This document shows positions 1-45,308 of a stretch of 45,308 nucleotides of DNA, piece after piece. The position numbers and the translations under genes were made by a program. Under the pieces are notes generated by a model that was not told the origin of the DNA, did not search any database, and worked only from the letters and a program-made list of their open reading frames with translations. The first letter of the stretch is position 1, and the number at the start of each line of letters is the position of its first letter. The stretch comes from Bacteroidales bacterium (lineage in GTDB: Bacteria; Bacteroidota; Bacteroidia; Bacteroidales; P3): the NCBI GenBank assembly GCA_017960605.1, contig JAGCYV010000014.1, forward strand, positions 1-45,308, written 5' to 3'.

Positions 1-9
1 GGTGTGGAT

Positions 10-309
10 CTAGGCGGTGACATACTCCTCGTGCTCCAGGCCGGCCTTCAGCACATCCATGTCTTTCGTGTACTTCTTGTCGGGCTTGGCGATGGCGTTC
101 AGCACGATGGGGCAGTCGTTGTTCTGCATATACTTGTAGATGAGCATGGCGTGGTCGCGCTCTTCCATGGCCTGAATCATGTACCAGTTGGCGAAGCCGG
201 CAAGGCCGCGCTTGTCGAAGTAGTTGTTCATGTCGAGGTACAGGTAGCCGCTGTAGAGTTCTTTGTTGATCTGCTCGTTGAGCAGGTCGGAAACTTTCTT
301 GTTAAGCAT
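10..309 (-). CDS. Ferritin, cut short by an in-frame stop; runs to the window edge
   Basis: The protein is the N-terminal part of a ferritin, the cage protein that oxidises Fe(II) and stores the ferric mineral in the cytoplasm. Ferroxidase ligands are visible: Glu17 in INKELYSGYLYL, then Glu50 and His53 in MEERDHA. Bacterial ferritins are about 160 residues, but a TAG codon at 10-12 stops this one after 99. The three codons still visible beyond the stop read IHT, which continues the usual helix (EEYVTA-L-IHT), so the stop replaces an expected Leu or similar residue. One base change (TTG to TAG) would explain it. The gene may therefore be broken, or the first bases of the window may carry an error. 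It lies downstream of rubredoxin on the same strand, with about 110 bp between them that hold a palindrome. Confidence 0.8.
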   Translation of the reverse strand: MLNKKVSDLLNEQINKELYSGYLYLDMNNYFDKRGLAGFANWYMIQAMEERDHAMLIYKYMQNNDCPIVLNAIAKPDKKYTKDMDVLKAGLEHEEYVTA

Positions 310-319
310 AACTTTTATT

Positions 320-364
320 TTTAATTGTGTTATTGTGTTATCGTGCTATTGCGTTAGTGTTGGT
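320..364. repeat. Degenerate 8-bp tandem repeat upstream of ferritin
   Basis: Units close to TGTGTTAT follow each other (TGTGTTAT, TGTGTTAT, CGTGCTAT, TGCGTTAG, TGTTGGTG) in the short spacer between ferritin and rubredoxin. The right end of the array is also the left arm of an imperfect inverted repeat (350-364 with 394-414). Confidence 0.6.
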
Positions 365-382
365 GCATCATTATGTTGGTTT

Positions 383-395
383 TTGACAGTGTCAA
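383..395. promoter_or_regulatory. Palindrome TTGACA-G-TGTCAA, possible operator
   Basis: A perfect 13-bp palindrome lies between rubredoxin (stop at 421-423) and the ferritin start at 309. It is at the centre of a larger imperfect inverted repeat (350-414). Its position upstream of ferritin fits either a regulator site or a hairpin between the two genes. No regulator can be named from the sequence. Confidence 0.35.
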
Positions 396-420
396 CCACT
401 AACACATTAACGCATTCTAT

Positions 421-579
421 TTATTGTTTTTCAAAATGAGTCTTGTCAACCGAGCAGAGGGGACACACCCAGTCAGCGGGCAGGTCTTCGAACTTGGTGC
501 CGGGAGCGATGCCGTTGTCAGGGTCACCCTTCGCGGGGTCATACTCATACCCGCATACATTGCAAACATACTTTTCCAT
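421..579 (-). CDS. Rubredoxin
   Basis: This 52-residue protein is a complete small rubredoxin, a one-iron electron carrier in the cytoplasm. The four cysteine iron ligands are in the two usual motifs, CNVCGY near residues 6-9 and CPLCSV near 39-42. Between them are the family's [11 protein letters not shown] and WVCPLC segments. The start ATG (577-579) is followed by [10 protein letters not shown], the normal N-terminus. Rubredoxins pass electrons to flavodiiron proteins, rubrerythrins or superoxide reductases, and a flavodiiron gene with its own rubredoxin-flavoreductase lies about 2.4 kb upstream on the same strand. A clear promoter precedes the gene at 614-644. Ferritin follows downstream, so the two may share a transcript. 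Confidence 0.95.
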
Positions 580-613
580 GTGTTTTTGTTTTTAAAGGTT
601 AATAATTCGGCTG

Positions 614-644
614 CAAAGATACGACTATTTTCTTATATGGCAAA
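614..644 (-). promoter_or_regulatory. Promoter for rubredoxin
   Basis: On the minus strand TATCTTTG (614-621) matches the Bacteroidota -7 box TAnnTTTG, and TTTG (641-644) is the -33 box with a 19-bp spacer. The spacer and -33 box lie in a 30-bp stretch (624-653) that recurs exactly at 2906-2935. Confidence 0.8.
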
Positions 645-701
645 AAATATTTTGCGAAAAACTATGGCTGTCGGATTCGTCCCATCCGGAATCCAAGAGC
701 A

Positions 702-744
702 TAATAAAAAATATGCTTATGATTAAGGGTGAATCATAAGCATA
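702..744 (-). terminator. Terminator after the BspA-like gene
   Basis: A perfect 13-bp stem (712-724 with 732-744) has a 7-base loop. On the minus strand it is followed by TTTTTTATTAT. It lies 26 bp past the stop codon of the gene at 771-2435. Confidence 0.85.
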
Positions 745-770
745 AAATCAAATCAATTTTTAATGCTGGG

Positions 771-2435
771 CTATTTTATCACCACCACTTTCCGCGCCGG
801 GCGGTTGCCAATCTTAACCATATACACACCAGTGGGCAATGCTTCATTTCGGATAATGCGCCCAACCATGTCTAACACCCGCACCTCGTCGGTTGTCCCA
901 TTGACCACAATGCGGCCACTCTCGCTGCGGATGCTGATGCCGTCGGCATCGATGTTGTAAATGCCTTGGGTACTAGCATTAGTGGCGATGTTGCTACGGC
1001 TGACGCTTGCTGACTTGGATTCCATTGACGCGCAGCCATTGACCATAACTATACCCACTTGGTAGAACACATCACCATCGGTAGCGGTCTCGTCGGTGTA
1101 TGAAGTGTTGCCATCGGCGGGCATGATGTCTATCTGCTCAAGACTGTCGGCCATTGTACCGCGATAGATAATGTATGTGGTGTACTCCGCCCCCTCGTAT
1201 GGAGTCCATTGCAGGTTCCATCGTCCACCAAGGCCTTGGTTGATGGAGAGGTGCATGGTCTTGTGTTCTGGACTTAGAATTGATTCATTACCCTCATTGT
1301 CACTTGCACTGATCTTATAACGGTAGCTGCGGGTATTAGGACGTGATGCCGAATCTACCCATCGCAAAATAGAATCCGATGACACCGTACCAATTAATTC
1401 ATATTCCCCTGCAACAACACTTTCACGATATATGTTATAAGCAGCCACTTCATATTCATCATTCCAATATATCACATTATGGCTATTTTCTACACTAACC
1501 ATACATAATTCAGGTTGTTCACAGCCGTCCTCTATATAATTAGAGAATACATTCCAGAATGGGGCATTTCTGTAGATGGCGGCTGTTCCACAAGGTACAA
1601 AGATAGGTATATTTGTTGAAATTCCAGAAAATGTCGTGTTTGTTATTACAGGGGGAATCTCTTTCTCCAAAATTATCTGTTGCAGGCTATTTTGATTCGT
1701 AAAAGCATTACTGACAATAGAGTCAACGTCTTCGCCAATCGTTAACGAAATAAGTGTATGCGGAAACATTCCTGAATACCCGCCCCCATAAATATCGGAG
1801 CCATTAGAAAAAGTCGCACGGCGAGCATTGTAATAGACACTACTTATATTATTACATTTCCAGAAAACATATTCATCAACACGTTTTATGCTTGGAGGTA
1901 TACCTATGTAAGTCAAACTATCAGTCCCCCAAAAGGCGGATTCCCCAAGTCTAGTAACAGTATTGGGAATAACTGTTGATTTGCACCCTGCGATTAGCTC
2001 ATTTGTGGCAGATTTTATAATTGCATTGCAATTATCCCTACTGTCATAAATTAAGTTGGCCTCATCGACATATATCTGTGATAATCTTACGCACCCAGAG
2101 AAACATCCATTTTCAATGCTTGTCATCGTACTTGGCAATGATACAGACAGAAGACTATCAAGGTCCCAGAATGCGCCGTATTCTCCGGTAACGGTATATG
2201 TTATACCCGAATGTACAACATGGGACGGAACAACAAGAGCACCGAACGGTCTTACCACATCTGTACTCCACCCTCCATCTGATCCAAGATTTCCAACAAG
2301 CCTAACATCTGTTGATGACGAAATAATTTCGTAGTATAGCGTTTGTCCGCTTGGTGAAACTGCGGAAAAATCGGGCTGTGCATGTGCACAAAAGCAACTA
2401 ACAAAGAGTGCAAAAAAGATAAATATACGTTTCAT
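771..2435 (-). CDS. BspA-like leucine-rich-repeat protein with type IX sorting tail
   Basis: A 554-residue exported protein. The start chosen (2433-2435) gives a clean signal peptide, MKRIFIFFALFVSCFCAHAQ; an upstream in-frame ATG would add 15 polar residues before it. Residues about 80-290 carry LRR_5 (BspA/TpLRR) repeats, seen as recurring LxxIxIPxSV-like strands such as SLTYIGIPPSIKRVDEYVF. Two fibronectin type III-like modules follow (about 320-490), for example VAAYNIYRES and YTTYIIYRGT. The end, VRVLDMVGRIIRNE...GVYMVKI, is a type A C-terminal sorting domain for type IX secretion. The protein is thus predicted to be secreted or anchored at the cell surface; what it binds is unknown. The coding sequence is richer in A+T than its neighbours, which is common for such accessory surface proteins. 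The nearest promoter is at 2896-2926, leaving a leader of about 450 nt that holds a structured element. Confidence 0.9.
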   Translation of the reverse strand: MKRIFIFFALFVSCFCAHAQPDFSAVSPSGQTLYYEIISSSTDVRLVGNLGSDGGWSTDVVRPFGALVVPSHVVHSGITYTVTGEYGAFWDLDSLLSVSLPSTMTSIENGCFSGCVRLSQIYVDEANLIYDSRDNCNAIIKSATNELIAGCKSTVIPNTVTRLGESAFWGTDSLTYIGIPPSIKRVDEYVFWKCNNISSVYYNARRATFSNGSDIYGGGYSGMFPHTLISLTIGEDVDSIVSNAFTNQNSLQQIILEKEIPPVITNTTFSGISTNIPIFVPCGTAAIYRNAPFWNVFSNYIEDGCEQPELCMVSVENSHNVIYWNDEYEVAAYNIYRESVVAGEYELIGTVSSDSILRWVDSASRPNTRSYRYKISASDNEGNESILSPEHKTMHLSINQGLGGRWNLQWTPYEGAEYTTYIIYRGTMADSLEQIDIMPADGNTSYTDETATDGDVFYQVGIVMVNGCASMESKSASVSRSNIATNASTQGIYNIDADGISIRSESGRIVVNGTTDEVRVLDMVGRIIRNEALPTGVYMVKIGNRPARKVVVIK

Positions 2436-2703
2436 AATATTATAATATAATTGGATAAACGAGCCCATATTGTTAACCAAAATCGTTGAAGAGGTCGCTC
2501 TCGGTCATTTCGTAAACTATTGTATCAAAGATATCAGACAACACAATTCTCCATTCTTTATCTTAAGAAATGAATAGTCGCTCATGAATTTGAAATAAAG
2601 GGGTTAATCATTAAATAATTATCGGTTCCCGACTATTGAGTCAAAAACCGATGTCTCTACACAAGGGATGAAAAAGGCGTGATTCTTTCGTATTTTTCCT
2701 TAT

Positions 2704-2820
2704 TCTCGTAACAGGTGCTGGTGATACCTTTGAAGCGAATAAGTTGCGAATGATCCACGCCCAAGCGCGAACCTCCCGCAGCCTGTCCTCGCTTCAATAG
2801 TTACCAGCTTTGTTACGAGA
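2704..2820 (-). ncRNA. Rod-like structured element 1, candidate RNA in the leader of the BspA-like gene
   Basis: Three stacked helices are visible: 2704-2713 with 2811-2820 (10 bp), 2717-2722 with 2803-2808 (6 bp), and 2730-2738 with 2789-2797 (9 bp). They are separated by internal loops GGT/TT and GATACCT/TAGTT (plus-strand letters). The apical 50 nt contain a further helix (GTTGCG/CGCAGC) and CCACGCC. A second element at 18212-18339 has different helix sequences but the same GGT/TT loop, TACCT and CCACGCC. Both have a minus-strand promoter upstream, so the minus strand is the likely RNA. The rod shape recalls 6S RNA, but I cannot match it to that family. It may be a cis-acting leader, a free small RNA, or a small mobile element. 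Confidence 0.55.
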
Positions 2821-2895
2821 GAGACAAGAGCGTTCAGCTCAATATATGTCTATGTTGTCTATTCTGTCTTTATTTCATTGTTTTGTTTTCGACTG

Positions 2896-2926
2896 CAAAA
2901 GTACTACTATTTTCTTATATGGCAAA
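2896..2926 (-). promoter_or_regulatory. Minus-strand promoter upstream of rod element 1
   Basis: TACTTTTG (2896-2903) and TTTG (2923-2926) are 19 bp apart and read leftward, away from hrb and into the rod element and BspA-like gene. The 30 bp at 2906-2935 are identical to the rubredoxin promoter region and reach into the hrb stop codon. Confidence 0.75.
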
Positions 2927-2933
2927 AAATATT

Positions 2934-3557
2934 TTATTCCACCGGCTTGAAGTCGCTGGCGGGGTGCTTGCACCAGGGGCAGATGTAGTCGGCGGGGAGC
3001 TCGTCGCCTTCATAGACATAGCCACAGACTTCACAGACCCACTTCTTCTTTCCACCCTCGGCTTTCGGCGCGACGACAGGCTTGGGCTTAATCTTTTGCT
3101 GATAGTAGGCGTAGGTGATGCTGGGGCTGTCGCTCAGCACACGGGCCTCCATCGGCATGGCGATGAACATGGTGTGGGTGCCCAGGTCGATGCTCTTGGT
3201 GACCACGCAGCTGATGACGCTGTTGATGAACTTGGGCAGATAGCACAGGCCATTCTCCGTGCGGAGTTCTGTCTCGCATTCGGCGAACTTGTCAACTGTC
3301 TTGCCGCTCTGGAATCCGAAATGCTGGAAGGGCTTCATGGTGGCCTCCTCGCTCAGCGGACAGAGATTGAACTTCAGCGTGCGGAGTATCATGTCGTGCG
3401 TCAGGTTCTGCTTGTTGACGCATATCATGAGCTGCAGCGGGTCGCTGGTGACCTGCTGCGCCACATTGATGATGCAGGCGTTGTCTTTGTCGCCCTGACG
3501 AGCCACGAGCACAAAGAGGCCGTAGCTGATATTGAAGATGGCTTTGTTGTCGATCAT
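2934..3557 (-). CDS. hrb: High-molecular-weight rubredoxin (flavin reductase-rubredoxin fusion)
   Basis: The protein has 207 residues and two parts. Residues 1-155 are a flavin reductase-like split-barrel domain that binds FMN; it opens IDNKAIFNISYGLFVLVARQ and contains the NACIINVAQQVTSDP segment typical of the family. A Lys/Pro-rich linker (KIKPKPVVAPKAEGGKKK) joins it to a short rubredoxin domain of about 37 residues with the iron motifs CEVCGY and CPWCKH. In Moorella and other anaerobes this protein (Hrb) passes electrons from NAD(P)H to the flavodiiron protein FprA, which reduces O2 or NO. Here fprA lies 17 bp upstream on the same strand, so the pair forms the same operon. The gap between them is made of GGTTATN repeat units. 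Confidence 0.9.
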   Translation of the reverse strand: MIDNKAIFNISYGLFVLVARQGDKDNACIINVAQQVTSDPLQLMICVNKQNLTHDMILRTLKFNLCPLSEEATMKPFQHFGFQSGKTVDKFAECETELRTENGLCYLPKFINSVISCVVTKSIDLGTHTMFIAMPMEARVLSDSPSITYAYYQQKIKPKPVVAPKAEGGKKKWVCEVCGYVYEGDELPADYICPWCKHPASDFKPVE

Positions 3558-3559
3558 AA

Positions 3560-3579
3560 GGTAATGGTTATTGGTTATA
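3560..3579. repeat. GGTTATN tandem repeat at the fprA-hrb junction
   Basis: GGTAAT, GGTTATT and GGTTATA follow each other across the whole gap between fprA and hrb. The TAA stop codon of fprA (3575-3577) lies in the last unit. The same 7-bp unit recurs at 38997-39024 and 40692-40719. Confidence 0.75.
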
Positions 3580-4771
3580 GTGAGGCGGCAATGGCGTCGG
3601 CCAATGCGGCGAGCTGCTCTTCCTGTGCGAGGGTGGCGGCGCTCTTCAGCGAGACGGTTTCGCCCACGATGGTGATGTCCTTCATCTGCTCCAGCTCGGC
3701 GCGCATCAGCTTGCCGCTCTGTGCGGCCCAGCTGCCGTTCTCAATGAGAGCCACCGTGCGACGTTGCCAGGCGTGGGCCTTGAGGTCAAGCAGGAGGTTC
3801 TCCATCGGGGTGAAGATGCCGTTGTTGTAGGTGCTGGAGGCAAAGACCACATGGCTGGCGCGGAAACACTCGCTGACCAGTTCGCTGACATGCGTGCGGC
3901 TGGCATCGTAGGCCCTGATGTGCTTCACGCCACGCTGTGCCAGCAGGGTGCCCAGACGCAGGGCGGCGGCCTCAGTGTGACCATAGATGCTGCCGTAGAT
4001 GATGACCACTCCCCTATCCTCGGGCTCGTAGCGGCTCCAGAGGTCGTGCTTGCCGATGAACCACTCCAGATGGCTGCGCCACACAGGGCCGTGCAGCGGA
4101 CAAATCATCTTGATGTCCAATGCTGCGGCCTTCTTGAGCACGTTCTGCACCTGCACGCCGTACTTGCCCACGATGTTGGTGAAATAGCGGCGGGCGTCGT
4201 CAATCCACTCGCGCTCAAAGTCCACCTCGTCGGCATAGATGTTGCCACTCAAAGCACCGAAGGTACCGAAGGCGTCGGCGCTGAAGAGCACTTTATCGGT
4301 CTGGTCGTAGGTCATCATCACCTCGGGCCAATGCACCATGGGAGCCATGGTGAAGACGAGCTGATGACGACTCAGCGAGAGGGTGTCGCCCTCCTTGACG
4401 ACCTGCAGCCGTGCAGGCTTGCTGCCGAAGAACTGCTCCATCATCTGCGCCGCCTTGGCAGTGGTGACCACCGTAGCCTCGGGATAGCGCAGCAAAAGGT
4501 CCATCAGCGTGGCGGCGTGGTCGGGCTCCATGTGGTGCACCACCACATAGTCGAGCTTGCGCCCGGCAAGGGCTGCCTTCACGTTCTCGAAGAACTGCTC
4601 GCTAACGGTCACGTCGGCGGTATCCAACAAGGCGGTCTTCTCGTCGAGCAGCACGTAGCTGTTGTACGACACCCCGCGGGGGATGGGATAGACATTCTCG
4701 AACAAGGCGGTGCGACGGTCGCTCACGCCAACATACACGAGGTCGGGGCTGATATTCTGAATATTCTGCAT
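3575..4771 (-). CDS. fprA: Flavodiiron protein (A-type flavoprotein)
   Basis: The 398-residue protein is a cytoplasmic oxygen or nitric oxide reductase. The N-terminal metallo-beta-lactamase-like domain carries the di-iron ligands: His80-x-Glu82-x-Asp84-His85 in HMEPDH, then His in MVHWPE, Asp in FSADAFG, and His in CPLHGPVW. The C-terminal flavodoxin domain (from about residue 255) binds FMN through YGSIYGHTEAAA, ASSTYNNGIF and IENGSWA. The start at 4769-4771 gives MQNIQNISPDLVYVGV, the usual N-terminus; the longer in-frame ORF extends back into serS and is not used. It sits 4 bp after serS and 17 bp before its likely electron donor hrb. O2 versus NO preference cannot be read from the sequence. 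Confidence 0.95.
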   Translation of the reverse strand: MQNIQNISPDLVYVGVSDRRTALFENVYPIPRGVSYNSYVLLDEKTALLDTADVTVSEQFFENVKAALAGRKLDYVVVHHMEPDHAATLMDLLLRYPEATVVTTAKAAQMMEQFFGSKPARLQVVKEGDTLSLSRHQLVFTMAPMVHWPEVMMTYDQTDKVLFSADAFGTFGALSGNIYADEVDFEREWIDDARRYFTNIVGKYGVQVQNVLKKAAALDIKMICPLHGPVWRSHLEWFIGKHDLWSRYEPEDRGVVIIYGSIYGHTEAAALRLGTLLAQRGVKHIRAYDASRTHVSELVSECFRASHVVFASSTYNNGIFTPMENLLLDLKAHAWQRRTVALIENGSWAAQSGKLMRAELEQMKDITIVGETVSLKSAATLAQEEQLAALADAIAASL

Positions 4772-4775
4772 GGTA

Positions 4776-6050
4776 TTAATCAATTTTGTCGAATCCCAAG
4801 TAGGGCCGCAGGCACTCGGGCATGACGATACCCTCGGGCGTCTGGTTGTTCTCCAGCAAAGCGGCCACGATGCGCGGCAGGGCGAGAGCCGAGCCATTCA
4901 GCGTGTGGCACAGCTGCATCTTGCCCTGCTCGTCCTTGAAGCGCAGTTTCATACGGTTGGCCTGGAAGGTCTCAAAATTGGAGACCGAACTCACCTCGAG
5001 CCAGCGCTTTTGTGCGGCACTCCACACCTCGAAGTCGAAGGTCATGGCGCTGGTGAAGCTGATGTCACCACCACAGAGTTTGAGAATATGGTACGGCAGA
5101 CCCAGCTTGTCAAGCAGGCCACCCACATGTTTCTTCATCTCCTCAAGCATGTCGTAGCTGCGGTCGGGATGCTCGATGACCACAATCTCCACCTTGCTGA
5201 ACTCATGCAGGCGGTTCAAGCCGCGCACGTCCTTGCCGTAGCTGCCGGCCTCGCGGCGGAAGCATTCGCTGTACCCCACCCGCTTGATGGGGAACTGCTT
5301 GGCATCCACCACCTCGCCACGGAAGATGTTGGTGATGGGCACCTCGGCGGTGGGAATCATATAGAATCCGTCGAGCGGTATGGCATACATCTGACCCTCC
5401 TTGTCGGGCAGCTGACCGGTGCCGAGACCGCTGGCCTCATTGACCATCAACGGGGGCTGAATCTCCAAGAATCCGACCTTCTGGGCCTCGTCGAGGAAGA
5501 AGTTGATGAGGGCACGTTGCAGGCGGGCACCCTTGCCTTTGTAGAACGGGAATCCGGCACCGGTCACCTTGTTGCCCAGCTCGAAGTCGATGATGTCATA
5601 CTTGGCACAGAGATCCCAGTGGGGCAGCGCGTCGGCGGGCAGGTCGGGCTTGTGGCCGAATTCGGCCACCACCACATTGTCGGCCTCGCTCTTGCCCACG
5701 GGCACGGTGATATGCGGTGCGTTGGGCAGGCTTATCAGCTTTTCGTTGAGGCTCTTCTCCGTCGCCGACTGCTGCTCGCCGAGGCTCTTCTCCTCAGCCT
5801 TGAGCTCGGCGGTGCGGGCTTTGGCCTTCTCGGCCTCTTCGCGCAACCCCTGTTTCATCAGACCGCCAATCTCCTTGGCAATCTTGTTCTGCTCGGCCTT
5901 CACGGCGTCGGCTTTCACCTGCAGGGCACGGCGCTCGGCATCGAGGGCGATTATCTCATGGATGCGGGCCTCCACGTCGGCCACATTTTTGATTTTCAGT
6001 CGGGCGATGATTTCGTCGGTATGATCTTTAATGTACTGTAGCTGTAACAT
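4776..6050 (-). CDS. serS: Seryl-tRNA synthetase
   Basis: A full-length class II synthetase (424 residues) that charges tRNA-Ser with serine, and tRNA-Sec where present. Residues about 1-105 are the long antiparallel coiled-coil arm that grips the tRNA variable arm, seen as a Lys/Glu/Ala-rich heptad region (KAEQNKIAKEIGGLM). The catalytic core follows, with motif 2 around ECFRREAGSYGKDVRGLNRLHEFSKVE and motif 3 near LNGSALALPRIVAALLE. The start MLQLQYIKDHTDEI is the standard N-terminus. A tRNA-Ser gene lies only 21 bp upstream on the same strand, so synthetase and substrate probably share one transcript. fprA and hrb follow downstream with almost no spacing. Confidence 0.97.
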   Translation of the reverse strand: MLQLQYIKDHTDEIIARLKIKNVADVEARIHEIIALDAERRALQVKADAVKAEQNKIAKEIGGLMKQGLREEAEKAKARTAELKAEEKSLGEQQSATEKSLNEKLISLPNAPHITVPVGKSEADNVVVAEFGHKPDLPADALPHWDLCAKYDIIDFELGNKVTGAGFPFYKGKGARLQRALINFFLDEAQKVGFLEIQPPLMVNEASGLGTGQLPDKEGQMYAIPLDGFYMIPTAEVPITNIFRGEVVDAKQFPIKRVGYSECFRREAGSYGKDVRGLNRLHEFSKVEIVVIEHPDRSYDMLEEMKKHVGGLLDKLGLPYHILKLCGGDISFTSAMTFDFEVWSAAQKRWLEVSSVSNFETFQANRMKLRFKDEQGKMQLCHTLNGSALALPRIVAALLENNQTPEGIVMPECLRPYLGFDKID

Positions 6051-6071
6051 AACTAAAGGGTATTAAAAAAG

Positions 6072-6156
6072 CGGAGAGAGAGGGATTCGAACCCCCGGAC
6101 CCTCGCAGGTCAACGGTTTTCAAGACCGCCGCAATCGACCGCTCTGCCATCTCTCC
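6072..6156 (-). tRNA. tRNA-Ser (anticodon TGA)
   Basis: The 85-nt sequence folds as a class II tRNA with a long variable arm. The acceptor is GGAGAGA paired with TCTCTCC, the anticodon loop CTTGAAA holds TGA, and the T-loop reads GGTTCGAATCC. CCA is not encoded. Its 3' end is 21 bp before the serS start. Confidence 0.97.
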
Positions 6157-6175
6157 TGAACTGGTTTTGAGGATG

Positions 6176-6207
6176 CAAAAATACAAACATTTCTCCACTC
6201 GGCCAAA
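6176..6207 (-). promoter_or_regulatory. Promoter for tRNA-Ser and probably serS-fprA-hrb
   Basis: TATTTTTG (6176-6183) and TTTG (6204-6207) with a 20-bp spacer lie just upstream of the tRNA. No other promoter fits between the tRNA and serS. Confidence 0.8.
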
Positions 6208-6321
6208 TAATTTTTCCAACATCCCCATTGCCAGCCATATATAGCACACCGACCGCAGGTCAGACATCCCCTGGAGACATCCTTCCGGTTCCATAGCCCC
6301 TCCATCTCTCCCCCACTCCCC

Positions 6322-6408
6322 CTCCGTCTCACCTCCGTCTTTCAACGGAGGTGAGACGGAGTTGATACGGAGGGGCAACGGAGTTGAGACGGAGTTGGTA
6401 GGGAACCA
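6322..6408 (+). repeat. Hairpin and 11-bp array, element A (upstream of plsC)
   Basis: A perfect 17-bp inverted repeat (6322-6338 with 6345-6361, loop CTTTCA) runs into five 11-bp units starting at 6345, 6356, 6367, 6378 and 6389 (consensus ACGGAGTTGAG). It closes with AGGGAACCA at 6400-6408. A related element with six units lies at 23378-23465. In both, AGGGAACCA ends exactly 26 bp before the -33 box of the next plus-strand gene. Confidence 0.85.
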
Positions 6409-6434
6409 ATGGATAGAGGGTGTTAATATATTTA

Positions 6435-6466
6435 TTTGGTCATATCGAAGATTATTCGTACTTTTG
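6435..6466 (+). promoter_or_regulatory. Promoter for plsC-purL
   Basis: TTTG (6435-6438) and TACTTTTG (6459-6466) are 20 bp apart. The expected start of transcription is only a few bases before the ATG at 6477, so the mRNA leader would be very short. Confidence 0.8.
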
Positions 6467-6476
6467 CATTTTCGTT

Positions 6477-7034
6477 ATGAGACGGATTTGGATTGCTGTT
6501 GTGAAGCTGTGTGGCTGGAAATTAAACCTTCCCGAGCCCGGTACGCGACCTGAGTTGAGTCGCTGCGTTTTCGTCGTAGCGCCCCACACGTCGATCGACG
6601 ACTTCCTGGTGGGCATAGCTTACCTGTGGGCCCTCAACGTGAACGGCCACGTGTTCATCAAGAAGGAGTTTTTCCGCTGGCCGGTAAAACGGTTGATGCT
6701 GAAAAACGGATGCATCCCGATAGACCGGGGCAACCGCCACAACGGCATGATCGAAGCCGCCGTGCACGAGTTCGGCAAGGGCGACACCTTCTCGCTGGTC
6801 ATCACCCCCGAGGCCACCCGCAAGCCGGTACGGCGCTGGAAACGCGGATTCTGGGAGATAGCTCATCGGGCGAACGTGCCGATAGTGCCGGCCTATCTCG
6901 ACTTCAGCAAGAAAGCGGTAGGGATTTTCAATGCCGTAACACCCACGGACGATTTCGAGGCCGACCTACTCAACATCCGCCGCCTCTACAAAAAAGAGAT
7001 GGCCAAATATCCGGAAAAGTTCATTGAAACTTGA
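6477..7034 (+). CDS. 1-acyl-glycerol-3-phosphate acyltransferase-like protein (PlsC family)
   Basis: A 185-residue member of the lysophospholipid acyltransferase family, which moves an acyl chain onto lysophosphatidic acid or a similar acceptor at the inner membrane. The catalytic HX4D motif is seen in APHTSIDDFLVG and the glycerol-phosphate binding motif as TPEATRKPVRRWKRGF, with Ala where EGTR is usual. The start at 6477 (MRRIWIAVVKLCGW) follows a good promoter by about 10 bp; the longer ORF reads through that promoter and is rejected. The protein is shorter than housekeeping PlsC (about 240) and resembles the small MGLYR-type branch, so the acceptor is uncertain. purL follows after 30 bp on the same strand, probably on the same transcript. 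Confidence 0.85.
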   Translation: MRRIWIAVVKLCGWKLNLPEPGTRPELSRCVFVVAPHTSIDDFLVGIAYLWALNVNGHVFIKKEFFRWPVKRLMLKNGCIPIDRGNRHNGMIEAAVHEFGKGDTFSLVITPEATRKPVRRWKRGFWEIAHRANVPIVPAYLDFSKKAVGIFNAVTPTDDFEADLLNIRRLYKKEMAKYPEKFIET

Positions 7035-7064
7035 GAATATTACCGATAATAAACACACAATAAT

Positions 7065-10000
7065 ATGGTTAGAAGAATCTTTGTTGAAAAGAAGCCCGCT
7101 TACGCCGTGAAGGCCAAGGAGCTGAAGAACGAAATGAGCGAATATCTGGGCATCGAGGCCGAGGAGGTGCGCGTGCTGATACGCTACGACGTGGAGAACG
7201 TGAGCGACACCACCTATGCACAGGCCAAGCAGACGGTGTTCAGCGAGCCGCCGGTAGATGACATCTATGACGAGGAGTTCCCCCACAAAGCCGACGACTT
7301 CTGCTTTACGGTGGAGTACCTGCCGGGCCAGTTCGACCAGCGTGCCGACAGCGCCGAGCAATGCGTCAAACTGCTGAACGATAGCGAGGAACCCATCATC
7401 AAGAGCGCCACCACATACGTCATCAGCGGCCGCCTCGGCGACGAGCAGCGACAAGCGGTGGTGAAGCACTGCGTGAACCCCGTCGATAGCCGCGTCACCG
7501 ACGAACCCAAGCCCGAGACCCTGGAGGACCACTTCGACGAGCCCGCCGACGTGATTACCTTCGACGGTTACAAGGACATGGACGAGCCTCAGCTAAAAGA
7601 GCTCTACGGCAGTTTGGGTCTGGCTATGACCTTTGCCGACTTCAAACACATCCAGCGCTACTTCCACGATGAGGAGCACCGCGACCCCACGATGACCGAA
7701 ATCCGTGTGCTCGACACCTACTGGAGCGACCACTGCCGCCACACCACCTTCGCCACCGAACTGAAGGATGTGAAGTTCGACGAGGGCTATTACAAGCCCC
7801 TCATCGAGGGTGCTTTCCATCAGTATCTGGCTGACCATAAGGAGCATTACACCGGTCGCAACGACAAGTTCGTCTGCCTGATGGACATCGGCACCCTGGC
7901 CGCCAAGCGGCTCAAGAAAGCCGGCATCCTCGACGACCAAGAGCCCAGCGACGAAATCAACGCCTGCTCCATCGTGGTGCCTGTGGTCATCGACGGCAAC
8001 AAGGAGGAGTGGCTCATCAACTTCAAGAATGAGACCCACAACCATCCGACAGAGATTGAGCCCTTCGGTGGTGCCGCCACCTGCCTGGGCGGCTGCATCC
8101 GCGACCCGTTGTCGGGACGCACATATGTCTATCAGGCCATGCGCGTCACCGGTGCCGCCGACCCCACCAAACCTCTCAACGAAACGCTTGCAGGAAAGCT
8201 GCCGCAACGCAAGATTGTCACCACCGCAGCCCACGGCTACAGTAGCTATGGCAACCAAATTGGCTTGGCCACGGGCTTGGTGAACGAGATATACCACCCC
8301 AACTATGTGGCCAAGCGCATGGAGATCGGCGCCGTGATAGCCGCCGCTCCACGTCGTGCCGTGAAGCGCCTCACCAGTGACCCGGGCGATGTCATCATCC
8401 TATTGGGTGGCCGCACCGGCCGCGATGGTATCGGCGGTGCCACGGGTGCCTCGAAGAGTCATACCACCAAGAGTTTGACCACCTGCGGAGCCGAGGTGCA
8501 GAAGGGTAATGCCCCCACTGAGCGCAAGATTCAGCGCCTGTTCCGCCGCGAAGAGGTCTCCTCCATCATCAAGAAATGCAACGACTTCGGTGCCGGCGGC
8601 GTGAGCGTGGCCATCGGCGAGCTGGCCGACGGATTGCAGATCAACCTGGATAAAGTCCCCAAGAAATACGCTGGATTGGACGGTACCGAACTGGCCATCA
8701 GCGAGAGCCAGGAACGCATGGCCGTGGTGGTCGATCCGAAGGACGTGGATTTGATGCTCAAGTATGCCGACGAAGAGAATCTCGAGGCCACCGTGGTGGC
8801 CACCGTCACCGAGAATCCTCGTATGGTCATCAGCTGGCGCGGCAAGGAGATTGTCAACCTCAGCCGTCGCTTCATCGACACCAACGGCGCCCATCAGGAA
8901 ACGACGGTGAGCGTCAGTATGCCCGAGAAACCGGAAAATCTGGAGAAACAGGAATGTCCGGATGTTCGCAGCCTATGGTTGCGGACGCTGGCTGACCTCA
9001 ACGTCTGCTCGCAGAAGGGCTTGGTAGAGATGTTCGACAGCTCAATTGGCGCCGGCAGCGTGGTGATGCCCTTCGGCGGCAAATACCAGCTCACGCCCAC
9101 ACAGAGCATGATTGGCAAACTGCCACTACTCGACGGCAAATGCGACACCGTGACCATCATGAGCTACGGCATGGACCCCTATCAGACCTCGTGGAGCCCG
9201 TTCCATGGTGCCGTCTATGCCGTGCTGAGCTCGGTGGCCAAGATTGCTGCCGCCGGTGGCGACGCCAGCCGTGTGCGCCTCACCTTCCAGGAATACTTCA
9301 AGAAACTGGGCAACAATCCTTACCGCTGGGGAGAACCCTTCGCCGCATTGCTCGGTGCCTACAACACCCAGATGGGTTTGAAGTTACCCGCCATCGGAGG
9401 CAAGGACTCGATGAGTGGCACCTTCAATGACATCGACGTGCCGCCGACGCTCTGCTCCTTCGCCGTAGGCATCAGCGACTTGCAGCATGTCGTCACCCCC
9501 GAGTTGAAGCAAGTTGGAAGCCGTCTGGTGTTGCTTGATGTGAAGGAGAAAGAGTTCGGCATGCCCGACTACGAGGATGCTCTGAACCAGTATGCCGCCC
9601 TGCGGAAAGCCATCGAGGCAGGACAGGTGCGCAGCGCCTACGCCCTCGGCTTCGGCGGCATCATCGAGGCCGTCAGCAAGATGGCCTTCGGCAACAAGTT
9701 GGGTGTGAAACTGAGTGCCACATACGACCTCACTGCCAAACACTACGGCTGGATTGTCGTCGAGGTGAAGGATGCCAATAGCCTACCTTTCCACTGCAAG
9801 GAGATTGGCGAAGTCACCGCAGAACCCGTCTTCGAGGTGGCAACCAACGGGAGCAACCTGTCACAACAGGCTGGCGAGAAGATTGCCCTCGAAGAGGCCC
9901 TCGCCGCCTGGCAGAAGACCCTCGAAGGAGTCTTCCCCACCAGGACAAACACGCCCATTAAACCCATTAAAACCACCGAGCCTATAAACTATAAAGACAT

Positions 10001-10823
10001 CCATATCTGTGCCCACAAGGTGGCGAAGCCGCACGTCTTTATCCCCGCTTTTCCCGGCACCAACTGCGAGTATGACAGTGCCCGCGCCTTCAACCGCGCC
10101 GGTGCCGAGAGCGAGATTATCGTCTTCCGCAACCAAAACGGCCAACAGATCCGCGAGAGCGTGGATGCCTATGTCGATGCCATCCGCCGCAGCCAGATTG
10201 TCATGATACCTGGCGGCTTCAGCGCCGGCGACGAGCCCGAAGGCAGCGCCAAATTCATCACCAGCGTCTTCCGCAACCAGCGCATCGCCGACGCCGTGAT
10301 GGAACTGCTCCAGAAGCGCGACGGCCTGATGCTCGGCATCTGCAACGGCTTCCAGGCCCTGGTAAAACTCGGCCTTGTGCCCTGCGGAGAGATCCGTCCG
10401 CAAGCCGAAGATGCCCCCACACTGACCTTCAACACCATCGGCCGCCACCAGAGCAAAATGGCCTACACGCGCGTCAGCAGCAATCTCAGCCCCTGGCTGC
10501 GGAAAGCCGAGCTGGGTGCCACCTATATTATACCCATCTCACACGGCGAGGGTCGCTTTGTGGCTCCTCAGGAGTGTATTGACCAACTCTTTGCGAACGG
10601 TCAAGTAGCCACACAGTACTGTGATATGGCAGGTGTGCCGACCATGGACGAAGAGTACAACATGAACGGCAGCTACTGCGCCATTGAGGGCATCACCAGT
10701 CCCGATGGTCGTGTCCTCGGCAAGATGGGCCACTCTGAGCGTTGGAGCAAAGGTTCCGCTATGAACATCCCCGGCAATCCCGACCAGCAGCTGTTCGAGA
10801 GCGGCGTGGAGTACTTCAAATAA
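7065..10823 (+). CDS. purL: Phosphoribosylformylglycinamidine synthase, single-chain
   Basis: The 1252-residue protein performs the ATP- and glutamine-dependent fourth step of purine synthesis, turning FGAR into FGAM. It is the large one-chain form with an N-terminal PurS-like domain, two AIRS-like synthetase halves (residues about 150-640 and 650-960), and a C-terminal class I glutamine amidotransferase from about residue 985. The amidotransferase nucleophile is Cys1093 in GICNGFQ, and the His/Glu pair is in SHGEGRF. The synthetase signature appears as YWSDHCRHTTF and FKNETHNHP. Its length matches the Gram-negative enzyme slightly shortened, as is normal in Bacteroidota. A strong terminator follows directly. 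Confidence 0.97.
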   Translation: MVRRIFVEKKPAYAVKAKELKNEMSEYLGIEAEEVRVLIRYDVENVSDTTYAQAKQTVFSEPPVDDIYDEEFPHKADDFCFTVEYLPGQFDQRADSAEQCVKLLNDSEEPIIKSATTYVISGRLGDEQRQAVVKHCVNPVDSRVTDEPKPETLEDHFDEPADVITFDGYKDMDEPQLKELYGSLGLAMTFADFKHIQRYFHDEEHRDPTMTEIRVLDTYWSDHCRHTTFATELKDVKFDEGYYKPLIEGAFHQYLADHKEHYTGRNDKFVCLMDIGTLAAKRLKKAGILDDQEPSDEINACSIVVPVVIDGNKEEWLINFKNETHNHPTEIEPFGGAATCLGGCIRDPLSGRTYVYQAMRVTGAADPTKPLNETLAGKLPQRKIVTTAAHGYSSYGNQIGLATGLVNEIYHPNYVAKRMEIGAVIAAAPRRAVKRLTSDPGDVIILLGGRTGRDGIGGATGASKSHTTKSLTTCGAEVQKGNAPTERKIQRLFRREEVSSIIKKCNDFGAGGVSVAIGELADGLQINLDKVPKKYAGLDGTELAISESQERMAVVVDPKDVDLMLKYADEENLEATVVATVTENPRMVISWRGKEIVNLSRRFIDTNGAHQETTVSVSMPEKPENLEKQECPDVRSLWLRTLADLNVCSQKGLVEMFDSSIGAGSVVMPFGGKYQLTPTQSMIGKLPLLDGKCDTVTIMSYGMDPYQTSWSPFHGAVYAVLSSVAKIAAAGGDASRVRLTFQEYFKKLGNNPYRWGEPFAALLGAYNTQMGLKLPAIGGKDSMSGTFNDIDVPPTLCSFAVGISDLQHVVTPELKQVGSRLVLLDVKEKEFGMPDYEDALNQYAALRKAIEAGQVRSAYALGFGGIIEAVSKMAFGNKLGVKLSATYDLTAKHYGWIVVEVKDANSLPFHCKEIGEVTAEPVFEVATNGSNLSQQAGEKIALEEALAAWQKTLEGVFPTRTNTPIKPIKTTEPINYKDIHICAHKVAKPHVFIPAFPGTNCEYDSARAFNRAGAESEIIVFRNQNGQQIRESVDAYVDAIRRSQIVMIPGGFSAGDEPEGSAKFITSVFRNQRIADAVMELLQKRDGLMLGICNGFQALVKLGLVPCGEIRPQAEDAPTLTFNTIGRHQSKMAYTRVSSNLSPWLRKAELGATYIIPISHGEGRFVAPQECIDQLFANGQVATQYCDMAGVPTMDEEYNMNGSYCAIEGITSPDGRVLGKMGHSERWSKGSAMNIPGNPDQQLFESGVEYFK

Positions 10824-10845
10824 ACCGTTTTACCCAAACAAACGA

Positions 10846-10879
10846 GACGGGAGCACCCGCAAGGGACTCCCGTCTTTTT
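10846..10879 (+). terminator. Terminator after purL
   Basis: GACGGGAG (10846-10853) pairs with CTCCCGTC (10867-10874) and is followed by TTTTT. The T-run ends only 8 bp before the ATG of the GH97 gene, leaving no room for a normal promoter between them. Confidence 0.9.
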
Positions 10880-10887
10880 AGAACAAT

Positions 10888-13290
10888 ATGAAGCAGATAG
10901 TTATTTCGATACTGATTGTACTGGCGACGGTCTTCTCCGTCAACGGCCAGACGGCGACAGAATCACTCAAGAGCCCCGATGGGCGCATGGAACTGCGCTT
11001 CGAGCTGAAGGACAGCGTGCCCTATTACAGCCTCTATCGCGACGGCAAGGCTGTGGTGCTGCCGTCGAAGATGGGCTTCACCCTCGAATGGCGCGACGAC
11101 TTGGCACACGCTTTTGTCCTCAAGGACGCACAGTATAGCACTTTCGATGAGACATGGCAGCCTGTCTGGGGCGAGGAGGCCAATATCCGCAACCACTACA
11201 ACGAGATGCTGGTCACTCTGGAGCAGCCTGCGGGAGCCGTCGAGAGCGCCGACGGACGTTCAAAGACGATAGCCACCGTTATGCAGATTCGCTTCCGCCT
11301 CTACGACGACGGCCTTGGCTTCCGCTACGAGTTCCCCATCGACAACGCGCTGGTATGCTTCTGGTTTAAGGAGGAGCTGACAGAGTTCGTGATGACAGGC
11401 GACCACACTGCATGGTGGATACCCGGCGACTACGACACGCAGGAGTACAACTACACATGCAGCCGTCTCTCGCAGATTGACAGCCTCTGGGAGAAAAGCC
11501 ATGAACACGGCGGCTGGCCGTGGACGGCCTTCTCGCGCACCGGCGTGCAGACTGCCTTGCAGATGAAGACCGACGACGGCCTTTACATCAATATCCACGA
11601 GGCCGCCACGCTCGACTACCCGACCATGCACTTAGAACTCAAAAAGGTTCTTAACGCTATTGGAGTTACGATTACTACTTATGAAGATAGGACGAAGAGT
11701 TTTGATTATGTTGATGAGGGTATTTCTGAATGTGTATTCCAAGTCCATCTCTGCCCTGACGCCACTGGCTACAAGGGTCGTATGCAGGCGCCCTGCCACA
11801 CTCCGTGGCGCACCGTCATGGTGTGCGAAAAGGCCACCGACGTGCTGCGTTCGCGGCTCATACTCAACCTCAACGAGCCTTGTGCGTTGGAGGATGTCAG
11901 CTGGATACACCCCGTGAAGTACATGGGCGTGTGGTGGGAGATGATCAGCGGCAAGAGCACCTGGAGTTACACCAACGACTACCCCTCGGTGCGCCTTGGC
12001 GAGACCGACTTTGAACATGCCACACCCAACGGCACCCACGGCGCCAATAACGCCAATGTGCGCCGCTACATCGATTTCGCTGCGGCCAATGGCTTCGACG
12101 CCCTCCTCATTGAGGGCTGGAACGTCGGCTGGGAAGACTGGTATGGCAAGCAGAAGGAGTTCGTCTTTGACTTTCTCACCCCTTATCCCGACTTCGACCT
12201 GCCCGCATTGAACCATTATGCTCACCAGAAGGGCATCCGCCTTATCATGCACCACGAAAGCAGTGCCTCCACTGTCAACTACGAGCGATGGATGGACACC
12301 GCGTACCGCTTGATGAACCGCTACGGCTACGACGCTGTGAAGAGCGGCTACGTGGGCACTATCATTCCCTTCGCTGAAGGCCACTACAGCCAACCCATCA
12401 ACAACCACTATCACTACGCCATCGTCGAGGCCGCCAAGCACCACATCATGGTCAACGCCCACGAGGCGGTGCGCCCCACCGGCCTCTGCCGTACCTGGCC
12501 CAACATGATTGGCAACGAGAGCGCCATGGGCACCGAGTTCCGTGAGCGGATACACCCAGGCCACACTGCCATACTGCCCTTCACCCGCCTGCAGGGCGGC
12601 CCGATGGACTACACCCCCGGCATCTTCGAGCCAGACATGGGCAAGATTGTCCCCTGGGGCCAGAAGATGAGCCATACCATCTGCAACCAGCTCGGCCTCT
12701 ACGTCACATTCTACTCGCCGCTACAGATGGCTGCCGATTTCCCCGAGCACTACGAGCCGTATATGGACGCCTTCCAGTTCATCAAAGACGTAGCAGTCGA
12801 TTGGGACACCAGCATCTACCTCTACGCCGAGCCGGGCGACTATATCGTCACTGTCCGCAAGCCGAAGGTGTCATCATTGAACACGGCCGCCGACGGCCTC
12901 GGTGAGCTGCCCGACGGCAAGAAGGGTGTCATCAGCGGTGCCGCACGATACGTGTTTGCCTTGGATGAAGGCGGACGTTTGGCCTCAGAGGTCAGAGGCG
13001 ATATGCCAACTATTGGCAACTTGTTTGAGCCGCGCGATGTCTGGTATATCGGCGGCATTACCGACGAGACCGCTCGTGAGTTCAGCGTCAAACTCGACTT
13101 CCTGGAGAAAGGCAAGACCTACGAGGCCATTATCTACGCCGATGCTAAGGATGCCAGTGGCCTCCCCGGCGAGGGCTACAATCCGCAGGCCTACACCATC
13201 ACCAAGAAGAAGGTCACCAGCAAGACTACCCTCAAACTCAAGATGGCCCCCTGTGGCGGCTTCGCCGTCTCAATCCGTGAGATTATATGA
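10888..13290 (+). CDS. GH97 glycoside hydrolase, SusB-like inverting alpha-glucosidase type
   Basis: An 800-residue exported enzyme with signal peptide MKQIVISILIVLATVFSVNG. Residues about 25-290 are the N-terminal super-sandwich, about 300-600 the catalytic barrel, and the rest the C-terminal sheet. Glu457 (MHHESS), Glu526 (NAHEAVRPTG) and Glu550 (MGTEF) are spaced 69 and 24 apart, as are catalytic Glu439, Glu508 and Glu532 of SusB as I recall them. That places this enzyme in the inverting alpha-glucosidase branch, probably in the periplasm. Oddity: 11631-11740 is only about 35% G+C, with A/T-ending codons inside an otherwise GC-rich gene, and the protein seems about 25 residues longer there than relatives. 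The stop overlaps the GH78 start (ATGA), so the two are translationally coupled. Confidence 0.93.
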   Translation: MKQIVISILIVLATVFSVNGQTATESLKSPDGRMELRFELKDSVPYYSLYRDGKAVVLPSKMGFTLEWRDDLAHAFVLKDAQYSTFDETWQPVWGEEANIRNHYNEMLVTLEQPAGAVESADGRSKTIATVMQIRFRLYDDGLGFRYEFPIDNALVCFWFKEELTEFVMTGDHTAWWIPGDYDTQEYNYTCSRLSQIDSLWEKSHEHGGWPWTAFSRTGVQTALQMKTDDGLYINIHEAATLDYPTMHLELKKVLNAIGVTITTYEDRTKSFDYVDEGISECVFQVHLCPDATGYKGRMQAPCHTPWRTVMVCEKATDVLRSRLILNLNEPCALEDVSWIHPVKYMGVWWEMISGKSTWSYTNDYPSVRLGETDFEHATPNGTHGANNANVRRYIDFAAANGFDALLIEGWNVGWEDWYGKQKEFVFDFLTPYPDFDLPALNHYAHQKGIRLIMHHESSASTVNYERWMDTAYRLMNRYGYDAVKSGYVGTIIPFAEGHYSQPINNHYHYAIVEAAKHHIMVNAHEAVRPTGLCRTWPNMIGNESAMGTEFRERIHPGHTAILPFTRLQGGPMDYTPGIFEPDMGKIVPWGQKMSHTICNQLGLYVTFYSPLQMAADFPEHYEPYMDAFQFIKDVAVDWDTSIYLYAEPGDYIVTVRKPKVSSLNTAADGLGELPDGKKGVISGAARYVFALDEGGRLASEVRGDMPTIGNLFEPRDVWYIGGITDETAREFSVKLDFLEKGKTYEAIIYADAKDASGLPGEGYNPQAYTITKKKVTSKTTLKLKMAPCGGFAVSIREII

Positions 13291-15512
13291 AACGCCTGAT
13301 AGTCATATCCCTATTGCTGCTCTTGGCAGCCACTGCTTCGGCGCAGGAGTTCATCGGCTGTCGCACCGACAGCGGCTGGGCCGAGACCCCGATGCTACGC
13401 AAGACATTCACCCTTACGGCCAGTGATTTCAAACACCACGACTTCCAAACTTTGACGTTCACCGTCGATGTCACGTCGCTGGGCTACCACGAGGTGTACG
13501 TAAACGGGGTGAAAGTAGGCGACGAGGTGCTTCAACCCGCCGTGTCGCAGCTCGACAAGCACGCCCTTACTGTCAGCTACGACATCACCGACCTTTTGCA
13601 TAAAGGCAAAAACGAGATAATGCTGTGGCTCGGACAGGGCTGGGGGCGCATCTACGGAACCCCTGCGGTGGCGAAGGTGGCGGTAATGCGTGAGGTGTCA
13701 GACGAAGAATGCGGCCTAAGCGACTATGTCGTCTGGACCGACAGCACATGGGAAGCCTCGCCGAGCGGCTACAGTTACACCGGCAGCTGGCAACCGCTGC
13801 AGTTCGGCGGCGAACGCTATGATGCACGAGTACAACCCGACTGGCGACCGGCTACGGTCTATGACGCAAAAGGCATCACCATTTCGAAACAGGAGTTCGA
13901 AGGCAACCGTATCGTCGACACGGTTCCTGAATATTATATAAGCCAGTTCGACTGGGAGAGAGACAGCACGGTGCTCGTCAGCTTCAACCGTGTGGTGACG
14001 GGCTGGTTTCAGGTGGAGTTCGAGCCCATGGCTCCCGGCACACGGGTGACCCTGGAGTATCTCGACCATTACAATGCCGCCCTACCGCACACCGAGCAGG
14101 ATGTCTACCTCGCGCGAGGCGACGGCCGCGAGTTGTTTACCAACCGCTTCCATACCCACACGTTCGAATATGTCCGCATCAAAGGAGCCCATATCATCGG
14201 TTGCCATGCATTACAAATCAGTGCCGTTGACCCGAAAGAGGGCGCCACCTTCGAATGCTCCGACCCTCGGTTGAACGCCATACACGATATGGTGAAGTAC
14301 ACCCTCAGCAACCTCACTCTCAGCGGCTATATGGTCGACTGCCCACACCTCGAGCGCATGGGCTATGGCGGCGACGGCAACTCCTCCACCATGACGCTAC
14401 AGACCCTCTGGGATGTGCGCTCAACCTACGCCAACTGGTTGCAGGCCTGGCACGACGCCATTCAGCCCGACGGCGAGCTGCCCTACGTGGCTCCCGCTTT
14501 CCGCACCGGCGGCGGCCCCTACTGGCAGGGCTTCGTGGTCAAGGCCCCGTGGCGAACCTACCTCAACTACGGCGACCGATACCTCATCAACAAACACTAT
14601 GATGACATGAAACGCTGGCTGGGGTACATCGAGCGGCACAGCGAGGACTATATCCTGCAACCGTGGCCCGACAATGAGCGGCACAGCTGGTTTCTGGGCG
14701 ACTGGGCCGTCCCCGAGGGGGTGGACAAAGGTGGCGAGAGTGTGCTGCATGCCAGCAGCTGCTTCATCAGCGACTGTCTGGCCGACATGGAGCAGATGGC
14801 GCACATGACAGGTCACCCCGGCGACGCACAACATTATGCCGAATGGCGGCAGAACCTCAACGCCTCAATCCACCGTAATTTCTATCACCCCGAGACGCAC
14901 ACTTACGCCAACGGCACGCCGCTTGACCAGTGCTACGCCCTGCTGATAGGCATACCGCCCGACAGCGCCACCGCCGCTGCCGTCAAGGAACAACTGCTCA
15001 AGGATTGTCACGGAAAGTACCGCGACCACATAGCCGCCGGCCTCGTCGGAGTCCCCATCTTCACCGAGTGGTGCATCCGCGAGCGGCAGGCCGACCTCAT
15101 GGCCACTATCCTCCATCAGGAGGACTATCCCGGCTATCTCAACATGGTAAACCAAGGTGCCACCACAACATGGGAGTCGTGGGACTGCGGCCGCCCAGGC
15201 AAGGAGGACCGCAGTCGCGTGCACAACTGCTACAACGGCATCGGCATCTGGTTCTATCAGGCACTGGCCGGTATCCGCCCCGATGAGCAGCAGCCCGGCT
15301 ACAAACACTTCTTCATCGACCCGCAGCCTTGCAAAGGCATCGAATGGGTGAGATGCACCAAGCCCACCCCCTATGGTACTATCCGTGTGGAACTCAGAAA
15401 CGGGCAACTGAAGATTGGAATTCCCGAAAGTACAACCGCAACTCTCTTCCCCGACACCCCCAACGAGCGCACTGTCGGGCCTGGAGAATGGACATTTGAA
15501 ACCAACCCATAA
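13287..15512 (+). CDS. Alpha-L-rhamnosidase-like glycoside hydrolase (GH78 family)
   Basis: The 741-residue protein has a signal peptide (MKRLIVISLLLLLAATASAQ) and is predicted to be periplasmic or cell-surface. An N-terminal rhamnosidase beta-sandwich region (about 40-330) has the typical GQGWGR and YHEVYVNG segments. The six-hairpin catalytic domain follows, with VDCPHLERMGYGGDG, which matches the acid-containing DCP...ER.GY.GD motif of the family. The HNCYNGIGIWFY segment near the C-terminus matches the conserved His region. It should remove terminal rhamnose from plant or bacterial glycans; the exact linkage cannot be read. The pairing with a GH97 enzyme suggests a substrate containing both glucose and rhamnose, which is an inference from context. 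No SusC/SusD pair is present in the window. Confidence 0.9.
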   Translation: MKRLIVISLLLLLAATASAQEFIGCRTDSGWAETPMLRKTFTLTASDFKHHDFQTLTFTVDVTSLGYHEVYVNGVKVGDEVLQPAVSQLDKHALTVSYDITDLLHKGKNEIMLWLGQGWGRIYGTPAVAKVAVMREVSDEECGLSDYVVWTDSTWEASPSGYSYTGSWQPLQFGGERYDARVQPDWRPATVYDAKGITISKQEFEGNRIVDTVPEYYISQFDWERDSTVLVSFNRVVTGWFQVEFEPMAPGTRVTLEYLDHYNAALPHTEQDVYLARGDGRELFTNRFHTHTFEYVRIKGAHIIGCHALQISAVDPKEGATFECSDPRLNAIHDMVKYTLSNLTLSGYMVDCPHLERMGYGGDGNSSTMTLQTLWDVRSTYANWLQAWHDAIQPDGELPYVAPAFRTGGGPYWQGFVVKAPWRTYLNYGDRYLINKHYDDMKRWLGYIERHSEDYILQPWPDNERHSWFLGDWAVPEGVDKGGESVLHASSCFISDCLADMEQMAHMTGHPGDAQHYAEWRQNLNASIHRNFYHPETHTYANGTPLDQCYALLIGIPPDSATAAAVKEQLLKDCHGKYRDHIAAGLVGVPIFTEWCIRERQADLMATILHQEDYPGYLNMVNQGATTTWESWDCGRPGKEDRSRVHNCYNGIGIWFYQALAGIRPDEQQPGYKHFFIDPQPCKGIEWVRCTKPTPYGTIRVELRNGQLKIGIPESTTATLFPDTPNERTVGPGEWTFETNP

Positions 15513-15516
15513 AATA

Positions 15517-15843
15517 ATGGCAAGCACCCCTGACTTTGTACAGTATATCATTGACCAATGCACCTGGGGCACCGCCAAAATCGAGGCCCGCAAGATGTTT
15601 GGCGACTATTGCGTCTATTGCGACGACAAGCCTTTCGGCCTTGTGTGCGACAACGGCTTCTACGTGAAGTCCACCGAGGCGGGACGCAAGCTGCTACGCA
15701 TCGAAGACATGCGTCCACCCTACTCCGGCGCCAAGCCCCACTTCTACATCGAAGACGTCGATGACCGCGAATATCTGTCGGCACTGGTGCACGCTACCTG
15801 CGCCGAACTGCCAGAACCAAAAACTAAAGTCAAAAAGAAATGA
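15517..15843 (+). CDS. TfoX N-terminal domain protein
   Basis: A small soluble protein of 108 residues consisting of a TfoX N-terminal domain. The family core is visible as ARKMFGDYCVYCDDKPFGLVCDNGFYVKS followed by PPYSGAKPHFYIED. The start at 15517 lies 4 bp after the GH78 stop; the longer ORF overlaps GH78 and is rejected. The C-terminal half of true competence regulator TfoX/Sxy is absent, so a role in competence should not be assumed. Single-domain proteins of this type are common and their function is unknown. It overlaps the next gene by 4 bp (ATGA) and so belongs to the glycosidase operon. Confidence 0.9.
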   Translation: MASTPDFVQYIIDQCTWGTAKIEARKMFGDYCVYCDDKPFGLVCDNGFYVKSTEAGRKLLRIEDMRPPYSGAKPHFYIEDVDDREYLSALVHATCAELPEPKTKVKKK

Positions 15844-16700
15844 AGCTAACCAACGACATACTATCCATCGAGGTAGCCGAACACGGAGCCGAATTAGTCA
15901 GCCTCGTGAAAGGTGACCGCGAATATATGTGGTGCGGCGACCCTGCCTTCTGGAATCGCCACGCGCCGATACTCTTCCCCGCCGTGGGCAAACCGTTTGA
16001 GAACATCATCCGCATTGACGGAAAGACATACCCAATGAAGCAACACGGCTTCGCCCGCGACAACGAGTTTAAGGCCATGGGAAACGGTCATCTGCAGATG
16101 GTGGACGCCGACCGCACAGAGCAATACCCCTACCGTTTCTCCCTCGAAGTGGAATACCGTCTCGACGGTAGCAGCGTGGAAATCACATGGACGGTAACCA
16201 ACTGTGACCGGCGCAATATACACTTCCAGATTGGCGCCCATCCTGGTTTTATGCTGCCCGACTATAATGCTGCAGACAAGATACACGGCTATGTGCGCTA
16301 CTACGACAAGGATGGCGCCTCCGTCAGCCCCGTCATCACCTCCGCCCTCGACGACGGCAACCGCATACCGTTACTTACACCGCGCAGCATCCCGGCCAAT
16401 ATGTCCCTTGAGGCAGACACCTTCGCCCACGACGCCCTCATCTTCGAGGACGCGCAGGTGACCACTGCCGAACTCTGCGACAAGCAAGGGTACCCCGTCC
16501 TCAGCGTCAGCTGCCCGCAGGCCGAGGCCTTCGGCATCTGGGCGCCACACAAAGAGGACTGCCCCTTTGTATGCCTCGAGCCCTGGTGCGGCATCTGCGA
16601 CACGAAAGGCTTCGCCGGCGACATCAGCGAGCGCACCTACTGCCACCGCCTCGCACCCCAAGGGCAATACCGTTTCACCTATACAATCCACATCCTATGA
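15840..16700 (+). CDS. Aldose 1-epimerase family protein (LacX-like)
   Basis: The 286-residue cytoplasmic protein belongs to the galactose mutarotase superfamily, which interconverts alpha and beta anomers of sugars. It opens ILSIEVAEHGAELVSLVKGDREYMW and contains the family's GAHPGF (catalytic His region) and CLEPWCGICD (catalytic Glu region). The short form without signal peptide resembles the LacX/YihR branch rather than GalM. In this operon it would speed anomer exchange of sugars released by the GH97 and GH78 enzymes; an inverting GH97 gives the beta anomer first, so a mutarotase is a sensible partner. It overlaps both neighbours by 4 bp (ATGA). Confidence 0.9.
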   Translation: MKLTNDILSIEVAEHGAELVSLVKGDREYMWCGDPAFWNRHAPILFPAVGKPFENIIRIDGKTYPMKQHGFARDNEFKAMGNGHLQMVDADRTEQYPYRFSLEVEYRLDGSSVEITWTVTNCDRRNIHFQIGAHPGFMLPDYNAADKIHGYVRYYDKDGASVSPVITSALDDGNRIPLLTPRSIPANMSLEADTFAHDALIFEDAQVTTAELCDKQGYPVLSVSCPQAEAFGIWAPHKEDCPFVCLEPWCGICDTKGFAGDISERTYCHRLAPQGQYRFTYTIHIL

Positions 16701-17536
16701 AAAGACTGACCTTTGTACTTGCTCTTACCGCCTTGCTGCTGTCAGGCTGTCACAAGAAAAAAGAATTCAACACCTACACCGTCAGCGATGAGCACTGCTT
16801 CATCCAGGTTTTCGACGAGCCGTTCTTTGGCGACATCGACACCGTCGGAAACAAGATTTCCTACTCCATCGTGTGGCCCAATAAAGGCACCGTCAGCGAA
16901 AAAGCCCTGCGGGAATTACAGTACCTCTACTTCGACGACAGCACCGTGACCGACATCGCCAATGCCCCAGACTACTGGATGGCCCCCGACGGCATCGACG
17001 GATGGTTCTTCTACCCCGACGAGACCGCCAAGATTATACGCGTGGACAGCATCGACGAGGAGCGCGAATACAGCTACATTGACCTTCAGGGCACATGTAC
17101 CGTAGATTGCAATCTAGCGGTCTTCACCGTCCATCAGGAGAGTTTTCCCTTTGGTGCCGCCCATGGCTTGCATTCGACTAGCTTCTTGACCATTGACCTG
17201 GAAACCGGCAACGCCATCCACCTCACCGACCTCGTCACCGACACCAATCTCCTCTGCGAGGCCATCGCACATGCTATCTACGACCTCGACGTCAACAAAG
17301 AAACCAGAGAGTGCCTCTTCGACGAGTTCACCGACGTGGAACGTATGCCTCTGCCGCGCAACTTCGTCATCGACAGCGCCCGCAATAACATCATCGTCGT
17401 CTACGCCCTCTACGAGCTTACCCCCTACGCCTGCGGCATTCAGAACATCGTCCTCCCCATCTTCTGGCTCTCCAAACACGTCCCGCTGACACCCTACGCC
17501 AAACGCTTGTTCGGGCCCGGGAGCTACATAGAATAG
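16697..17536 (+). CDS. DUF3298-type lipoprotein
   Basis: A 279-residue lipoprotein with signal MKRLTFVLALTALLLSGC; the Cys at residue 18 is the expected lipidation site. The C-terminal half (about 150-275) resembles DUF3298, the domain also found in RsiV-like proteins: the marker is AAHGLHSTSFLTIDLETGNAIHLTDLV. RsiV binds lysozyme in Firmicutes, but there is no anti-sigma transmembrane part here and no sigma factor nearby. The start at 16697 overlaps the stop of the epimerase gene (ATGA), so it is the last gene of the glycosidase operon. A symmetric terminator follows. Confidence 0.85.
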   Translation: MKRLTFVLALTALLLSGCHKKKEFNTYTVSDEHCFIQVFDEPFFGDIDTVGNKISYSIVWPNKGTVSEKALRELQYLYFDDSTVTDIANAPDYWMAPDGIDGWFFYPDETAKIIRVDSIDEEREYSYIDLQGTCTVDCNLAVFTVHQESFPFGAAHGLHSTSFLTIDLETGNAIHLTDLVTDTNLLCEAIAHAIYDLDVNKETRECLFDEFTDVERMPLPRNFVIDSARNNIIVVYALYELTPYACGIQNIVLPIFWLSKHVPLTPYAKRLFGPGSYIE

Positions 17537-17556
17537 TTCATAAATACCACCAATAC

Positions 17557-17591
17557 AACACGGGAGGAAGTTCTCTGCTTCCTCCCGTGTT
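17557..17591. terminator. Bidirectional terminator between convergent genes
   Basis: A perfect 14-bp stem (17557-17570 with 17578-17591) with a 7-base loop TTCTCTG sits between the DUF3298 gene (plus) and the lipoprotein at 17599-18123 (minus). U-runs are weak on both sides. Confidence 0.8.
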
Positions 17592-17598
17592 ATTGTAA

Positions 17599-18123
17599 TC
17601 AATGTCTCACCCTTTGGGATAGGCGCCCACTAATGAAGCCGAGTGTGTCAATGCGGTTTGGATAGGTAGCACTCGCGTTATAATTTGTTGTCATCAAACC
17701 CTCTACGGTCAGGTATTTGTCAGTATAGTCGTTCTGTGTATTTTCAACTTCCTCATAGTTCTGTACATTGAGGGTGATTTTCTCCCACCATGTACGACCC
17801 TGTTCGTCTGGAGTTGATGTAAATGTACTTTCGAGGGTATTGCCATTCAGTGTCCATACCTGATGTGTGCGGGTACTGTAATCGGAAATCACATTCATTG
17901 TATGGTTAGCTTTATACTCCAACTTTTTCCCTCCAAGATAGGGTGACGTTGATGGAACGCTCCATGTCCCAATAATGTCGCTTTCCTTGGCTTGAAAGGG
18001 TGCTGGTTCCGTGCCACCACCTGGTGTGTCGGTAGTTGTATCGTCTTTGCCGCAAGAAGCGACCATTAACATTGAGGCTGCCACAAAGAGCATCATTGTA
18101 ATTTTCTTGATGTTTGTTTTCAT
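17599..18123 (-). CDS. Small lipoprotein, possibly lipocalin-like
   Basis: The 174-residue protein starts with a lipoprotein signal (MKTNIKKITMMLFVAASMLMVASC). A Thr/Gly-rich spacer (DDTTTDTPGGGTEP) follows the lipidated Cys. The rest has alternating beta-strand patterns, beginning with DIIGTWSV, which resembles the start of Bacteroidota lipocalin-like domains. I cannot name a ligand or role. It is single on its strand. The promoter at 18446-18475 would give a leader of about 315 nt that contains rod element 2, which parallels the BspA-like gene at 771-2435. Confidence 0.8.
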   Translation of the reverse strand: MKTNIKKITMMLFVAASMLMVASCGKDDTTTDTPGGGTEPAPFQAKESDIIGTWSVPSTSPYLGGKKLEYKANHTMNVISDYSTRTHQVWTLNGNTLESTFTSTPDEQGRTWWEKITLNVQNYEEVENTQNDYTDKYLTVEGLMTTNYNASATYPNRIDTLGFISGRLSQRVRH

Positions 18124-18211
18124 TTCATTATCATTTTACTTCATTAAACCATGTTGTGCCAAGTCGAGGAATATGCACATAAAAAGAGCGTGGCACTTGT
18201 TTGTCTTCATC

Positions 18212-18339
18212 GGTTATTCTGAGGTCTTCGACTACCTATGCTATCCAATTACAACGTACAAGCCCACGCCAAAACAGCGGGAGCGTCGTCACCTCGGTCT
18301 GGATAGCATTCTCGAAAGTGTCGAAGTTTCAGAATAACC
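18212..18339 (-). ncRNA. Rod-like structured element 2, candidate RNA in the lipoprotein leader
   Basis: Three stacked helices: 18212-18222 with 18329-18339 (11 bp), 18226-18232 with 18320-18326 (7 bp), and 18238-18247 with 18300-18309 (10 bp). The first internal loop is GGT/TT, exactly as in element 1. The second has TACCT on the left, also shared. The apical segment (18248-18299) carries CCACGCC 17 bases from its start, the same offset as in element 1. Helix sequences differ between the two, so pairing is kept while sequence changes. A promoter on the minus strand lies about 100 bp upstream, and a lipoprotein gene begins 88 bp downstream. Confidence 0.55.
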
Positions 18340-18445
18340 AGATTTCAGCTATTTCGCTTTTTCCTATTCTCTGATGTGCATACTAAAACTATGCGCTATG
18401 CTTCATCTGCAAATATTTTTGTTAATACTCATTTAATATCGACTG

Positions 18446-18475
18446 CAAAAATACACACTTTTCCCGACATACAAA
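18446..18475 (-). promoter_or_regulatory. Minus-strand promoter for rod element 2 and the lipoprotein
   Basis: TATTTTTG (18446-18453) and TTTG (18472-18475), 18-bp spacer, followed by GCAGTCG as in the promoter of rod element 1. Confidence 0.75.
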
Positions 18476-18482
18476 AATATAT

Positions 18483-18513
18483 TTTGTCATGTGGGTAAAA
18501 ATGCGTAATTTTG
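18483..18513 (+). promoter_or_regulatory. Promoter for pepD
   Basis: TTTG (18483-18486) and TAATTTTG (18506-18513) with a 19-bp spacer, about 35 bp before the pepD ATG. Confidence 0.8.
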
Positions 18514-18547
18514 CACACGGAAAACAATCAATAAAAACAACATACCT

Positions 18548-20011
18548 ATGAAACAGCAGAAAGACATTCTGAAAGGGCTCAAGCCGGAACGCGTGTGGCA
18601 CTGGTTTGGTGAGATTATGGCCATTCCGCGGCCTTCTAAACATGAGGAGCGCATCTCCGCCTACCTCGTAAAATGGGGCAAGGATCACGGCCTCGAGACC
18701 AAAAGCGACAAACTGGGCAACGTACTCATCCGCAAGCCTGCCACCAAGGGCTACGAGAAGAGTCCCATGGTATGCCTCCAGGCCCACATGGACATGGTCT
18801 GCGAGAAGAACAGCAACAAGAAGTTCGACTTTATGAAGGATGCCATCCAACCCGTGTTGGACGGTGAGTGGCTCACGGCCGACGGCACTACCCTCGGTGC
18901 CGACGACGGCATCGGTGTAGCCGCCATCCTCGCCATCCTCGAGGACAAGAAGATTGCCCACCCCGCACTGGAAGCCCTTATCACTGTCGATGAGGAAACC
19001 GGCCTCACCGGTGCCAACGGTCTCAGCAAGAGCTGGCTCAAGAGCGAAATCCTCCTCAACTTCGACGATGAGGACGAAGGCGAATACTGCATCGGATGTG
19101 CCGGTGGCATCGACACCACCGTCGAGATGGACTACAAGCTCGTTCCTGCCGTCAAAGGGCACAAGGCCTTCAAACTGAAAGTCAGTGGTCTGAAGGGTGG
19201 ACACAGCGGCGACGACATCAATCGAGGCCGCGGCTGCGCCAACAAACTCATTAACCGCATCCTCTGGGAAGGTACCTACAAATACGGCATGCGCCTGGCC
19301 GCCATTGACGGTGGCAATCTTCGCAACGCCATCGCCCGCGAGGCCGAAGCCGTAGTCACCGTGCCCGAGGACAAGGTGCGTGCTTTCAAGGCCATGGTCA
19401 CCAAGATGGGCAAAGCCATGATTTTTGAGTTCCGCAGCACCGAATCCGAGTTGGAGTTCGAGCTCCGCGACGTTGAGATGCCCAAGAAACTCATCGACAA
19501 GGAGACCCAAGGGAAACTCGTCGATGTGCTTTACGCCTGTGCCCACGGCGTATTGGCCATGAGCCGCGAGATAGAGAACTTCGTGGAGACCTCCACTAAC
19601 CTGGCTTCCATCAAGATGAAAGACGGCGTAATACATATCGCCACCAGCCAGCGTAGCTCTGTGGAGAGTGCCAAAATGGCCGCTGCCGCCAAGATTGAGA
19701 GCACCTTCCGTCTGGCGGGCTGCCGTGTGAAACACAGCGACGGATATCCCGGATGGACACCCAATCCCGACAGCCGCGTGCTGAAGGTCGGCGTCGATGT
19801 CTATAAGAAGATGTATGGCAAGGAACCTGTCGTGCGTGCCATCCACGCCGGACTGGAGTGCGGCCTCATCGGCGAGAAGTACCCCAACATGGACATGATC
19901 AGCTACGGTCCCACGCTGCGTGGCGTCCACAGCCCCGACGAGCGCATCGAGATAAAGACCGTCGAGATGTTCTGGAACCAGACACTGGAAATACTAAAGA
20001 AACTCAAATAA
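18548..20011 (+). CDS. pepD: Aminoacyl-histidine dipeptidase (M20 family)
   Basis: A 487-residue cytoplasmic metallopeptidase that splits Xaa-His and many other dipeptides. Zinc ligands of the M20 family are visible: His in LQAHMDMVCEK, the bridging Asp in GADDGIG, the Glu pair in VDEETGLTG, and a final His in RGVHSPDERI. The lid domain (about 210-390) contains GGHSGDDINRGRGCANK. Length and motifs match PepD closely. It has its own promoter and is followed by a terminator, so it is probably transcribed alone. Confidence 0.95.
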   Translation: MKQQKDILKGLKPERVWHWFGEIMAIPRPSKHEERISAYLVKWGKDHGLETKSDKLGNVLIRKPATKGYEKSPMVCLQAHMDMVCEKNSNKKFDFMKDAIQPVLDGEWLTADGTTLGADDGIGVAAILAILEDKKIAHPALEALITVDEETGLTGANGLSKSWLKSEILLNFDDEDEGEYCIGCAGGIDTTVEMDYKLVPAVKGHKAFKLKVSGLKGGHSGDDINRGRGCANKLINRILWEGTYKYGMRLAAIDGGNLRNAIAREAEAVVTVPEDKVRAFKAMVTKMGKAMIFEFRSTESELEFELRDVEMPKKLIDKETQGKLVDVLYACAHGVLAMSREIENFVETSTNLASIKMKDGVIHIATSQRSSVESAKMAAAAKIESTFRLAGCRVKHSDGYPGWTPNPDSRVLKVGVDVYKKMYGKEPVVRAIHAGLECGLIGEKYPNMDMISYGPTLRGVHSPDERIEIKTVEMFWNQTLEILKKLK

Positions 20012-20019
20012 AAGCAACT

Positions 20020-20054
20020 CGGGGCGGTCACAAGGCCGCCCCGATTCTTTTTCC
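20020..20054 (+). terminator. Terminator after pepD
   Basis: CGGGGCGG (20020-20027) pairs with CCGCCCCG (20036-20043), followed by ATTCTTTTT. It lies between convergent pepD and the antiporter gene and may serve both. Confidence 0.9.
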
Positions 20055-20068
20055 ACAGCATCCCGTCC

Positions 20069-22327
20069 CTATATCTCAACCATTTTCTTTTCGAAGCCGG
20101 CCACGGTGAGTTCCTCGGGACTGACAAACCAGATGAGGTCGCCGTGCTGGAAGATGGTGCCGCGTCGCGGATTGACAATCTTCTGTCCACCGCGTTCGAT
20201 GGCTATCACCATCACATGGTGTTTGGTAGCGAGGATGGAAGTGCCTATCTGCATGCCGCACAGCGGACCGCCGGCATCAACGCGATAGCGGTACATGTGC
20301 ATCTCATGGTCCGAGTGGTCGTGTACCAACAAGTCGGCCTCCTTCTCAATGTCACCGCGTATCGAACTCACCTGCTCTTCGGTGCCTATAACTGTCAGCA
20401 CATCCGACGGCATCAATATATTGTCCTTTGTCGGCAAGTCAATGATGGTCTCACCTCGTTCGATGGTGACGATATTGGCCCCGTAGCGGTCGCGAATATC
20501 ATTCTGCGCCAATGTCTTGCCCGCCAGTGGTGAACTGGGTGTCACCCGCAGGCGTTCCATGGCGAACTCGTTCTCCATACCTGCCGGAATGTGGAACGAT
20601 GCCTGTGCCTGGCGCGAGTTGAAGTTCTTGGTGAAACGCTCCTCAATCTGCACATAAAAGCCGTCGGCCCGACGCGAGAAGAGCACCACGCCCACCACGA
20701 TGATAGCCAGCACCATCAGGAATCCCACGGCGATATCCACATAGCCGGCGATGATGATGCCCACACTCAACAGTGCCACGAAATAGCGCAGCACCAGCAT
20801 CGGGATGACCACAGCCTGGCTGAAGCGGTAGGTGTCGAACATCTCGCGTATCTTTTTCTTGCTCACGTTCTTCACAGCCACAGCCCACAGGAACGGTGAC
20901 ATTATAACCAACGTACCCACCAAACCCAGGATGCGGCTCCATATCTGCGGTATCTCCAAATCGGCGAAGAGTTTATCGAGGAACGGACGCAATATTCCAA
21001 TACTCAGCAGCGAGATAGCCGCAAGGATGGCTCCGTAGAGCAGGATGTTGGTCAGCTGTTTGCGGATGAACTTGCCGATGGTAGCACGGCTGTCGTCGTC
21101 GCCGCCCGAGTTCTCACTGTAGCGGTTCAGGCGGTCTTTCACCCGTTCCGGCAGCCGAGGCTCCGCCCAGTTGTAAAACGGCAACGCTCCTTTGATCATG
21201 TAGGGTGTCACGAAGGTGGTCAGTATCGACACCGAGACGATGATGGGATAAAGGTTCTCGTCGATGACGCCATAGCTCAAACCCAGTCCAGCAATGATAA
21301 ACGAGAACTCACCAATCTGACAGAAGCAGAAACCGCTCTGCACGGCCGTCTTCAACGGCTTGCCGCTGAGCAACACGCCCGTGGTCGCCGCAAACGACTT
21401 GAAGAGGATGATGCAGGCGGCGATAATGAGCACCGTGAGCCAGTGCTTGCCCAGCACCGCAGGCTGGATGAGCATACCCACCGAGACGAAGAAGACCGCG
21501 CTGAAGAGGTTCTTCAACGGGGTGATGAGCCGGTGAATCACGTCGGCCTCGATGGTCTCGGCCAGAATGGCACCCATCACAAAGGCTCCCAACGCCGTGG
21601 AGAAGCCCGCCTTGGCGGCCAGCACCACCATGCCGAAACACAAACCCACCGCCACCAACAACAGCGTCTCTTCGGTCATGTATTTGCGCATCCAACGCAG
21701 GAAAGTCGGTATCAGATAGATGCCGAACACAAACCACACAATCAGGAAGAACACCAGCTTCACCATACTCATGGCTAACTGGCCTCCGTCGAAGGTGCGG
21801 CTCACCGAGATGGTGCTCAGCACCACCAGCAGCAGCACCGCAATCAGGTCCTCCACCACCAGCACCGCCGTCACCGTCGAAGTGAACTTTTGCTGCTTCA
21901 GCCGCAGGTCGTCAAAGCTCTTGACAATGATGGCCGTCGAGGAGATACTGAGCATGCAGCCCAGGAAGATGCAGTCCATGCTCTTGAATCCCAGCAGGTG
22001 ACCCACCGTGTTGCCGATGAGGAACATGATGGCCAGCTCGGTCAACGCCGTCACAGCACCTGTCGTGCCCACCTTCTTCAACTTCTTGATGCTGAACTCC
22101 AAGCCCAAGGCGAACATCAGGAACACGATGCCGATGTCGCTCCACACATGCACGTTCTGCGTATCAGTCACGGCCGGGAACCACGGGAAATAGGGGCCGA
22201 TGAAGAAGCCTGCCAGGATGTATCCCAGCACTAGAGGTTGCTTCAACCACTTGAACACCACCGTAATCACACCCGCAGTGACCAATATCACCGCCAAATC
22301 CATGAACAATGCAGGCAAGCTTTCCAT
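20069..22327 (-). CDS. KefB/CPA2-type cation:proton antiporter with RCK_C domains
   Basis: The 752-residue inner-membrane protein opens with a CPA2 antiporter unit of about 12 helices (residues 1-390), including GYILAGFFIGPY, the acidic FALGLEFS segment, and STAIIVKSFDDL with VVEDLIAV. A second, shorter group of hydrophobic segments (about 425-550) follows, and then a cytoplasmic part with two TrkA_C/RCK_C-like modules (about 580-660 and 675-750), for example FVSPEELTVAG. RCK_C modules usually bind small ligands that gate transport. The fold suggests Na+/H+ or K+/H+ exchange; the ion cannot be told from sequence. It starts 21 bp after the diacylglycerol kinase gene and likely shares its transcript. 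Confidence 0.9.
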   Translation of the reverse strand: MESLPALFMDLAVILVTAGVITVVFKWLKQPLVLGYILAGFFIGPYFPWFPAVTDTQNVHVWSDIGIVFLMFALGLEFSIKKLKKVGTTGAVTALTELAIMFLIGNTVGHLLGFKSMDCIFLGCMLSISSTAIIVKSFDDLRLKQQKFTSTVTAVLVVEDLIAVLLLVVLSTISVSRTFDGGQLAMSMVKLVFFLIVWFVFGIYLIPTFLRWMRKYMTEETLLLVAVGLCFGMVVLAAKAGFSTALGAFVMGAILAETIEADVIHRLITPLKNLFSAVFFVSVGMLIQPAVLGKHWLTVLIIAACIILFKSFAATTGVLLSGKPLKTAVQSGFCFCQIGEFSFIIAGLGLSYGVIDENLYPIIVSVSILTTFVTPYMIKGALPFYNWAEPRLPERVKDRLNRYSENSGGDDDSRATIGKFIRKQLTNILLYGAILAAISLLSIGILRPFLDKLFADLEIPQIWSRILGLVGTLVIMSPFLWAVAVKNVSKKKIREMFDTYRFSQAVVIPMLVLRYFVALLSVGIIIAGYVDIAVGFLMVLAIIVVGVVLFSRRADGFYVQIEERFTKNFNSRQAQASFHIPAGMENEFAMERLRVTPSSPLAGKTLAQNDIRDRYGANIVTIERGETIIDLPTKDNILMPSDVLTVIGTEEQVSSIRGDIEKEADLLVHDHSDHEMHMYRYRVDAGGPLCGMQIGTSILATKHHVMVIAIERGGQKIVNPRRGTIFQHGDLIWFVSPEELTVAGFEKKMVEI

Positions 22328-22348
22328 TTCTCTTTAGAAGTTAAGGTG

Positions 22349-23269
22349 TTATGACAAAGATTGGGGTATCACAAAATCAATGGCATTGTGGAGGCATTCA
22401 GCCTCGAAGCGGTGACCTTCGACCAATTCGCCGTCGGTGGCCACGAACGAGGGGCCACCCGCCTCGATGACCACCCGCCGCCCGCGGCGGTAGCTCACCA
22501 CGTTGCGCAGCTCCGGACGGTCTATCAGCTCACCGTTCTCGTAGTACTTGATCAACCGGGCGAACGAGGCTATCGACATCGGCTTCACCGCCAGCACCTC
22601 CACCTGTCCGTCATCCACCACCGCCCGCGGGGCGCAGTGGTAGCCGCCGCCGGCATATTGGCCGTTGGCCAACGACAGCAGCAGCAAGTCGCCGTCGTAC
22701 CACCTCTCGCCATCCACTTCCACACGGCAGTAGTTGTGACGGCCCGTGGCCAGACTCTTCACGATGCCCGTCGTGTAAGCCATACGCCCGCCGATCACCG
22801 GTTTGCGGCGCACGTCGGCCATCGTGCGGCACACCGCCGCCTCGAAGCCGAAATTCAACGTATTGACCGAATAGCGGTCGCCGAACCGCATCACATCAAC
22901 CGGCACCGCAACGCCCGCCGTCTGTCCCTTGATGTCGGTGAAATCAACCGTAGGCCAGTTCTTCACATAATCGTTGCCGCTGCCGCAGGGGTAGCAACCC
23001 ACTTCGGTGTTCAATACGCAGTGTTCAGCATTCTGTTTGGCCTGCATCACACCCGTCACCACCTCGTTCAGCGTGCCGTCGCCGCCACAGGCATAAAACC
23101 GAAAGTCCCCTCCTTCCTTGCAACGTTCAGCCACATAGCGCGTCGCGTCACGTGGTCCACGGGTAACGTAAATCTCTGTCTCAACCTCTATCTCTCTCAG
23201 ACTCTCGGCAATAAACTCACTCCTGTCATGCCCTCCGGCCTGGGGGTTCACCACATAAATATGCTTCAT
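22349..23269 (-). CDS. Diacylglycerol kinase family lipid kinase
   Basis: The 306-residue protein belongs to the DAGK_cat/YegS/BmrU family, which phosphorylates diacylglycerol or related lipids with ATP at the membrane. The nucleotide-binding motif is seen as YACGGDGTLNEVVTG, with PCGSGNDYVKNW following as the second family signature. The ATG at 23267-23269 gives MKHIYVVNPQAGGHD, the normal N-terminus. A GTG nine codons upstream is also open, but adds a polar stretch not typical of the family. Recycling diacylglycerol would feed phospholipid synthesis. The antiporter gene follows downstream. Confidence 0.9.
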   Translation of the reverse strand: MKHIYVVNPQAGGHDRSEFIAESLREIEVETEIYVTRGPRDATRYVAERCKEGGDFRFYACGGDGTLNEVVTGVMQAKQNAEHCVLNTEVGCYPCGSGNDYVKNWPTVDFTDIKGQTAGVAVPVDVMRFGDRYSVNTLNFGFEAAVCRTMADVRRKPVIGGRMAYTTGIVKSLATGRHNYCRVEVDGERWYDGDLLLLSLANGQYAGGGYHCAPRAVVDDGQVEVLAVKPMSIASFARLIKYYENGELIDRPELRNVVSYRRGRRVVIEAGGPSFVATDGELVEGHRFEAECLHNAIDFVIPQSLS

Positions 23270-23377
23270 CGGCAATTTCGTTTGCTTTCTCTCCACAACG
23301 CAAAGACGTCCTTTTTATTATATTCCGCCGAAAAAAAGTCAATGACCCGCCAGGCCCACCGCCTCTCTTCCATTCCC

Positions 23378-23465
23378 CCTCCGTCTTTCAACGGAGGTGA
23401 GACGGAGTTAAGACGGAGGTAAGACGGAGGTAAGACAGAGTTGAGACGGAGTTGATAGGGAACCA
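23378..23465 (+). repeat. Hairpin and 11-bp array, element B (upstream of holB)
   Basis: A short stem CCTCCGT/ACGGAGG (23378-23384 with 23391-23397), loop CTTTCA, runs into six 11-bp units starting at 23391, 23402, 23413, 23424, 23435 and 23446, closed by AGGGAACCA (23457-23465). Loop, units and closing block match element A at 6322-6408; the outer stem is shorter and there is one more unit. Confidence 0.85.
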
Positions 23466-23491
23466 TAAGATAATCTCCATCTGCACTTTTT

Positions 23492-23523
23492 TTTGGCTAT
23501 ATAAAATAATACTTGTATATTTG
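23492..23523 (+). promoter_or_regulatory. Promoter for holB and the downstream operon
   Basis: TTTG (23492-23495) and TATATTTG (23516-23523), 20-bp spacer. The -33 box begins 35 bp after the start of AGGGAACCA in repeat element B, the same as for plsC. Confidence 0.8.
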
Positions 23524-23540
23524 CAAGTTTAAACCCCTAT

Positions 23541-24590
23541 ATGATGCAGTTCAAAGACATTGTAGGACAGCGAGATGTAATCAACCGACTGACGGAAATC
23601 ATCGACAGCGGGCGAGTAAGCCATGCCCAGATGGTGCTCGGCGACGAACGCGACGGCAGTCTGGCGATGGCATTGGCCTATTTGCAATACCTTTGCTGCG
23701 AGCACCGCGTGCACCCTGCCGATGGCGACCTGAGGGCCGACTCATGCGGCGAGTGTCCGAGTTGCAAGAAAATCAGCCAGCTGATGCATCCCGACCTGCA
23801 TCTGGTGTTCCCCAACGCCACCACCGAACGTGTGAAGAGCAACCCGAGCTGCGCCGACTTTGAGGGCGAGTTCCGCGAGTTCCTGCTGACGTACAAGGCA
23901 TTGGGCTCCCTAGAGCAGTGGTACGACCACCTGGGGGTGGATAACAAGCAGGGACTGATACGCGAAAGCGACGCGGCCCAGATTGTGCGCACCCTGGGCA
24001 TGAAAGCCTACGAGGGCGGCTGGCGGATGCTGGTCATCTGGCGTCCGTCGCGGATGAACGCCTCGGCAGCCAACGAACTGCTCAAGACCTTCGAGGAGCC
24101 TATGCCGCAGACGCTTATCCTGCTGGTCGATGACAGCCTGGAGGAACTGCTGCCCACCATCCGCAGCCGTGTGCAGGTCATTAGGATGAAAGCCGGCAAC
24201 GGGAAACGGACGGTGGAGGGCAGCGAGGAGTTCGCACCGATGCTGGTGGGCTGGTTGCGGATGCTGTTCAAGCTAAAAATGAAAGAGTTGTCGGCACAGG
24301 TGGATAAAATGGCCGCCATGGGGCGCGAGCAGCAGAAGCAGTTCCTGTCCTACACCCTCGACGTGATGCGAGACTGCTTCCTGCAGACGACGGCAGGACT
24401 GCCGTGCCGAATCGAGTCGGGCGACGAGAAATTCGATGCCATGTTCCCCAACATGGTCACCGTCAACAATATAGATTTAATCAACGATGCGCTGAACGAC
24501 GCCCTTTTCGCCATCGGGCGCAACGCCTACGGCAAGATAGCTTTCATGGAGTTGTCGTTCCGCATCAGCAAAGCATTGAAAAAACGATAG
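23541..24590 (+). CDS. holB: DNA polymerase III delta' subunit
   Basis: A 349-residue clamp-loader subunit. It opens FKDIVGQRDVINRLTEIIDSGRVSHA, as other delta' proteins do. The P-loop is degenerate (GDERDGSLAMALA lacks GKT), which is normal because delta' does not hydrolyse ATP. A zinc module is visible as CGECPSCKK, preceded by a Cys pair near residue 52. Sensor-like segment NELLKTFEEPMPQTLILL follows. Two ATG codons lie in tandem at 23541 and 23544; either may be used. The order holB - ricT-like - gldH - PBP1A is familiar in Bacteroidota, and the stop directly abuts the next start. Confidence 0.93.
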   Translation: MMQFKDIVGQRDVINRLTEIIDSGRVSHAQMVLGDERDGSLAMALAYLQYLCCEHRVHPADGDLRADSCGECPSCKKISQLMHPDLHLVFPNATTERVKSNPSCADFEGEFREFLLTYKALGSLEQWYDHLGVDNKQGLIRESDAAQIVRTLGMKAYEGGWRMLVIWRPSRMNASAANELLKTFEEPMPQTLILLVDDSLEELLPTIRSRVQVIRMKAGNGKRTVEGSEEFAPMLVGWLRMLFKLKMKELSAQVDKMAAMGREQQKQFLSYTLDVMRDCFLQTTAGLPCRIESGDEKFDAMFPNMVTVNNIDLINDALNDALFAIGRNAYGKIAFMELSFRISKALKKR

Positions 24591-26186
24591 ATGGAAGAAA
24601 ACAAAGATAAAGAGCTGGAGAAACCTGCCGTTCCCGTCCCCGACGACGTGGAAGAGGTGGCCAGCCAGGAAGATATCGAGGCGTTTATGCGTGAGCGCCG
24701 CAAGGCCCGCGAGGACAAGAAACACACTGTGGAACGCGAAAACCCCGAGGTGGAGGAGTACCACAGCGAGGAGAGCGCCCTGGACCCCTACTTGGACCCC
24801 GACCCCAAGATACCATGGGTAAAATACGATGAACCTGTGTTCCTCAGCCGCGGATGCCATCGCTGCCCGAAGCCCTATGTGCCGGTATCCAGCGTCGAAC
24901 GACAGAGCTGTTCGAAGGTAACCTGCACCAACTGGCTCTGTGGAGTCAGACAACCCACCGAACGTCCGTTCGACTGCGTCGAGGTGCGGTTCAAGAACAA
25001 CCACAAGGACTTCTACCGTCTGCCCGACGGACTGGAAGTCACCGAGGGCGACATTGTGGCAGTGGAAGGACAACCCGGCCACGACGTGGGCATCGTGTGC
25101 CTCACCGGAGAACTTTGCCGCCTCCAGATGCGGAAACACCGCATCAATCCCGATTCGGAAAGCATACGCAAACTGTTCCGCCGAGCCAAGGATACCGACA
25201 TCGAACGGTGGGCCTCCTCACTGCTCGAAGAGCGCAGGACCTTGATTCGCACACGCCAGATTGTGACCGACATGGGACTGGACATGAAGGTGAACGACGT
25301 AGAGATACAAGGAGACCATTCCAAAGCCATCTTCTATTACACCGCCGACGAGCGGGTGGATTTCCGTGAGCTCATCAAGGTGCTGGCCGAGGAGTTCCGT
25401 GTGCGCATCGAGATGAAGCAGATCGGTGTGCGTCAGGAAGCCGGCAAAGTGGGCGGCCTGGGCACCTGCGGACGCGAGTTGTGCTGTTCCACCTGGCTCA
25501 CCACCTTCAAAAGCGTCACCACCAGCGCCGCCAAGACCCAACAAATCATGCCCAACCCACAGAAGTTGGCCGGCCAATGCGGCAAACTGAAATGCTGTCT
25601 GAACTTCGAGTACGAGGTCTATGCCGACGCACTGAAGAAATTCCCGCCCGCCGGTCACGCCATCCGCTTCCAGAAGGGACTGGCACTGTACAAGAAGACC
25701 GACGTGTTCCGCGGCATCATGTGGTATGCCTATGAAGGCGAGAACGAACTCATTGCCCTGCCAGCCGAGAAGGTGAAAGAAATTATGGAGATGAACCGTA
25801 ACCAGCAGTACCCCGAGCGGATGGAAGACTATCAGGTGGAATTGATGTCCACTTCGGGGCTGGCCCAGGAGAGTACGGACGAAGAGGTGGAGCGCGAGAT
25901 ACTGCGTCTGGCCGAAGGCGGCAACGGCGTGGTGGGCGAGAGCACAGAACGTCCGGAACGCAAACCCCAGGGAGGAGAGCGCAAAGGACGTGGACCGCGC
26001 GAGCAACAAGGCGACCGCGGCGAACGTCGCGACCGCGACAACCGTGCCCGTGAAGAGCGTCACAACACCAACAAAATAAGACAACAGAACCAGCAGAACA
26101 AGCCCGAGGGCAAACCGCGCCGCGAAGATCGCGACCACAACATGCCCCGCCGCAGTGGCAACAACAATAACCGCGACCGCCGATGA
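24591..26186 (+). CDS. PSP1-domain protein, RicT/YaaT-like
   Basis: The 531-residue cytoplasmic protein carries a PSP1 C-terminal domain (about 170-260). Cysteine pairs follow in GTCGRELCCSTW and QCGKLKCCLNFEY. In Bacillus, RicT (YaaT) joins RicA and RicF in a complex that binds Fe-S clusters and directs RNase Y processing; the same Cys motifs are kept here. An acidic N-terminal extension with a CHRCPKPY motif and an Arg/Gly/Gln-rich disordered tail (residues about 460-531, with RDRDNRAREERHN) are additions seen in Bacteroidota homologues. The tail may bind RNA. It starts immediately after the holB stop and overlaps gldH by 4 bp (ATGA). Confidence 0.9.
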   Translation: MEENKDKELEKPAVPVPDDVEEVASQEDIEAFMRERRKAREDKKHTVERENPEVEEYHSEESALDPYLDPDPKIPWVKYDEPVFLSRGCHRCPKPYVPVSSVERQSCSKVTCTNWLCGVRQPTERPFDCVEVRFKNNHKDFYRLPDGLEVTEGDIVAVEGQPGHDVGIVCLTGELCRLQMRKHRINPDSESIRKLFRRAKDTDIERWASSLLEERRTLIRTRQIVTDMGLDMKVNDVEIQGDHSKAIFYYTADERVDFRELIKVLAEEFRVRIEMKQIGVRQEAGKVGGLGTCGRELCCSTWLTTFKSVTTSAAKTQQIMPNPQKLAGQCGKLKCCLNFEYEVYADALKKFPPAGHAIRFQKGLALYKKTDVFRGIMWYAYEGENELIALPAEKVKEIMEMNRNQQYPERMEDYQVELMSTSGLAQESTDEEVEREILRLAEGGNGVVGESTERPERKPQGGERKGRGPREQQGDRGERRDRDNRAREERHNTNKIRQQNQQNKPEGKPRREDRDHNMPRRSGNNNNRDRR

Positions 26187-26653
26187 AAAGGATTTGCACA
26201 TACATAGCCTGTCTCGTGGCGGCAATCCTCATGTCCGCCTGCGACAACAGAGGATTTTACGACGAAAACCGTGCGGTGGATGAGCACGGATGGGCGCCTG
26301 CCGACAGTGTGGCCTTTGACGTGCCGGTCAGCGACACGCTGAGCACCTTCAACTTCTTGGTCGAAGTGCGCAACAGCGTCAGTTACCCCTATTCCAATAC
26401 GTTTTTCTTCCTGCGCACCACTTTCCCCGATGGCAGCATGTCACAGGATACCCTGGAGTTTCCCTTGGCCGACCCGACAGGACGCTGGCTCGGGAAACGC
26501 ACCGGGAGATACGTGGATACCCGCTTCTATTTCCGCCGCAACGCCCGCTTCCCTATGGAAGGCACTTACCGCTTCTCCATCACCAACGGCATGCGTGACA
26601 GTGCCATCACAGGGCTGAGGGATGTCGGTTTCCGTATAGAATACAACAAATAG
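26183..26653 (+). CDS. gldH: Gliding motility lipoprotein GldH
   Basis: A 156-residue lipoprotein with signal MKRICTYIACLVAAILMSAC. The beta-rich body with FNFLVEVRNSVSYPYSNTFFFL and DTLEFPLADPTGRWLGKRTGRYVD matches GldH of Bacteroidota. GldH was found through gliding mutants of Flavobacterium but is widespread in non-gliding Bacteroidales, where its role is not settled. It begins inside the stop of the RicT-like gene and is followed after 4 bp by PBP1A, a gene order often seen in the phylum. Confidence 0.93.
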   Translation: MKRICTYIACLVAAILMSACDNRGFYDENRAVDEHGWAPADSVAFDVPVSDTLSTFNFLVEVRNSVSYPYSNTFFFLRTTFPDGSMSQDTLEFPLADPTGRWLGKRTGRYVDTRFYFRRNARFPMEGTYRFSITNGMRDSAITGLRDVGFRIEYNK

Positions 26654-26657
26654 CCGT

Positions 26658-28904
26658 ATGCAGAAAAAAAAGCAAGGCTCACGCCCCAAATATGTCAAGA
26701 CCCTCTGGCGCATCTTCGCCGGATTGTGGGTTTTCATCTTCCTGTTCTTTACTTTGCTCTCACTTGGATGGTTAGGTTTCATGCCTTCGTTCGAGGAGCT
26801 GGAGAATCCCCGCAGCCTGCAAGCCTCCGAGGTGTTGAGTGCCGATGGAGAGGTATTGGGCTTTATCGGGGTGGAGAACAGAAGCAATGTCACCTACAGC
26901 CAAATTTCGCCCAACCTCATCAATGCGTTGGTTGCCACCGAAGATGTGCGATTCTACAAGCATTCGGGCATCGACTCACGCAGCCTCTTCCGTGTGCTGT
27001 TCAAGACGGTTATCGGGCGGCACGGCTCGTCGGGCGGCGGAAGCACCATCACCCAGCAGCTGGCCAAGAACCTCTTCCCCCGTGGCAAGAAGAGCAAAAT
27101 CGGTGTAGTGTTTGTCAAGTTCAAGGAATGGGTTGTAGCCGTCAAACTGGAACACAATTACTCGAAGCAGGAGATTCTGGCCATGTACTTCAATACGGTG
27201 GATTTCGGAAGCAACGCCTACGGCGTGAAAACCGCCTCAAAGACATTCTTCGACAAGAGTCCCTCCGAACTTGACGTACAGGAAGCCGCATTGCTGGTAG
27301 GCCTGCTCAAAGCGCCCACCAACTACAGTCCCATCCTGCATCCCGACCGGGCGCTGGAACGCCGCAATACGGTGCTCTATCAGATGAAGCACTACGGATA
27401 CCTCGACGCAGAAGAGTATGAGAAATACAAAGCCATGCCCATTGACATGAGCCACTATTCACCTCAGAGCCACAACGACGGTCTGGCCACCTACCTGCGT
27501 GAGTATCTGCGCACCTACATGAAAGACTGGTGCAGCCACCATCGCAAACCCAACGGCGAGCACTACGACGTGCACCGCGACGGACTGCGCATATATACCA
27601 CCATCGACAGCCGCATGCAGCGCTATGCCGAACAGGCTGTGCGCGAACACTTCAGCAAAGAGATACAACCCGCTTTCAACCGCGAACTCAAGAACCGGAA
27701 AGGCAATCCCTTCTGCGACATCACCAAGGAACAGCAGGACAAGTTCCTCACCCAAGCCATGAAACAGAGCGACCGTTACCGTCACTTGAAGGAAGAGGGC
27801 TGGAATCAGAAGAAGATACGTGCCGCCTTTGACGAGAAAGTGAGCATGCGGGTCTTCTCCTGGAACGGCAACCGCGACACCGTCATGTCGCCCTGGGACT
27901 CGCTGATTTACTACAAGAAGTTCCTCAACGCCGGATTGATGTCTGTGGAACCAGGTACAGGCTATGTGAAGGCCTACGTCGGCGGCATAAACTATCGCTA
28001 TTTCAAATACGACAACGTACAGAGCCATCGTCAGGTGGGCTCCACCTTCAAGCCGTTTGTCTATACCATGGCCTTGCAGGATCTCGGCATGTACCCCTGC
28101 ACGGAAGTTCCCAACTCGCAAGTGTGCTTCGAGGTGTGGAACGCCCCCGACTGGTGCCCCAAAAACTCCACCCATGAGCGCGAAGACGAGATGGTGACCC
28201 TCAAATGGGCACTGGCTCACTCGGTCAACTGGGTATCGGCCTACTTGATGAAACAAGGGTCGCCGGAACAGGTCATCAACATTGCCCGCAAGATGGGAGT
28301 CCGCAGCCCCATCGACGCCGTACCCGCCATTGCCGTAGGCACACCGGAGATTACCGTCTATGAGATGGCTGGTGCTATGGCCACCTTCGCCAACAAGGGC
28401 GAATATGTGGAGCCTATCTTTGTGACCCGCATCGAGGACAGCAAAGGTATGGTACTCGAACGATTCACTCCCCAACGCTCAGAAGCCCTCGACGAGCAAA
28501 CCGCCTATATGATGATTGAGCTCATGAAGGGTGTGGTGCAGAGCGGTACCGGCGTGAGACTCAACTACAAATATCACCTGAACAACTACTCCACCGCCAT
28601 TGCCGGCAAGACCGGTACCACACAGAACAACTCCGACTGCTGGTTTGTGGGCATCACTCCCAGGTTGGCTACAGCCGTATGGACTGGCGGCGAACTGCGC
28701 AGCATCCACTTCCGAAACATGACCTATGGTCAGGGTGCCGCTATGGCCTTACCTATCTTCGGACTCTACATGGAGAAAATCTACAAGGATTCGAAACTCA
28801 ACTTCTACCGCGGAGATTTCGACCGTCCGTCAGTGCCCATCGAGATGGATTGCTCCAACTTCCAACAGGAGATTGAAAATGAAGGATTCGACTGGGACTT
28901 CTAA
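26658..28904 (+). CDS. Penicillin-binding protein 1A (bifunctional)
   Basis: The 748-residue inner-membrane enzyme polymerises and crosslinks peptidoglycan. After a short cytoplasmic tail there is one transmembrane helix (about 22-42). The glycosyltransferase family 51 domain (60-250) has the catalytic Glu in TEDVRFYKHSGID and the motif GGSTITQQLAKNLF. The transpeptidase domain has Ser462 in GSTFKPF, SVN in LAHSVNWVSA, and KTGTT in IAGKTGTTQNN. Length and order fit class A PBP1A. It lies in the same run as gldH, and rlmN begins 15 bp after it. Confidence 0.95.
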   Translation: MQKKKQGSRPKYVKTLWRIFAGLWVFIFLFFTLLSLGWLGFMPSFEELENPRSLQASEVLSADGEVLGFIGVENRSNVTYSQISPNLINALVATEDVRFYKHSGIDSRSLFRVLFKTVIGRHGSSGGGSTITQQLAKNLFPRGKKSKIGVVFVKFKEWVVAVKLEHNYSKQEILAMYFNTVDFGSNAYGVKTASKTFFDKSPSELDVQEAALLVGLLKAPTNYSPILHPDRALERRNTVLYQMKHYGYLDAEEYEKYKAMPIDMSHYSPQSHNDGLATYLREYLRTYMKDWCSHHRKPNGEHYDVHRDGLRIYTTIDSRMQRYAEQAVREHFSKEIQPAFNRELKNRKGNPFCDITKEQQDKFLTQAMKQSDRYRHLKEEGWNQKKIRAAFDEKVSMRVFSWNGNRDTVMSPWDSLIYYKKFLNAGLMSVEPGTGYVKAYVGGINYRYFKYDNVQSHRQVGSTFKPFVYTMALQDLGMYPCTEVPNSQVCFEVWNAPDWCPKNSTHEREDEMVTLKWALAHSVNWVSAYLMKQGSPEQVINIARKMGVRSPIDAVPAIAVGTPEITVYEMAGAMATFANKGEYVEPIFVTRIEDSKGMVLERFTPQRSEALDEQTAYMMIELMKGVVQSGTGVRLNYKYHLNNYSTAIAGKTGTTQNNSDCWFVGITPRLATAVWTGGELRSIHFRNMTYGQGAAMALPIFGLYMEKIYKDSKLNFYRGDFDRPSVPIEMDCSNFQQEIENEGFDWDF

Positions 28905-28931
28905 GGTGAAAGGTAAGAGGTGGAAGGTAAA
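28904..28931. repeat. 7-bp tandem repeat across the PBP1A-rlmN junction
   Basis: Four units AGGTGAA, AGGTAAG, AGGTGGA, AGGTAAA run from the last base of the PBP1A stop codon into the rlmN reading frame. The GTG start of rlmN (28920-28922) lies inside the third unit. Confidence 0.75.
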
Positions 28932-29939
28932 AAAATAAATCTGCTTGGCAAAACTCTGGTACAGCTGCAGGATCTCTGTGCTGCCGAAGGTTTTCCTCGT
29001 TTCACAGCCAAACAGATTTGCGACTGGCTCTACAAAAAACGTGTCGATAACATCGATGCAATAACCAACCTCTCGCTGGCGCAACGTGCACGCCTGAACG
29101 AGATTGCTTGTATCGGAAGGGAAACACCCGTGCGTTGCCAAGTGTCGAAGGACGGCACCAAGAAGTATCTTTTCCCCGTCCTCGACGGTCACTTTATCGA
29201 GGCGGTATATATCCCCGAGGAGGACCGCGCCACCCTCTGCGTCAGTTGCCAAGTGGGTTGCAAAATGGGCTGCCGTTTTTGCGTCACAGGGCAACAAGGT
29301 TTCCATGGCAATCTCTCTGCGGGCGACATCCTCAACCAACTCTTCTCCATCCCCGAGTTTGGGCAACTGACCAACGTGGTCTTCATGGGTATGGGCGAAC
29401 CGATGGACAACCTTGATGCCGTCCTTGCCGCCACACAGGTACTCACCGCCGACTGGGGACTTGGTTGGAGTCCCAAACGTATCACCGTCAGCACGGTGGG
29501 TATTATCCCTGGGCTGAAACGCTTCTTGGAAGAAAGCCTGTGCCATCTGGCTGTGAGCCTGCACAATCCCATCCCACAGGAACGTTTGCAGATGATGCCT
29601 GTGCAGAAAGCCTTCCCACTGAACGACGTGCTGGCCTTGTTGAGGAAGTACGACTGGAGCGGTCAGCGCCGCCTGTCGTTCGAATACACCATGTTCCGAG
29701 GACTCAACGATGACCTCGCCCATGCCCAGAAGTTGGTCGATGCCCTGAAAGGTCTCGACTGCCGTGTCAATCTCATCCGATTCCACGAATCGCCGGAGGC
29801 TCCGTTCAAGACCTCCATGCCATCAGTGATTGCGGCATTCCAAAGCTACCTCAACAGCCACGGTGTCATCTGCACCCTCCGTGCTTCACGTGGGCAGGAC
29901 ATTGACGCCGCATGTGGACTGCTGGCCGGAAAAGAATAA
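28920..29939 (+). CDS. rlmN: 23S rRNA and tRNA adenine-C2 methyltransferase
   Basis: A 339-residue radical-SAM enzyme that methylates A2503 of 23S rRNA and A37 of some tRNAs. The iron-sulfur motif is Cys114-x3-Cys118-x2-Cys121 in CKMGCRFC. GMGEPMDN and the conserved Cys near the C-terminus (ACGLLAG) complete the signature. The start is GTG at 28920: an in-frame TAA at 28914-28916 excludes anything upstream, and no ATG is near. The GTG lies in a tandem repeat that also gives the purine-rich stretch ahead of it. The gene ends 2 bp before the convergent VanX-like gene. Confidence 0.93.
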   Translation: MEGKKINLLGKTLVQLQDLCAAEGFPRFTAKQICDWLYKKRVDNIDAITNLSLAQRARLNEIACIGRETPVRCQVSKDGTKKYLFPVLDGHFIEAVYIPEEDRATLCVSCQVGCKMGCRFCVTGQQGFHGNLSAGDILNQLFSIPEFGQLTNVVFMGMGEPMDNLDAVLAATQVLTADWGLGWSPKRITVSTVGIIPGLKRFLEESLCHLAVSLHNPIPQERLQMMPVQKAFPLNDVLALLRKYDWSGQRRLSFEYTMFRGLNDDLAHAQKLVDALKGLDCRVNLIRFHESPEAPFKTSMPSVIAAFQSYLNSHGVICTLRASRGQDIDAACGLLAGKE

Positions 29940-29941
29940 CG

Positions 29942-30691
29942 TTATAATTCCCTGACCGGGATGTCAAAGTAGGTGTCCGGATAAGGCTCGTTCTTCAACG
30001 TGAAGTGCCACCATTCGCAGTCATAGGGTTTGAATCCGTGACGCAGCATGGCTTCGCGGAGAATCATACGGTTGGCGAACTGCGTGGCCGTGATGGTGTC
30101 GTTCTGCCGATAGACGCCCGTCTCGGGGTCACCGCCGCAGTCGGGATGGCTCTCCTTGCCGAACCAGTCAAAAGTACCACCCATATCCACCTCCTTTTCG
30201 GTCCGCATATCGAAAATGGTGAGATCAACCGTCGAGGCTCGCGAATGGCCGCTCTGCTCGGCAATGTACCCTTTGACAAACAAGTCTTTCTTTTCCACCT
30301 GAGGATAGAAGTACGTCCGCATCAGCGTGTCGCCAAGGTCTTTACCCCAACGCACGAAATGATCGACAGCTCGCTGCGGACGATAAGCATCATAAATCTT
30401 GAGACGATAGCCCTGTGCCTTGAGGTCATTGCTGACGGCCAAAAGACTGTCCGCAGCCTCACGGCATAGCAGCGCTGTAGGCTGCTCATAGCCGTCGATA
30501 CGGGTACCCACAAAGTTGTATGTGCCGAAATAACGAATCTCCAGTATCGCATCGGGCACCACATCGGTAATATTGACAAATACAGGGGTGTTCGCCTGCT
30601 GGTTCTGACCATCGGGAACCTGATTCTGTTTGCACGAAACCATCATGCAAACAAGTGCCAACAACAAAAACTTGTAGCTGTTCTTTCTCAT
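29942..30691 (-). CDS. D-alanyl-D-alanine dipeptidase (VanX/DdpX family) lipoprotein
   Basis: The 249-residue lipoprotein (signal MRKNSYKFLLLALVCMMVSC) belongs to the M15D peptidases that split D-Ala-D-Ala. Zinc ligands are His and Asp in EQSGHSRASTVDLTIFD and His in CEWWHF, with the catalytic Glu just before. The Arg in IYDAYRPQRAV is also conserved. An ATG three codons upstream (30700) is possible. Vancomycin operons carry a cytosolic VanX; this one is exported and has no vanHA neighbours, so a role in wall peptide salvage is more likely than resistance. It follows the unrecognised gene at 30712 by 20 bp. Confidence 0.9.
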   Translation of the reverse strand: MRKNSYKFLLLALVCMMVSCKQNQVPDGQNQQANTPVFVNITDVVPDAILEIRYFGTYNFVGTRIDGYEQPTALLCREAADSLLAVSNDLKAQGYRLKIYDAYRPQRAVDHFVRWGKDLGDTLMRTYFYPQVEKKDLFVKGYIAEQSGHSRASTVDLTIFDMRTEKEVDMGGTFDWFGKESHPDCGGDPETGVYRQNDTITATQFANRMILREAMLRHGFKPYDCEWWHFTLKNEPYPDTYFDIPVREL

Positions 30692-30711
30692 GCTAAACAT
30701 TTTTTAAAAGA

Positions 30712-31482
30712 CTATCTCTGACGAGGGAATCCCGGATGGGCATTCAGAAACGCCTGATAGTCGTCAATCATGGATGAATACATCTCCTTACGTCCATAGA
30801 CGTTGTAGTTGGGGTGATACTGTTTCACCACCACCACACCCGTCGAGGGCGAGAACCAAATGTGCTCGTTAAACTGTGCCAAGTCTTTATAGACATGCTC
30901 GCCGAGGAATCTCACCATGATACCCCGACCACCGACGCAGAGGACAATGTCGGCGTTGTACAGCGATATCTGCTTCGTCAGCAAGTCGGCGTAATTGTCC
31001 ATGTATTTCTGCATCACCATATTGCTGGCGGCATGGTGGTCCGACTGCTTTTTGATATTAACACGTGCGATGGGGGCGTTCTCGTAGAACCCCTGCAGGC
31101 GGGTGGGGTTGTCGGCCTTGCTGAAGGACATCACCTTGCGGTCAGGGATGTTCATCAAGCCATAGACCCAAAGTTCCAAATTCGGGAAGAACCGCTGGGC
31201 GGTGCGGCAGGTGAGACGCGGCGACGGCACACGCCCGCTCTCTCCGCGGATATCCCATCCGTCATCCTCGTTGAGCTCCTTGGTGAGCACCAGCATACGC
31301 AGACTGGCATCCTCCCACTGCTGCTCCTCATCGCCGGGACGGCACACCTGGTTGAAGCCGTCAAACCACATCTCGCCTCGATACAGCAATCCGTCCTTGG
31401 TGATATCGTCACTTTCGTGCAATTTCCTCGCTCGTTCGGCCCAGCTGGCAAACAGCCGTTCTTCTTCTTTATGGTAACTCAT
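30712..31482 (-). CDS. Unrecognised protein, weakly like the uracil-DNA glycosylase superfamily
   Basis: A 256-residue soluble protein with no signal peptide or membrane segments. I do not recognise the family with certainty. The layout of a hydrophobic strand LRMLVLTKELNEDDG, the segment IVLCVGGRGIMVRFL, and KQYHPNYNVYGR near the C-terminus recalls the strand and HP-loop order of UDG-fold proteins, but the catalytic Asp or Asn motifs are not clear. Trp-rich start (EMWFDGFNQVCRPG). It has its own promoter and is followed by the VanX-like gene. No function is proposed beyond possible nucleic acid or nucleotide binding. Confidence 0.85.
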   Translation of the reverse strand: MSYHKEEERLFASWAERARKLHESDDITKDGLLYRGEMWFDGFNQVCRPGDEEQQWEDASLRMLVLTKELNEDDGWDIRGESGRVPSPRLTCRTAQRFFPNLELWVYGLMNIPDRKVMSFSKADNPTRLQGFYENAPIARVNIKKQSDHHAASNMVMQKYMDNYADLLTKQISLYNADIVLCVGGRGIMVRFLGEHVYKDLAQFNEHIWFSPSTGVVVVKQYHPNYNVYGRKEMYSSMIDDYQAFLNAHPGFPRQR

Positions 31483-31513
31483 AGAATGGTGCTATTATCA
31501 TGTTTTGACGCTG

Positions 31514-31521
31514 CAAAATTA
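31514..31521 (-). promoter_or_regulatory. -7 box upstream of the gene at 30712-31482
   Basis: TAATTTTG on the minus strand, about 32 bp before the start codon. The matching -33 box is weak. Confidence 0.55.
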
Positions 31522-31574
31522 CGAATAAAATGTTAATTTTGCAAGCTACAACCGTTATTTAACGATTGTTAAGA

Positions 31575-32261
31575 TTACATAGCAATACTGAAAGTAGCCA
31601 CGCTGATGCGAATTCCAGGAACTGTGACGAGAGCGTCGGCACAGGCATTCAGCGTAGCTCCGGAGGTAAGCACGTCATCGACCAACAACACATGCTTGTC
31701 TTTCAAGGATTCTACGTCACGTATGCGAAAAGCGCCCTCCACATTTTCGGCACGACGGCTACCTTGCTGACGGCTCTGCTGCCGTGTGTAGCGATGCCGC
31801 ACCAATGAGGTGGTCAGCACCTGACGGGGCATCACCTCGGCGATTCCGCGACAAAGCAACTCACTTTGGTTGTATCCCCTGCTCAGTCGGCGCAGCCAAT
31901 GCAAAGGGACAGGCACGAGCACATCCACCCCGTCGAAGCGTCCGCTGTGCAGCAACTCAAGGCCCATCTGACGGCCCATCATAAGGCACAACTCCGTGCA
32001 CCCGTGGAATTTCATCGCATGCACCACATGCTGCACCGTTCCATCCAGCTGAAAACGATAGACTGACGTGGCTGACACCAAAGGCATATGTCCCATCAGG
32101 CGGCGTTCGGCCGGATTGTCGTGCATGCCGCCGAAATGAGTCTCTGCCATCCCGTTCAAGCAACGGACGCAAATCTGCCGCTCACCGACGGCCAACACCT
32201 CATTGCAGCAGGCACAGGTCGAAGGAAACAGGGTTTGTATTATGGCCTTGAAGGAAGACAT
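31575..32261 (-). CDS. comF: ComF family protein (phosphoribosyltransferase-like)
   Basis: The 228-residue protein has an N-terminal zinc-ribbon-like Cys cluster (CACC near residue 16 and CVRC near 32) and a C-terminal type I phosphoribosyltransferase fold with the PRPP-binding motif VLLVDDVLTSGAT. It opens FKAIIQTLFPSTCACC, the ComF pattern. In naturally competent bacteria ComF is needed for DNA uptake; in Bacteroidota the role is untested. The start ATG shares one base with the queA stop (TGATG), so the genes are translationally coupled. It is the last gene of the run lipoprotein - pssA - queA - comF. Confidence 0.93.
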   Translation of the reverse strand: MSSFKAIIQTLFPSTCACCNEVLAVGERQICVRCLNGMAETHFGGMHDNPAERRLMGHMPLVSATSVYRFQLDGTVQHVVHAMKFHGCTELCLMMGRQMGLELLHSGRFDGVDVLVPVPLHWLRRLSRGYNQSELLCRGIAEVMPRQVLTTSLVRHRYTRQQSRQQGSRRAENVEGAFRIRDVESLKDKHVLLVDDVLTSGATLNACADALVTVPGIRISVATFSIAM

Positions 32262-33475
32262 CAGGGCAAAAACAGACAGCTGTCACCATAACTGAGGAAG
32301 CGGAACCCATGGTCGAGGGCATAGTGGTAACACTCCTTCCATCGGTCGCCGATAAAAGCCGACACCAGCAGCAGCAACGTGCTCTTGGGCTGATGGAAGT
32401 TGGTCACCAGTCCGTCGATGACCCGGTAGCGATAGCCCGGGGCAATCATCAACTGCGTCTCACCGTCCAGCCGGTCGGTATCGTGGATTTCCATCCAGCG
32501 CAGGATATTCCCATAGGCATCGGCATAGCTCAATCCCTGCGAGTCTAGGGTATAGGGGGCCCATTGGTTGATGTGCATCGTCGGCAGGTCGGGCAGGTTC
32601 TGCAACTGCACGCCGAACCAATAGAGGCTCTCGAGGGTGCGCACCGAGGTGGTGCCGACGGCAACTATCGGCCGGCCGGCATGGCCGATAAGGTGATGCA
32701 GGTTCTCGGCGGTGATATGCACAGGTTCCACGTGCATCTCGTGTTCCCCGATGGTGGGGGTGTTCACCGGCTTGAAAGTGCCGGCACCCACATGCAGGGT
32801 CACATACTCTGTCTCCACCCCACCCTGACGCAATTTCTCGAGCAGTTCGGGGGTGAAGTGCAAACCTGCCGTAGGGGCGGCCACCGACCCCTCATGGTGG
32901 GCATAGACGGTCTGGTAGCGCACACTGTCCGACGCCTCTGCCTCACGCTTCAGATAGGGCGGCAGCGGGATGACTCCGGCAGCCTCGATGACCTCGGCGA
33001 AACTCATTCCGCCTGTCCATTCAAACTCCACCACCCAGGCATTTCCCACTGCCTCTTTTCTCTCAGCGGTAAGCTCAAACTCACCACTTTCCACTTTCCA
33101 CTTTCCACTTAATACTCCCTCTTTCCACTTCTTGTTGTTGCCGATGAAACAGGTCCACGTGCAACGCTCGTGCTGGGCAAAGGCGGCCGTGACATCCATT
33201 CCGTGAGGCTCTAAGCAGAAGACCTCTATCACCGCTCCGGTCTCCTTGCGGAAGAAGAGGCGGGCATGGATGACACGTGTGTCGTTGAACACCAGCATCG
33301 TCTCTTTGGGCAACAAATCCGGCAGGTCGTGAAAATGATGTTCACTTATCGTCTCGCCCTTAAGACAAAGCAATTTCGAATGGTCACGTTCGGCCAGCGG
33401 ATAGCGGGCAATGCGCTCGTCGGGCAAGGGGTAGTCATAGTCCTCGATGCGGAGGCTTTTCAACTCGTCAAGCAT
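32261..33475 (-). CDS. queA: tRNA preQ1-34 S-adenosylmethionine ribosyltransferase-isomerase
   Basis: The 404-residue enzyme transfers and isomerises the ribosyl part of SAM onto preQ1 in tRNA, a late step of queuosine synthesis. It is recognised by DYDYPLPDERIARYP at the N-terminus, LVFNDTRVIHARLF, VAAPTAGLHFTPEL, LHVGAGTFKPV and TNFHQPKSTLLLLVSA. The start at 33475 gives MLDELKSLRIEDY; the longer ORF runs into pssA. Within it, four 7-bp repeats (33084-33111) encode the SGKWKVESGE stretch of a variable loop. It overlaps pssA by 8 bp and comF by 1 bp. Confidence 0.95.
   Translation of the reverse strand: MLDELKSLRIEDYDYPLPDERIARYPLAERDHSKLLCLKGETISEHHFHDLPDLLPKETMLVFNDTRVIHARLFFRKETGAVIEVFCLEPHGMDVTAAFAQHERCTWTCFIGNNKKWKEGVLSGKWKVESGEFELTAERKEAVGNAWVVEFEWTGGMSFAEVIEAAGVIPLPPYLKREAEASDSVRYQTVYAHHEGSVAAPTAGLHFTPELLEKLRQGGVETEYVTLHVGAGTFKPVNTPTIGEHEMHVEPVHITAENLHHLIGHAGRPIVAVGTTSVRTLESLYWFGVQLQNLPDLPTMHINQWAPYTLDSQGLSYADAYGNILRWMEIHDTDRLDGETQLMIAPGYRYRVIDGLVTNFHQPKSTLLLLVSAFIGDRWKECYHYALDHGFRFLSYGDSCLFLP
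33084..33111. repeat. 7-bp tandem repeat inside queA
   Basis: Four units of CCACTTT (the last CCACTTA) in plus-strand letters lie in the coding sequence and encode the SGKWKVESGE loop. Confidence 0.75.
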
Positions 33476-34151
33476 GCTTGCGTTGTGTGAAGAGTGACAA
33501 TACGACATACCATAGGATAATGGCCGAGATGGCAATCCAGTCATGCAACAGGGCAATAATGACAGCGCAGACAATCAAGAAGATATACTGTATGCTGTTG
33601 GTCCTCCAGCTGAGGTCTTTGAAATTGAACTTCAGCGAGAAGAGAGGCAACTCAGTGACCATAAGTATGTCGAGCAACAGCGAGACTACCAATACGGCGA
33701 TGGCCGAAGGCCGGTCATAGGTAAGTGCCACACCCACCCATACCAAGGCCTGGCTGGGAACAGGCAGACCGAGAAAACTATGCGACTGGCGCGTATCGAG
33801 GTTGAATTTGGCTAGCCGATAGGCTGCAAAAAGGGGTATCAGCAGGAAGAATACCGACATCCACTGGGTGCCGTAATTGACGAAGGTCTGCTCGGTTAGC
33901 CGGTAAAGGATGGCAGCCGGAGCCACGCCGCTGGTCACCACGTCGGCCAGCGAGTCAAGCTCCTTGCCCATCGGCGATGCAACGCCCAGCAGGCGCGCCG
34001 TCAGGCCGTCGAAGAAGTCGAACAGGATACCCAGGCAGATGAGCAGCGCCGCCTGCGTAGTGTAGCCCCAAACGAGGGCCGCAAAAACAGACAACACTCC
34101 GCAAGCCAGGTTGCAGAGTGTTATCAGATTGGGGATTTGACGCTTAATCAT
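33468..34151 (-). CDS. pssA: CDP-diacylglycerol-serine O-phosphatidyltransferase
   Basis: A 227-residue integral membrane enzyme that makes phosphatidylserine from CDP-diacylglycerol and serine, the precursor of phosphatidylethanolamine. The CDP-alcohol phosphatidyltransferase motif DG-x2-AR-x8-G-x3-D-x3-D is complete in FFDGLTARLLGVASPMGK followed by ELDSLAD. About seven hydrophobic segments are visible. The short N-terminus MIKRQIPNLITLCNLACGV is the typical start. It overlaps the lipoprotein gene upstream by 8 bp and queA downstream by 8 bp. Confidence 0.95.
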   Translation of the reverse strand: MIKRQIPNLITLCNLACGVLSVFAALVWGYTTQAALLICLGILFDFFDGLTARLLGVASPMGKELDSLADVVTSGVAPAAILYRLTEQTFVNYGTQWMSVFFLLIPLFAAYRLAKFNLDTRQSHSFLGLPVPSQALVWVGVALTYDRPSAIAVLVVSLLLDILMVTELPLFSLKFNFKDLSWRTNSIQYIFLIVCAVIIALLHDWIAISAIILWYVVLSLFTQRKHA

Positions 34152-35970
34152 TGTACAGCTTCACGATGAGCTTGAAGTCGGGGTCGTCCCAGTAATCCTT
34201 GAACTCGGTATCGACGGCGGCTTTGCGCTTGTACTCGTAGTCCTCGTCAATCGAGGCCTTGAGGTTCTTCAGGCAGTTGTCCTTGTCACCCAGGCGGGCA
34301 TAGGCCACAGCACGCAGGTAGTTCACGTCCTTGTTCTGGTCGAGGCAGCAGTCGAGGGTACGGATGGCGGTGCCGGTCTCCTCGTTCATCAGCTGGGCGA
34401 AGGCCAGGTTGTAGGTGCAGGTATTGCCCTTGAGGGCTTTCTGGGCCTCGTTGTAGTTACCGCGTTTCAGGTTGAGGATGGGCACGTTGGCGTCGGCATC
34501 GTTGCTGCCCTGACGCTTGGCCTCCTCGAAGTAGTACTTGGCCAGCGCATAGTCCTTGCGGGCCAGGCAGAGCAAACCGGTGTTGTTCAACACGTCGGGG
34601 TTGTGGGGATTCAAGTCGCGGGCCACATTCAGGTAGCGCTCGCACTCGTCGTAGTCGTCCAGGTAGAAAGCCACAGCACCGGCGTTGTTCCAAGCCGCCC
34701 ACTCCTGCGGGTGGTTCTCGGTGGCCCACTTGTAGTACTTCAACTTGGTGTCGTAGTTGTAGTTGATATAGGCGGTGTACATCAGCTCGTCGAAGCTCAG
34801 CTTGGCGGGATTGATGGAAGCCTGCTTGGCCAGCTCGGCGTCGGTCTTGCGGGCCTCGCTGTAGTAGAGGGCTATCTGGGCACGGCGCAGGTTGGGGAAG
34901 ATCTCGTCGTTCAACTCGCCATACACCTCGGCCATATTGCGAATCATCTGCTCGCGCTTGATAAGGTTCTGCTGGGTCTCCACGATGTTGATGATGGCGT
35001 GCTTGTCCTGGATATCCGAAGCCTCGACCATCACCACAAAATGCACCCAGTCCTCACCCGAGGCACGGGTGGTGATGATGAGTTTTTTCAACTGCTCGTA
35101 CTTGTAGTACTCGGGGTCTTTGGCTTTGGCGCGGCGGGCCATGATGGTCAGCACCTCGTCGAGCACCCTGTTCAGCTGGGCCGTAGCCACGTCGGCACGG
35201 TTCTTCGACACACCCACGTTGGCCGTCTCCTCACCCTCGGGCGAAGCCCAGCCGGTGATGCTGATTTGCTTCGGCAGGCCCTGTTCCAGCATGATGCGTT
35301 TCAGGTGCTGCAACTGGCCGGCGGCGTCGAACTTCTGGTTCATCTCGAAGTTCCAATCCAGCTCCGACGTGCCGTTGAGGAAGTAGATGTCGGCCGTCTC
35401 CACGATGCCCTGCGTCTTGTTGTAGTTCACCGGCGAAATGGAGATGTTACCCTTGATATCGACCATCGACGACGTGTTGTTCACGCCGTCGGAGATGAGC
35501 ACCGGACCGAACTCCTTGCCGCGGTTGTCGCGAATCACGTCCTCGGCAAAGCGGGCATCCTCGTTGGTAATCTTGGCCTTGTATCCCACGGGGTTCAGCA
35601 CCACACGTCCCGTCTCCATGCCCGGCTTGAAATCGAACATGTCGCTGTAGGTGAAGCGGCCGCCGTTGGTGTAGTTGATGATGGTACCGTCGCCATCCAC
35701 CTTCTCGCCCTTCAGGGTCATGGGCTCCAACGGAATGTTGCCACCCTCCCAGCTGAACACCGGCTGGATGAACATCACGCACTTCTTGTCGAAATATTTC
35801 TCGGGGATGGAACCCGTGAACTTCACCATCACTTTGTCGTCCATCGTCTCCACGGGATTCGGGTTGGCCGCATAGCGAATTTTATTGCTGTTCGACTTCA
35901 TTTTGTTCAGTCCGCCGCAGCTTGTCAGCAGCACGGAGAGGAGCATAAATGCGAAAAGAGTCCTTTTCAT
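34144..35970 (-). CDS. TPR lipoprotein with an OmpA-like domain
   Basis: The 608-residue lipoprotein (signal MKRTLFAFMLLSVLLTSC) has a beta-rich N-terminal part with Ig-like features (about 30-200). Next comes an OmpA-like peptidoglycan-binding stretch (about 205-320) with ITGWASPEGEETANVGVSKNRA, followed by several TPR-like helical repeats (about 390-560), for example WAAWNNAGAVAFYLDDYDECERY and PDVLNNTGLLCLARKDYALA. It should sit in the outer membrane facing the periplasm and contact peptidoglycan. This layout recalls type IX secretion or cell-envelope scaffold proteins, but I cannot name the member. It is the first gene of the run with pssA. Confidence 0.85.
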   Translation of the reverse strand: MKRTLFAFMLLSVLLTSCGGLNKMKSNSNKIRYAANPNPVETMDDKVMVKFTGSIPEKYFDKKCVMFIQPVFSWEGGNIPLEPMTLKGEKVDGDGTIINYTNGGRFTYSDMFDFKPGMETGRVVLNPVGYKAKITNEDARFAEDVIRDNRGKEFGPVLISDGVNNTSSMVDIKGNISISPVNYNKTQGIVETADIYFLNGTSELDWNFEMNQKFDAAGQLQHLKRIMLEQGLPKQISITGWASPEGEETANVGVSKNRADVATAQLNRVLDEVLTIMARRAKAKDPEYYKYEQLKKLIITTRASGEDWVHFVVMVEASDIQDKHAIINIVETQQNLIKREQMIRNMAEVYGELNDEIFPNLRRAQIALYYSEARKTDAELAKQASINPAKLSFDELMYTAYINYNYDTKLKYYKWATENHPQEWAAWNNAGAVAFYLDDYDECERYLNVARDLNPHNPDVLNNTGLLCLARKDYALAKYYFEEAKRQGSNDADANVPILNLKRGNYNEAQKALKGNTCTYNLAFAQLMNEETGTAIRTLDCCLDQNKDVNYLRAVAYARLGDKDNCLKNLKASIDEDYEYKRKAAVDTEFKDYWDDPDFKLIVKLYND

Positions 35971-36056
35971 TCTATCTGTATTCTAATGTTTATCAATATG
36001 TATATCAAACACATACATAGATTCTTCACCCATGTCTGTGTTGTATCTTCAATCTG

Positions 36057-36087
36057 CAAATATACGCATTTTTTATCAATATCCAAC
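36057..36087 (-). promoter_or_regulatory. Promoter for the TPR lipoprotein - pssA - queA - comF run
   Basis: TATATTTG (36057-36064) is a perfect -7 box. The -33 box is GTTG (36084-36087, one mismatch to TTTG) with a 19-bp spacer. Confidence 0.65.
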
Positions 36088-36131
36088 TATTTTCTGAAAA
36101 ACTTTCACCACCCCGATGCCAACCCGTCAAC

Positions 36132-36164
36132 AGGACACATCAAGGAGACATCAAGGACGCATCG
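36132..36164 (-). repeat. 11-bp array upstream of the TPR lipoprotein promoter, overlapping the addB end
   Basis: Three plus-strand units AGGACACATCA, AGGAGACATCA, AGGACGCATCG follow each other. The TGA stop of the AddB-like gene (36151-36153) lies in the array. The unit differs from that at plsC and holB, but the 11-bp period is the same. Confidence 0.7.
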
Positions 36165-38991
36165 GACAGAAGGTGCGCACGTCGCAGTAGCGGCAGTACT
36201 CCTTGCGGCTGGCGGGTCGGAAGGGCACCGCAGGGTCGAGCAGTTCGAGGCAGAGCCCACGGAGGCGCTGCTCGAAGTCGTCGAGCATGGCGGGCGTGAT
36301 GTCGGCGGAGCCGTCCCATGTGGCCAGTCGCACGTCGGACTGGAGGTTGCGCAAGGGATAGATGCCGACGCGAAGCGTGTTTGGCGTTAAGTGGTCGGTG
36401 GCCTGTGGGGAACGGGCATACAGCAAAGCGTAGCACATGAGCTGGAACCACTTGCCCGGGATGACCACCTCGCCCTTGCGGTTGGGGGTGCTGAGGTAGG
36501 CTATCTCGCTGTTCTCCAGGCGACCGGTCTTGTAGTCGATGACGCGCAGCTGGCCGTCGAAGCGGTCGATGCGGTCCACCTTGCCCTTCAGCCTGACGGG
36601 GTGGCCGTCGGGGGTGTTGCCCAGCAGGTAGGGCTCCATCATCTGCTCGACCGCCACAATCTCCATCCTGTGGCCCTGCTCGAGGAGGGCTATCTCCTTC
36701 TCCAACAGCCTCCTCAGCTGGGTTTCGGCCACAGAGTGGTAGAAGTGGTTGCGACCCTCGGTATCGCGGCCGTGCATGAAATAGTCGTGGAACTCCCGCT
36801 CCATGTATTGCGGCAGGTCGGCCAGCGCCTGACGGAGCCCTTCGGCCTCCACCGCACGGCCCGCATAGGGGGAATAGATGTGTTCCAGCACGTTATGGAT
36901 GCAGGTGCCGAGCTGCGAGGCGTCGAGGTCGTTGTCGAGAACCTCCTCTTCGCTGATGCCGAGCACACGGCTGTAGCAGTACCTCAGCGGACACTCCAGG
37001 TAGTCGTCGAAACCGGTGGGGGTGAAACCTTTATCGGCCAGTTTCAGCATCTTCTCCCTCACGGCTCCGCCTTTGGCCACCGGCGTGCGGAGCGCCTCGG
37101 GCATAGCCTTCGGGGGTTCGCTGTTGCTGACAATGAGGTGGTTCACCTCGATGCCGAAACGGGGAGCCAACGCGCTCTCCACCTGACGGATGAAGCGGCT
37201 GGCCTCACCCTTGCCCATCGCCTCGCTCTCAGAGCTATAGACCAGCCACACCTCCTCGGCGCGGAGCAGCAGGTGGTAGAAGTTGTAGGCATAGACGCTG
37301 TCCTTCTCCTGGTAGGTGGGCAGGCCGAAAGCGCGCTTGAGCTCGTGGGGCACGAGGGTACTTCCGCTGCGGCCCGAAGGAATCATGCCCTCGTTGGCCG
37401 AGAGGAGGACGACACGGTGGAAGTCGAGGTTGCGGGTTTCGAGCACACCCATGATCTGGAGGCCCGAGAGGGGCTCGCCGATGAGGGCGATGTTGTGGCG
37501 TCGGCCGATGCGGGCGTATATCTTCTCGAGCGTGGAGAAGTCCTCGATGTAGTGGTAGGCACCCTGCAGTTCAGCCAGATAGTCGAGGATACCGGCCAGG
37601 CTGGCGGCCGCCTGCTTCTCCTTCTTGTTGCTCTCCAACAAGCCCGACGTCACAATGGCGGCGAGGAGTTGCTGCACGGAGGCAATCCACCCATCGACCG
37701 AAAGGGTGCCTTCGGGGAAGAGCGTCTCCACAGGTTGCCGGCTGTCGGCAAGGAGGTCTTTCAGGTCTGCTGATTGGCAACGGATGTAGTTGCCCTCCTC
37801 GAGGAAGCGGGCCGTGAGGCGGTGCAGGTTGGGAATGCCCGCCAGACGGGCGATGTTGCTGTCGCTCAGCACCTCCAGCACATCGTTACCATAGTACCCG
37901 CGACGGTCGCGGTTGCGGTGCAGACGCAGCAGCTTCTGCGTCAGCAGGTGCAGGTTGCTGTCGGTGTAGGCATAACCCATGGAGATATTGACACTATAGT
38001 CCTCGCCGGTGTCGGGCAGCGAGTTGAGCATCGGAAGCAGCAGGCTCTCGTCGGCCAGCACGACGGCGGTGTTCTCACCCTCAGCGCCTTGCAGCCACTC
38101 GGGATGCTGGCCCAGCAACTGGCCGGCAAACTTGCATTGCAACACGCTCTCGGGGCATTCCACGACGGTGACTTTTCGTTTTCCCTGAGCGAAAAGAGAG
38201 GTGCCGGAAGGCCGGATTTCGGGGAACTCGTCCATGTGCTTGCGCAGGAAGTGGCCGGCCTCCTGTTCGGGGGCGAGGAAGTAGGGGTCGCCGTCGGTCA
38301 GCAGGTGGCCGATGCCGCGATGCACATACTCGCCGATGATGCGGCGCTCGCACTCGCTGATGGCGTTGAAGCCCACGAAATAGACGGCCTCCCACTTGTC
38401 TTGAACTCCTTGAACTCCTCGAACTCCTTGAACTCCTATATTTTCCGCCACATGGCGATAGGCCATTCCGCCGTACGCCTTTCCCTGTGCCAGCAGCCGT
38501 TCATGCAGCAGACGGTAGTAGTCGTAGAGCGAACGGTAGAACTCCAGATAGTTGCGTTGGAACGGGCTGAGTTCCGAGCCCTCGATGTCCCACTCGCCGA
38601 TGCCCTTCAAGGCATGCAGGTTGCCGAAGAGGTCGCGGGCATCGACACAGTACTGGTCGAGCTCGGAGAAGTCGCCCAGCATCAAGTCGCCGAAGGAGAT
38701 GAACTCGTCGAAGGTCTTGTATTTGCGCTCCTCGCCGCCAATCTCCATGTGGATGCGGTAAAGTTCGAAGAGCAGGAATTCGTTGGGCACCACCTCGAGG
38801 CCGCCCAGTTCGGCCACGAGGTCGTCGATGACCATCGTCTTGGGCAGGAAGAGCGGACGGCCCAAGCCGTTGAACTGACGTTGGAAGAACCGCAGCGAAC
38901 GGCGGTTGTTCATCACCACCAGCACGCGGTCGGTGTTCTTGGGATGGGCGTCGGCGATGCGACGGGCCACTTGCTTGAGGAAGGCGTCCAT
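36151..38991 (-). CDS. AddB-like PD-(D/E)XK nuclease
   Basis: A 946-residue protein related to the AddB/RecB-nuclease group that processes double-strand DNA ends for recombination. The N-terminal two thirds is a helicase-like region without a clear Walker A. The C-terminal nuclease has IDYKTGRL preceded by LKGKVDRIDRFDG (the PD-(D/E)XK core). Four cysteines for an Fe-S cluster are split as in AddB, one in YLECPLRYCYS and three in EYCRYCDVRTFCPM. A tandem repeat at 38401-38436 encodes GVQGVRGVQGVQ in a linker. An AddA helicase partner is not present beside it. A sugar nucleotidyltransferase gene lies 21 bp upstream. Confidence 0.88.
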   Translation of the reverse strand: MDAFLKQVARRIADAHPKNTDRVLVVMNNRRSLRFFQRQFNGLGRPLFLPKTMVIDDLVAELGGLEVVPNEFLLFELYRIHMEIGGEERKYKTFDEFISFGDLMLGDFSELDQYCVDARDLFGNLHALKGIGEWDIEGSELSPFQRNYLEFYRSLYDYYRLLHERLLAQGKAYGGMAYRHVAENIGVQGVRGVQGVQDKWEAVYFVGFNAISECERRIIGEYVHRGIGHLLTDGDPYFLAPEQEAGHFLRKHMDEFPEIRPSGTSLFAQGKRKVTVVECPESVLQCKFAGQLLGQHPEWLQGAEGENTAVVLADESLLLPMLNSLPDTGEDYSVNISMGYAYTDSNLHLLTQKLLRLHRNRDRRGYYGNDVLEVLSDSNIARLAGIPNLHRLTARFLEEGNYIRCQSADLKDLLADSRQPVETLFPEGTLSVDGWIASVQQLLAAIVTSGLLESNKKEKQAAASLAGILDYLAELQGAYHYIEDFSTLEKIYARIGRRHNIALIGEPLSGLQIMGVLETRNLDFHRVVLLSANEGMIPSGRSGSTLVPHELKRAFGLPTYQEKDSVYAYNFYHLLLRAEEVWLVYSSESEAMGKGEASRFIRQVESALAPRFGIEVNHLIVSNSEPPKAMPEALRTPVAKGGAVREKMLKLADKGFTPTGFDDYLECPLRYCYSRVLGISEEEVLDNDLDASQLGTCIHNVLEHIYSPYAGRAVEAEGLRQALADLPQYMEREFHDYFMHGRDTEGRNHFYHSVAETQLRRLLEKEIALLEQGHRMEIVAVEQMMEPYLLGNTPDGHPVRLKGKVDRIDRFDGQLRVIDYKTGRLENSEIAYLSTPNRKGEVVIPGKWFQLMCYALLYARSPQATDHLTPNTLRVGIYPLRNLQSDVRLATWDGSADITPAMLDDFEQRLRGLCLELLDPAVPFRPASRKEYCRYCDVRTFCPMRP
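38401..38436. repeat. In-frame 9-bp minisatellite inside the AddB-like gene
   Basis: Four units of TTGAACTCC (one TCGAACTCC) encode a GVQ/GVR tripeptide repeat around residues 185-197. A change of unit number would keep the frame. Confidence 0.85.
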
Positions 38992-38996
38992 TGAAG

Positions 38997-39024
38997 GGTT
39001 ATAGGTTATGGGTTATAGGTTATT
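38997..39024. repeat. GGTTATN tandem repeat between the nucleotidyltransferase and AddB-like genes
   Basis: Four 7-bp units, GGTTATA, GGTTATG, GGTTATA, GGTTATT. They encode the last residues NNL and the TAA stop (39013-39015) of the nucleotidyltransferase and fill most of the gap to the AddB start. Confidence 0.8.
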
Positions 39025-39696
39025 GAAGGCTGACGCGGCGAGGGCGAGGGTTTCGGGCTTGCCCACATCGAGCCAGCGGTCGGGCGGGTGTTGGTAGGAG
39101 CCGATGCGGTGACCCTCACGGCTCAGGCGGATATATTCGTCGATGACAGGATAGGGATGGTCGGCCTCGGGCAGCAGCGCAAACAGTTCCGGCGACACGA
39201 TGGAGATGCCGCTGAAAGCCAACCCCTCGGCCGCACGGCCCATCAACAAGCCGTTGTCGTCGAAGGCCAGCAGGCGTGTGGTCTGACGCCGGCTGACACA
39301 CAGCGTCACCAGGTTGCCGTCGGCCCTGTGTTTCCGCTCCACATCCCTCAGGTCGATGTCCGAGAGGATATCCACGTTGTGGATGAGGATGTTGTCTTTC
39401 CCCGAGAAGAGGGGAGCAGCATGCTTCAAGCCGCCGCCGGTGTCGAGAAGCAGGTCGCGCTCGTCGCTGATATCGATGTCTTGATGTCTTGATGTCTCCT
39501 TTTCGACGAAGTCGATAACCTTGTCGGCGAAGTGGTGCACATTGATTACAATATGCCCGATGCCAGCCTCCTCCAGTCGGCGGATAGTTCGTTCCAGCAG
39601 GGTGACGCCGTTCACCTCCACCAGCGCCTTCGGCCTGTCGTTCGTCAGCGGCCGCAGCCGCGTGCCCAATCCCGCTGCAAGAATGAATCCTTCCAT
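39013..39696 (-). CDS. Sugar nucleotidyltransferase (MurU/RmlA-like)
   Basis: A 227-residue cytoplasmic enzyme of the NTP_transferase family, which joins a sugar 1-phosphate to a nucleotide. The nucleotide-binding signature is at the very start, EGFILAAGLGTRLRPLTNDRPKAL, and the metal-binding Asp is in HNVDILSDID. The short single-domain form resembles MurU (MurNAc 1-phosphate uridylyltransferase) and related mannose 1-phosphate enzymes; the sugar cannot be fixed. The start at 39694-39696 is chosen since the upstream ORF residues do not belong to the family. An 8-bp tandem repeat (39474-39497) encodes the surface loop ETSRHQDIDIS. The last codons come from a 7-bp repeat. Confidence 0.88.
   Translation of the reverse strand: MEGFILAAGLGTRLRPLTNDRPKALVEVNGVTLLERTIRRLEEAGIGHIVINVHHFADKVIDFVEKETSRHQDIDISDERDLLLDTGGGLKHAAPLFSGKDNILIHNVDILSDIDLRDVERKHRADGNLVTLCVSRRQTTRLLAFDDNGLLMGRAAEGLAFSGISIVSPELFALLPEADHPYPVIDEYIRLSREGHRIGSYQHPPDRWLDVGKPETLALAASAFNNL
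39474..39497. repeat. 8-bp tandem repeat inside the nucleotidyltransferase gene
   Basis: Three units of YGATGTCT (plus strand) encode part of a surface loop. Minus-strand GGAGACATCAAG is shared with the 11-bp array at 36132-36164. Confidence 0.7.
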
Positions 39697-39786
39697 ATGA
39701 TTTATCGCATTTGATTCGAGGCTATTTGATTCCCTGGGTTTCAAATTTTATAACGCGGAATGGCGGGGATTATTGTGTAAAATAAA

Positions 39787-39819
39787 GACCGGCAAACGAG
39801 AGAAATCCATTTGCCGGTC
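39787..39819 (-). terminator. Hairpin terminator upstream of the nucleotidyltransferase
   Basis: GACCGGCAAA (39787-39796) pairs with TTTGCCGGTC (39810-39819); on the minus strand TTTATTTT follows. It would stop transcription coming from the tmRNA side. Confidence 0.7.
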
Positions 39820-39909
39820 ATTTGAATTCACATTAGTAACTGTCATCCAGAAGACGTCACATAAAGGGAATTAGACGGATAACAAATTGACAATCAGTCG
39901 ATATTAGGC

Positions 39910-39964
39910 AATGACCTGGTAATGACCTGGTAATGACCTAGTATTGACCTAGTATTGACCAGGT
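39910..39964. repeat. 11-bp array, five units (AATGACCTGGT type)
   Basis: Units start at 39910, 39921, 39932, 39943 and 39954: AATGACCTGGT twice, AATGACCTAGT, ATTGACCTAGT, ATTGACCAGGT. No gap or slip is seen. Confidence 0.85.
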
Positions 39965-39987
39965 AGTGGGTCCATATATAGAGTATA

Positions 39988-40086
39988 GTCAATACCTTGT
40001 CAATGCCTTGTTATCACTAAGTTAATACCATGTCACCATAGAATTACCTTAGAATTACCCTATGGTTTCCCTATGATTTCCATAGA
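39988..40086. repeat. Degenerate 11-bp array, nine units
   Basis: Units of 11 bp from 39988 (GTCAATACCTT, GTCAATGCCTT, GTTATCACTAA, GTTAATACCAT, GTCACCATAGA, ATTACCTTAGA, ATTACCCTATG, GTTTCCCTATG, ATTTCCATAGA). Neighbouring units resemble each other and drift along the array, as expected if units arose by local duplication. It is 1 bp out of phase with the array at 39910. Confidence 0.75.
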
Positions 40087-40114
40087 GTTGCAGGATGGGT
40101 ATTTGAAATAAAAA

Positions 40115-40164
40115 CGAGGGGGTGAAACTCCCGTGCGGGGTCTTTGTGGAGCTGGAGGGAGTCG
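40115..40164. repeat. Partial duplicate of the tmRNA 3' end and its flank
   Basis: This 50-bp stretch resembles 40261-40311, which spans the tmRNA acceptor end and the hairpin beyond it. The shared part includes TGGAGCTGGAGGGAGTCG from the tmRNA 3' arm. Between the copies are two near-identical 21-bp repeats (40172-40192 and 40223-40243) and a small GTCGGC/GCCGAC hairpin. Confidence 0.75.
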
Positions 40165-40293
40165 TGGCAACGCCTGCCGAACTCGTTGAGGCTGGTATGC
40201 CGTCGGCTTTGCCGACTGGTTTGCCTGCCGAACTTGTTGAGGCAACCCCGTCCAAACGGACGAGGGTGAGACTCCCGCGTGGGGTCTTTTTAG

Positions 40294-40685
40294 TGGAGCT
40301 GGAGGGAGTCGAACCCTCGTCCAAACAGTTAACAGATGTGCTTTCTACATGCTTATCCGGTGGTTGGTTGTCGGGGCGGCTCCGGACATCGGCACCCAAG
40401 GCCGCCCTTAGCCTCTGAAGGTTCACCGGCGTGTAGAGGTGTCGCACCGGCTATCCCGTCTTTCCCTGCACCTCCTGGTCAGCAGCCGACGGTCGGGGCG
40501 GCTGGGAGATGTCTCGTTCCTGCGCCTTGCGCGGGAATTAAGCCGAACTTACTGTGCTTCGGTTAGGCAGCGAGAGCGTAGTTGTTTTCGCCAATTATTG
40601 TTTTGCGTCTGTTTTCAAGGCCTCTGGCGCGTCGGCCTGCATGCTTACAAACCCATTATCCCTGCTGTCAAAACCAAGCAGCCCC
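40294..40685 (-). ncRNA. ssrA: tmRNA (transfer-messenger RNA)
   Basis: tmRNA frees stalled ribosomes and adds a degradation tag. The 5' end GGGGCTG pairs with CAGCTCC at the 3' end, next to a T-arm with GTTCGACTCCC. The tag frame reads GGC GAA AAC AAC TAC GCT CTC GCT GCC TAA (GENNYALAA), the form known from Bacteroidota. Length about 392 nt without CCA. CCA is not encoded. No TAnnTTTG promoter is obvious between it and the terminator at 40771-40801; four GGTTATN units occupy the region just upstream. Confidence 0.96.
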
Positions 40686-40691
40686 AAGTTG

Positions 40692-40719
40692 GGTTATTGG
40701 TTATGGGTTATTGGTTATG
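40692..40719. repeat. GGTTATN tandem repeat just upstream of tmRNA
   Basis: Four 7-bp units (GGTTATT, GGTTATG, GGTTATT, GGTTATG) end 6 bp before the tmRNA 5' end. Confidence 0.8.
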
Positions 40720-40770
40720 GAGGGGCTGACGCATCTCTTGGCAATAACCTCTAGCCTTTCAGTAAGTGAC

Positions 40771-40801
40771 AAAAAAGGCTCTCCATAAGAGAGCCTTTTT
40801 T
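40771..40801. terminator. Terminator after tRNA-Asp
   Basis: AAAAAAGGCTCTC and GAGAGCCTTTTTT pair with a CATAA loop. It has A- and T-runs on both sides and can work in both directions. Confidence 0.9.
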
Positions 40802-40804
40802 GTT

Positions 40805-40882
40805 TGGCGGTCCGGACGAGACTCGAACTCGCGACCCCATGCGTGACAGGCATGTATTCTAACCAAACTGAACTACCGGACC
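40805..40882 (-). tRNA. tRNA-Asp (anticodon GTC)
   Basis: Acceptor GGTCCGG/CCGGACC, anticodon loop CTGTCAC with GTC, T-loop GAGTTCGAGTC. CCA is encoded (40805-40807). Confidence 0.97.
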
Positions 40883-40924
40883 TTACCGTATTTTCAGACT
40901 TACTTTCTCTCTTGAAAGCTGGTG

Positions 40925-40955
40925 CAAAGGTACAAACATTTTACAAACTGACAAA
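40925..40955 (-). promoter_or_regulatory. Promoter for tRNA-Asp
   Basis: TACCTTTG (40925-40932) and TTTG (40952-40955) with a 19-bp spacer. Confidence 0.8.
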
Positions 40956-40968
40956 ACTTTTTTTAACT

Positions 40969-40996
40969 GAGAGTTGAAAATTGAGAGTTGGAAATT
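40969..40996. repeat. 14-bp direct repeat between the tRNA genes
   Basis: GAGAGTTGAAAATT is followed at once by GAGAGTTGGAAATT. The rest of the tRNA-Asp to tRNA-His spacer holds no gene. Confidence 0.65.
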
Positions 40997-41116
40997 GATT
41001 GTCAGTAGTTTGCTGATAATAATTTTTTTAAGAAGGGATGAGGGTGGTATTGTTTTTCCGGGGAATTATTTACAAGATTTACAGGATTTCGCCCGTCGGG
41101 GCGGGAGACGAATAAA

Positions 41117-41147
41117 TAAAAAAGAGAGGCCGTTTGTCGGTCTCTCT
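41117..41147 (-). terminator. Terminator after tRNA-His
   Basis: A 10-bp stem (41123-41132 with 41138-41147) is followed on the minus strand by TTTTTTATTT. Confidence 0.8.
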
Positions 41148-41151
41148 TCGG

Positions 41152-41226
41152 GGTGGGAGGTGGGGCTCGAACCCACGACCTCCAGATCCACAATCTGGCG
41201 CTCTAACCAGCTGAACTACGCCCACC
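41152..41226 (-). tRNA. tRNA-His (anticodon GTG)
   Basis: The anticodon loop ATTGTGG holds GTG. An extra G at position -1 (41226), the hallmark of tRNA-His, pairs with C73. The acceptor stem has one C-U mismatch (position 6-67). CCA is not encoded (CCG follows). Confidence 0.95.
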
Positions 41227-41281
41227 ATCTAAGCGATTTCGCGAAGAAACTACGCAAGAAGTTTGGTTGCGAAAGCGGGTG

Positions 41282-41312
41282 CAAAGGTACTAACTTTTTG
41301 CGAACTGGCAAA
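41282..41312 (-). promoter_or_regulatory. Promoter for tRNA-His
   Basis: TACCTTTG (41282-41289) and TTTG (41309-41312) with a 19-bp spacer; closely similar to the tRNA-Asp promoter. Confidence 0.8.
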
Positions 41313-41414
41313 ATATTTTTCTCTTTTTTATGGTAAGGTGTTGGAATATAGCGTGAAATAATATTGTCGCCGTGGCGGTTTCCCTGTCAGGAAATGGATG
41401 CCGACAGGTGTCGG

Positions 41415-42905
41415 TTACATTTTTTTCATGCCTGGCAGGAGGACGATTGTCGAGGCGGCAAGGCCGTAGTACATGGCATCGCCAGGCAGGGCGAGCATGC
41501 CGGCGGCGAGCATCACCACGGTGCCGGCTATCATGCTGGCTGTCACCGCGCGTGGGTTGAAACGTCCCGGCAACCATAGGGCGAAACTCAGCGGCAGCAG
41601 CAGTGCGGCAGCACGCAGTCCGAGGGAGAGAAATCCCAGGTCGTTGATGAACGTCCGCTGCATGAAATGCCCCATGACCATGGCCAACAGCAGCAACAGC
41701 ACTATGGACAGGCGTGTCTGTGCCAGCAGGTTGATGCGTGATGTACGCTTCAGTGCCGTGAGCAGGTTACCATAAACATCGCGTGTCAGTATCGTCGCCG
41801 CACCGAGCACCAAACCGCTTCCGCAACCCAGTATGTTGATAAGCAGCGTGCCCAGCGCTATGCCGCCGAGCCATGCCGGCAGGTGTGCCAGTATGAATGT
41901 CGGGAATGCCTGCAGCGAGTTCTCCATCACGCCGATGCCGTCGGGCAACTGCTCTCCGGCAACCTGCAGGGCGGTCAACTCGGCCGCCGTCACATAATGG
42001 CCGCGCATGTACATTCCCACCAGCGTGCAGGCGGCACCGATGAGCGGGATGAGTGCCGCACAATAGACGGCGCCGCGCTTGGCCTTGCGCGTTGTCGCGG
42101 CCGACCAGATACCCTGGGCGTAGGTCTGTGTGCACACCACACCGAGTGTCAGCGACAGGCATCCCCCGAGGTCTTTCAACGGTCCTCGTGCCAGGAAAGT
42201 GCCGTAGCGACGGTGTATGTCTTCGGCGCAGGTAATGTCGTTCATCGCCGCCAGCTGCGGGCTTTCGTAGATAGCCGCTATGCTCTCGCGTATGCCGCCG
42301 AGCCCGTGGCCTATTTTCCATACCGCCACGCCTGCAGCGATGGAACTGATGTAGAGCAGCACCAGCTTCACAATGCCTCCTGCGCCTGCACTTTTGATGC
42401 CGCCCGAGAGCACCAATGCCGCAATGAGCACGGCGCCAATGGCCAGCGCCAACGTTGTGGAGGCCCCGAAGAGGCTGCTAATCATGGCCGACGAGGAGAG
42501 TAACTGTGATGTGATGCTGATGAATATGCCCACCAGAAAGAGGATGGAGCCCACCGTCTCGGCACGGCGGCCGTACTGCTGCTTCACTATCTCCATCAGT
42601 GTGGAGCATCCGCTGCGTCGCAGCGGACCGGCATACATCACCCCCAGCACCAATGCGCCGAGGGCCGCCCCTATGGTGAACCACCAGGCCGAGAGGCCGA
42701 ACGAGAAGGCCAGCTGGGCAGTGCCGATGGTGCTCTGTCCGCCGACGAGGGTGCCCAGGATGGCGCCACAGACCATCCACGAGCCCGCGCGGCCGCCTGT
42801 GGCAAAGCTGCTGGCATCCTTCACCTTGCGGCCCGACGCTATGCTCACCGCCAGCAGAACGCCGACGGTGAGGAGGATGCCGATGATATGTATAGTAGTC
42901 AGCAT
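41415..42905 (-). CDS. Sodium:solute symporter family protein
   Basis: A 496-residue inner-membrane protein with about 13 hydrophobic segments. The N-terminal signature SGRKVKDASSFATGGRAGSWM and the Na+ site region GTLVGGQSTIGTAQLAF match the SSS family (related to PanF and PutP). The substrate cannot be told from sequence. It follows the AraC-type gene by 48 bp on the same strand and may be under its control. A second, truncated copy of its first 86 residues lies at 44728-45003. Both copies are about 88% identical in protein. Confidence 0.92.
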   Translation of the reverse strand: MLTTIHIIGILLTVGVLLAVSIASGRKVKDASSFATGGRAGSWMVCGAILGTLVGGQSTIGTAQLAFSFGLSAWWFTIGAALGALVLGVMYAGPLRRSGCSTLMEIVKQQYGRRAETVGSILFLVGIFISITSQLLSSSAMISSLFGASTTLALAIGAVLIAALVLSGGIKSAGAGGIVKLVLLYISSIAAGVAVWKIGHGLGGIRESIAAIYESPQLAAMNDITCAEDIHRRYGTFLARGPLKDLGGCLSLTLGVVCTQTYAQGIWSAATTRKAKRGAVYCAALIPLIGAACTLVGMYMRGHYVTAAELTALQVAGEQLPDGIGVMENSLQAFPTFILAHLPAWLGGIALGTLLINILGCGSGLVLGAATILTRDVYGNLLTALKRTSRINLLAQTRLSIVLLLLLAMVMGHFMQRTFINDLGFLSLGLRAAALLLPLSFALWLPGRFNPRAVTASMIAGTVVMLAAGMLALPGDAMYYGLAASTIVLLPGMKKM

Positions 42906-42953
42906 AGTTTAGCTTAGTACATTTTTGCCTCAAAAAACGCAAGCCGTCACGAA

Positions 42954-43757
42954 TTATTGCATAGCAATGGCATGTCGGGTGGGCAAATTCCCCATTCTGC
43001 GACACTCGCTGGGCGACATACCCGTGTGGGTTTTGAAGTATTTTCGGAAAGTGAACTGCTCGGGGAAGCCCAAACGGTCGGCTATTTCTTTGATTTGCAA
43101 GTCAGACTGGAGCAATAGATGTCTGGCTTGACCTATGATGAAGAGATGTATCCACTGCATAGGGGTGCGTCCGGTATGTTGATGGACAAGCGTTGAAAAG
43201 TGGCGCACCGAGAGCGAGGCCTCGGCAGCATAGTCGGCCACCGTGCGCCGCTCGGCATAATGGCAAGCCAGCGACTGCATAAAACCCACAAAGACCCGTT
43301 CGCTGCGCGAAGGTTTTTCCGCTACTGGATGGCTGGTCGCGGCCATGCGGTATAGAACTTCCAGAATCACCTGCAAGCGGAGAATCGTGGTCAGACGGTT
43401 GTACATCTGCCGGAAGATTTCGGTCTCTGGTTGCGAAGCCTCGCGGTCGGCTATGCGTCTGTCTATATCGACGACATAGCCTATAGCTTCCTCGTCGAGC
43501 ACTATGCAAGGCAAAGAGTCGTTGACCGCAGGCACCATCTGCGAAAAGTATGGTGTCGTCTCGGCCATCACCCGGTCGGCATCCTCTGTGACGACACACT
43601 CCCTGTAGTCTTCGCTGCGTTCCAACTCCACCGTAGGCAGCATTGGAGTGATTATCGTAGCCAGACCCCGCTTCACGTGGCACAAACGGCTGCCCACAAT
43701 GCGTGTCGCCGTACCACAGACGCAAAGCGATATTCCCACTTTTTGCTCCATAACCAT
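42954..43757 (-). CDS. AraC-family transcription regulator
   Basis: The 267-residue protein ends in an AraC double helix-turn-helix (about 165-260), seen as TVADYAAEASLSVRHFSTLVHQ and SDLQIKEIADRLGFPEQFTFRKYFKTHTGMSPSE. The N-terminal part is a probable effector domain without a family I can name. Start codons at 43757 and 43751 are both possible (MVMEQKVG); the longer ORF crosses the promoter and is rejected. It is divergent from the HXXEE membrane gene and upstream of the symporter, so both are candidate targets. Confidence 0.92.
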   Translation of the reverse strand: MVMEQKVGISLCVCGTATRIVGSRLCHVKRGLATIITPMLPTVELERSEDYRECVVTEDADRVMAETTPYFSQMVPAVNDSLPCIVLDEEAIGYVVDIDRRIADREASQPETEIFRQMYNRLTTILRLQVILEVLYRMAATSHPVAEKPSRSERVFVGFMQSLACHYAERRTVADYAAEASLSVRHFSTLVHQHTGRTPMQWIHLFIIGQARHLLLQSDLQIKEIADRLGFPEQFTFRKYFKTHTGMSPSECRRMGNLPTRHAIAMQ

Positions 43758-43772
43758 TCTATTTTTGATTTG

Positions 43773-43805
43773 CAAAGATACAAATAAATAATCAAAACGT
43801 ACAAA
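43773..43805 (-). promoter_or_regulatory. Promoter for the AraC-type regulator
   Basis: TATCTTTG (43773-43780) and TTTG (43802-43805) with a 21-bp spacer; the leader is only about 10 nt. Confidence 0.7.
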
Positions 43806-43832
43806 TTGCTCAACCAAACAGACGCATTGCTC

Positions 43833-43863
43833 TTTGCCACATGGCAGAATGACAGTACTTTTG
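43833..43863 (+). promoter_or_regulatory. Promoter for the HXXEE gene
   Basis: TTTG (43833-43836) and TACTTTTG (43856-43863), 19-bp spacer. Divergent from the AraC promoter, 28 bp between the -33 boxes. Confidence 0.8.
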
Positions 43864-43867
43864 CATC

Positions 43868-43921
43868 ATGAAAATAAAAGGAAAACATTCTTACAAACAA
43901 CTAAAAACCAAACACAAATGA
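43868..43921 (+). CDS. Possible 17-residue leader peptide before the HXXEE gene
   Basis: ATG at 43868 opens a Lys-rich peptide (MKIKGKHSYKQLKTKHK) whose TGA overlaps the ATG of the HXXEE gene (ATGA at 43918-43921). The ATG lies 5 bp after the -7 box, at or near the predicted transcription start, so it would have almost no leader. It may couple translation of the membrane gene, or it may be chance. Confidence 0.35.
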   Translation: MKIKGKHSYKQLKTKHK

Positions 43922-44547
43922 ATAAGGCAATCAACAACTGGCACAACATTTCGGTCTTTCTGGCCGGTGCCGCAGCCCTTGTGGCCATCCTGGTGCCGAT
44001 GGGCGATGAATCACGGCTGCTGCTCGCCGCCATCGCTGTGCTTTTTCTCCATTTCTTCGAAGAGTTCGGCTGGCCGGGCGGATTCCCGCTGATGGGTATG
44101 CGGGTGCTGATGAACAGCAATGAACCCGACTCCTCGAAGTGGGGTGTGAACAATCTGAGTTCAATGTTCGGCAACTGGGGATTCCTGCTGCTGGTGTATA
44201 TCCTGCCGCTATGTCTGCCGGGAGTGCGTTTTCTCAAGCTGGCGGCATTTATGTTCCTCTTTGCCGAGGTGCTGATGCACTGCGTGCTTTTCCCCATCCG
44301 GCTCCGCAGCCTCTACAACGCCGGCCTCATCACCACCTTCGGTCTGGGTGCCATAGCCTGCTGCTATTTCTTTGGCGGTGTGTTCGATGCCAGCATGTTT
44401 GTGTGGTACGACTGGGTGCTGGCTGTCGTGTGGTTTGCCGCTGTATTTGTCTTTTCATTCCGCTCCAAGCTTTATTGGAACCTCGGCAAGAAACCCAGAT
44501 ACCCACTCACCGAGCAGTCGGCCTTCGGCCCGTTTAAGAAGTCCTGA
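43918..44547 (+). CDS. HXXEE domain membrane protein
   Basis: A 209-residue integral membrane protein with about six hydrophobic segments. The family motif HFFEE (AVLFLHFFEEFGWPGGFPLMGM) is near residue 43. HXXEE proteins are of unknown function; the conserved His and Glu pair could bind metal or act on a lipid. The start at 43918 is chosen since the longer ORF crosses the promoter. It is transcribed divergently from the AraC-type regulator and ends at a symmetric terminator. Confidence 0.85.
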   Translation: MNKAINNWHNISVFLAGAAALVAILVPMGDESRLLLAAIAVLFLHFFEEFGWPGGFPLMGMRVLMNSNEPDSSKWGVNNLSSMFGNWGFLLLVYILPLCLPGVRFLKLAAFMFLFAEVLMHCVLFPIRLRSLYNAGLITTFGLGAIACCYFFGGVFDASMFVWYDWVLAVVWFAAVFVFSFRSKLYWNLGKKPRYPLTEQSAFGPFKKS

Positions 44548-44571
44548 AAGCCGAGCACAACACAATGCAAA

Positions 44572-44604
44572 AAAGGCTGGCAAAGCATTTCTTTGCCAGC
44601 CTTT
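44572..44604. terminator. Bidirectional terminator after the HXXEE gene
   Basis: A perfect 14-bp stem (44572-44585 with 44591-44604) with loop CATTT, flanked by AAAAAA on the left and TTT on the right. Confidence 0.9.
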
Positions 44605-44626
44605 CGCATTTCCCTTAATGTTTACA

Positions 44627-44745
44627 TCAATCGATATAACGTGCCACGTCTTCAATAGATGGCCGGTCGATCGGCAGTTTGACGAGGTTCCATGGACCAT
44701 CGGGGTCGTCGGGACGATAGGGATAGACTACATACCATACCTCTG
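44627..44745 (-). pseudogene. Possible remnant of the 3' end of an unknown gene
   Basis: Just past the break in the truncated symporter, another frame reads VWYVVYPYRPDDPDGPWN and ends PSIEDVARYID before TGA (44627-44629), with normal codon use for this genome. It is not in frame with the symporter fragment and matches no part of the intact copy. It may be the end of a gene lost by deletion. I do not recognise it. Confidence 0.35.
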
Positions 44746-45003
44746 CACCAATGCGCCGAGGGCCGCCCCTATGGTGAACCACCAGGCCGAAAGACCGAAC
44801 GAGAAGGCCAGTTGTGCCGTGCCAATGGTTGACTGGCCACCCACGAGGGTGCCCAGTATGGCGCCGCAGACCATCCATGAGCCCGACCGGCCGCCGGTGG
44901 TGAACGCCTTGGCGTCCTTGACCTTGCGGCCCGAAAGTATACTCACCGCCAGCAGCAGGCTGACGGTGAGTAATATGCCGATAATATGTACTGTCGTGAG
45001 CAC
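44728..45003 (-). pseudogene. Truncated second copy of the sodium:solute symporter
   Basis: The first 86 residues, MLTTVHIIGILLTV to GAALGALV, repeat the start of the symporter at 41415-42905 (about 88% identity). After that the sequence leaves homology at about 44746 and meets a stop after five more codons (QRYGM). The start is GTG, directly after the TAA of the IorB gene. Only two of about 13 membrane helices remain, so it cannot transport. Confidence 0.85.
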
Positions 45004-45306
45004 TTATTTGGCGTCGCGACCGGCGCGGATGGCTTTGATGTTGGTCTCGACCACGGCGTCGCCCTTGCGGCCGAAGATGGCTTTGATGGCCTTCTCCAAC
45101 TCCTCGAAAGGAAGCTCGAGGTAGGGGGCGGCGGCACCGAGCAGCACCATGTTGCCGCGGGCGTTGAGCTCCTTGGCGATGGCGTTGGCGTTGAAGCTGA
45201 CGCACTTCTTCAGCTTGGCCAGTTCGGCGTTGACCTTCTCAATCTCGGGATAGTTCTTGATGTTGATGAAGGGGTCGCTGTTGGTGATGACGGCGCCGTC
45301 GGGGGC
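45004..45306 (-). CDS. 2-oxoacid:ferredoxin oxidoreductase gamma-type subunit (IorB-like), partial
   Basis: The C-terminal 100 residues of a pyruvate/ketoisovalerate oxidoreductase gamma-domain protein run in from the right edge. NSDPFINIKNYPEIEKV, FNANAIAKELNARGNMVLLGAAAPYLELPF and FGRKGDAVVETNIKAIRAG match IorB, the small subunit of indolepyruvate ferredoxin oxidoreductase. With IorA it converts aryl pyruvates to aryl-acetyl-CoA in anaerobes. The start and IorA lie outside the window. The truncated symporter begins at its stop codon. Confidence 0.85.
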   Translation of the reverse strand, partial: APDGAVITNSDPFINIKNYPEIEKVNAELAKLKKCVSFNANAIAKELNARGNMVLLGAAAPYLELPFEELEKAIKAIFGRKGDAVVETNIKAIRAGRDAK

Positions 45307-45308
45307 CA

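Follow-up and report, generated by a model that had tools for sequence, protein, structure and literature searches.

The elements at positions 2704-2820 (element 1) and 18212-18339 (element 2) of the window, by which we mean the whole 45,308-nt stretch of DNA analysed here, are copies of one structured-RNA family, read on the minus strand. Each is probably the leader of the gene that follows it, and probably acts as a transcription attenuator. The original prediction was of an undescribed structured RNA with covarying helices; beyond it, the element has two competing folds, and the genes behind it include defence genes.

Two elements of one structured RNA family

A covariance model, R1, was built from an alignment (A4) of 28 same-genus copies and comprises 178 positions and 47 pairs. 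Element 1 and the C68 copy were included, element 2 was not, and L021, L030 and L033 were dropped as duplicates or near-duplicates. Elements 1 and 2 are assigned to one family because R1 recovered two sequences that are not in the model: element 2 (18182-18351) at 28.7 bits (E 7e-5 for 51.8 kb) and the C19 copy at 47.9 bits. The genome of origin, which is 78% complete, holds at least five copies; its C68 copy matches element 1 at 91%, its C19 copy matches element 2 at 81%, and its C4 copy scores 60 bits. A MAFFT alignment of four own-genome copies misaligned two subtypes and was not used. On the minus strand, elements 1 and 2 fold with z scores of -7.7 and -6.4, none of 200 shuffles of either being as good; the plus strands of both fold too (z -6.9 and -5.6, respectively).

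All features given below lie on the minus strand. In the rod, helix P1 joins 2811-2819 to 2705-2713 and helix P3 joins 2789-2797 to 2730-2738, both being placed by rod covariation, while segment x (2765-2773; helix 6 of the rod count) pairs with segment y' (2747-2761). Across the 28 copies, 89.9% of the cells are paired, as compared to 78.9% after shuffling, and double changes number 151, as compared to 42 in shuffled and at most 44 in slid versions; these and the other permutation and shuffle statistics on the family ignore the relatedness of the copies. The helices thus covary as predicted, and the further copies with compensatory changes that were to be sought with a covariance model were found. 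The predicted rod is real, but the unit is longer than 2704-2820. It extends from a Bacteroidota-type promoter -7 box of the TAnnTTTG form (TACTTTTG; 2896-2903) to a T run at 2671-2675, and the full R1 match (2671-2844; 173.5 bits, element 1 being one of the 28 model rows) covers a 5' hairpin, the rod, the 3' half of a terminator and the T run.

In both elements the rod loops consist of AA facing ACC, AGGT(A) in the right-hand side of the second loop, and GGCGTGG close to the apex. The original prediction regarded these fixed loop sequences as unpaired. The sequences are as it gave them, but they need not be single-stranded: in a second fold AGGT can pair with ACCT, and the two covary, with the compensatory variants GGGC/GCCC (L015), GGAT/ATCC (L144) and GGCT/AGCC (L150).

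Two mutually exclusive folds

In this second fold, each arm of the rod forms a hairpin. Within the left arm, segment A (CTTGTC; 2823-2828) pairs with segment B (GAGGACAGG; 2782-2790; placed by the left-hairpin count), with 98.1% of the A-B cells paired, around a loop, CTGGTAA (2801-2807), that is complementary to the loop of the right hairpin. A small 5' hairpin, GAGC/GCTC, lies at 2828-2840 (helix 1; 89.3% of cells paired), and its GAGC can alternatively pair with segment x. Pairing of B with segment C in an extended rod was considered and dropped; B fits A better, with matching changes in element 1, L002 and L012, and C fits segment D. Covariation in the left hairpin (A with B, P4', and the 5' end with x) was counted in 64 hand-picked sequences out of 108 (129 loci minus 21), the most distant left arms being left out of the alignment. 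In this set, 93.9% of the cells are paired versus 88.5% after shuffling, and there are 76 double changes versus 24.1 shuffled and at most 25 in slid versions.

On the right side, segment z' (2676-2690), the 3' half of the terminator stem, is complementary to the apical segment y' and is followed by the T run. Between them, segment C (CTTATTC; 2737-2743) pairs with segment D (GAATAAG; 2699-2705), and helix P4 (AGGT/ACCT; 2713-2729) closes the right loop ATCACCAGC (2717-2725). When the right halves, from y' to the T run, were folded alone, a terminator stem of at least 8 closing pairs was found in 93 of 99 own-family copies, one of the 100 copies being left out as it has no y motif. With near-duplicates removed, the stem was found in 72/75, as compared to 256/1500 dinucleotide shuffles. 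The mean y'/z' pairing was -15.5 kcal/mol for own partners versus -11.8 kcal/mol for permuted partners, and none of 5000 permutations was as low; the same was true of C/D (67 rows, 0/5000). Helix P4 taken alone was weak in the permutation test (4/5000 as low, with 60 of 75 rows extracted, a few of them by a wrong match). For the terminator fold as a whole, 70 sequences were counted (the 100 own-family copies minus 23 distant ones and 7 near-duplicates). Here 89.8% of the cells are paired versus 85.2% shuffled, with 94 double changes versus 34.8 shuffled and at most 36 in slid versions; some counted pairs often fail, namely the innermost counted y'/z' pair (in 27/70) and the two outer C-D pairs (in 37/70 and 31/70). 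In other orders, the right-half fold closes y' with z' in all 19 copies read. At least 6 T in the terminal 8 nt were present in 78/100 copies of the own family, 30/30 of other families and 18/19 of other orders, counts that carry no shuffle control, and within the genus the run is often interrupted (TTTCTT). A hairpin with a T run directly behind it is thus found ahead of the gene, as in an intrinsic terminator.

Element 2, which fell below the selection cut, was not part of any counted set. Its y' lies at 18258-18270 and its z' with the T run at 18181-18200, and when folded singly it gives -62.6 kcal/mol for the full element and -28.7 kcal/mol for the right half. In element 1, a terminator-like scan with alignment by eye located a second hairpin (2621-2652) between the T run and the gene. 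Several loci of the same genus, such as L012, L016 and L024, have a similar hairpin, often as CGGCTTCC...GGAAGCCGAAAACTGC, and in L008 the second hairpin resembles, by eye, a second terminator.

The two folds draw on shared bases: x-y competes with y'-z', A-D and B-C compete with A-B and C-D, and P2 competes with P4 on account of the short distance. The rod state and the two-hairpin state are taken as alternatives because of this sharing. The middle helix of the rod, P2, is the pairing between the loops of the left and right hairpins, which are of complementary types (CTGGTAA and TTACCAG). A docked state, in which both hairpins persist and P1, P2 and P3 pair between them, may also be possible. 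Thus, the family carries a conserved and mutually exclusive antiterminator fold, in that rod and terminator share bases and both covary.

A putative transcription attenuator

In the proposed attenuator, RNA polymerase would start at the TAnnTTTG promoter and transcribe first a minimal reading frame and the left arm, then y' and the right arm, and finally z' with the T run. If self-pairing of the left arm comes first (A with B, and the 5' end with x), y' would stay free to pair with z' around the right-arm hairpin, which would create the intrinsic terminator and leave the gene off. If the two arms pair together instead, through the loops (P2) first and then through P1 and P3, x would take y', and the resulting rod would block the terminator and let the polymerase read into the gene. 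Averaged over 129 copies, the predicted energy is -62.2 kcal/mol for the rod and -50.5 kcal/mol for the halves folded separately, with the two states within 5 kcal/mol of each other in only 19 copies. Because the rod is the more stable on paper, the leader would always read through unless kinetic trapping or a factor intervened; the left hairpin could form first during transcription despite the more stable rod. We infer that the terminator works in the cell, that "off" is the default reached fastest because the left hairpin forms early, and that some signal tips the balance.

Translation of the minimal frame (ATG, one codon, stop) is the likeliest input, although as a choice it is tentative. 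In element 1 this frame reads ATG AAA TAA (2870-2878). A frame of ATG, no or one codon, and stop is found in 63/68 same-genus copies in 16 spellings, and in 31/35 after removal of similar upstream regions, while dinucleotide shuffles of the 68 copies gave a mean of 18.5 and a maximum of 27 in 300 rounds. The corresponding counts were 11/30 in other genera of the family (shuffle mean 5.0, maximum 11) and 12/30 in other families (shuffle mean 4.5, maximum 12, 500 rounds), so the excess is clear only in the window's genus and weaker outside. One spelling, ATGACATAA, is also seen in other families (L222, L232, L236 and L237). Element 2 and its C19 relative (L004) have identical five-codon frames instead of the start-codon-stop form (ATGAAGCATAGCGCATAG, encoding MKHSA; 18389-18406 in element 2). 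Codons for one sensed amino acid are absent from the same-genus frames, whose single codon varies or is missing, and a frame of this kind is therefore unable to report on any one amino acid.

Next in likelihood would be a protein or a ligand acting on the left arm, either to open it or to hold it. Control by an RNA-binding antiterminator or terminator protein that recognises the 5' hairpin and left arm (the GAGC hairpin and CTTGTTCTC) is conceivable, if doubtful. Within the left half, primary sequence is most conserved in these parts, and a shared trans-acting factor would account for a single leader type ahead of many unrelated genes, but the conserved left segment is also constrained by its pairings.

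Genes behind the probable leader

The gene behind element 1 (771-2435; alternative starts at 2468 and 2480) encodes a BspA-type leucine-rich-repeat protein with an exported-looking start (Pfam LRR_5, E 1.8e-20), and the gene behind element 2 (17599-18123) encodes a protein that has a lipoprotein-like start by eye and matches no Pfam family. The genes behind the leader are accessory: BspA-like proteins, exported proteins and TonB receptors, joined outside the genus by restriction-modification methyltransferases. Pfam was run on 89 first genes (88 of 93 plus the element 2 gene, with L009, L062, L086, L092 and L149 left out), and the best 25 of 49 families include at least six BspA-type leucine-rich-repeat proteins and at least three TerB. 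The first genes in the same genus include Zorya ZorA (L043), a TmtA-like gene (L089) and a restriction-helicase-like gene (L076). The related second frames, as judged by eye, of L002, L006 and L016 lie behind leaders whose first frames differ, and that of L002 weakly matches the restriction-endonuclease family REase-ARP.

At least 13 of the 53 first genes scanned outside the genus encode restriction-modification DNA methyltransferases (types I, II, IIG and III); these pooled gene scans cover the best 25 of 98 families, which makes their counts lower bounds. The methyltransferases are L150, L153, L155, L159, L163 (an 87-residue piece), L164 and L167 among 24 proteins from L148-L173, and L212, L213, L216, L219, L226 and L227 among 29 proteins from L211-L240. 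As a control, 50 neighbouring genes on the upstream side of the same 57 loci were scanned, and no model named methyltransferase matched them at 1e-8. They did match 20 PADLOC families, including one mad2, one restriction enzyme and several "PDC" candidates; the mad2 model also scores with methyltransferases in these loci. It is therefore the methyltransferases, not defence genes as such, that distinguish the downstream side, because upstream neighbours also match defence models. In other orders, Pfam identified TonB receptors in 3 of 10 proteins scanned, and PADLOC was applied to 9 of 19 proteins, hand-picked by eye, of which 4 match methyltransferase models. A small helix-turn-helix (HTH)-like protein of 69-83 aa lies directly behind the leader in L158, L162, L218 and L225; the four are alike by eye, and the Pfam HTH cut-off is passed by L162 only.

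A ligand-binding riboswitch, in which the rod with its internal loops would be the aptamer and a small molecule would decide between rod and terminator, shares the terminator/antiterminator anatomy of the element and, like it, would be expected before different genes in many copies. We consider it unlikely, since the downstream domains listed have no common pathway and few unpaired positions are invariant, because several internal-loop bases of the rod pair and covary in the other fold.

Promoter and position before genes

The predicted setting, a leader flanked by a promoter on the minus strand and an exported-protein gene, was borne out. A -7 box lies upstream and a same-strand gene downstream. 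The box of element 2, TATTTTTG, is at 18446-18453. In the own family, TANNTTTG is found no more than 130 nt upstream in 67/97 copies, as compared to a mononucleotide-shuffle mean of 4.5 and 17/97 on the opposite strand, and a promoter box is also upstream in 18/30 copies from other families and 16/19 from other orders. Between the T run and the gene, a box is present in 4/97 copies of the own family, 1/29 of other families and 0/18 of other orders, figures that have no control for short gaps. Of 98 copies, 92 share their strand with the longest downstream frame and 5 lie opposite to it. The gene begins within 55 nt of the element in 26/97, 13/29 and 12/18 copies, respectively, and the median distance is 98 nt in the own family, 58 nt in other families and 49 nt in other orders. 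With a promoter upstream, few boxes between and a same-strand gene near, the element is most likely the leader of that gene.

These figures also bear on the alternative that promoter, rod and terminator produce a free small RNA of ~220 nt that acts in trans, with the genes incidental. It would account for the element having its own promoter and terminator-like end, and for the homology between the two genomic copies of each kind, which spans about the promoter-to-terminator unit. Nevertheless, we regard it as very unlikely: a same-strand gene follows in 92/98, few promoter boxes lie between T run and gene, where there is little room for another promoter because the gene is so often within 55 nt, and a conserved second fold that undoes the terminator would have no obvious purpose in a free RNA.

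Distribution of the RNA family

A DNA search with element 1 gave matches in 63 of 120 same-genus genomes. Genomes with an R1 match number 157/190 in the bacterial family (in 11 of 12 genera), at least 110/393 in the order (70 of 206 genera) and at least 38/295 in the class (24 of 156 genera), and 33 of these 38 belong to other orders; the wide scans undercount because their filters were stricter and their candidate limits small, and their counts are lower bounds. R1 also gives antisense matches, which arise because the rod is nearly self-complementary, and ten of these were removed from 110 aligned rows before the counts were made. Genomes carry up to 15 copies of the leader. Clusters on one contig were seen at G149:C6 84040-95425, G136:C98 12877-13897 and G266:C66 1249-2541. 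An exact conserved 21-mer occurs in 37 named stretches from uncultured Bacteroidales or Bacteroidetes genomes, many of them labelled ruminant gut.

A mobile repeat or recombination site (a folded single-strand, integron-type site or a miniature transposon) spreading with accessory genes would likewise be multicopy, several per genome, with variable helices and accessory cargo, but it is highly improbable in view of the strand-asymmetric signals (promoter, T run and gene) and the two alternative RNA folds, and a search that covered element 1 and the 21-mer found no DNA similar to element 1 in plasmid and phage collections and no exact 21-mer in IMG/VR. No sign was seen of the transposon end that the original prediction had named as a possible refutation.

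Returning to the attenuator, we speculate on what such leaders might do throughout the class. Perhaps, across Bacteroidota, a start-codon-stop frame is read by an initiating and terminating ribosome, not for an amino acid, and thereby sets a two-hairpin kinetic switch, so that surface-protein, accessory and phage-defence genes (restriction-modification, Zorya) come on when translation is disturbed, for example by phage takeover. We hold this idea with considerable doubt. As an attenuator, the element would be a regulatory RNA of very wide distribution in Bacteroidota, with copies in most of the genomes searched from the window's family and also outside its order within the class, and many genes of unknown control, restriction-modification systems included, would fall under one RNA mechanism. 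The conserved frame would also raise the question of whether a ribosome that merely starts and stops can be a regulatory signal in bacteria.

Comparison with known RNAs and regulatory systems

The description of the RNA as undescribed agrees with Rfam 15, in which no family reached its gathering score on element 1 or element 2. A relaxed search gave weak microRNA- or snoRNA-like matches only, far below the cut-offs; Plastid-rpoB, mir-3578 (on the plus strand, overlapping element 1), and mir-5882 and others near element 2 were rejected as far below gathering scores. In 40 further loci of other families and orders, no Rfam match overlapped the element. Among the neighbouring features, a DUF805 RNA (RF03081) lies close behind the leader in L220 (1408-1341, minus strand), and L236 has a DUF805b match just below threshold further along from the leader (2698-2732, plus strand) and a group II intron domain upstream of it (208-283, plus strand).

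6S RNA is free-standing and usually encoded by one or two genes per genome. Together with 6S (RF00013; 6S-flavo, RF01685) and Bacteroidales-1 (RF01693), the element shares the form of a long rod-like RNA in Bacteroidota, but it matches neither, and differs in being multicopy, in having a gene behind it, and in its second fold with a terminator. A 6S match, which was to count against the original prediction, was absent from the window in both strict and relaxed searches, and the copies examined stand before genes, with at least five here and up to 15 per genome elsewhere. The Bacteroidales-1 model had no match in the 78% complete genome of origin. Flavo-1 (RF01705), a Bacteroidetes motif of unknown function, is also a multicopy structured motif in Bacteroidota; no Rfam match, however, overlaps the element in the window or in the 40 further loci, and the element is oriented, whereas Flavo-1 matches are reported to fall indistinctly sense or antisense (PMC9723704).

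Two studies bear on such leaders: long 5' UTRs of Bacteroides contain short frames reminiscent of leader peptides (PMC7366714), and structured 5' regions of Flavobacterium have no Rfam matches (PMC9723704). These 5' regions could include copies of the leader family. In Rfam and the papers searched (including PMC9723704, PMC2864571, PMC8040213 and PMC7366714), we did not find the leader family, the two-arm antiterminator, the start-stop frame or the mixed gene set, although unnamed candidates, such as those in the supplementary tables of PMC8040213, may include the family.

The principle of mutually exclusive terminator and antiterminator is already known. Terminating riboswitches and T-boxes are two-state leaders with an intrinsic terminator at the end and many copies per genome. 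The element resembles them as a multicopy, two-state leader with a terminal intrinsic terminator, but it has no recognised aptamer or specifier, no common downstream pathway and no Rfam riboswitch match. Leader-peptide attenuators such as trp have exclusive hairpins, the later of which is followed by a T run, and a short 5' reading frame. The element likewise has exclusive hairpins, a T run after the later one and a short 5' frame before the gene. In contrast to trp-type attenuators, the same-genus frame has nothing but a start, no more than one codon, which varies, and a stop, the antiterminator is a rod of two arms, each able to form a hairpin with a loop complementary to that of the other, and one leader family stands before many unrelated genes.
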